Assembly (NCBI GenBank): GCA_020718315.1
Contig: DYSK01000003.1
Coordinates: 1 to 37,736, forward strand
Source of the DNA: Draconibacterium orientale
GTDB lineage: Bacteria > Bacteroidota > Bacteroidia > Bacteroidales > UBA12170
Direction of reading: 5' to 3'
Length of the DNA: 37,736 bases
Part shown: in pieces, positions 1-37,736 of the stretch
Numbering within the stretch: position 1 is the stretch's first letter
Layout: each line of letters begins with the position of its first letter
Notes under the pieces: generated by a model
The model's database searches: none
What the model was told of the DNA's origin: nothing
The model's input: only the letters and a program-made list of their open reading frames with translations
Translations under genes and position numbers: made by a program

Positions 1-221
1 TGACCACCATTACCGTTGTTGCCGACGAAGATTGGATAGTGGTAGTTACCAACATGCCTGTAAAAAACACCTTTAAAGCGATTGTTTGTTAATGCGCCCA
101 GAATATGACGCATTTTGCTCCCGGCTACTTTTTGCAGGGCTTCACTCATGAGTTTCATTCCAAATAGAAAAAAACCCAAAGCTCCTATTAAAGTGATTGT
201 TCCCCAGAAAATAGAAAAAAT
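1..221 (-). pseudogene. Na/Pi cotransporter family protein, N-terminal part, frameshifted and truncated by the window edge
   Basis: Minus-strand translation gives FWGTITLIGALGFFLFGMKLMSEALQKVAGSKMRHILGALTNNRFKGVF. Dropping one T from the 6-T run (plus strand A62-67) continues as TGMLVTTTIQSSSATTVMVV, the QSSSATT signature of Na/Pi cotransporters. As given, the frame is shifted. No ATG/GTG/TTG start lies upstream of FWGT. Confidence 0.7.
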
Positions 222-267
222 ACTCCTCCTTTTCTATACTGTTTTTTAGATTGTATTCAAACCGAGA

Positions 268-1854
268 TCAAAACTTCTCGTCGTATTTTGTCCATAAATC
301 ATTGCCCATTTTCCAAGCAGCATCCACCACTTTATTTCCCCAAAACAGCGTGTGTTCCGTGAGTTTTTCTTGTGCTTTTTTTGGATTTTTCGTATAAATT
401 TCCAAGACCTCTTTTTCAAAAGCATCGGTATTCGCAAAAAGTTCCTGTTGCATTGGAACAAACAATGCGTCCACGTCTTTGTGCATATCGCCCCAGCGTT
501 GTGCTGCCAAAGTTCCCATTCTGTTGAAAGCCCACCAAGCCGATTCGTAGGTAAATCCATCGCGGCCGCAGGTTTTGTATGATTTTGGCAGATCGGTAGT
601 TCCTGCATAAACGGGAATATAAATGGATGTGGCCATATTGTCCATCGCCAACCATTCCACACCACCAATCATATTGGGAAGCCAATCTCTACTCTGAATA
701 ATGGTTCCATACATGGTGTACCAGCGAGCAATGGTTCTTTCGCCCAATTCGCCCCAACCACCATTAATTCGGTGCAATTTCAGTTCGTCGTAAGGCATAT
801 GAGGATTTGCCATGGGCGATAGGATGCTTTTTCCATTTTCATCCATCACGCGCATATTTTTACGTACATCGAATTCTGTTCCTTCGTAATAATCTTTAAA
901 AATGCGCACCATTTCTGGGAGCGTAACCAATGTATCCGGTTTTATTGAAAATGGGTAGTCGGAGGCGTTTGGGTCCAATTTCAAACTTGGAGCCATCAAA
1001 TCAAAAACACGCCATTCCCGTCTTCTCGAAGCCATCGAAGTTCGGCTTTCGGGAGCATAAGCATAATTGAATCGAAAAATTTCTTTTTCGGGATTCCAGT
1101 AGCCTTTGTCCCTAGCTACTTGATAAACATTGTTGGAGGCCATGAAAAAATCTGCATTTTCCAAATCAATTTCTTTGATAGTGCTGGCGTTTGCATTTAC
1201 AGATACATGATTGTCGGGGACGCGCTGAGCGGCCCAAATGGCACCCACTTTTCCTGCTCCCGGGCCCACAATTTCCAAATGCCATACTTCTTTTGGATCG
1301 GAAATAGTTAGGCATTCGCCAAAATCGTTCCAGCCGTATTTTTCCAACAATTCGCCCGAAAGCGCAATGGCTTCTCTGGAAGTTTCGCATCGCTCAAGCA
1401 AAATCAAACATAAACGTTGGCAGTCGATCAATCCGGCATCGCTTTGCAATTCTTCGCGTCCGCCAAAAGTACTTTCGCCCATGGCCAATTGCTTGTCGTT
1501 CATGCTTGGATACGCGGTATTGATAAATCCGTTTGTTTCACTTACCTGAGGAATTGTTCCTATTTCGATATTTGCATAGGCGGGCATTGGGCGACTGTTG
1601 TCGGCAACGCGTTTGTACATTTTGGAAACAGAACCTTCTTTGTATTTTCTGGGAGGAACAATATCTATCCATGAACGTGTGCGATGACTGTCGTCGGTAT
1701 GCGAAGTCATTACAGAACCATCAAAAGTGGCTAATTTCCCTACGGTAATCGAAGTGCAAGCTTCGGGAAATCCGCCTTGCCAATCGCTTTTATCGGCTGT
1801 TTGTGCCAAAGCCAAAAAAGGGAACAGAAATAGAATAAATACAAATTTGTTCAT
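268..1854 (-). CDS. C69 family dipeptidase (secreted)
   Basis: Signal peptide MNKFVFILFLFPFLALAQ; ACTSITVGKLATFDGSVMTSHTDD resembles the C69/U34 N-terminal Cys nucleophile region. Start moved to the internal Met from the ORF-track start at 1878. Confidence 0.88.
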   Translation of the reverse strand: MNKFVFILFLFPFLALAQTADKSDWQGGFPEACTSITVGKLATFDGSVMTSHTDDSHRTRSWIDIVPPRKYKEGSVSKMYKRVADNSRPMPAYANIEIGTIPQVSETNGFINTAYPSMNDKQLAMGESTFGGREELQSDAGLIDCQRLCLILLERCETSREAIALSGELLEKYGWNDFGECLTISDPKEVWHLEIVGPGAGKVGAIWAAQRVPDNHVSVNANASTIKEIDLENADFFMASNNVYQVARDKGYWNPEKEIFRFNYAYAPESRTSMASRRREWRVFDLMAPSLKLDPNASDYPFSIKPDTLVTLPEMVRIFKDYYEGTEFDVRKNMRVMDENGKSILSPMANPHMPYDELKLHRINGGWGELGERTIARWYTMYGTIIQSRDWLPNMIGGVEWLAMDNMATSIYIPVYAGTTDLPKSYKTCGRDGFTYESAWWAFNRMGTLAAQRWGDMHKDVDALFVPMQQELFANTDAFEKEVLEIYTKNPKKAQEKLTEHTLFWGNKVVDAAWKMGNDLWTKYDEKF

Positions 1855-1974
1855 TGGTGTCTGATTTTGAAAGAGCAAAAGTAAACAATAATCTACAAAG
1901 TAATTTTAACAATTCGGAATCGCGTTTCGGATGCCTAAAAATTTTGTAATATTGAACTGAAAATAAATGTACCG

Positions 1975-2307
1975 ATGATATTCTTTCGACTTTTACCCGC
2001 TATTATTAGCCTCTTGCTCTTGGCAGCACATTTCTCCCGAATCGATTTAACGCCACTTGCCGTATTGATTCTCTTGTTTCCTTTTGCGTTTTTGATAAAG
2101 AAAGCATGGGTTTTAAAGGTAATACAGGGACTGATTCTTTTGGGCGCTTTGGAATGGCTGAGAAGTTTGTACGACTATATTCAGATTTATCAATCGAACA
2201 ATCAGCCGTGGACAAAACTCGTTTTTATAATGGGAGGAGTGGCTTTGTTTACTTTTGTGTCGGCTTTGCTTTTGAGTACGAAAAAAATCAAAGAACATTT
2301 TCGTTAG
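1975..2307 (+). CDS. small hypothetical multi-pass membrane protein
   Basis: 110 aa with about four hydrophobic segments; stop overlaps that of the convergent gene. Confidence 0.65.
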   Translation: MIFFRLLPAIISLLLLAAHFSRIDLTPLAVLILLFPFAFLIKKAWVLKVIQGLILLGALEWLRSLYDYIQIYQSNNQPWTKLVFIMGGVALFTFVSALLLSTKKIKEHFR

Positions 2308-2792
2308 CCCAGATATTCCGGATGTTTTTTCTGAATAAACAAGGCAATAATGGCCGATGTTATTGTTCCCATTATGAGTGCACCAACAAATCCTTGAATC
2401 AAATAATTCTTTAGATTGAAATAGTCGTTGGCTTGCTGTTGGGTTAATTTTCCTTGTTCAACGGAATAGGCAATGGCGTTCGAAAAATAGTCGGGCGAAA
2501 TAGCGAAACTCGTTATCCATTGAGATAAGGGGCTTAGAACGGCCACCACAATTGCTATTCCTAATCCATAAAAGAAACCATGTTTCCATTGCATGATCGA
2601 TTTGTCGTTTTTACGCTTGTCCAGAAAAGCGAAAATATAAATCAGAATAGCCACAATGGCGAAAAAATTGGTGTAAATGGCATGAATAGCAATTTTTGGC
2701 CCATGCCAGCCCATCCATTTTTCAAAAATCATCCAAAGAATAGATAAGACAGTGAAAATGACTCCCCATTTGATTTCAAATTTGTACTTCAT
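2304..2792 (-). CDS. DUF4199 domain-containing membrane protein
   Basis: MKYKFEIKWGVIFTVLSILWMIFEKWMGWHGP...YIFAFLDKRKND and the C-terminal QGFVGALIMGTITSAIIALFIQKK are typical of DUF4199. Confidence 0.8.
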   Translation of the reverse strand: MKYKFEIKWGVIFTVLSILWMIFEKWMGWHGPKIAIHAIYTNFFAIVAILIYIFAFLDKRKNDKSIMQWKHGFFYGLGIAIVVAVLSPLSQWITSFAISPDYFSNAIAYSVEQGKLTQQQANDYFNLKNYLIQGFVGALIMGTITSAIIALFIQKKHPEYLG

Positions 2793-3060
2793 CGATTTAT
2801 ATTTTTGAATGTAAGCCAATTAAATTTCCTTCTGAATTTTCTGATAATGGACAAACCGATAAACCTACTTAACGAAAAGCCTTGGAATAAAACGCCTTTG
2901 CGCGCTTATGTCTTCTGCATATATTTCGAACCAGTCAATTGCATTTTGGCCTTTCATCAGGAGAAATTTAGAATTTGCCGCTAAAGTACAGTCAAAACAA
3001 CGGCGGAATAGGAGAATATTGTTAAAGAAGTGCTAAATCGACATTGAGTGGCGTCGCCGC

Positions 3061-3846
3061 TTAAACGTCTATTTCTCCAACTAAAAAGCTTTTTGCGGAT
3101 CCGGAAATAAGAACGCGGTCATTCATCATCTCACAAACCAAATTGCCTCCTCTTTTGGAAAGTTGCTGGGCCGTAAGTTGTTGTTTTCCTAAAATAGTGC
3201 TCCAATAAGGCGTTAGGCTGGTATGTGCTGAGCCGGTTACGGGATCTTCCGGAACGCCTATTTGAGGTGCAAAGAAACGAGAAACAAAATCAACTTCGTC
3301 GCCTTTGGCAGTGACGATTACACCCCGCATTCCGGCTTGAGTAATCAAAGCAAAGTTGGGCTCTATGTTTTGGATTTGTTGTTGCGATTCAAAAACCAAT
3401 AAGAAATCGGTTTTGCCTTTGTAGGTTGCGATGGGTTTCGCCCCAAAAGCTTCTTCGAGTAAAGGAATAGACAAAATTTCTTCAAGGAAATCTTGCGGAA
3501 AATCCAACTGTAGCTCTTCGCCGTTTTTTCGAACAAAGAGTTCGCCCGAGTTTTTTGTGACAAACCGAATTTGATTTGATTTTACGCCTAAATGTGCAAA
3601 CAAAACATAGGCCGAAGCCAGTGTTGCATGGCCGCATAAATCTACTTCCGCTTCGGGTGTAAACCACCGAATCTCAAAAAAATCTTCCTTTGAAACAACA
3701 AAAGCCGTTTCGGCTAAATTGTTTTCTGCCGCTATGGATTGCATCAAGGTTTCCGAAATCCATTTTTCTAATACACAAACGGCTGCCGGATTTCCGGCAA
3801 ACAGTTGATTTGTGAAAGCATCGATTTGATAAATTGGAATTTTCAT
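3061..3846 (-). CDS. PhzF family isomerase/epimerase-like protein
   Basis: IYQIDAFTNQLFAGNPAAVCVLE, LAETAFV, DLCGHATLASAYVLF and FFAPQIGVPEDPVTGSAHTSL are PhzF hallmarks. Confidence 0.92.
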   Translation of the reverse strand: MKIPIYQIDAFTNQLFAGNPAAVCVLEKWISETLMQSIAAENNLAETAFVVSKEDFFEIRWFTPEAEVDLCGHATLASAYVLFAHLGVKSNQIRFVTKNSGELFVRKNGEELQLDFPQDFLEEILSIPLLEEAFGAKPIATYKGKTDFLLVFESQQQIQNIEPNFALITQAGMRGVIVTAKGDEVDFVSRFFAPQIGVPEDPVTGSAHTSLTPYWSTILGKQQLTAQQLSKRGGNLVCEMMNDRVLISGSAKSFLVGEIDV

Positions 3847-4001
3847 ACAGTTTTTATTTAATTTTTATAAACCGGCAGTCAGATTCTTCTAAATTCGTGT
3901 TGATTGATAGCTCAAAGCTTTGGCAATCAGTAAACGAACATTTCCGAAGACATCGCGTGCAAAATTAAAAAATTCTTATACTTGGAAAAAGGCTTTTCCG
4001 T

Positions 4002-4009
4002 TACCTTTG
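4002..4009 (+). promoter_or_regulatory. Bacteroidetes-type -7 box TACCTTTG upstream of the M23-like gene
   Basis: TAnnTTTG match with TTG 17 nt upstream (3982-3984). It places the start at 4028 rather than 3920. Confidence 0.6.
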
Positions 4010-4027
4010 CAAAATAACAATTTAAGT

Positions 4028-5242
4028 ATGCTAAAAAACCTTGTCGTCCCTTTCTATATTTTCTCGTTCTTACTCTTTTCGATAAGTTCCTGCAAATCGC
4101 CCCAAAAGCCCGTAGTCGAAATTGCAAAAAAAGAGCCTAAAATACTTTTTAATTTGCCCGCAGATTCTTTTTATGTTGAAACGGAATTGGTACGAAAAAA
4201 CGAAAATTTATCAGACATTTTTCTCAAGAAAGGAGTTTCTTACAATCAAATGGCCGAAATTGTTGAAGCAACCAAATCTGTTTTTGATGTTCGCAAAATT
4301 AAAGCCGGAAATTCATATTACGTATTCAAAAATCGCGATGCTTCCAAGAGCATTCGCTACTTGGTTTACGAAAGAAATAGGGTTGAATATGTTGTTTTCG
4401 ATCTAAAAAGTCCAATTAAAGTGATTGCCGGTCGCAAAGAACTCATTCGCATTTTGGACACGCTCGAAGGAACCGTAAATTCCTCTTTGTGGAACTCAAT
4501 CATCGAAAACAAGGCAAGCCCCGAATTGGCAAATGAACTTTCGGATATTTACGGCTGGACGATCGATTTTTTTGGTATTCAAAAAGGAGATTCTTATCGT
4601 GTTTATTATGAGCGATTTGTAGTTGAAAATGATACGTTTGGAATTGGTCGAATTTTTGCTGCAAAGTTTAACCATATGAAAACCGACTACAATGCCTATT
4701 ATTTTACGCAAGGTAGTGTTGGCGAATATTTCGACGAAAAAGGAAATAGTTTACGCAAGGCTTTTCTGAAAGCGCCGCTTCAATTTAAACGGGTAAGTTC
4801 TCATTTTTCGAACAGTCGAATGCATCCGGTATTGAAAATTCGTCGGCCTCATCATGGAGTTGATTATGCTGCGGCTTCCGGAACGCCCGTTTATACAATT
4901 GGCGATGGCGTGGTGTTAAAAAAAGCGTATCAAGCCAGCGGCGGTGGAAACTACGTAACAATCAAACACAATGCAACCTACACAACAACCTATATGCATT
5001 TAAAAGCGTTTGCAAACGGCATTCAGGTTGGCAAACGACTTAAACAAGGCGATTTGGTTGGGTATGTTGGCCAAACCGGCTTGGCCAGTGGCCCACATTT
5101 GGATTTCAGAGTTTTCAAAAATGGAAGTCCAATAGATCCTCTAAAGCTACAATCACCACCGGCAGAGCCGATAAATCAGAAATACAAGGTAGAATTTTTG
5201 GCACTCCGCGACAGCTTAAATAAAGTGCTGTATTCAAAATAG
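4028..5242 (+). CDS. M23/LytM-domain lipoprotein, probably degenerate (HLD instead of HxH)
   Basis: Lipoprotein-like N-terminus LLFSISSCKS; LytM domain RMHPVLKIRRPHHGVDYAAASGTPVYTIGDGVV...YMHLKAF...SGPHLDFRV. Confidence 0.9.
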   Translation: MLKNLVVPFYIFSFLLFSISSCKSPQKPVVEIAKKEPKILFNLPADSFYVETELVRKNENLSDIFLKKGVSYNQMAEIVEATKSVFDVRKIKAGNSYYVFKNRDASKSIRYLVYERNRVEYVVFDLKSPIKVIAGRKELIRILDTLEGTVNSSLWNSIIENKASPELANELSDIYGWTIDFFGIQKGDSYRVYYERFVVENDTFGIGRIFAAKFNHMKTDYNAYYFTQGSVGEYFDEKGNSLRKAFLKAPLQFKRVSSHFSNSRMHPVLKIRRPHHGVDYAAASGTPVYTIGDGVVLKKAYQASGGGNYVTIKHNATYTTTYMHLKAFANGIQVGKRLKQGDLVGYVGQTGLASGPHLDFRVFKNGSPIDPLKLQSPPAEPINQKYKVEFLALRDSLNKVLYSK

Positions 5243-5343
5243 AAGTGATGTGAGCAAAAACAAGGTTTATATGACCGAAATGAGTGCAATATTTTAGAAG
5301 AGAAAGCTCAATTTTAGTAATTTAGCAAAAGTAAAAAGAGAGT

Positions 5344-6222
5344 ATGGCTAAAAAATCAGAAAAAGTAAGTAAAAGAAAGTTGCAATCGTCTTACTTTACA
5401 ACTATAGTAAGCATCAGTTTAGTGTTGTTTATGCTTGGTCTTCTTGGTCTTTTGATATTGAATAGCAAAAAACTTGCCGACCACGTTAAGGAAAATATCG
5501 GATTCTCTATTGTGATGAATCCGGGTGTAAAAGAAGCGCGTATTCTTGAATTGAAAAAAAATCTGGATGCCGAGCAATTTGTTCGCTATGCCGAATACAT
5601 TACTCCCGAAGATGCTGCCCAAGAACTGCAAAAAGATTTAGGCGAGGATTTTTTAGGATTTTTGGGGTTTAACCCACTTTTGCCATCCATCGATTTGCGT
5701 TTAAGTGCCGATTATGCGAATATGGACAGCCTCAAAGTAATCGAAAAACAACTTTTAGAAAACTCCGATATCAAGGAAGTCTATTACCAAGAGTCGTTGG
5801 TGGAATTGGTCAATCAAAACATCCGTCGATTGGGATTTATTATTTTGGTATTCAGCCTGTTGCTTTTGTTCATCTCCATCGCCCTAATCAACAATACAAT
5901 TCGTTTGGCTGTGTACTCCAAGCGATTTCTTATTCGAACCATGCAACTTGTGGGCGCTACACGTGGATTTATTCGTCGTCCATTTTTAATTACCGGAGTT
6001 ATGCATGGATTGCTTGCTGCTTTGATTGCATCGGCTATGCTTGCCGTGATTATTTATTTTTCGATGAGAGAAATCCCCGAACTATTGACTTTGCAAGACT
6101 ATAATCTATTCCTGAGCTTGTTTGCGGTGGTCATATTTTTGGGTGTTTGTATCACTTGGGTTTCAAATTTTTCGGCCGTTAATAAATATTTAAAAGCAAA
6201 AGCAGACGAGCTTTATCATTAA
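5344..6222 (+). CDS. ftsX: cell division protein FtsX-like permease
   Basis: N-terminal TM, extracellular domain (ENIGFSIVMNPGVKEARI), C-terminal TM helices with RLAVYSKRFLIRTMQLVGATRGFIRRPFL; 292 aa. Confidence 0.9.
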   Translation: MAKKSEKVSKRKLQSSYFTTIVSISLVLFMLGLLGLLILNSKKLADHVKENIGFSIVMNPGVKEARILELKKNLDAEQFVRYAEYITPEDAAQELQKDLGEDFLGFLGFNPLLPSIDLRLSADYANMDSLKVIEKQLLENSDIKEVYYQESLVELVNQNIRRLGFIILVFSLLLLFISIALINNTIRLAVYSKRFLIRTMQLVGATRGFIRRPFLITGVMHGLLAALIASAMLAVIIYFSMREIPELLTLQDYNLFLSLFAVVIFLGVCITWVSNFSAVNKYLKAKADELYH

Positions 6223-6233
6223 AGAAATATAGA

Positions 6234-6241
6234 TAAATTTG
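6234..6241 (+). promoter_or_regulatory. -7 box TAAATTTG upstream of the DUF3098 gene
   Basis: Exact TAnnTTTG match about 93 nt upstream of the start at 6334. Confidence 0.4.
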
Positions 6242-6333
6242 CCTCGTAGAGATTAGCAAAAAGCCTTCGCTATTTGAAGACGAATATATTCCTCCAGCGT
6301 AGGCCAGTTTTTAATCTAAAAGAAAAAAATAGA

Positions 6334-6600
6334 ATGAAAAAGGAAACTGATAACACAACAAATAAGCCTGAACTTACTATATTCGAAAAGCATAATTTCA
6401 AATTCCTCCTCATAGGTTTAGGATTGATACTCCTTGGATTTATACTGATGTTGGGCGGTGGAACCGATTCTCCAAATGAATTCAACCAAGCAATGTTTGG
6501 TTTTCGACGACTCTCTCTAGCGCCCATATTAATTTTGGCGGGATTTGCTGTCGAAATTTATGCCATTATGAGCAAACCAAGTTCGAATAAGAAGGCCTAA
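6334..6600 (+). CDS. DUF3098 domain-containing membrane protein
   Basis: FKFLLIGLGLILLGFILMLGGGTDSPNEFNQAMFGFRRLSLAPILILAGFAVEIYAIM; location between ftsX and truB. Confidence 0.88.
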   Translation: MKKETDNTTNKPELTIFEKHNFKFLLIGLGLILLGFILMLGGGTDSPNEFNQAMFGFRRLSLAPILILAGFAVEIYAIMSKPSSNKKA

Positions 6601-6799
6601 TATTTCTTGCAAACAAAACTGGTTTTCTATTCGTTCACAAAGAACTTTCGTAGCATTGAGTATTCGTTTTTAATAAATTTTTAATGTGTGCCAGACCAGA
6701 ATTGTTTCCATGTGCTTTAATTTAAAAAAAACAGAAATCAATGCTTTACATTTTGATTCAGAAAAGAATCCGTCGTCAATCGTATAAAAAAACACCATT

Positions 6800-7492
6800 T
6801 TGACCACTTTCGATTTTCAAAAAGGAGAATTAATTCTCATCGACAAACCCTATCAGGCCACCTCTTTTGATATAGTTAAAAGAGTAAAATACCATGCCAA
6901 ACGAATTAGCGGCATCAAAGGAATCAAAGTTGGCCATGCCGGAACGCTCGATCCGTTGGCCACCGGATTGCTCATTATTTGTACCGGAAAGATAACCAAA
7001 GAAATTGATTCCTTTCAAGCCCAAGAAAAAGAATATACCGGCACTTTTTATTTAGGCGCTACAACGCCCTCCTTCGATTTGGAAAAGGAAGTCGATCATA
7101 GGTTTGATATCTCTGCTATCACTGAAGAGCAAATCCGGCAAGCAAAAAATCTTTTTATCGGCGAAATAGAACAAACTCCACCCATTTTTTCCGCTGTAAA
7201 AATTGACGGGAAAAGAGCCTACGATTATGCACGAAACGATGAAGAAGTTCATATCAAAGCAAAAAAGATCCACATTTACGATTTTGAACTTTTACGTATC
7301 AATCTGCCCGAAATAGATTTTCGTATTCGCTGTAGCAAAGGAACGTATATTCGTTCGTTGGCACGCGATCTTGGTTTGGCGCTCAACAGCGGCGCCCATT
7401 TGATTGCGCTCAGACGAACCAAAATTGGAAATTTTAAAGTCGAAGACGCTTTCACGCTCGATCAATTTAAAGAGTTGGCAGAAAAACTGTAA
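6800..7492 (+). CDS. truB: tRNA pseudouridine(55) synthase TruB (TTG start)
   Basis: GELILIDKPYQATSFDIVKRVK, KVGHAGTLDPLATGLLIICTGKITK, KGTYIRSLARDLG. In-frame TAA at 6785-6787 and no upstream ATG, so TTG is the likely start. Confidence 0.95.
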   Translation: MTTFDFQKGELILIDKPYQATSFDIVKRVKYHAKRISGIKGIKVGHAGTLDPLATGLLIICTGKITKEIDSFQAQEKEYTGTFYLGATTPSFDLEKEVDHRFDISAITEEQIRQAKNLFIGEIEQTPPIFSAVKIDGKRAYDYARNDEEVHIKAKKIHIYDFELLRINLPEIDFRIRCSKGTYIRSLARDLGLALNSGAHLIALRRTKIGNFKVEDAFTLDQFKELAEKL

Positions 7493-7645
7493 TCGTTTCC
7501 TCCAAGCAGAAATGGCTGCAGGCCTGACAAATTATTTACCGAACCGATTCAAGCCGGTTTTCTCTTTCGTTTGAAACTTAACGCTCTTAAATGGTGATTG
7601 GAAATGGTTTTTCAACACTGTTGCGTTCAATTCTTTTTCTTTTTT

Positions 7646-7678
7646 TTGTGCATTCTACAATAAACAAACTTAAATTTG
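7646..7678 (+). promoter_or_regulatory. TTG-N22-TAAATTTG promoter
   Basis: TTG 7646-7648 and TAAATTTG 7671-7678, upstream of the OMP gene at 7715. Confidence 0.6.
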
Positions 7679-7714
7679 GTTTCAATCTAGAAACACCTTA
7701 AAACTTAGTACAAC

Positions 7715-8227
7715 ATGTTAAAAAAATTTATTCTCATCGCTAGCGTGGCGCTATTTTCTTTAGGCAGTCAAGCTCAATATGTTTTCGACGAAGGCGATAT
7801 TGCCATCAATGCAGGTTTTGGATTTCTGTCGGTCGATGGCTTACTTCCGTCGATAAATGTAAGTGCAGAATTGGGTTTAATTCCTACCGGAGATATAGGC
7901 GTAATCTCAGCCGGCGGCGCAGTTGAATACAAATATTCCGAATTGTTGGGATACAATTATCATCAATTCTCCATTGGGCCACGTGCAGCTTGGCATCTAA
8001 AATTACCTTTTCTTGAAAATTCCAACTATGATTTGTATGCCGGAATAGGTCTTGGTTTGCATGTATATAGTGTTTACAACGGAATTGGCCTTGACCCCAA
8101 AATAGGTCCTTATATGGAAGCTTTTGCGGGCGGAAGAATGATGTTTGACGATACTTTTGGCGTATTTGCCGAATTGGGTGGCGGCTCCGTTGCGGCTATA
8201 AAAGCCGGACTGACTATGCGATTATAG
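7715..8227 (+). CDS. small outer-membrane beta-barrel-like protein
   Basis: Signal peptide MLKKFILIASVALFSLGSQAQ; alternating Gly/aromatic strands; terminal AGLTMRL. Confidence 0.75.
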   Translation: MLKKFILIASVALFSLGSQAQYVFDEGDIAINAGFGFLSVDGLLPSINVSAELGLIPTGDIGVISAGGAVEYKYSELLGYNYHQFSIGPRAAWHLKLPFLENSNYDLYAGIGLGLHVYSVYNGIGLDPKIGPYMEAFAGGRMMFDDTFGVFAELGGGSVAAIKAGLTMRL

Positions 8228-9361
8228 ATTCTCGTGTAAGCGAAAAAAATCGGCGGCAATCCCGTCGGCAAAAAACAAACCTTTTTCACTTAGAAAATAG
8301 CGGTCAGTGCTTTCGAGCATTTGGCCGCTGTTTATATATTTCTTCGCCATCAATTCAAATTCCTGAACCCACAAAAAATCGAAAGTTTGTTTTAGATATT
8401 GAATGTCGACGCCCCATTTTGTCCGCAATCCCGTCATAATGCTTTCGTTCCATTGATCGCGTAGGCTGAGAGTCTCCGTTTCGGAAGGAATGTTCCCAAC
8501 TCTCAATTGTTCGATATAGGTGTTGATGTGCGACACATTCCACGAGCGAGAATGTGAATTGAATGAATGGGCTGATGGGCCAATACCCAAATATTTATTC
8601 CGCATCCAATAATTGGTATTGTGAATGGCATATTTCTGGTTAAAAGCAAAGTTCGAAATTTCGTATTGTTCGAGGCTGTTTTGCTTGGCAAACTCCAATA
8701 ATAACTTGAACTGTTCTTCACTTTGTACATCACTGGGCGCCGCATATTTCCCTTTCTTAATCAGCAAATCATAAGCTGTATTTTCTTCCCTTGTCAAGCT
8801 ATAGGCCGAAAGATGATCTATCTGCAAGGAGCGAAAAACGGCTAAATTTTTCAACCAACTGTCAGTGCTACTGATTGGAATACCATATATCAAGTCGATG
8901 CTCATCGAAGAAAAGCCGACATCATGAGCTCGTTTCAATATGTCCATTGCATCTTTTCCCGTGTGCAAACGATTCAAATAATGCAGTTCGTTGTCGTGGA
9001 AACTTTGAATGCCAATACTTAAGCGGTTTACGGGGCTTTGCTTTAGTATTTGCAAATAGTCCAGATTGAGGTCGTCGGGATTGGCCTCAAAAGTAATTTC
9101 GGCAGTTTTCGTTACCGGAAAAACGCGATGAATTTGTTCAAACAGGGAGTGAAGTTCTTTCTCTGTCAAAAGGCTGGGCGTTCCGCCACCAAAATAAATA
9201 CTTTCCAATTCCTCTCCGTTCAAATAGTCTTTTTGCAACGCTATTTCCTTGAGAAGCATTTCGACCAATTGCGGCTTTTGTTGAACATTGGCTTGCGAAT
9301 AGAAATTGCAATAGTGGCATTTTCGTTTGCAAAAAGGTATATGTAGATAAAGCCCGGCCAT
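8222..9361 (-). CDS. hemW: radical SAM heme chaperone HemW
   Basis: AGLYLHIPFCKRKCHYCNFYS (CxxxCxxC), IYFGGGTPSLL, RLSIGIQSFHDNELHYLNRLH, GIGPSAHSF. Confidence 0.94.
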   Translation of the reverse strand: MAGLYLHIPFCKRKCHYCNFYSQANVQQKPQLVEMLLKEIALQKDYLNGEELESIYFGGGTPSLLTEKELHSLFEQIHRVFPVTKTAEITFEANPDDLNLDYLQILKQSPVNRLSIGIQSFHDNELHYLNRLHTGKDAMDILKRAHDVGFSSMSIDLIYGIPISSTDSWLKNLAVFRSLQIDHLSAYSLTREENTAYDLLIKKGKYAAPSDVQSEEQFKLLLEFAKQNSLEQYEISNFAFNQKYAIHNTNYWMRNKYLGIGPSAHSFNSHSRSWNVSHINTYIEQLRVGNIPSETETLSLRDQWNESIMTGLRTKWGVDIQYLKQTFDFLWVQEFELMAKKYINSGQMLESTDRYFLSEKGLFFADGIAADFFRLHENL

Positions 9362-9544
9362 TTTAATTGCAATGATACGGTTTTATTTAGATGGAAAATA
9401 GGCAATTTTGCTAAGAATGAGGATTTTAGACTGTTGGCGTTCGTTATTGTACGGTTCAAAGAGAATAAAAAATTGGTTTTCAGCAGATTTGGAATCGGAA
9501 ATTTATTTGTGGATTTAAAAAAACCATTTAATTTTCAGCTCTAA

Positions 9545-9577
9545 TTGAATAAGTTTATCGATTAAAGATTAAATTTG
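9545..9577 (+). promoter_or_regulatory. TTG-N22-TAAATTTG promoter
   Basis: TTG 9545-9547 and TAAATTTG 9570-9577, upstream of the S46 peptidase. Confidence 0.6.
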
Positions 9578-9708
9578 CTTCAATTCTAAAATACAAATCA
9601 TTTTTCTTAAACAAAACCAGAACAGAAGTGTGCGAGCGCATTTGAAATAGAACAAAGGCGAAATTGATTGCTGCTTCTTTCAACGAATTAAAAACAAATC
9701 AACAACAG

Positions 9709-11865
9709 ATGAAAAAAGTACTCGTTTTTATTTTTGTGCTTGCTCTTGGGTTTCAATCCAGAGTGAAAGCCGATGAGGGCATGTGGGTTCCAATGTTTCT
9801 CAAACAATTAAACATCAAAGACATGCAGAAACAGGGATTTAAGCTTTCTGCAGAAGATATTTACAGCATCAATAAGGCAAGTCTGAAAGATGCTATTATT
9901 ATTTTTGGCGGCGGATGTACAGGTGAAATTGTATCGCCCGAAGGGCTCATTTTTACCAATCACCATTGCGGTTATGGCTCTATTCAGAAAGTAAGCACAA
10001 TCGAACACGATTATCTTAGAGATGGATTCTGGTCGAAAAGCAAAGACGAGGAAATTGCCATTGATGGGCTTACGGTTAAATTTATGAAAAGCATGAGCGA
10101 TGTAACGACTCAAATGCTCAAAGGAATAAGTGAAACCACCACCGAGAGCGAACGCGCCGAAATCTTGGCCAAAAACGAAAAAGCACTCCTCGACGAAGCA
10201 ACAAAAGGAAATCATTATCAAGCCATTATTCGCAATTTCTTTGCTGGAAACGAGTTTTATATGGTTGTTTATGAGGTTTTTACCGATATCCGATTGGTAG
10301 GAACACCGCCCGAAGCAGTTGGTAAGTTTGGTGCCGATACCGACAATTGGATGTGGCCACGTCATACAGGCGATTTTTCTATCTTCCGTGTTTATACCGC
10401 TCCTGATGGAAGTCCGGCTACTTATTCCAAAGAAAATGTGCCCATGAAATCGAAATGGCATCTTCCAATCTCTATCAAAGATACCAAACCGGGCGATTTT
10501 GCTTTTATAATGGGAAATCCCGGAAGTACACAACGCTATTTGACTTCTTATGGAATAGATTTAGCTATCAACGAAAGCAATCCTACGATTGTAAAAATAC
10601 GCACTGTAAAATTGGATATTATGCGCGAATTCATGGACTCCGATCCTAAAATTCGTCTGCAATATGCTTCCAAATTTGCCGGAATTGCAAACTATTGGAA
10701 ATATTTCCAAGGACAAACAAAAGCATTGAAAGCGAACAAAGTAGCCGATGTAAAACGTCAGATTGAAGCTGAATTTCAGGCTTGGGCCGATGCCGACCAA
10801 ACGCGTAAAGCTAAATACGGCACTGTTTTGGCCGATTATCAAGAGGCGTATAAGACGATGAAAGAATTTACGAAAAGCAATGTTTATTTTACTGAAGCTC
10901 TTTTGCGTGGCTCCGAAATGATGCCATTTGCCGGCCGTTTTGCACAACTTGGAACTCTTTTGGCCGAAGATACAGTTGATCAAGTAAAAGTGGACGCTGC
11001 CATTGCCAAATTGAGAGCCGGTGCAGCAAACCATTTTAAAGATTACAACAAGGAATTGGATCAGAAATTATTCGCCGAAACAATGCGTTTGGCTTATTGG
11101 GGAATCGCTTCTGATAAATTGCCCTCCACAATGACCAATCATACAAAAAAATTCGAAGGCGATTTTTCAGCTTGGGCAGACGAAATGTATTCGAACTCCA
11201 GCTTTATCTCAATTGAAAAAGTGAATGAGTTGTTGGACAACCCTACAGCCGATAAAATTAACAAAGATTGCGCCGTAAAAACATGGAACAATCTATTCGA
11301 AAGCTATCGCGCTCTGCAGCCCAAAGTAAAACCCATCAGCGAAAAACTCGCAAAAGCCGAACGATTGTATGTTGCCGGATTACGCGAAAAAGATCCAAAC
11401 AAGAAATATTATCCGGATGCTAATTTTACGATGCGTTTGACTTATGGCAAAATTGGCGGCTATCGCGCTGCCGATGCGGTTGATTATAAATTCTACACTA
11501 CAACCGATGGTGTTTTAGAAAAAGAAGACGCCACAAATCCGGAGTTTGTAGTTCCAGCAAAATTGAAAGAGTTGATTCTGAAAAAAGATTTTGGTCAATA
11601 TGCCAATAGCAAAGGCGAAATGCCTGTCGGTTTCTTGAGCGATAACGATATTACCGGAGGCAATTCAGGAAGCCCGATAATGAATGCAAAAGGAGAACTT
11701 ATTGGCCTTGCTTTCGACGGAAACTGGGAAGCGATGAGTGGCGATATCTCTTTCGATAAAAACTTGCAAAAAACTATCAATGTGGACATCCGTTATGTTT
11801 TGTTTATCATCGAAAAATTGGGCGGCGCACAAAATATTATAAACGAACTGACCATCGTAAAATAA
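9709..11865 (+). CDS. S46 family dipeptidyl-peptidase (DPP7/DPP11 type, more DPP11-like)
   Basis: ADEGMWVPMFL, IFTNHHCGYGSIQ, GKFGADTDNWMWPRHTGDF, DITGGNSGSPIMNAKGELIGLAFDGNWEAMSGDI, VDIRYVLFIIEKLG. Signal peptide from the Met at 9709. Confidence 0.93.
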   Translation: MKKVLVFIFVLALGFQSRVKADEGMWVPMFLKQLNIKDMQKQGFKLSAEDIYSINKASLKDAIIIFGGGCTGEIVSPEGLIFTNHHCGYGSIQKVSTIEHDYLRDGFWSKSKDEEIAIDGLTVKFMKSMSDVTTQMLKGISETTTESERAEILAKNEKALLDEATKGNHYQAIIRNFFAGNEFYMVVYEVFTDIRLVGTPPEAVGKFGADTDNWMWPRHTGDFSIFRVYTAPDGSPATYSKENVPMKSKWHLPISIKDTKPGDFAFIMGNPGSTQRYLTSYGIDLAINESNPTIVKIRTVKLDIMREFMDSDPKIRLQYASKFAGIANYWKYFQGQTKALKANKVADVKRQIEAEFQAWADADQTRKAKYGTVLADYQEAYKTMKEFTKSNVYFTEALLRGSEMMPFAGRFAQLGTLLAEDTVDQVKVDAAIAKLRAGAANHFKDYNKELDQKLFAETMRLAYWGIASDKLPSTMTNHTKKFEGDFSAWADEMYSNSSFISIEKVNELLDNPTADKINKDCAVKTWNNLFESYRALQPKVKPISEKLAKAERLYVAGLREKDPNKKYYPDANFTMRLTYGKIGGYRAADAVDYKFYTTTDGVLEKEDATNPEFVVPAKLKELILKKDFGQYANSKGEMPVGFLSDNDITGGNSGSPIMNAKGELIGLAFDGNWEAMSGDISFDKNLQKTINVDIRYVLFIIEKLGGAQNIINELTIVK

Positions 11866-11883
11866 GAACATTTGATAAAACAA

Positions 11884-11919
11884 AAAAGAGGCTGATTCAT
11901 TTCCAAATCAGCCTCTTTT
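11884..11919. terminator. bidirectional intrinsic terminator
   Basis: Perfect 14-bp stem AAAAGAGGCTGATT / AATCAGCCTCTTTT with an 8-nt loop, between convergent genes. Confidence 0.85.
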
Positions 11920-11953
11920 GGTTTTCTTGAAGTTTTGTAATATGCGAAGGTTT

Positions 11954-13648
11954 TTACGGATTCATTTCGTAAGCATCTACATTTGGAAACACATAATCTA
12001 CCCAAATTGTTTTTGTTCTGTTTTCGTCAACAGCCGGTTTTTGAATCATGCGCATACAATATTCCATTTGCTTTTCAGTACTGCTCGGTCTGTTGAACAT
12101 TTCCAAGGCAAACTTGCTAAAGTCGCGAACGATAAAATCGAAAATCTGATCGACCAAAACGGAATCTATTTTCATAATTTTCGCGTTTTCCAAAATCAAT
12201 TGAGCATAAGGAATCAATGTAAACATTTCGCCAATGGTGAGCATTACATCTACATTCTTTGTTTGCTCCAAAGTAGCCGGGGCTTTTACCAAAGTTTCTT
12301 TAAATAGGTTTACTTGTTTGCGGAAAATGGCGACATTGGGTAAATCGAACAAGTCCAATGCTTTGTTGAAATCGTGAAACTGAATTTTCCCCAATTCTCT
12401 TGTAGGTCCTTGTCGGAACAAAAATTCATCATCAGCGGCATCGCTGCGTTGCGGAATGTCGGCATATTCTTTCGGAACAAACAAAAAGTTTTGCATAAAT
12501 TTGATAATCAACGCGATATTTACATGAACTGTGCCTTCCAGCTTGGGCAGTGCGCGAATGTCGCGCGTAACCATTTCAAAAAAAGTATCTTTTTCAAAAC
12601 CTTTGGCCGCAATCACATCCCACATAAGATTTACTACTTCTTCCCCTTGAGTGGTTACTTTCATCTTCATTATTGGATCGTAGAGCATATAGCGGCGATC
12701 TTGCAAGGAAGCCGAGCGCATATAGTCGGCCGTGCGACTTGCATACAGTTTCATAGCCACCAATCGCGAATAGGCATCGGTAAACATACGTTTTACATGT
12801 GGAAAGTCCGTTACAAACATTCCATAAAGCTGACGTTTCGAAGCATGATTGATGGCTTCGTAAAAGGCGTGAGTACACATACCAATTGAGGCCCAGCCCA
12901 AATTGTATTTCCCGACATTTACGGTGTTAAGTGCATTGTCCCACGCTTGTTGGCCTTTGGCCAAAATATCCTCTTCACAAACCGGATAATCGCGCAAAGC
13001 ATATTCGCCCACATAATTTTGGCTGTTTACGGTATTCTTAACCAAATCGTATTTCGAATGCTGATAATTGGCTATAAAAAACACATATTCGTCGTTGTCG
13101 AGTTTGCCAAAAGTAGAAACCATATCGGCTCTGTTGGCGTTTCCGATATAATATTTCGAGCCGTTGGCCAGATAATTTCCGTCGGCTTGTTTCGATAGAC
13201 GCATTTCGCTGGAATACACATCAGCACCATGCGCTCTTTCCGACAATCCGAAGGCGAAAATTGAACCGGAACGCAACAATTTGGCTGCTTTTTGTTTTGC
13301 ATTTTCGTTTTCCGACATCCAAATAGGACCCAGACCCAATATGCTCACTTGCCAAGCGTACCAATAAGGCAAGCCATAAAATCCCAGAATTTCGTTGAAT
13401 TCTTGGATGCGCCACATGTCCCAGCGCGAATTCTTGTCGCCGTATTTGGCGGGCGTAAGCAGATCGGCAAAAATGCCTTCTTTTCCAATAAAATCAATAT
13501 ATTCTTGATACCAAGTGCGCTCTTGGTCGTCTTTTTTGATACTTGCTTTTCCTTTGTTTTCGAAAAAAGCAATGGTTTTTTCCATGATCTCTTCCGAGTG
13601 TTTATCAGGATAAAAACGTTTACGGTTTTTAGGATTTAGTAAAATCAT
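11954..13648 (-). CDS. acyl-CoA dehydrogenase
   Basis: FAFGLSERAHGADVYSSEMRL, GSKYYIGNANRADMVSTFGK, RQLYGMFVTDFPHVKRMFTDAYSRLVAMKLYASRTADY, LPKLEGTVHVNIALI. Confidence 0.87.
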   Translation of the reverse strand: MILLNPKNRKRFYPDKHSEEIMEKTIAFFENKGKASIKKDDQERTWYQEYIDFIGKEGIFADLLTPAKYGDKNSRWDMWRIQEFNEILGFYGLPYWYAWQVSILGLGPIWMSENENAKQKAAKLLRSGSIFAFGLSERAHGADVYSSEMRLSKQADGNYLANGSKYYIGNANRADMVSTFGKLDNDEYVFFIANYQHSKYDLVKNTVNSQNYVGEYALRDYPVCEEDILAKGQQAWDNALNTVNVGKYNLGWASIGMCTHAFYEAINHASKRQLYGMFVTDFPHVKRMFTDAYSRLVAMKLYASRTADYMRSASLQDRRYMLYDPIMKMKVTTQGEEVVNLMWDVIAAKGFEKDTFFEMVTRDIRALPKLEGTVHVNIALIIKFMQNFLFVPKEYADIPQRSDAADDEFLFRQGPTRELGKIQFHDFNKALDLFDLPNVAIFRKQVNLFKETLVKAPATLEQTKNVDVMLTIGEMFTLIPYAQLILENAKIMKIDSVLVDQIFDFIVRDFSKFALEMFNRPSSTEKQMEYCMRMIQKPAVDENRTKTIWVDYVFPNVDAYEMNP

Positions 13649-13673
13649 AAAGCTTGTCTGTTTATTTTATTTT

Positions 13674-13681
13674 CAAAGTTA
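13674..13681 (-). promoter_or_regulatory. -7 box (TAACTTTG on minus) upstream of the acyl-CoA dehydrogenase
   Basis: CAAAGTTA on plus; exact TAnnTTTG match 26 nt from the start codon. No well-spaced -33 TTG. Confidence 0.45.
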
Positions 13682-13789
13682 AATAAAATTCACCAATTCC
13701 CTATGCATGCATTGTATTATTTATTCAAAAAATAATCCGAAATACAAGAAGGATTGAAGTCGAAAAGCTATAAATGAGAAAATGAAGAC

Positions 13790-14593
13790 TTAAGAAGTTT
13801 TCTTTTTTGTAGCAAGAGCAACCAAATAACCACCAAACAATATCAAAGGAATGCTCAACCACTGGCCCATATTCAACGCCATGCCGTCTTCAAAAGCGAC
13901 CTGATTTTCTTTCAAAAACTCAATGAGGAAACGCATTCCCCAAATACCAATCATAAAAACGCCGGTAAGATATGCCACGGGTGGTTTTCCGGCTTTTTTG
14001 TAAAAATACCAAATCAGATAAGCAAAGATAAGAAGATAGGAAAGACCTTCGTAGATCTGTGTTGGGTGATGAGGCAAAACTTCCGTTCCGGGAGCAAAGG
14101 CACGATAAAATTTAAAACCCCAAGGCAAATCTGTAACGTGACCAAAAATTTCGGAATTAATCAGATTTCCCATCCGAATAAAAAATCCGGCCAAAGCAAC
14201 CACAATGGCAATCCGGTCTGTAACCCAGAAATAATTTAGCTTTTCCCGATATGCAAATATGCCCAAAGCAGTTAGGATGCCAATGGCTGCACCATGACTG
14301 GCAAGACCGCCTTCCCAAATATATAAAATCTTAATTGGGTCGGCCAAATAGTAGGCAGGTTCGTAGAAAAAAATATGTCCTAATCGAGCGCCAAGAATTG
14401 TTCCAACAAGCATATAGGTCGAGATTCGATCGAGGGCACTTTCAGGAAGTTTGGCCATCTTGAAAAACTTACCCATCAGGATATATCCAAAAAAGAAAGA
14501 CGCAGCAAACAGCAATCCGTACCAGCGCACTTCCCAATTCCCTATGCTAAATATTTGAGGGGGAACATTCCAATCAATGAAAGATAGAATCAT
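13790..14593 (-). CDS. lgt: prolipoprotein diacylglyceryl transferase
   Basis: VRWYGLLFAASFFFGY, LVGTILGARLGHIFFYEP, WEGGLASHGAAIG, RMGNLINSEIFG, HPTQIYEGLSYLL. Confidence 0.96.
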   Translation of the reverse strand: MILSFIDWNVPPQIFSIGNWEVRWYGLLFAASFFFGYILMGKFFKMAKLPESALDRISTYMLVGTILGARLGHIFFYEPAYYLADPIKILYIWEGGLASHGAAIGILTALGIFAYREKLNYFWVTDRIAIVVALAGFFIRMGNLINSEIFGHVTDLPWGFKFYRAFAPGTEVLPHHPTQIYEGLSYLLIFAYLIWYFYKKAGKPPVAYLTGVFMIGIWGMRFLIEFLKENQVAFEDGMALNMGQWLSIPLILFGGYLVALATKKKTS

Positions 14594-14717
14594 AGCAATT
14601 ATTTTTTAGCAAAAATGCAGTTTTTTTTTTAATGCCCAATTTGATTTTTCGATCATAAGAACAATTTAATGAAAGAAAGTTTCTTTTCATTTTCAACAAG
14701 TAGATTCTGCCTCTTTA

Positions 14718-16394
14718 TTACCAAAAAGTTCGATAAAAGCGTTTAAACGAATTTTTATATTGGGAATAATTAGAAAGAGAAATTTTATCGGGATAGGCGT
14801 TTTTATAGGGTTTGCCCATTTGCAAGATTTCGGTGTAAAATGTTTTGGCGGTCATTCCCCATTTCTGCAGAAAAAGGACACTTCCTCGGTTTACTTGATC
14901 ATTTTTTTTCATTTTGCGGGTAGTTCGTTCGCCAAAGTGATACACTTTGCTCTTGCCAACGCCATAAAACTCTCGAACGCCGGCTTTGCAGAGCTTCATC
15001 GAAAAATCGGGATCCGAATAAAATCCTGGATAAAACTCCAAGCTATATCCGCCAACTAAATCCCATATATTTTTGTGGACCACATTGGGCGGCCACGAGC
15101 CCCCTTGCCAGTTGGTGATTTCAAAGTCGTTCTGCTCGCTTAGAAGTTTTTCTTCATCAAAAGTTTCTACAGAGGTTCCATAATTTCTGATTACGGAAAT
15201 GTAGTTTGGATTGTTGTTTTTTTGTGGTTCAACAAGGCTGGACGAGAGAAAGAAATAGTCGGTATCGAGCGATCGGATTTCGTTTAGCAGCATTTTGTCC
15301 CATTCGGGATAAACATACATATCGTCGTTCATATATACGATGTAGTCGGCTTTTACGGCCGGACGACAAGCGTTTACGGCAAAACTCACTCCCATATTCG
15401 TTTTGGAGTGAATAAAATCAATATCTTGTTGCGTTTCAACCCATTCCAATGTTCCGTCGGTTCCTTCATTTATTGCCAAAATGATTTGATTGTTGAAGGT
15501 TGAATTCTTTCGAAGACTGTAAAGGCAAAGCTGAAGGTATTCTAAATTATTCCATGTGGGAATAATGATCGAAAACCCATCACTGTTTTTAGATCTGATT
15601 TTTTCCGAAAATTCGACCTCCGTAATTTTATAGCCGGTTTTTGCCGATTTGTTCAGCTCCAAAAGGCGTTTGTATTTTTTAAAAGTTGCTACCGCTGAAA
15701 TTTTTGCTATCTTGAATCCTATATTTCCATCTAAAAAGCCAAATTTGATAATATAATCGCGGATAAACTTGATGAGTGCTCTGAAATAAATGGAAAATAA
15801 GGAAACTTTCCGGTTGGCCTCAAATAATTCTTGAGCCGACATAAAGGCGTATTTTTCCGTTCTTTCCCAATGTTCGTCTTCCGTATAATAAGAATAGTGA
15901 AGCAAATCGCCTTCCAGCGTGCTGGCTTCTTCGCCCGGAAAAAGAACGAACTTCTCATGTACATATTTTCCCTCCCATCGGCCGCAACCTTTTTTGTAGA
16001 GCCGCAATTTTAGATCGGGATACCAACCGCTGTAGCGAATCCATTTACCACAATAATTGGTTTTTCGAGCAACGTAATAACCCGATTCAACCCAGTTTTT
16101 TTTGAGTTGGAGTATTGATTGTTGAAGCTCTTCGCTGAGGGCTTCGTCTGCATCGATTGCTAAAATAAAATCGTGTTGTGCCAGACTCTCAACATAAAGG
16201 CGTGCTTTCACATAGCCTTCAAAAACTTTTTGCTCTACCTTGGCTCCAAAATGCGCGGCTATCTCGAGTGTTTTATCTGTCGAAAGCGAATCAAGAAGTA
16301 CGATTTCGTCGGCAATAGACTGAACAGACGCCAAACAGCGCGCAAGATTTCGTTCTTCGTTTAAAGTAATGACAATAACAGATAATTTGAGCAT
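14718..16394 (-). CDS. glycosyltransferase with two GT2 domains
   Basis: N-terminal GT2 (LSVIVITLNEERNLARCLASV...DSLSTDKTLEIAAHFGAKV...AIDADEAL) and C-terminal GT2 (FSIIIPTWNNLEYLQLCLYSL...YIVYMNDDMYVYPEW...NWQGGSWPPNVVHKNIWDLVGGYSLEFYPGFYSDPDFSMKL). Confidence 0.9.
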   Translation of the reverse strand: MLKLSVIVITLNEERNLARCLASVQSIADEIVLLDSLSTDKTLEIAAHFGAKVEQKVFEGYVKARLYVESLAQHDFILAIDADEALSEELQQSILQLKKNWVESGYYVARKTNYCGKWIRYSGWYPDLKLRLYKKGCGRWEGKYVHEKFVLFPGEEASTLEGDLLHYSYYTEDEHWERTEKYAFMSAQELFEANRKVSLFSIYFRALIKFIRDYIIKFGFLDGNIGFKIAKISAVATFKKYKRLLELNKSAKTGYKITEVEFSEKIRSKNSDGFSIIIPTWNNLEYLQLCLYSLRKNSTFNNQIILAINEGTDGTLEWVETQQDIDFIHSKTNMGVSFAVNACRPAVKADYIVYMNDDMYVYPEWDKMLLNEIRSLDTDYFFLSSSLVEPQKNNNPNYISVIRNYGTSVETFDEEKLLSEQNDFEITNWQGGSWPPNVVHKNIWDLVGGYSLEFYPGFYSDPDFSMKLCKAGVREFYGVGKSKVYHFGERTTRKMKKNDQVNRGSVLFLQKWGMTAKTFYTEILQMGKPYKNAYPDKISLSNYSQYKNSFKRFYRTFW

Positions 16395-16589
16395 ATTGGA
16401 CGGTTACATGTTTAAAGTCTGATATCAAAGCTTTTACAGACTATTTTGCTATTCGTTTAGATTAATCATCAGGTCCTCAATGGTAGGACATCGAAAATGC
16501 TAATGTAGTGCAATTTGACCGAATGGCGATACGCGAACACGAATAGTTTCATTCCTTTTTTTTAGTACTTTCGTAGCCAACGAATTTTT

Positions 16590-19412
16590 ATGATTAAGGT
16601 TTTAAATTTCAAGTTATTTCGAATTCTGCTGTTGTTTTTACCTGTAATAAATCCGGTAAGCATTCAGGCTCAATACTATGCAGGTGGGCAAAGTCCCGGC
16701 AGCCTGAAATGGGATCAGATAAACAGTGCATATTTTCAAATTATTTTTCCGAAAGGCTACGAAAATCAAGCCAATTATTTGGCCAATATTTTGGAATATG
16801 CGCGTGTTTTAGATGGGAAGACGCTTCAGAATTTTCCAAGAAAAATATCGGTTCTGCTGCACAACCGATCCGTAAACAGCAATGCCGAGGTTGGTTGGGC
16901 TCCTCGACGAATCGAATTTTTTACACAATCGCCACAAGACAGCTATGCCCAAGAGTGGTTGCAGCAATTGGCTTTGCACGAATACCGTCATGTTGTTCAA
17001 TTAGACAAAATGAATCAGGGAATAACAAAACTTTTGTATGTTCTATTTGGCCAGCAAATCACAGCCGGAGTATATGGCTTGTTTGTTCCATGGTGGTTTA
17101 TTGAAGGAGATGCGGTTGTAACAGAAACAGCGTTGAGTCGTTCGGGAAGAGGTCGCCAGCCTTTATTTGAAATGGAATTGCGTGCTCAGCTTTTACAAAA
17201 AGGAGCTTTTTCTTACGATAAAGCGGCACATGGATCTTATAGAGATTTCACTACTTCTCATTATCATTTGGGCTATTATTTGGTTGGGTATGGAAGAGCA
17301 AAATACGGTTCCGAATTGTGGGGTAAGGCTTTGGACAATGTGGCGAAATATCCATTTACTATCACTCCGTTTTCAAATAGCCTCAAAAAACAAACAGGCT
17401 TAAACAAAGCGAATTTTTATAGGTCTTCTTTGGCAGATTTAGATTCCATTTGGAAAGAGGTAGACGGAAAATTGGAAAGGACAGCTTTTCAGGATTTAAC
17501 AAAAAGCCAATCATTTGTCGACTATCAAAATCCTATCGCTGTTTCCAAAGAGCAAATCATCGCTTTTAAAGACGATTATCAATCGGTAAGCGAATTGGTT
17601 TTATTGGATTCGCTCGGAAAAGAGCAGCAAGTTAGCTTCTTGGCTTTGCATTTCAAAGAAACACTTTCGTCAAAAAACGGAGTCGTTTGTTGGGCGGAAT
17701 ATGATTTTGACCCTCGATGGGCTTACCAAAGTTTCACAAAAATTGTCACATATTCTTTAAAATCGAAAGAAAAGATTATTTTCTCCGAACAGAAAAGGTA
17801 TTTTTCTCCCGCTTTAAACAGCGATGCCAGCAAAGTTGTTGCCGCGGAGTCGTCGGTAAACGACGAACATAGCTTGGCCATTATCGAGTTGTTGGGCGGA
17901 CTGAAAGAGAAAGAGTTTAAAACCCTTTCGAACGATTTTTTTAGTTATCCGAATTGGTCGGCGAACGACACAAAATTGGTGGCAGTTTGTTTAAATGATC
18001 AAGGGAAAAGCCTTGTCCAATTTGATATAGCATCGGGCAGATATTCCTATTTATTGCCTTTCAGCGCAGTCGATATCAGCAAACCAATTTATTGGCGAGA
18101 CTATATTTTGTATCAAGCCGCCTACACCGGAATAAGCAATATTTTCGCATTGCGCTTGAGCGACCGACAAATTTATCAAATCACGACTTCGGCATTTGGC
18201 GCCCATTCGCCACAAATCTGGAACAATCAGCTATTGTATTCGGAATATACCGCAAATGGAAATCAGATAGCGCTTTCCGGAATAGACTCAATGGATTGGA
18301 AACCGATGTTGGAAGCGGAAAATAGCAATTTTCCATTGGCGGAAATTCTTCAAAAACAAGAAGACACATTGCTGTTAAACAGCGCCATTCCTCAAAAGAA
18401 ATACGAAATAAAAAAGTATAGCAAAATAAGTCATCTCATCAATCCACACAGTTGGGGGCCATTTAGTTTTTCGATGGACACCTACGGTTTTAAGCCGGGC
18501 GCAACAATGAGTTCGCAAAACAAGCTTTCTACCCTTATCATGAGCTTGGGATACGAATATGATTTAAATTTTCAAGAAGGAACAACTTTTGCCGAGATCG
18601 CTTATCTGGGCTGGTATCCAGCGATTGATGCGCGAGTAGATTATGGATACCGCCAACGAATAGCTCACGATGCGCGTGCAGATAGCAATTTCATTTTGAG
18701 TTATAATGAAACCAATTTAAGAACAGCTGTATATGTGCCCTTGTTTTTTAGTTCAGGAACATGGTCGCAGCGAATTCAACCGAGATTGGAATATTCTTAC
18801 AAGCAATTGGATGTTATGAATGTGGGGGTGGAATTGAAGAAAAGCAATTATCAGATTTTGAGCTATTCGATACAATGTTCAAATTTTCAAAAGTCGGCCA
18901 AACAGGCGCTTTTCCCTAAATGGGGACAGCAGATCAATTTCATTTATCTTCAAAGCCCGTTTGATGAGAGTGGAAGTTTGTTTGCTTTCAATTCGGCGTT
19001 TTATTTTCCTGGGTTCGCAAAACACCACGGTCTTCGTGTTTATGTTGCTTATCAAAACCGAATTGGAGATGCCGATTTTTATGCCAATCAGATTGTGTTT
19101 TCGAGAGGATATATTGGACTGAGTTTTGAAGAGCCAATCAGTTATAAAATGGATTATAAATTGCCTTTGGCTTATCCCGATTTTAACATTGGAAGTTTAC
19201 TTTACCTAAAACGAATCAGTTTGGCTTTATATTATGATGAAACCTTCGAAAGAAAAACCGCCGGGACAAGCTATCGCTCTGTGGGCAATGATTTGCTTTT
19301 TGAAGTGCATTTTCTGCGCTCGTTTATTCCATTTGAACTGGGTTTGCGAAGCATTTATTTGCTCGAAAACAAATCGCCCTATTTTGGTTTCTTGGGAACG
19401 ATAAAGATTTAG
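16590..19412 (+). CDS. secreted HExxH metallopeptidase-like domain with beta-propeller (TolB-like) and C-terminal outer-membrane barrel-like region
   Basis: Signal peptide; LALHEYRHVVQLD (HExxH) followed by WWFIEGDAVVTE; middle repeats such as YFSPALNSDASKVVAAES and FFSYPNWSANDTKLVAV; amphipathic strand-rich C-terminus. Confidence 0.75.
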   Translation: MIKVLNFKLFRILLLFLPVINPVSIQAQYYAGGQSPGSLKWDQINSAYFQIIFPKGYENQANYLANILEYARVLDGKTLQNFPRKISVLLHNRSVNSNAEVGWAPRRIEFFTQSPQDSYAQEWLQQLALHEYRHVVQLDKMNQGITKLLYVLFGQQITAGVYGLFVPWWFIEGDAVVTETALSRSGRGRQPLFEMELRAQLLQKGAFSYDKAAHGSYRDFTTSHYHLGYYLVGYGRAKYGSELWGKALDNVAKYPFTITPFSNSLKKQTGLNKANFYRSSLADLDSIWKEVDGKLERTAFQDLTKSQSFVDYQNPIAVSKEQIIAFKDDYQSVSELVLLDSLGKEQQVSFLALHFKETLSSKNGVVCWAEYDFDPRWAYQSFTKIVTYSLKSKEKIIFSEQKRYFSPALNSDASKVVAAESSVNDEHSLAIIELLGGLKEKEFKTLSNDFFSYPNWSANDTKLVAVCLNDQGKSLVQFDIASGRYSYLLPFSAVDISKPIYWRDYILYQAAYTGISNIFALRLSDRQIYQITTSAFGAHSPQIWNNQLLYSEYTANGNQIALSGIDSMDWKPMLEAENSNFPLAEILQKQEDTLLLNSAIPQKKYEIKKYSKISHLINPHSWGPFSFSMDTYGFKPGATMSSQNKLSTLIMSLGYEYDLNFQEGTTFAEIAYLGWYPAIDARVDYGYRQRIAHDARADSNFILSYNETNLRTAVYVPLFFSSGTWSQRIQPRLEYSYKQLDVMNVGVELKKSNYQILSYSIQCSNFQKSAKQALFPKWGQQINFIYLQSPFDESGSLFAFNSAFYFPGFAKHHGLRVYVAYQNRIGDADFYANQIVFSRGYIGLSFEEPISYKMDYKLPLAYPDFNIGSLLYLKRISLALYYDETFERKTAGTSYRSVGNDLLFEVHFLRSFIPFELGLRSIYLLENKSPYFGFLGTIKI

Positions 19413-19852
19413 TCGTAGATATACAACACATTCCCGTCGTAGGAAGTGTGGTACTGTTTTAAACGGTATGTTGATGGGCCGCTCACATTGCTTCCGTCCA
19501 GAATCAAATAAATGGATCCACAGCAAGAATCGGAAATGGTAAGCCTGCTTTCGTCCACCATCAAACGCGGACATTGTGTTCCTTCGCAACAATCGTAAGG
19601 ATCGTGTGGGCAAGTCCGTTCAAAAGCTACAAAATCGGTATCACTGATTCGATACACTATGATTCCACGACTTGGATAGTTGGCGGTAAGATATACGAAT
19701 CCACCTCCAGAATTTAAATCAATAAACTGTGCCGAATTGGGATAAATTTGAATATTTACTTCCACATGCGGCAAAGGCGAATAGGCGTCCTTTTCGCAGG
19801 CGACCAGAAAAACAATCAGCAGAAAAATACTCAGGCCGGATTTGATTCGCAT
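19409..19852 (-). CDS. lipoprotein with Rieske-like Cys-rich domain
   Basis: Lipobox-like FLLIVFLVACEK; FVAFERTCPHDPYDCCEGTQCPRLMVDESRLTISDSCCGSIYLILDGSNVSGPSTYRLKQY. Start moved to the Met at 19852. Confidence 0.75.
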   Translation of the reverse strand: MRIKSGLSIFLLIVFLVACEKDAYSPLPHVEVNIQIYPNSAQFIDLNSGGGFVYLTANYPSRGIIVYRISDTDFVAFERTCPHDPYDCCEGTQCPRLMVDESRLTISDSCCGSIYLILDGSNVSGPSTYRLKQYHTSYDGNVLYIYD

Positions 19853-19982
19853 TTTAATTTCGTATCTGACAAAAGAACGAAAAAATGTGCTGAAAATTTT
19901 AGATTCAAAAAGAAAATCAAATGGAAACAATAAAGTTTTAACGAATAGCAAAAATAGTGTCAAATAGAAAAATATCAAATAG

Positions 19983-20014
19983 TTGGGTTTTCGAATGTAT
20001 TTTTATTAACTTTG
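19983..20014 (+). promoter_or_regulatory. TTG-N21-TAACTTTG promoter of the caspase-like/SpoIIE module
   Basis: TTG 19983-19985 and TAACTTTG 20007-20014, directly upstream of the gene starting at 20033 or 20063. Confidence 0.65.
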
Positions 20015-20062
20015 TGGGTTAAATAACATAAAATGGAATATTATCCCCTAAAAATAAAAGCC

Positions 20063-22483
20063 ATGAAGTCAAAAATCGTTTTAATTCTGATCAGCCTTTT
20101 TATCGCAGTATTCTCAATTCAGGCGCAGGAGAATGCAAAAGATAGTTTTAAAGAAGGCTCCAAAAATTTTAAAAAAGGGTTGTTTGCTCCTGCTATTGAA
20201 GGCTTTACCAAGGCTATTCAATTAGACCCCAATTATACCGAAGCCTATTTTTATCGTGCGCAAGCATACGGCAAAACAAATGAACCGGCCAAAGCCGTTG
20301 AAGACTATGATGTTGTAAATAAATTGGACAAAGCCAATATCCAAGCTTGGTTGTCGAACGGAAATATTTGTTATGATTTGAAAAATTATGGCAAGGCGGC
20401 CGAGAAATATGCTCAATACCTTGCCGTTGAGAAAAAAGACCTACCCATTCTTTCCAAACAAATCAATGCGCTCTACGAAATAAAAGAATGGCAAAAAGCC
20501 TTGCAATATGCGAAGCTTTCGTTAGGTGTGAAAGAAAATGTTGAAACTTACTACATCATCGGAGATTTAGAATTTATTCTGAAAAATTTCACCGCAGCCG
20601 AAGCGTCTTTCCGCTCAGTTCTTGCCGAAACCCCAAATCATCTCAACGGAAGAGTTTATTTAGCAAAAACGCTTTACGCGCAAGGAAGATATGATGACGC
20701 AATCAAAGAAGCAAATACAGTAATGGCAAGCGTTAAAGACGAAAAACGAGCTTTTTTAACACGCGTATATGCTTATCACAAAAAGCAGGATTACCCTCAA
20801 GCAATAAACGATCTTTCCAAAGTTATTCTCATTTATAAAGACGATGCGGATATTTTGGATTTGATTAATTTTAGAGGCGATTTATATTTAGAATTTAGTC
20901 AGCACATGAATGCAATTGCCGACTATTCAATGGCTCTAAGCAAGGATCCTGAAAATATTTATGCTTTGTTTATGCGTGCCAAATCCTACGATCAAATTAC
21001 TCGAAAAGACGTGGCTATTTTGGATTTTTCAAAAATTATTGCTTTGGCAAATGTAAAAACCGTAGATGCCGAATGTTTGAATTACTCCAAGTCTCGTTTG
21101 TTTGAACTAAAAAGAGAAAGCAATAAACCGGTGATTTCGTTGAAGAACGAAAATTTTTCGAACGACGAAATTCGCGTTACTTTTAATCAGAAAGAAGCCG
21201 AGCTCAAAATCCTTGTCAAAGAAGAAAGCAATGTAGAGGACATTTCTATTCAAGGCGGAGCCATCGTTGATCAGTACACAGCAGATGGAAAATACATAGT
21301 GCCATTTAACAATAAGGGCGATTACGAATATGTTGCAAAACTTGATTTAGTGAATCGCAACGAATTCAGTATTACAGCAGAAGACGCCTATGGCAACGTA
21401 AGTACTGTAAATTACAAAATCGTTCGCGTTGAGAATGATGCTCCAAAAATTGCATTTATGATTCCGTTTACAGATGAAAACCATCAGGTATTTTTGGAAA
21501 ACGATGCTCCGGTAGTTTATTTTGAAGGAAATGTGAGCGATGAAAGCTTAATTAAATCTATCACATTCAATGGAGCCATTATCCCTTTCAATAAAAACGA
21601 TAAAAACCCACGATTTACAACCAACATCGATTTAAAAGATCAGTCAAAAGTTACCGTGGAGGTTACGGATATTTATGATAATAAAATGACTCGCGAGTTT
21701 TATTTGAATCGCGAAAGTTCTTTGTTGGCAAACAACAATCCAATGGGAAAAACCTGGGTTGTATTTATCGAAAACTCCGACTACGAATCTTTTGCTTCGC
21801 TTGACGGCCCGGTTAAAGATACACGTTTGATGAAATCGGCCCTTTCCAATTATCAAGTACACAATATCATTCACAAGCAAAATATGACAAAAGCCCAAAT
21901 GGATAAATTTTTTTCCATCGAATTGCGCGATTTAGTGAAGCGTAATCGGGTCAATTCGTTGGTTATTTGGTATTCGGGGCATGGCAAATTTTTAAATGAT
22001 GTTGGGTATTGGATTCCCGTTGACGCAGATCGTAACGATGAGTTCAGCTTTTTCAATATCAACAACTTAAAAGCAAGCATGCAGGTGTATGCAAACGATA
22101 TTACCCACACCTTGGTAATAACCGACGCTTGTGAATCGGGGCCTTCGTTCTATCAAGCGATGCGTGCTGATGCCGAAATAAGAAGATGCGCAGATGAGAG
22201 CGCAACAAAATTCAAATCGTCGCAGGTATTTTCCTCTGCCGGTTATGAGTTAGCCTCCGACAATTCGCAGTTTACCAAAACTTTTGCCAATACACTTATC
22301 AACGATTCGGAGCAATGCGTTCCAATTGAAGCCATTGTTTTGAAGGTAACTGACGCCGTGGTAAACGAAAAACAGCAAAAACCTCAATTTGGAAAAATTG
22401 CCGGATTTGCTGATGAAAATGGAACGTTTTTCTTCATTAAAAAACAAGCGGGAATAACACCATCATCTCCGATTACTAATTAA
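20063..22483 (+). CDS. exported TPR and Ig-like domain caspase family (C14-like) protease
   Basis: Signal peptide MKSKIVLILISLFIAVFSIQAQ; TPRs (AIEGFTKAIQLDPNYTEAYFYRAQAYG); caspase fold TWVVFIENSDYESFASLDGPVKDTRLMKSAL with His motif WYSGHG (His codon 21980) and Cys motif VITDACESG (Cys codon 22130). Confidence 0.87.
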   Translation: MKSKIVLILISLFIAVFSIQAQENAKDSFKEGSKNFKKGLFAPAIEGFTKAIQLDPNYTEAYFYRAQAYGKTNEPAKAVEDYDVVNKLDKANIQAWLSNGNICYDLKNYGKAAEKYAQYLAVEKKDLPILSKQINALYEIKEWQKALQYAKLSLGVKENVETYYIIGDLEFILKNFTAAEASFRSVLAETPNHLNGRVYLAKTLYAQGRYDDAIKEANTVMASVKDEKRAFLTRVYAYHKKQDYPQAINDLSKVILIYKDDADILDLINFRGDLYLEFSQHMNAIADYSMALSKDPENIYALFMRAKSYDQITRKDVAILDFSKIIALANVKTVDAECLNYSKSRLFELKRESNKPVISLKNENFSNDEIRVTFNQKEAELKILVKEESNVEDISIQGGAIVDQYTADGKYIVPFNNKGDYEYVAKLDLVNRNEFSITAEDAYGNVSTVNYKIVRVENDAPKIAFMIPFTDENHQVFLENDAPVVYFEGNVSDESLIKSITFNGAIIPFNKNDKNPRFTTNIDLKDQSKVTVEVTDIYDNKMTREFYLNRESSLLANNNPMGKTWVVFIENSDYESFASLDGPVKDTRLMKSALSNYQVHNIIHKQNMTKAQMDKFFSIELRDLVKRNRVNSLVIWYSGHGKFLNDVGYWIPVDADRNDEFSFFNINNLKASMQVYANDITHTLVITDACESGPSFYQAMRADAEIRRCADESATKFKSSQVFSSAGYELASDNSQFTKTFANTLINDSEQCVPIEAIVLKVTDAVVNEKQQKPQFGKIAGFADENGTFFFIKKQAGITPSSPITN

Positions 22484-22508
22484 GGTATAAAAAAATAAAA
22501 CGATTAAA

Positions 22509-25500
22509 ATGGACAATCATTTTAGAAATCGGCTTTGGAGTTATCTGAAGCCGATTTTTTTAGCTGTAGTTATACTGCCGTTAAATCTTTTTGCTCAAAC
22601 CTATTATTTCGAAAATTATAGTGTTCAACAAGGACTTCCCAATTCAAAAGTTTATAGTGTTTTACAAGATAACGAAGGCTATATTTGGATTGCATCACCG
22701 AGCGGTTTGAGTAAGTTCGATGGCTCAAATTTTACTTCTGTAGGAGAAGAATTCCATATTCCCGAAGCAAACGTAAGAGCCCTATTTCTCGACTCAAAGA
22801 AAAATCTTTGGGTAGGCTATGACAACGGAAATGTTTACGTAAAAAGCGAAGGGGTTTTTTATGAAATCCTGAACGACTCCATTAACCCGAAAGGCTCAAT
22901 CACTGATTTTAGTGAAGCTACAAAAGGAACAGTGATTGTTACAACTGTTGGAGCCGGTGCTTTCTTTATTCACAATGCCCTCAGTAAAGAACAGGAAATA
23001 GAACTCTTTACAGGAAAGGAAGGTCTTAGTGATGAGATATATAAAACCATTTGTCTGAAAAATGGAGATGTTTTTTTTGCTACAAATGTCGATTTAAAAT
23101 ACCTCCCTGTCGATAGCACGCGTTTCAAGTATTTTAGACCAAAAAATTTCCCGACATTCTTTTTATCTACTTCTGTTTTACAAGATAAAGATGGCAATTT
23201 ATGGATTGGAAAACACAATGGAGGATTGTATAAGTATAATTTTGAAAAAGACGAATTTATTTTTTTCGATCAAAGAGATGGTTTAGCGGAAAATTTTGTT
23301 AGCTCTCTTTTTCAGGATTCCAAAGGCAATATCTGGGTGGGAACTTGGGGTGGTGGAATTAGCGTTTTAGACGGAAAAAAAATTATACACAGCTACAATC
23401 TTTCGAACGGTCTACAAGGAATGAATATCCAGAAAATCACCGAGGACGCCGAAGGAAACATTTTGATTGCCACCCAAGAAAATGGGTTTAGTATTTTTAA
23501 AGGTGCCCAATTTCTCGCATTTACTGAGGAAAACGGATTGCCAAACAACCAAATTTGGGCCATCGAAAAAGGCGATGACAATACAGTTTGGCTGGGCACA
23601 AATCTAGGATTGGCATTGGTAGAGATCAAAGACAATAGAACTTTCGAGGTTTTAAAAATTTACAATCAAACCAATAGCGAACTCATCGAAGATAAAATCC
23701 GAAATCTAAGAAGAGATGCTGCCGGAAATTTGTGGGTTGGAACGGCCACTTCGGGTATTCAAAAGTTTGATATAAAGCGTAAAGTGTTTATTTACGATCC
23801 GTTTTTAAATTCAAATTTACCGCGCCAAGCATTGCTTTTGGGTGGGCTCGAAATAGACTCAAAAAACAATTTATACATAGCCACCGTCGATGGATTAATC
23901 AATCACGAAATCAGTAACGGAAAAACCTATCGATTGTCGCAAACCCATAACCTAGGAGGAAATGATATTTCTGCTCTATTTCTCGATTCAAAAGAAAAAC
24001 TTTGGGTTGGTCTTCGCGGACGCGGTGTGTCTTTTATCGAAAACAACACGATTGGATATTATGGAAAAACGAATGGTATAACCCCCGTTTGTTTTGGCCA
24101 ATCGCCAAACGGCGAAATCTGGGTAGGAAGTTACAATGGAGTATATAGGTTTGAAAACGACTCCCTTATAAAAATGTTAGATAAAAGTAGCGGCTTGCTT
24201 TCTGATTATGTTACGCTTTTGCGTTTTGATCATAGCGGCAACCTATATATTGGGAGCAGCAACGGACTGAATAAATACAATTTGGAAACAAAATTAATCA
24301 CCCATTACACCGATAAACTTGGGTTTACAGGGATAGAAACCAAGACAAACGCAGTGCTTGAACTGCCAAATCAACAAGTGTTGTTTGGGGCTACAGATGG
24401 TCTTATGATTTTTAATGAAAACGAAAGTGGAAATTACAATAAAGAGCCTTTTATTCATATTACTAACCTTAAGGTAAACTTAAAGGATTACCCGATGGTT
24501 CAAAACGAATCGTTTTCTTACGATCGGAATTCGTTTCTTTTTAATTTTCATGGCATTTCTTTAAGCAACGAAAGTGCAGTAGAATATCAAGTGATGTTGG
24601 AAGGTTTGGACGAAGATTGGCGCCCGGTTACAAAACAAGAAAATATTTCGTTTTCAAATTTGTCTTTTGGAAGATATACCTTTAAAGTTCGGGCTAAAAA
24701 CAACAATCATGTCTGGAATAAAGAACCAGCTACCTATACTTTTCGAGTTCGCCCTCCATTTTGGATGACTTGGTGGTTTATCGCTTCCGTTACAATCATT
24801 ATAGTGGTTTCTACTATCAGCTTTGTTCGATACCGTATTTATAAGCTGCAGAAAGAAAAAGAAATTCTCGAAAACAAAGTAACCGAACGGACAATTGAAA
24901 TTTCGCAAAAAAACGAATTGTTGGCCGAAAAGAACAAGCACATTACGGACAGTATAAACTATGCAAAAAGAATTCAACACGCAACCATGCGACCTGAAGA
25001 AGATTTGTACAAAATCTATCCGAATTGTTTTATTTTATATTTACCAAAAGACATTGTGAGCGGAGATTTTTATTGGTATTCGCAAAAAGGGAAACATTTG
25101 ATAATTGCCGCCGCCGATTGTACCGGTCATGGTGTTCCTGGCGCTTTTATGAGTATGCTTGGCATTGCGTTTCTAAATGAGATAACAGGAAGAATGAATA
25201 AATATTCTGCCGGAACAATTTTGGAACGTTTGCGCGAAAATGTGATTAAATCCTTGCATCAATCCGACGAAGGGGAATCTCAAAAAGACGGAATGGACAT
25301 TGCCCTGATGGTTTTGGATACAGAAACCAATATTATTCAATTTGCCGGAGCCTACAATCCGCTCTATATTCTTCGAAACAATGATTTGATAGAGGAAAAA
25401 GGCGATCGAATGCCAATTGGTATCCATGCTCGCGATGAAGAAACTTTTACAAATCATGAAATTCAATTAGAAAAAGGCGATGAACTTTTTGTTTTTACTG

Positions 25501-25697
25501 ATGGATATGCCGATCAGTTTGGCGGTCCAAATGGAAAAAAATTGAATTACAAAAAGTTCAGATCAATATTGCAAGAAAGTTGCAGCATCGAAAATACCAG
25601 TGATAAGCGAGAGTTTCTTCACGCCGCTTTCAGAGAATGGCGTTCTGATTATGAGCAACTAGACGACGTTTTGGTGATAGGTGTATCTATCAAATAA
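22509..25697 (+). CDS. Reg_prop beta-propeller / Y_Y_Y / TM sensor with C-terminal SpoIIE-type PP2C phosphatase
   Basis: Repeated D(x)GNLWIG/GNIWVGT propeller motifs; Y_Y_Y region FKVRAKNNNHVWNKEPATYTFRVRPPFW; TM; DIVSGDFYWY, AAADCTGHGVPGAFMSMLG, KDGMDIALMVLD, VFTDGYADQFGG, LDDVLVIGV. Confidence 0.92.
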   Translation: MDNHFRNRLWSYLKPIFLAVVILPLNLFAQTYYFENYSVQQGLPNSKVYSVLQDNEGYIWIASPSGLSKFDGSNFTSVGEEFHIPEANVRALFLDSKKNLWVGYDNGNVYVKSEGVFYEILNDSINPKGSITDFSEATKGTVIVTTVGAGAFFIHNALSKEQEIELFTGKEGLSDEIYKTICLKNGDVFFATNVDLKYLPVDSTRFKYFRPKNFPTFFLSTSVLQDKDGNLWIGKHNGGLYKYNFEKDEFIFFDQRDGLAENFVSSLFQDSKGNIWVGTWGGGISVLDGKKIIHSYNLSNGLQGMNIQKITEDAEGNILIATQENGFSIFKGAQFLAFTEENGLPNNQIWAIEKGDDNTVWLGTNLGLALVEIKDNRTFEVLKIYNQTNSELIEDKIRNLRRDAAGNLWVGTATSGIQKFDIKRKVFIYDPFLNSNLPRQALLLGGLEIDSKNNLYIATVDGLINHEISNGKTYRLSQTHNLGGNDISALFLDSKEKLWVGLRGRGVSFIENNTIGYYGKTNGITPVCFGQSPNGEIWVGSYNGVYRFENDSLIKMLDKSSGLLSDYVTLLRFDHSGNLYIGSSNGLNKYNLETKLITHYTDKLGFTGIETKTNAVLELPNQQVLFGATDGLMIFNENESGNYNKEPFIHITNLKVNLKDYPMVQNESFSYDRNSFLFNFHGISLSNESAVEYQVMLEGLDEDWRPVTKQENISFSNLSFGRYTFKVRAKNNNHVWNKEPATYTFRVRPPFWMTWWFIASVTIIIVVSTISFVRYRIYKLQKEKEILENKVTERTIEISQKNELLAEKNKHITDSINYAKRIQHATMRPEEDLYKIYPNCFILYLPKDIVSGDFYWYSQKGKHLIIAAADCTGHGVPGAFMSMLGIAFLNEITGRMNKYSAGTILERLRENVIKSLHQSDEGESQKDGMDIALMVLDTETNIIQFAGAYNPLYILRNNDLIEEKGDRMPIGIHARDEETFTNHEIQLEKGDELFVFTDGYADQFGGPNGKKLNYKKFRSILQESCSIENTSDKREFLHAAFREWRSDYEQLDDVLVIGVSIK

Positions 25698-27198
25698 TCG
25701 ATTGATACTTTTCAACATCAAAAGCTTCTAAGAAAGCAATGCTCTTTTCAATCTCACCGTGCATCACCTTGTCGGCAAGGATAAATTCTACTTTATCGCG
25801 ATACAAAGCCACAAAGGATTCTATTTTTTGAGACGATCTTAACGGTCGGCGAAATTCCAATGCCTGAGCTGCATTGAACAGTTCTATCGCTAAAATACGC
25901 TTCAAATTTTCCATGATTTTATAGGCTTTAGTAGCCGCATTTGCACCCATACTCACATGATCTTCTTGGTCTTGGGACGAACTGATACTGTCGACCGAAG
26001 CAGGAGTAGCAAGCTGTTTGTTTTGGCTTACAATGGAGGCGGCCGTATATTGCGGAATCATAAATCCGCTATTTAAACCGGGCTCGTGGACAAGAAAAGA
26101 CGGTAATCCGCGCTTTCCCGAAATTAAACGGTAAATTCTGCGCTCGGAAATATTTCCCAATTCGGCCAACGAAATGCTCAAAAAATCGAGCGAAATGGCC
26201 AAAGGTTGTCCATGAAAATTTCCAGCCGAGATGATTAAGTCTTCATCCGGAAAAATATTAGGATTATCAGTGGCCGAGTTTATCTCCGTTTCAAAAACAC
26301 TTTGAACGTACGCTATGGCGTCTTGTGAAGCTCCATGAACTTGAGGAATGCATCGAAACGAATAGGGATCCTGTACATGAACTTTTTGTTGTTGAATAAT
26401 TTGACTTCCATCCAAAATAGACCGAATTGTTTTTGCGGTATCTATTTGGCCTTTATGCGGACGGATTTCATGCACCCTTGGATGAAATGGCTCAATGCGC
26501 CCATCATAGGCATCTAAAGAGATGGCACTAATCAAATTGGCCAAAAAATTGTATTTTTTTGCTTCAATAAGAAGATAAGCTCCATACGCTGCCATAAACT
26601 GTGTTCCATTCAGCAAGGCAAGTCCCTCTTTGGATTGCAATGTGATAGGTTCCCAAGCAAATTTTTTATTAATCGCTTCCGCCTCACACAACACTTCTTT
26701 ATAGTACACTTTTCCTAATCCAATCAATGGCAATGCCAAATGTGCCAGTGGGGCCAAATCGCCACTGGCTCCAAGACTTCCTAATTGAAATATTTGAGGC
26801 AGAATATTTTCGTTGTAGAAAGAAACCAAACGCTCCACAGTTGTCAGTTGCACTCCTGAATTTCCATACGACAAGCTTTGTATTTTTAGCAAGAGCATGA
26901 GCTTTACCACATCCAGCGGAACTTCATCTCCCAATCCGCAAGCATGCGACATTACAAGATTTCTTTGGAGCGTATTTAGATCGGATTTGGATATTGACTT
27001 ATCGTAGAGCGACCCAAAACCCGTATTGATGCCATAGATCGGTTCATCACTTAGTGCTATTTTTTCATCTAAGTATTTTCGGCATTTGCTGATTCGCTGC
27101 TTTGTTTCGGCGGCGAGTTCCAACTTGAAATTTTCTTGGAGAATGACTTTTAGCTTGTCAATATTTAGGGGTTTATCAGAGATAAAATGAATGTTCAT
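25690..27198 (-). CDS. hutH: histidine ammonia-lyase
   Basis: YGINTGFGSL, NLVMSHACGLG, GSLGASGDLAPLAHL (ASG for the MIO cofactor), LLNGTQFMAAYGA, QDPYSFRCIPQVHGA, SSSQDQEDHVSMG. Confidence 0.92.
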   Translation of the reverse strand: MNIHFISDKPLNIDKLKVILQENFKLELAAETKQRISKCRKYLDEKIALSDEPIYGINTGFGSLYDKSISKSDLNTLQRNLVMSHACGLGDEVPLDVVKLMLLLKIQSLSYGNSGVQLTTVERLVSFYNENILPQIFQLGSLGASGDLAPLAHLALPLIGLGKVYYKEVLCEAEAINKKFAWEPITLQSKEGLALLNGTQFMAAYGAYLLIEAKKYNFLANLISAISLDAYDGRIEPFHPRVHEIRPHKGQIDTAKTIRSILDGSQIIQQQKVHVQDPYSFRCIPQVHGASQDAIAYVQSVFETEINSATDNPNIFPDEDLIISAGNFHGQPLAISLDFLSISLAELGNISERRIYRLISGKRGLPSFLVHEPGLNSGFMIPQYTAASIVSQNKQLATPASVDSISSSQDQEDHVSMGANAATKAYKIMENLKRILAIELFNAAQALEFRRPLRSSQKIESFVALYRDKVEFILADKVMHGEIEKSIAFLEAFDVEKYQSII

Positions 27199-27271
27199 GG
27201 GCTTATATTTGATTTGGTAAAATTACAAATAGAATAAGAACAAAAAGAATTTCACTAATATTTAAAATAAA

Positions 27272-27293
27272 AAGGGAAGCATTTGCTCCCCTT
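27272..27293 (-). terminator. intrinsic terminator of the wza-wzc unit
   Basis: Minus strand AAGGGGAGCA AA TGCTTCCCTT followed by TTTATTTT; one G-U pair in the stem. Confidence 0.7.
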
Positions 27294-27298
27294 AAATT

Positions 27299-29779
27299 TT
27301 ATGATTTTTGAAATACACGTTTTAGCAACGACGGCTTTTCTATGTCTTTATCATCCGAATAGTAGCCATATCCGTATCCATATCCGTAGCCATATCCGTA
27401 GCCATAACCATAACCATAACCGTAGCCATAACCATAACCGTAGCCGTAGGCATTTCTCGACAAGCGAACGTCGTTGATTAAAATGTTCACATTTGGTATT
27501 TTGCGTTTTTCAATGTCATTGATAATGGATGCAAACACTTTTTTATGGGTGAAATTTTGGCGGACAATAAATAAATTCACATCTGCATATTTCATCAAAA
27601 GGAAAGCGTCGGTAACCAATCCAACAGGAGGAGTATCAATAATTATATAGTCGTATAGCTCTTTTACTTTAGCAAACAACTCGGCAGTTTTGCTCGAAGC
27701 AATTAGCTCGGCCGGATTTGGAGGAACCGGACCGCCCATAATGATATCCAAATTTTCGATGGTTGAGGTTTGGATGATATCTTCGAGCGAGCTCTTGTTG
27801 ATTAAGTAAGAGGAAATTCCTTCTGTGTTCGACAATCCGAAGTCTTGATATATTTTCGGTTTGCGTAAGTCAAAACCAAAGAGCAATGTTTTTTTGCCAT
27901 ACATAGCGTATATGCTGGCCAAATTTATAGAAGTATATGTTTTTCCGGCTCCTACCATATCCGAAGTAATCAGAATAGTTTGTTGGTCTTTGCCTTGTGC
28001 CAGGTATTGCAAATTGGTTCTGATAGAGCGGAATGATTCGGCAATAGACGATTTTGGGGAAGTTGCCACCACAATTTTTGATTCTTTGTTGCTGTGAATG
28101 GTATGCCCAATAATCGGCAAATTAGTCACCGATTCCACGTCTTTGCGTTCAATAATTTTATCGTTTAGCATATCCTTTCCCATAATATAGCCGATAGGAA
28201 GGACAGCTCCCAAAACGAGGGCGATTAGATAATTCAACGATTTTTTTGGATAAACAGGCGATCCGGCTGCGTCAAGTCTTGCCTGATCAACAATTTCATT
28301 GTTCGGCTGATTCGAAGCGGCTGTAATTTGGGCTTCGGAACGCTTTTTGATCAAAAACTCATACATGGTATTGCTCAATTTAAAATTGCGCTCCATATTG
28401 AAAAGCATCCTTTGAGTAATTGGCAATTTATTTATTTCTATCGCCAATACCTGAATGCGCTCGTCTATATCTTTCAGCGAAATATTCGAAGTCTTGATAA
28501 TGTTATCAATATTTTCGAGCATGGCTCGCTTTTGATTATTTATTTTGAGATCAAGCTCAATGAGAGATGGGTTTTTTTCGGTAGTCCTATACAGAAGCGA
28601 AAGCCGTTCGTCGTAAAGTTTGCTCAAATTACTTACAAATCCGCTAATTACCGGATCGTTGATTCCCAATGCCGTAGGAACAATGATATCGTCGATATTG
28701 TCTTGGGCTTTAAGGATGTAGTCGCGCAAATTTCGATAGTATTTGTCGCTCAACATCAACTCCGCTTTCTTTCCTGTAAGTTCTTTCATCGACTCAAAGG
28801 TCTGCTGAGATTGATAGTCGATATTCATTACTTCGTTTGTGGCTCTAAATTCTTGCAAATTTTGCTGTGCCGAATCCAAGCTTAAGCTGATATTCATCAA
28901 TTGGCTGTCGATAAACTCAATCGTTTTAAGAGAGATTTGATTTTTCTTGTACAAATCGTTCGACAAATAAACTTCGGTAAGCTTGTTCAAAAAATCGACT
29001 GATTTTTCGATATTATTGCCTTTCAGTTTTATTTCCAGAATGGACGACTCTTTGTTGATTGGCTCAATTTCAAAACCCTTGTATTTTGAAACAACACCCG
29101 TGATGCTGTTGAACACAAAATACATGCGCTGATCCAAGTCTGTTTTGGCGTCGAATTTGTCGCTCAACTCAATCCTGAACTTATAATGTTCGGTTTCTAT
29201 GTTCTCACCAAAAAAATGCTCTTCGTTGAGTTTTATTTGTTTCAGACCTTCACCTTCAATTTTTTTATCAAGATAATAATCGTAGAGGTCTATATTTTCG
29301 CCTTCTGCACTCAGATTAAAAGTAGTGGAAGAAAGGATGTTGATATTGAAATTGAGGGTAAGTGGTTGAGGATGTTTTGTTTCGTAAACAACCAGAAACG
29401 GGGATTCCTTATACAGTTCTTTTGAAATAAAATTTTCTTCGCCAAAATAGGAGACTTCAAAAGGGAGTTCTTTGACGGCAATATAGGCCAACCGATACGA
29501 TTTCAATTTCCCAATTTCGTTTTCTATATTCTGCAAATTGTTTCTAAAACCAAAGCCCAACAACATTTGCGGGTCGGCAGTATTTTTGTCTTCAACCAAT
29601 ACAGTTGTCGAAACTTCATAAATAGGTTTGGTGTATTTATTGAAGAGGAAGGCGATTATCAAAGCAATGAAAATAGTGAGAACAAAGAAATACCAATGTC
29701 TATAAAATTTAAAGAACAATGCTTTGTAGTCAATAGCTTCTTCTTGATAGATATCTTGCGGATTAAAATTTTCGTTCAC
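27299..29779 (-). CDS. Wzc-like polysaccharide co-polymerase / BY-type tyrosine autokinase
   Basis: N-terminal Wzz domain; PVYPKKSLNYLIALVLGAVLPIGY; Walker A ITSDMVGAGKTYTSINLAS, Walker A' LLFGFDLRKPK, YIIIDTPPVGLVTDA; Tyr-rich C-terminus. Confidence 0.93.
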   Translation of the reverse strand: MNENFNPQDIYQEEAIDYKALFFKFYRHWYFFVLTIFIALIIAFLFNKYTKPIYEVSTTVLVEDKNTADPQMLLGFGFRNNLQNIENEIGKLKSYRLAYIAVKELPFEVSYFGEENFISKELYKESPFLVVYETKHPQPLTLNFNINILSSTTFNLSAEGENIDLYDYYLDKKIEGEGLKQIKLNEEHFFGENIETEHYKFRIELSDKFDAKTDLDQRMYFVFNSITGVVSKYKGFEIEPINKESSILEIKLKGNNIEKSVDFLNKLTEVYLSNDLYKKNQISLKTIEFIDSQLMNISLSLDSAQQNLQEFRATNEVMNIDYQSQQTFESMKELTGKKAELMLSDKYYRNLRDYILKAQDNIDDIIVPTALGINDPVISGFVSNLSKLYDERLSLLYRTTEKNPSLIELDLKINNQKRAMLENIDNIIKTSNISLKDIDERIQVLAIEINKLPITQRMLFNMERNFKLSNTMYEFLIKKRSEAQITAASNQPNNEIVDQARLDAAGSPVYPKKSLNYLIALVLGAVLPIGYIMGKDMLNDKIIERKDVESVTNLPIIGHTIHSNKESKIVVATSPKSSIAESFRSIRTNLQYLAQGKDQQTILITSDMVGAGKTYTSINLASIYAMYGKKTLLFGFDLRKPKIYQDFGLSNTEGISSYLINKSSLEDIIQTSTIENLDIIMGGPVPPNPAELIASSKTAELFAKVKELYDYIIIDTPPVGLVTDAFLLMKYADVNLFIVRQNFTHKKVFASIINDIEKRKIPNVNILINDVRLSRNAYGYGYGYGYGYGYGYGYGYGYGYGYGYGYYSDDKDIEKPSLLKRVFQKS
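27366..27449 (-). repeat. 14 imperfect 6-bp units encoding (Tyr-Gly)n
   Basis: Plus-strand units: CCATAT x3, CCGTAT x1, CCGTAG x5, CCATAA x5; followed on minus by TyrTyrSerAspAsp. Confidence 0.95.
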
Positions 29780-29793
29780 AGCTTAAGGGGGAT

Positions 29794-30588
29794 TTATTTT
29801 CGTAAAAAAGTAATGATCAAGATAACACTCGAAATTGTTGAAAACAAAAGCGAGTATGGAAAGGTTGCAAACCCATATTGTTTGCTGGGTAAGGGTTCGA
29901 TATAAATTACATCGTTCGGCTTGAGATAGAAGTAGGGCGATTCTAGTATGCTTTGAGAAGTTAAATCGAGCAGTATCATTTGATGACCCGTGCCGGTAGA
30001 ACGCAAAAGTTTCACTGCTTTTTTATTGGCGTAATCGGATACATCGCCTGCCAATGCAATGGCTTCGAAAAGATTTATCTTATCTTGGTAAATTTTATAT
30101 TCGCCCGGATTCCTAACTTCGCCAACGAAAGTGATATTGAAATTTACCAATTTTACAACAACCGTAGTTTCTTTTAAATAGACATCAACGGCAGCTTGAA
30201 TTTTCTCAACGGCTTCTTGTTGGGTCAGTCCTACAAGTGTTATCTTTCCTATCAAAGGGAAATTAATTTCGCCGTTTTGATCTATGGTATAACTATTCAA
30301 GTAAATACTGGCATCGTTGTAAGAAGTCGTCGTTCTATTTCCCGACGACGAATTGAACATTTCATTCGACTTTTCATCCAAACTTCGGATATTAATATAA
30401 GCGTTATCGCCATAATTAAATCGATAATCCAAAATTTTAGAATGTGTAAATTCGCTTTTATTCAGTTCATTCGGCGAACTTGGCTGCAAATATTTAATTT
30501 CTTTCTGCGAAATGCAGGACGAAAAAAACAAACCAATGGCCAAGAAACCAAAGGCTGTTTTGGAAAGAGCATATTTTATTTTTGTCAT
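29794..30588 (-). CDS. polysaccharide export lipoprotein (Wza/BexD-like)
   Basis: Lipobox LFFSSCISQKEI; INFPLIGKITLVGLTQQEAVEKIQAAV; VGEVRNPGEYKIYQDKINLFEAIALAGDVSDYANKKAVKLLRS; YLKPNDVIYIEPL. Confidence 0.92.
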   Translation of the reverse strand: MTKIKYALSKTAFGFLAIGLFFSSCISQKEIKYLQPSSPNELNKSEFTHSKILDYRFNYGDNAYINIRSLDEKSNEMFNSSSGNRTTTSYNDASIYLNSYTIDQNGEINFPLIGKITLVGLTQQEAVEKIQAAVDVYLKETTVVVKLVNFNITFVGEVRNPGEYKIYQDKINLFEAIALAGDVSDYANKKAVKLLRSTGTGHQMILLDLTSQSILESPYFYLKPNDVIYIEPLPSKQYGFATFPYSLLFSTISSVILIITFLRK

Positions 30589-30707
30589 GATTCGGGTTTT
30601 CTTTGGCGTTCAATTTTGTAGAGGCACATCTTTTTGTATTCTTTTCTTGGCGCATCAAATGAAACAATTCTTTGAAAACAACCAATTTAACTTTATAATA
30701 TTGCTAG

Positions 30708-30737
30708 CAAAAATAAGCTATTTTCCTTCAATCGCAA
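30708..30737 (-). promoter_or_regulatory. minus-strand TTG-N19-TATTTTTG promoter for wza-wzc
   Basis: CAAAAATA 30708-30715 and CAA 30735-30737 on plus; implies a 5'UTR of about 110 nt before the start at 30588. Confidence 0.5.
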
Positions 30738-30914
30738 ATTAAGATTCCTCAATTGAAAGAAAAGCCGTAAAAGAACTTCGATACGAACGATTCAAGGCTA
30801 AAATTTGTTTTTATTGTCTAAATTTAAATGAGTTTATCAAAACGATCATCAGATTCATTTATTTTTATTAACTTGTACTGTCTTAACGGTTATTTTATTC
30901 AATAATTAGATCTC

Positions 30915-31277
30915 ATGGAACGCCACTGTTTGTTTTGCAATGAATCTCTGATGGGCAGGGTCGACAAAAAATTTTGTTCCGACCAATGCCGAAACGCCTA
31001 TAATAACGAAAAGAAAGCCGGAAAAGATCAATATGTTCGGCAGGTGAATGCAATTCTGCGCAAGAATAGAGATCTACTCGAAAGTGCTTGTGGTACAGAA
31101 ACCAAAATAGTTGTCAACGCGCAAATTCTAAATAGGCGAGGATTTAATTACGCCTATTTTACCACGTCACTGACAACCAGCAAGGGACACATTTATCTTT
31201 TTTGCTACGAATATGGCTATCTCAAATTGGGTAACGATAAAATCATGATTGTGAAACGACAGAATCTGGAACTTTAA
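30915..31277 (+). CDS. small zinc-ribbon protein (DUF2116-like)
   Basis: CLFCNESLMGRVDKKFCSDQCRNAYNN has Cys pairs typical of a zinc ribbon. Confidence 0.78.
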   Translation: MERHCLFCNESLMGRVDKKFCSDQCRNAYNNEKKAGKDQYVRQVNAILRKNRDLLESACGTETKIVVNAQILNRRGFNYAYFTTSLTTSKGHIYLFCYEYGYLKLGNDKIMIVKRQNLEL

Positions 31278-31325
31278 ACATTTTTGAAGAAGAATGGAAC
31301 AAGTTAAAAATAAAACAATTAAGTC

Positions 31326-31356
31326 TTGACAAGCGCCATAAAAAACATTACTTTTG
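31326..31356 (+). promoter_or_regulatory. TTG-N20-TACTTTTG promoter of queA
   Basis: TTG 31326-31328 and TACTTTTG 31349-31356, about 80 nt upstream of the queA start. Confidence 0.7.
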
Positions 31357-31436
31357 CACCCCGTTTTGTAGATTGTCTATTAGAGTACAAAAGGAGTACA
31401 GAAAGAAACAAAGTGTTTTTAATATAAAAGCCTTAC

Positions 31437-32483
31437 ATGAAACTATCAAAATTCAAGTTTAAATTACCCGACGAATTAATTGCAAATTACCCAACAGAAA
31501 ATCGCGACGAATCAAGATTAATGGTTTTGAATCGTGCTACTCAACAAATTGAACATCGCAACTTTAAAGATATTCTCGATTATTTTGGCGATGGTGATGT
31601 GTTTACTTTGAACAATACCAAAGTTTTTCCGGCTCGTCTGTATGGCGAAAAAGAAAAAACAGGCGCAAAAATTGAAGTGTTTTTGCTACGCGAATTGAAT
31701 CGCGAATCTCGCTTGTGGGATGTGTTGGTTGATCCTGCACGTAAAATTCGAATTGGAAATAAACTCTATTTTGGTAATGACGAATTGGTGGCAGAAGTAA
31801 TCGACAATACCACCTCAAGAGGTCGTACATTGCGCTTTTTATTTGATGGATCGTACGAAGATTTCAAAAAAACATTGAAACATCTTGGCGAAACACCTTT
31901 GCCAAAGATTCATACGCGTCCAATAGAACCGCTGGACGAAGAGCGTTATCAAACCATTTTTGCAAAACACGAAGGTGCTGTTGTGGCGCCAACTGCCGGA
32001 TTGCATTTTAGCCGAGAACTACTGAAACGATTGGAATTACAAGGTGTAAATTTTGCCGAAATCACGCTTCATGCTGGCTTAGGAAATTTCCGAACCATCG
32101 AGGTGGAAGATTTGACCAAACATAAAATGGATTCCGAAGAGCTTTACATTAGCCAAGAAGCTTCGGATATTGTAAATAAGTCGATTGACGGAAAACGCAA
32201 GGTTTGTGCAGTAGGAACTACTGTAATGAAAGCAATGGAATCGTCCACATCTATTTCCGGGCATCTAAAACCATTTGATGGATGGACCAATCGCTTTGTT
32301 TTCCCTCCATACGATTTTAGAATTGCCAATGCAATGGTAACAAATTTTCATTTGCCTTATTCGTCTATGTTGATGATGGTAGCGGCTTTTGGAGGATATG
32401 ATTTTGTGATGAAAGCCTACAAAGAAGCCGTTGATAAAAAATACCGCTTCTTCACTTATGGCGACGCCATGCTGATTTTGTAA
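31437..32483 (+). CDS. queA: S-adenosylmethionine:tRNA ribosyltransferase-isomerase
   Basis: [54 protein letters not shown]-type motif [53 protein letters not shown]. Confidence 0.97.
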
Positions 32484-32501
32484 AGAGAATTAAACTTTTT
32501 G

Positions 32502-32537
32502 AAAAGACTGCTTTTGTACGAAGCGGTCTTTTTTTTT
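32502..32537 (+). terminator. queA intrinsic terminator
   Basis: AAAAGACTGCTT / AAGCGGTCTTTT stem (one G-U) followed by a T run. Confidence 0.8.
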
Positions 32538-32631
32538 GATTATCGAAAAGTCGCCAATTTTATTTGAAACAAATTATCCAGTTATTTCAATCTACCGGAA
32601 CGAAAAAATACTTACTGTTTGCTGACTTGGA

Positions 32632-32671
32632 AAAAAACAAAGAAACCGCAGCAGGGGATGCGCGGTTTCTT
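32632..32671 (-). terminator. intrinsic terminator pointing to the minus strand
   Basis: Minus strand AAGAAACCGC GCA TCCCC TGC T GCGGTTTCTT followed by TGTTTTTTT; perfect 10-bp outer stem. The plus orientation lacks a U-tract. Confidence 0.75.
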
Positions 32672-33028
32672 CAGCATATAAACACATTTAACCAAATAAA
32701 AAAATATGAAAAAAACTACAACTTAAACAGTTATGTCTTTCCTTATTTAGACGCTGTAAAAATAAGCCTATTTCAGCCTCATTGCAAGTTTTTAACATAA
32801 TTTATATTTAGGATACCGAATACCCAGATAAATTTATTTACATGAGACCTGAATCATCTGAAAAACAATTGTATATGCTAAAAATGGAAACAGACTCCAC
32901 GGAACTTATTTGTTAAAAACTCGGTCTAAAAATCATAAACGAAAGGCGTTTTTACAAAATGAATCATTCGGAAAAAGCACAAATCGTCGTATTTTTCATT
33001 TTGCTGTCAAAAACAAAGAAAACGAATT

Positions 33029-34048
33029 TTAGATTGCGCTTTCAAATTGTTGTAAAAAGCGCAGATCGTTTTCGAAAAACAAACGCAAATCTTTGATTTG
33101 ATATTTGAGCATAGTAATGCGTTCTATTCCCATACCAAAAGCAAAACCAGTGTATTTTTCGGCGTCAATTCCGGCATTGGTCAATACGTTCGGATCAACC
33201 ATGCCGCAGCCAAGAATTTCTACCCAGCCGGTATATTTACAAATATTACAGCCTTTTCCACCGCAAATATGGCAGGAAATATCCATTTCGGCCGAGGGCT
33301 CGGTAAAAGGAAAATAGGAAGGGCGCAAACGAATGCCGGTATTCTCTCCGAACATTTCTTTCGCAAAATACATCAATGTTTGTTTTAAATCGGCAAAACT
33401 CACGTTTTCGTCGATATACAAGCCCTCTACTTGGTGGAAAATGCAATGAGCGCGCGCCGAGATGGCTTCGTTGCGAAAAACTCTTCCTGGAAAAATACTA
33501 CGAATAGGCGCTTGATTATTTTCCATTACCCTTACTTGAACGGATGAGGTATGTGTGCGCAAAGCGATATCGGGCGATTTTTCGATAAAAAATGTATCTT
33601 GCATATCTCGCGCAGGATGTTCTTCCGGAAAATTAAGGGCGGTAAAGTTGTGCCAATCGTCCTCTATTTCAGGTCCTTCTTCAACTGTAAAACCAATTCG
33701 GGCAAAAATTTCGATAATTTCATTTCGAACCAAAGACAAAGGATGTCTGGTTCCTATTTCTTTGCTAACAGGCAGACTTAAATCGTTGCTCGATTCGATG
33801 TGCTGAATCAGATTTTCAATCAAATCTTTTGCTTCATCTATTTTCGTTGTTACGGCCTGTTTGAGGTCGTTCAGCAAAACACCCATTTCTTTTCGATCAG
33901 CAGCAGCCACCTTCTTAAAATCGGCAAAAAGTGCAGGAATAATTCCCTTTTTTCCTAAATATTGGATGCGAAAAGATTCTAAATCGTCCATTTTTTCGAA
34001 CGAAACGGATTTGATTTTTTCGATATAGCTTAGAACTTGTTCTTTCAT
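33029..34048 (-). CDS. pheS: phenylalanine--tRNA ligase subunit alpha
   Basis: RIQYLGKKGIIPALF, HPLSLVRNEIIEIFARIGFTVEEGPEIEDDWHNFTALNFPEEHPARDMQDTFF, HTSSVQVRVM, FAFGMGIERITMLKYQI. Confidence 0.97.
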   Translation of the reverse strand: MKEQVLSYIEKIKSVSFEKMDDLESFRIQYLGKKGIIPALFADFKKVAAADRKEMGVLLNDLKQAVTTKIDEAKDLIENLIQHIESSNDLSLPVSKEIGTRHPLSLVRNEIIEIFARIGFTVEEGPEIEDDWHNFTALNFPEEHPARDMQDTFFIEKSPDIALRTHTSSVQVRVMENNQAPIRSIFPGRVFRNEAISARAHCIFHQVEGLYIDENVSFADLKQTLMYFAKEMFGENTGIRLRPSYFPFTEPSAEMDISCHICGGKGCNICKYTGWVEILGCGMVDPNVLTNAGIDAEKYTGFAFGMGIERITMLKYQIKDLRLFFENDLRFLQQFESAI

Positions 34049-34052
34049 GGTG

Positions 34053-34871
34053 TTATTTCTCAATTAGTTCTATTTTCATCACTACTTTTTCGATGGGCTT
34101 GCTGCCCGAAACGGGCGTAGCGGCTATTTTGTCTAAAACGTCCAGTCCTTCGGTTATTCTACCATAAACGGTATAAGAGTCGTCCAAATGCGGTGTTCCT
34201 CCTATTGATGAATATATTTTCTTTTGTTCTTCGGTATACTTAAAAACGGAAGGCGCTTCTCCTTTCGTAAGCATTTCTTTATACACTTCTTCTTTTGTTT
34301 GTGCAATGGCTAAAGCATTTCCTGCTTTTGAAAGGGCATCAATTTTATATAGCCATTTTTCATTTCCCGGAAATAAAATATAATTTTCGATGGCAATACG
34401 CTTCCTCTCGGAATTTATTTTCAATTCAAAGGCGGCGATTTGTTCCAATGTGATTATTTTTCCCTGAACAATGTAAAATTGTGCTGCAGAACTGGCTTTG
34501 GTTGGGTTTATATTGTCGCCTTCTCTTGCAGCGGCCAACATGCCTTTTAAGTGTGGATATTTATCTGGTCTGAATTCGGACGGAACGGTATAATTGGCAT
34601 CTTCTCTCCCGTCGGCATTTTGCCCGCCTTGTATCATAAAATGATTGATTACGCGGTGAAAATTGGAATTGTTGTACCAGCCTTGCTTCAGCAATTTGAT
34701 GAAATTGGCTTTGTGCATAGGGGTTTCGTTGAACAACTCTCCTTCCATATCGCCCAAATTCGTCCGAATGATAAATTTGGTTCTTTTTTCTTGCGCTTGG
34801 GCAAAACTCAGAGCGAACGAAAAAGCCAATAGAAATAAATTGGTTTTGTTGAAGATGGATTTTATTTTCAT
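34053..34871 (-). CDS. exported cyclophilin-type peptidyl-prolyl isomerase with internal insertion
   Basis: Signal peptide; NFIKLLKQGWYNNSNFHRVINHFMIQGGQ, AAQFYIVQG ... LDDSYTVYGRITEGLDVLDKIA. Confidence 0.92.
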   Translation of the reverse strand: MKIKSIFNKTNLFLLAFSFALSFAQAQEKRTKFIIRTNLGDMEGELFNETPMHKANFIKLLKQGWYNNSNFHRVINHFMIQGGQNADGREDANYTVPSEFRPDKYPHLKGMLAAAREGDNINPTKASSAAQFYIVQGKIITLEQIAAFELKINSERKRIAIENYILFPGNEKWLYKIDALSKAGNALAIAQTKEEVYKEMLTKGEAPSVFKYTEEQKKIYSSIGGTPHLDDSYTVYGRITEGLDVLDKIAATPVSGSKPIEKVVMKIELIEK

Positions 34872-34874
34872 TCG

Positions 34875-35270
34875 TTAGACTACTTTAGAGGCGATTGCTT
34901 GGCAAAGGGCTTCCAATTCTTGAGGCGTAAACGAGAGCTTGGGCTGTTTGAAATCGATGTCGTAAACGGTATTTATTGGAACCAAATGAATGTGTGTATG
35001 AGCAACTTCTAAACCCAAAACTGCTACTCCAATTCGTTTACAGGGCACAACACTTTCGAGGGCTAAGGCGATTTTTTTTGCGAATAGCATCAAGCCGGCC
35101 AACTCATCATCTCCCATTGCAAAAATATAATTCGTTTCCTTTTTGGGAATAACCAATGTATGCCCTTTTGCCAATGGATTGATGTCTAAAAAAGCAAAAT
35201 ACGTATCGTCTTCTGCAATTTTATAGGAAGAGATTTCGCCTTGAACAATTTTTGTGAAGGTACTTGACAT
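34875..35270 (-). CDS. HIT family protein
   Basis: GHTLVIPKKE and the HIT motif AHTHIHLVP. Confidence 0.95.
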   Translation of the reverse strand: MSSTFTKIVQGEISSYKIAEDDTYFAFLDINPLAKGHTLVIPKKETNYIFAMGDDELAGLMLFAKKIALALESVVPCKRIGVAVLGLEVAHTHIHLVPINTVYDIDFKQPKLSFTPQELEALCQAIASKVV

Positions 35271-35281
35271 AAGAAAATATT

Positions 35282-35755
35282 TTAACGACTTACTTCAATA
35301 ATTTCAAACGTTATTTTTCCGGCCGGGATATCAATTTCTACTTTATTGCCTGCCTTTTTTCCGAGTAAGCCTTTGGCTATTGGAGAGCTAACAGATAATT
35401 TGCCTTTTTTCAGGTCGGCTTCGTTTTCAGGGACAATGGTATAGGCCATGACTGCGCCGTTTTTCAGATTCTTCATTTTAACTGTGGACAAAATCAAAAC
35501 TTTTGAAACATCCATCTTAGACTCGTCGATAATACGGGCGTTTCGAATGGTATCTTGAAGTTTAGAAATTTTCATTTCTAACAAGCCTTGAGCTTCCTTT
35601 GCGGCATCGTATTCTGCATTTTCTGATAAATCACCTTTGTCGCGGGCTTCGGCTATTTGTCGCGAGATTGCAGGACGTTGAATACGAATCAATTCATCTA
35701 CTTCATTGCGAAGCTTCTGTAATCCGTCTTCCGTAAAATATTTTGTTTCTGCCAT
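35282..35755 (-). CDS. greA: transcription elongation factor GreA
   Basis: YFTEDGLQKLRNEVDELIRIQRPAISRQIAEARDKGDLSENAEYDAAKEAQG, SPIAKGLLGKKAGNKVEIDIPAG. Confidence 0.96.
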   Translation of the reverse strand: MAETKYFTEDGLQKLRNEVDELIRIQRPAISRQIAEARDKGDLSENAEYDAAKEAQGLLEMKISKLQDTIRNARIIDESKMDVSKVLILSTVKMKNLKNGAVMAYTIVPENEADLKKGKLSVSSPIAKGLLGKKAGNKVEIDIPAGKITFEIIEVSR

Positions 35756-36210
35756 GACAACATTTTTTCTTTATTAATATAAACAGACAAAGACTCTTAA
35801 ATCTAAGAGTCCTTTATTTTTACGGACCTCAGTAACTAATCTAAAATAGGCTAATTGTGTTGATCCGCTATCTAATTGCTTTGATTTTCGACTTTTTAGT
35901 CAGTAAAATTTGCGGACAAAAATAATATAAAAATGGATAATTATCCAATTTCTCATTAAGATTCTCCTTGCTTTTTCAAAAATAGCTAAAAAATGAATAC
36001 CTCATTCGAAATGAATTAAATTTTACTAAAACTTTGAAACGCTATGAATTAGGAATTAAACAGCTTGTGCCATTTTTTGCTTTCATTGTCTAATATGATA
36101 TTGAGAATATTGGTTGATGAACGATTCGAAGATCACTGATTATCGAATTGAAGATGAGGTTAGGGCGAGAAGATGCAGGAAAAATTTAAAAAAAGCGCAT
36201 GGATAATTTG

Positions 36211-36218
36211 TATATTTG
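36211..36218 (+). promoter_or_regulatory. -7 box TATATTTG upstream of the SPOR gene
   Basis: Exact TAnnTTTG match 54 nt upstream of the ATG at 36273; no clear -33 TTG. Confidence 0.45.
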
Positions 36219-36272
36219 CTAAAGGTTGAAGATAAAGGCCACTACATTTTTTCTGCTTAAGCCACGAACAAT

Positions 36273-37448
36273 ATGGAAGATTATAAAAAATTACTGATTG
36301 ATTTGTATTCTGAATTCGATCCCGAGCGAATAAAGCAAATCGATTATTTCCTTTCGAGATACAAAGGCAATGAGAAACAGTTCTATATCAGTCAAAAAGC
36401 GAAATATTCAAGCAAGAAACCGGTTTCGGATAGTAAAAAAATAATTGAAGAGGCTTTGGCGCGAATCAAATCACAAACAGCGGCCAAAGAAAAAAGAGCT
36501 GATGAAAAAGAGAAAATGGATTCGGCAAAAATAGAGGAAGAAATTTTGTCCGAAAACACGAATGAACCGCAAAAGCTGGATGATGTAACTGACGGATTTC
36601 CTTCGCCGATTGAAGACAAAGCACCAGAACCAATTGAAGCCGAAGAAATTGACGAGGTTTCCTTCAAAGAAAGCAGAGAAATTCCGGAAGATGCCCAATC
36701 GAAAACGGAAATCCCCAGCCAATGGATTTCTGAAGAAATTGTAGAAAATCAACATCCCGAAATTGAATTTGAAAATTTGGATCCAACACCAATTCAACAC
36801 CAAAATTCAAAAAAGCATTCCCAACAAACGAAAGAAAATAACTGGTTTGACGAACAGCAGAGAGCGCCATTCTCTTCCAGTCCCCGCCATTCAACAAAGC
36901 CCTCAAACAAGAAATCTTTTCTTTACATTTTCGGAATTGTAGTTTTGATTATGATCATGCTTTTGGTAGCGTACTATCTATTTATACTTCGATCCGCCCC
37001 TAAAACAGCTACCGAAAATGCAAAATTTACAGAGCCCGAATTGAATGAAATCAGCCTGCCCGATTCGAAAACGGCAAGGCTTGTTGATTCAAATGCGGAA
37101 ACTACGAGCACGAATACAGAAAAAGCAACAAATGCCAGTAGCCCCGATTCTTCCACTGTATCCACCAATGGGTTAGGCCTCATTGTACCGGGAAATCTAC
37201 AATTGCCGGCGTTTTTTGTAGCCTGTTATGCTGTTAAAACGGAAAAGCAAGCCGAAGTCAAGATAGCATTTCTAAAAACAAAAGGTTTTGATGCGCTGTA
37301 CTATTGGATTCCTGATTTTGTTCCTCAGGGGAATTCGTTTTTCAAAGTGGTAATTGGTCCGTTTAGAACGCAGACAGAAGCTTTGAGGACTTTAACTCCG
37401 GTACAGGAACGAGCCGAATTTGACGCATATGTATTGCAGGTTAAATAA
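36273..37448 (+). CDS. SPOR-domain single-pass membrane protein
   Basis: Acidic N-terminal region, TM segment FLYIFGIVVLIMIMLLVAYYLFIL, C-terminal SPOR-like FFVACYAVKTEKQAEVKIAFLKTKGFDALYYWIPDFVPQGNSFFKVVIGPFRTQTEA. Confidence 0.83.
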   Translation: MEDYKKLLIDLYSEFDPERIKQIDYFLSRYKGNEKQFYISQKAKYSSKKPVSDSKKIIEEALARIKSQTAAKEKRADEKEKMDSAKIEEEILSENTNEPQKLDDVTDGFPSPIEDKAPEPIEAEEIDEVSFKESREIPEDAQSKTEIPSQWISEEIVENQHPEIEFENLDPTPIQHQNSKKHSQQTKENNWFDEQQRAPFSSSPRHSTKPSNKKSFLYIFGIVVLIMIMLLVAYYLFILRSAPKTATENAKFTEPELNEISLPDSKTARLVDSNAETTSTNTEKATNASSPDSSTVSTNGLGLIVPGNLQLPAFFVACYAVKTEKQAEVKIAFLKTKGFDALYYWIPDFVPQGNSFFKVVIGPFRTQTEALRTLTPVQERAEFDAYVLQVK

Positions 37449-37450
37449 CA

Positions 37451-37476
37451 AAAAGCGGTGAATTCACCGCTTTTTT
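37451..37476. terminator. bidirectional terminator palindrome
   Basis: AAAAGCGGTGAATTCACCGCTTTTTT, perfect palindrome between convergent genes. Confidence 0.8.
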
Positions 37477-37479
37477 GCT

Positions 37480-37671
37480 CTATTCTTCTTTATTCTTTTT
37501 GGGTTCTTCTTTATCGTCGCCAGCAAGACCTTTTTTAAATTCATTGATTCCACTGCCAATACCTCTCATCAACTCTGGAATCTTTTTGCCGCCAAATACT
37601 AATAACACAACTACCACAATTAAGAGTGTTGACCAAATGCCGGGAAGGGATAAGATTACAAATAATTCCAT
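37480..37671 (-). CDS. tatA: Sec-independent protein translocase TatA
   Basis: LPGIWSTLLIVVVVLLVFGGKKIPELMRGIGSGINEFKKGL: TM, FGGKKIPEL hinge and amphipathic helix. Confidence 0.94.
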   Translation of the reverse strand: MELFVILSLPGIWSTLLIVVVVLLVFGGKKIPELMRGIGSGINEFKKGLAGDDKEEPKKNKEE

Positions 37672-37696
37672 ACCAATATGTTTTTGTGTACGCTTG

Positions 37697-37704
37697 CAAA
37701 GATA
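37697..37704 (-). promoter_or_regulatory. -7 box (TATCTTTG on minus) upstream of tatA
   Basis: CAAAGATA on plus; exact TAnnTTTG match 26 nt from the tatA start. Confidence 0.5.
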
Positions 37705-37736
37705 TAAAAATACTTAGCTATTTTGATATATTAAAT

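Follow-up and report, generated by a model that had tools for sequence, protein, structure and literature searches.

It has long been asked how Wzc-type kinases set the length of polysaccharides. The ratchet model of 2025 draws on a single E. coli protein, whose YxY tail is broken. The tail of E. coli K30 Wzc (PCP-2a; PDB 7NHR and 9EXO) carries the motif Y713-x-Y715-x-Y717-Y718, a mostly YxY register closed by a Tyr pair. The Tyr at i-2 occupies a pocket composed of A534-P536, P645-L647, E675 and S679, pre-placed for the neighbour's active site, and phosphorylation runs from the C to the N terminus (PMC11986026). The pattern break at N711 disorders the tail, and once four phosphates are in place the octamer ring disassembles (PMC11986026). 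Within Bacteroidota, Ptk1 of Porphyromonas gingivalis, which has an adjacent wza-like gene (PMC4082711, PMC8863745), autophosphorylates six Tyr in a C-terminal cluster of 16 aa (PMC8863745). The Staphylococcus aureus CapAB chimeras contain the BY-kinase CapB and represent what are naturally two proteins, with a short tail and a canonical DxD. A review states that tail tyrosines are poorly conserved in both number and arrangement (PMC12220298).

The window (the whole stretch of 37,736 nt analysed here) contains a gene for an 826-aa protein that shares the domain order and the Wza partner of K30 Wzc (Table 1). The protein scores 170.8 bits against TIGR01007 (polysaccharide biosynthesis tyrosine autokinase; cut-off 108), and the Wzz, GNVR and AAA_31 domains are all above their own cut-offs. 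Its top sequence relative with a solved structure is K30 Wzc (E = 1.5e-45). When the C-terminal 290 residues are modelled with AlphaFold2, the kinase domain is confidently predicted and the best structural matches are CapAB (3bfv, E = 6.7e-25, TMt 0.91), Wzc (K30 Wzc, Foldseek E = 7e-23), BceF and Etk; the post-kinase tail is predicted to be disordered, with a pLDDT of 25-45 from about model residue 241. These matches uphold the original prediction of a Wzc-like BY-kinase with a C-terminal Tyr cluster. Of the two partners in a Wza-Wzc-type polysaccharide export pair, the protein corresponds to the inner-membrane one, as a homologue of the co-polymerase/tyrosine-autokinase, and it is predicted to control the synthesis of an outer sugar coat.

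Table 1. Features of the kinase gene, its tail and its neighbours, in window coordinates.
Feature	Position	Strand	Evidence
Putative intrinsic-terminator-like hairpin directly past the kinase stop codon	27271..27293	-	consensus match only
Wzc-like BY-kinase homologue (PCP-2a type), 826 aa, GTG start	27299..29779	-	TIGR01007, Wzz, GNVR, AAA_31, K30 Wzc similarity
Basic C-terminal end IEKPSLLKRVFQKS, conserved among near relatives	27302..27343	-	translation, relatives compared
YYSDDKD cap: Tyr pair, then acidic residues	27344..27364	-	translation
(Tyr-Gly)14 array, six synonymous hexamers	27365..27448	-	translation
Kinase domain, residues about 565-776	27452..28087	-	AF2 pLDDT about 90
Walker B Asp (IIIDTPP)	27635..27637	-	conserved in 144/144 relatives
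Walker A' first Asp replaced by Gly (LFGFDLR), second Asp intact	27875..27877	-	alignment
Walker A end GAGKT	27938..27952	-	Lys conserved in 144/144 relatives
Wzz chain-length-determinant domain	29471..29737	-	PF02706
Wza-like outer-membrane polysaccharide export protein, 14 bp upstream of the kinase	29794..30588	-	PF02563, PF22461

The wza-like and kinase genes are adjacent in all ten relatives checked for synteny. Within the window no more EPS cluster genes were seen except one unlinked glycosyltransferase, and no LMW-PTP gene is linked to the kinase gene. Matches to the LMW-PTP family, which includes other enzymes too, are present in 11 of 11 genomes of the genus (two partial ones in G000), and no PHP-type CpsB phosphatase (PF19567) was found in the genus. 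A full BY-kinase homologue was not found in four genomes of the genus (G001, G004, G005 and G006), two of which are at least 94% complete, and by this search the wza-wzc pair seems absent from part of the genus. Elsewhere in the window, a protein with TPR repeats and, at its C terminus, a caspase-like peptidase domain (PF00656; 20033-22483, + strand) adjoins a regulator-propeller/SpoIIE phosphatase protein (22509-25697), and a 940-aa ORF (16590-19412, + strand) has no Pfam or NCBIfam match.

A strict Walker A' DxDxR is absent from the protein, which has GFDLR. Thus, it is named a BY-kinase homologue by descent and fold; the kinase is putative, and the Gly in place of the first Asp means that activity is not to be presumed. 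Among 144 aligned relatives the first position is Gly in 96, Asp in 23 and Glu in 21, the second Asp is invariant (144/144) and the Arg is kept in 131. The literature searched yielded no mention of Gly and Glu outnumbering Asp at this position in Bacteroidia homologues. An association of the Gly with long tails (p = 1e-5 in one sample, kinship ignored) was dropped, and the (YG)14+ kinases speak against it, having Asp in 54 and Gly in 26 among the matches listed. In the tyrosine pocket defined for K30 Wzc, P645 is conserved in all 144 aligned sequences and P536 is V in this protein (S, G, P or V among relatives); E675 is not Glu, in an alignment that is uncertain around 668-682.

The C terminus reads INDVRLSRNA(YG)14YYSDDKDIEKPSLLKRVFQKS, so that translation bears out the predicted A(YG)14YY-SDDKD tail with 14 units and 16 Tyr. 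All 14 units are perfect YG, giving 14 consecutive Y-G-Y steps and 16 Tyr in 30 aa with the YY included. The array is the sole (YG)6 match in the genome sequence searched, and (YG)10-15 is found at the same place in six of six congeners of 99-74% identity; it is therefore far beyond chance. In comparison, K30 Wzc has few tail Tyr, the N711 break and four functional phosphorylations against 14 unbroken YG units here. Ptk1 resembles the protein in its phylum, its wza-like neighbour and its C-terminal Tyr cluster, but that cluster is smaller and less extended, and its activity is shown whereas that of the present protein is putative.

Comparisons among relatives showed that the long YG tail is a widespread, selected trait of the class. 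In the genus and the nearest families, all 11 homologues carry (YG)10-15. A class-wide sample contained a BY-kinase homologue in 187 of 217 Bacteroidia genomes; in the best 89 of these 187, which were drawn from the top of the match table and lean to nearer relatives, the longest YG run of the best copy per genome has a median of 7 units (range 1-17); runs of 5 or more units occur in 63, of 10 or more in 25 and of 14 or more in 8. Where genomes of the order have a second kinase copy, its run is shorter (median 2). A DNA search for (YG)6 in 396 genomes of the phylum matched 63, mostly of the same class, and all 30 sites read are BY-kinase tails. The strict YG alternation had been called striking; Bacteroidia BY-kinases normally carry long strict runs of YG, and that description is therefore not supported in the sense of unusual. 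In 119 Bacteroidia tails, the gap between successive Tyr is exactly 2 in 78% of 1295 gaps compared with 26% in shuffled tails, Gly fills the YxY spacer position 964 times out of 1026, and 78 tails have the GYY-acidic ending. No description of a Tyr-Gly kinase tail (YGYGYGYG) was found in the open-access literature searched, in which the YG-tail BY-kinase has apparently not been described before. Tyrosine-rich BY-kinase tails in YxY register are already known from K30 Wzc; what appears new is the long unbroken YG version.

Outside Bacteroidota, (YG)14+ kinases were found in an isolate, Lactobacillus ultunensis DSM 16047, and in MAGs labelled Lentisphaerota, Actinobacteria and Clostridiales, taxon labels that may be wrong. 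In a quick tree with long branches these kinases branch apart from the Bacteroidia ones with 98% SH-aLRT, which makes more than one origin of long YG tails probable. The CpsD-type kinase of L. ultunensis (L215) likewise has (YG)14 directly after the kinase domain. However, it is of the split Gram-positive type with a canonical Walker A' (LLIDGDLR), lies on the other tree branch and has a more uniform set of hexamers.

The likenesses in register and ending make it fairly likely that the tail is an uninterrupted, extended version of the K30 Wzc YxY ratchet track, and it is probably an unusually long track for stepwise self-phosphorylation. Trans phosphorylation, the ratchet, the timer and an effect on EPS are all inferred by homology. 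Since (YG)14YY corresponds to the K30 track without breaks and at several times its length, it may act as a longer counter or timer. About 15 unbroken phosphorylation steps would be available, compared with four functional ones in E. coli K30, before the kinase ring disassembles; the number of steps would then bear on polymer length or amount, and a phosphatase would reset the phosphorylated tail. Several observations count against the ratchet reading: the Walker A' Gly, the apparent non-conservation of P536 and E675, the disassembly of the K30 octamer after only four phosphates, and the 3-8 units that suffice in many relatives and the 0-3 often present in paralogues.

A possible but rather doubtful alternative is that the tail is phosphorylated and only the total phosphate load counts, as a graded charge with no ordered ratchet or timer and with unit number loosely selected above a minimum. 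K30 Wzc has no single essential or sufficient Tyr (PMC8285477), in line with this alternative. The unit number is also labile, ranging from 0 to 17 across relatives, and a tree of 124 rows requires at least 23 crossings of the 10-unit threshold (37 with shuffled labels). However, a pure load model needs neither the strict spacing of 2 nor the Gly, both of which are strongly kept. It is improbable that the array is a sticky low-complexity segment that gathers the export machinery by condensation or clustering, or binds a partner, with phosphorylation secondary. The predicted disorder, the composition of Tyr and Gly only and the runs of up to 17 units would suit such a segment, but it would not lead one to expect a GYY-acidic cap like that of the K30 layout, or a constant position directly behind the last kinase strand.

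At the nucleotide level, the array contains six hexamers (TATGGC x4, TATGGT x3, TACGGA x3, TACGGT x2, TACGGC x1 and TATGGA x1) rather than the four originally counted, with an entropy of 2.41 bits. Its TRF score is 70-120 depending on the period, the best being 24 bp x 3.7 with an 87% match. A scan for (YG)14 over one genome per GTDB species found at least 120 contigs; among the 120 listed, 97 arrays lie in ORFs matching the kinase profile, 3 are cut-off kinase tails and 20 lie elsewhere. The 100 kinase arrays listed have 14-17 units, none exceeding 17, with a median of five hexamers, an entropy of 2.09 bits and 8% identical neighbours. The 20 non-kinase arrays listed have up to 63 units, a median of one hexamer, an entropy of 0 and 100% identical neighbours (p = 1.5e-11 among the matches listed). 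An array of 63 perfect TACGGC units in Streptomyces sp. CB01881 (L283), in an ORF unrelated to kinases, is one of these microsatellite controls. Kinase arrays are thus scrambled where non-kinase arrays are mostly one-hexamer microsatellites, showing that the peptide rather than the DNA repeat is kept by selection, as the original prediction had read from the synonymous variation. The Tyr codon usage of the arrays equals that of the kinase body, and 12-26% of body codons differ nonsynonymously from five congeners, yet all array units are YG. The peptide is under purifying selection while the DNA repeat is scrambled.

A neutral hexanucleotide microsatellite that is in frame by chance is very unlikely. 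The array is a tandem repeat with a varying unit number, and an excess of even lags suggests growth in 12-bp blocks, but the kinase arrays are synonymously scrambled where real microsatellites are uniform, and the same peptide occurs at the same place class-wide. Slippage as the sole origin was ruled out by comparison with the non-kinase arrays listed (six hexamers in 14 units, with the entropy above against a median of 0). Selection on the nucleic acid itself, for example for a two-tetrad RNA G-quadruplex, is hardly credible and was rejected: GG does recur every 6 nt by construction, but GGG is depleted (7.7% of array Gly codons vs. 15.6% in kinase bodies) and third positions vary freely.

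The peptide is kept, and its length changes. YG units are gained and lost between lineages, in agreement with the suggestion that repeat slippage alters the Tyr number: the nearest lineage, whose flanks and kinase domain are 95-96% identical at the nucleotide level, has 13 units instead of 14, and of the 776 body codons 64 differ synonymously and 5 nonsynonymously. Each species is represented by a single genome in the sets compared, and the unit changes seen are those between lineages. Identical neighbouring units are rarer than expected (175 vs. 309 under permutation, z = -9.6), with an excess at even lags. Array growth by 12-bp blocks, selection against runs of 6 bp, or the two together would fit this pattern. 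A fuller version of the ratchet-track reading can be put forward tentatively. The Bacteroidota BY-kinase tail would count phosphorylation steps processively, and in-frame gain and loss of YG would set the number of steps within a bounded range; neighbouring units would be kept synonymously different for the stability of the 6-bp repeat, and the enzyme may work with an altered Walker A' that contains Gly.

For their own clade, the Bacteroidia qualify the statement of the review (PMC12220298), since the number of tail tyrosines is not conserved but their arrangement is. The tuning of EPS by the tail, an idea of the original prediction, now has a concrete structural model in the K30 ratchet, by which it may operate. 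Bacteroidia tails range naturally between 0 and 17 unbroken steps and differ by one unit in sister lineages, a series that suits tests of step number.
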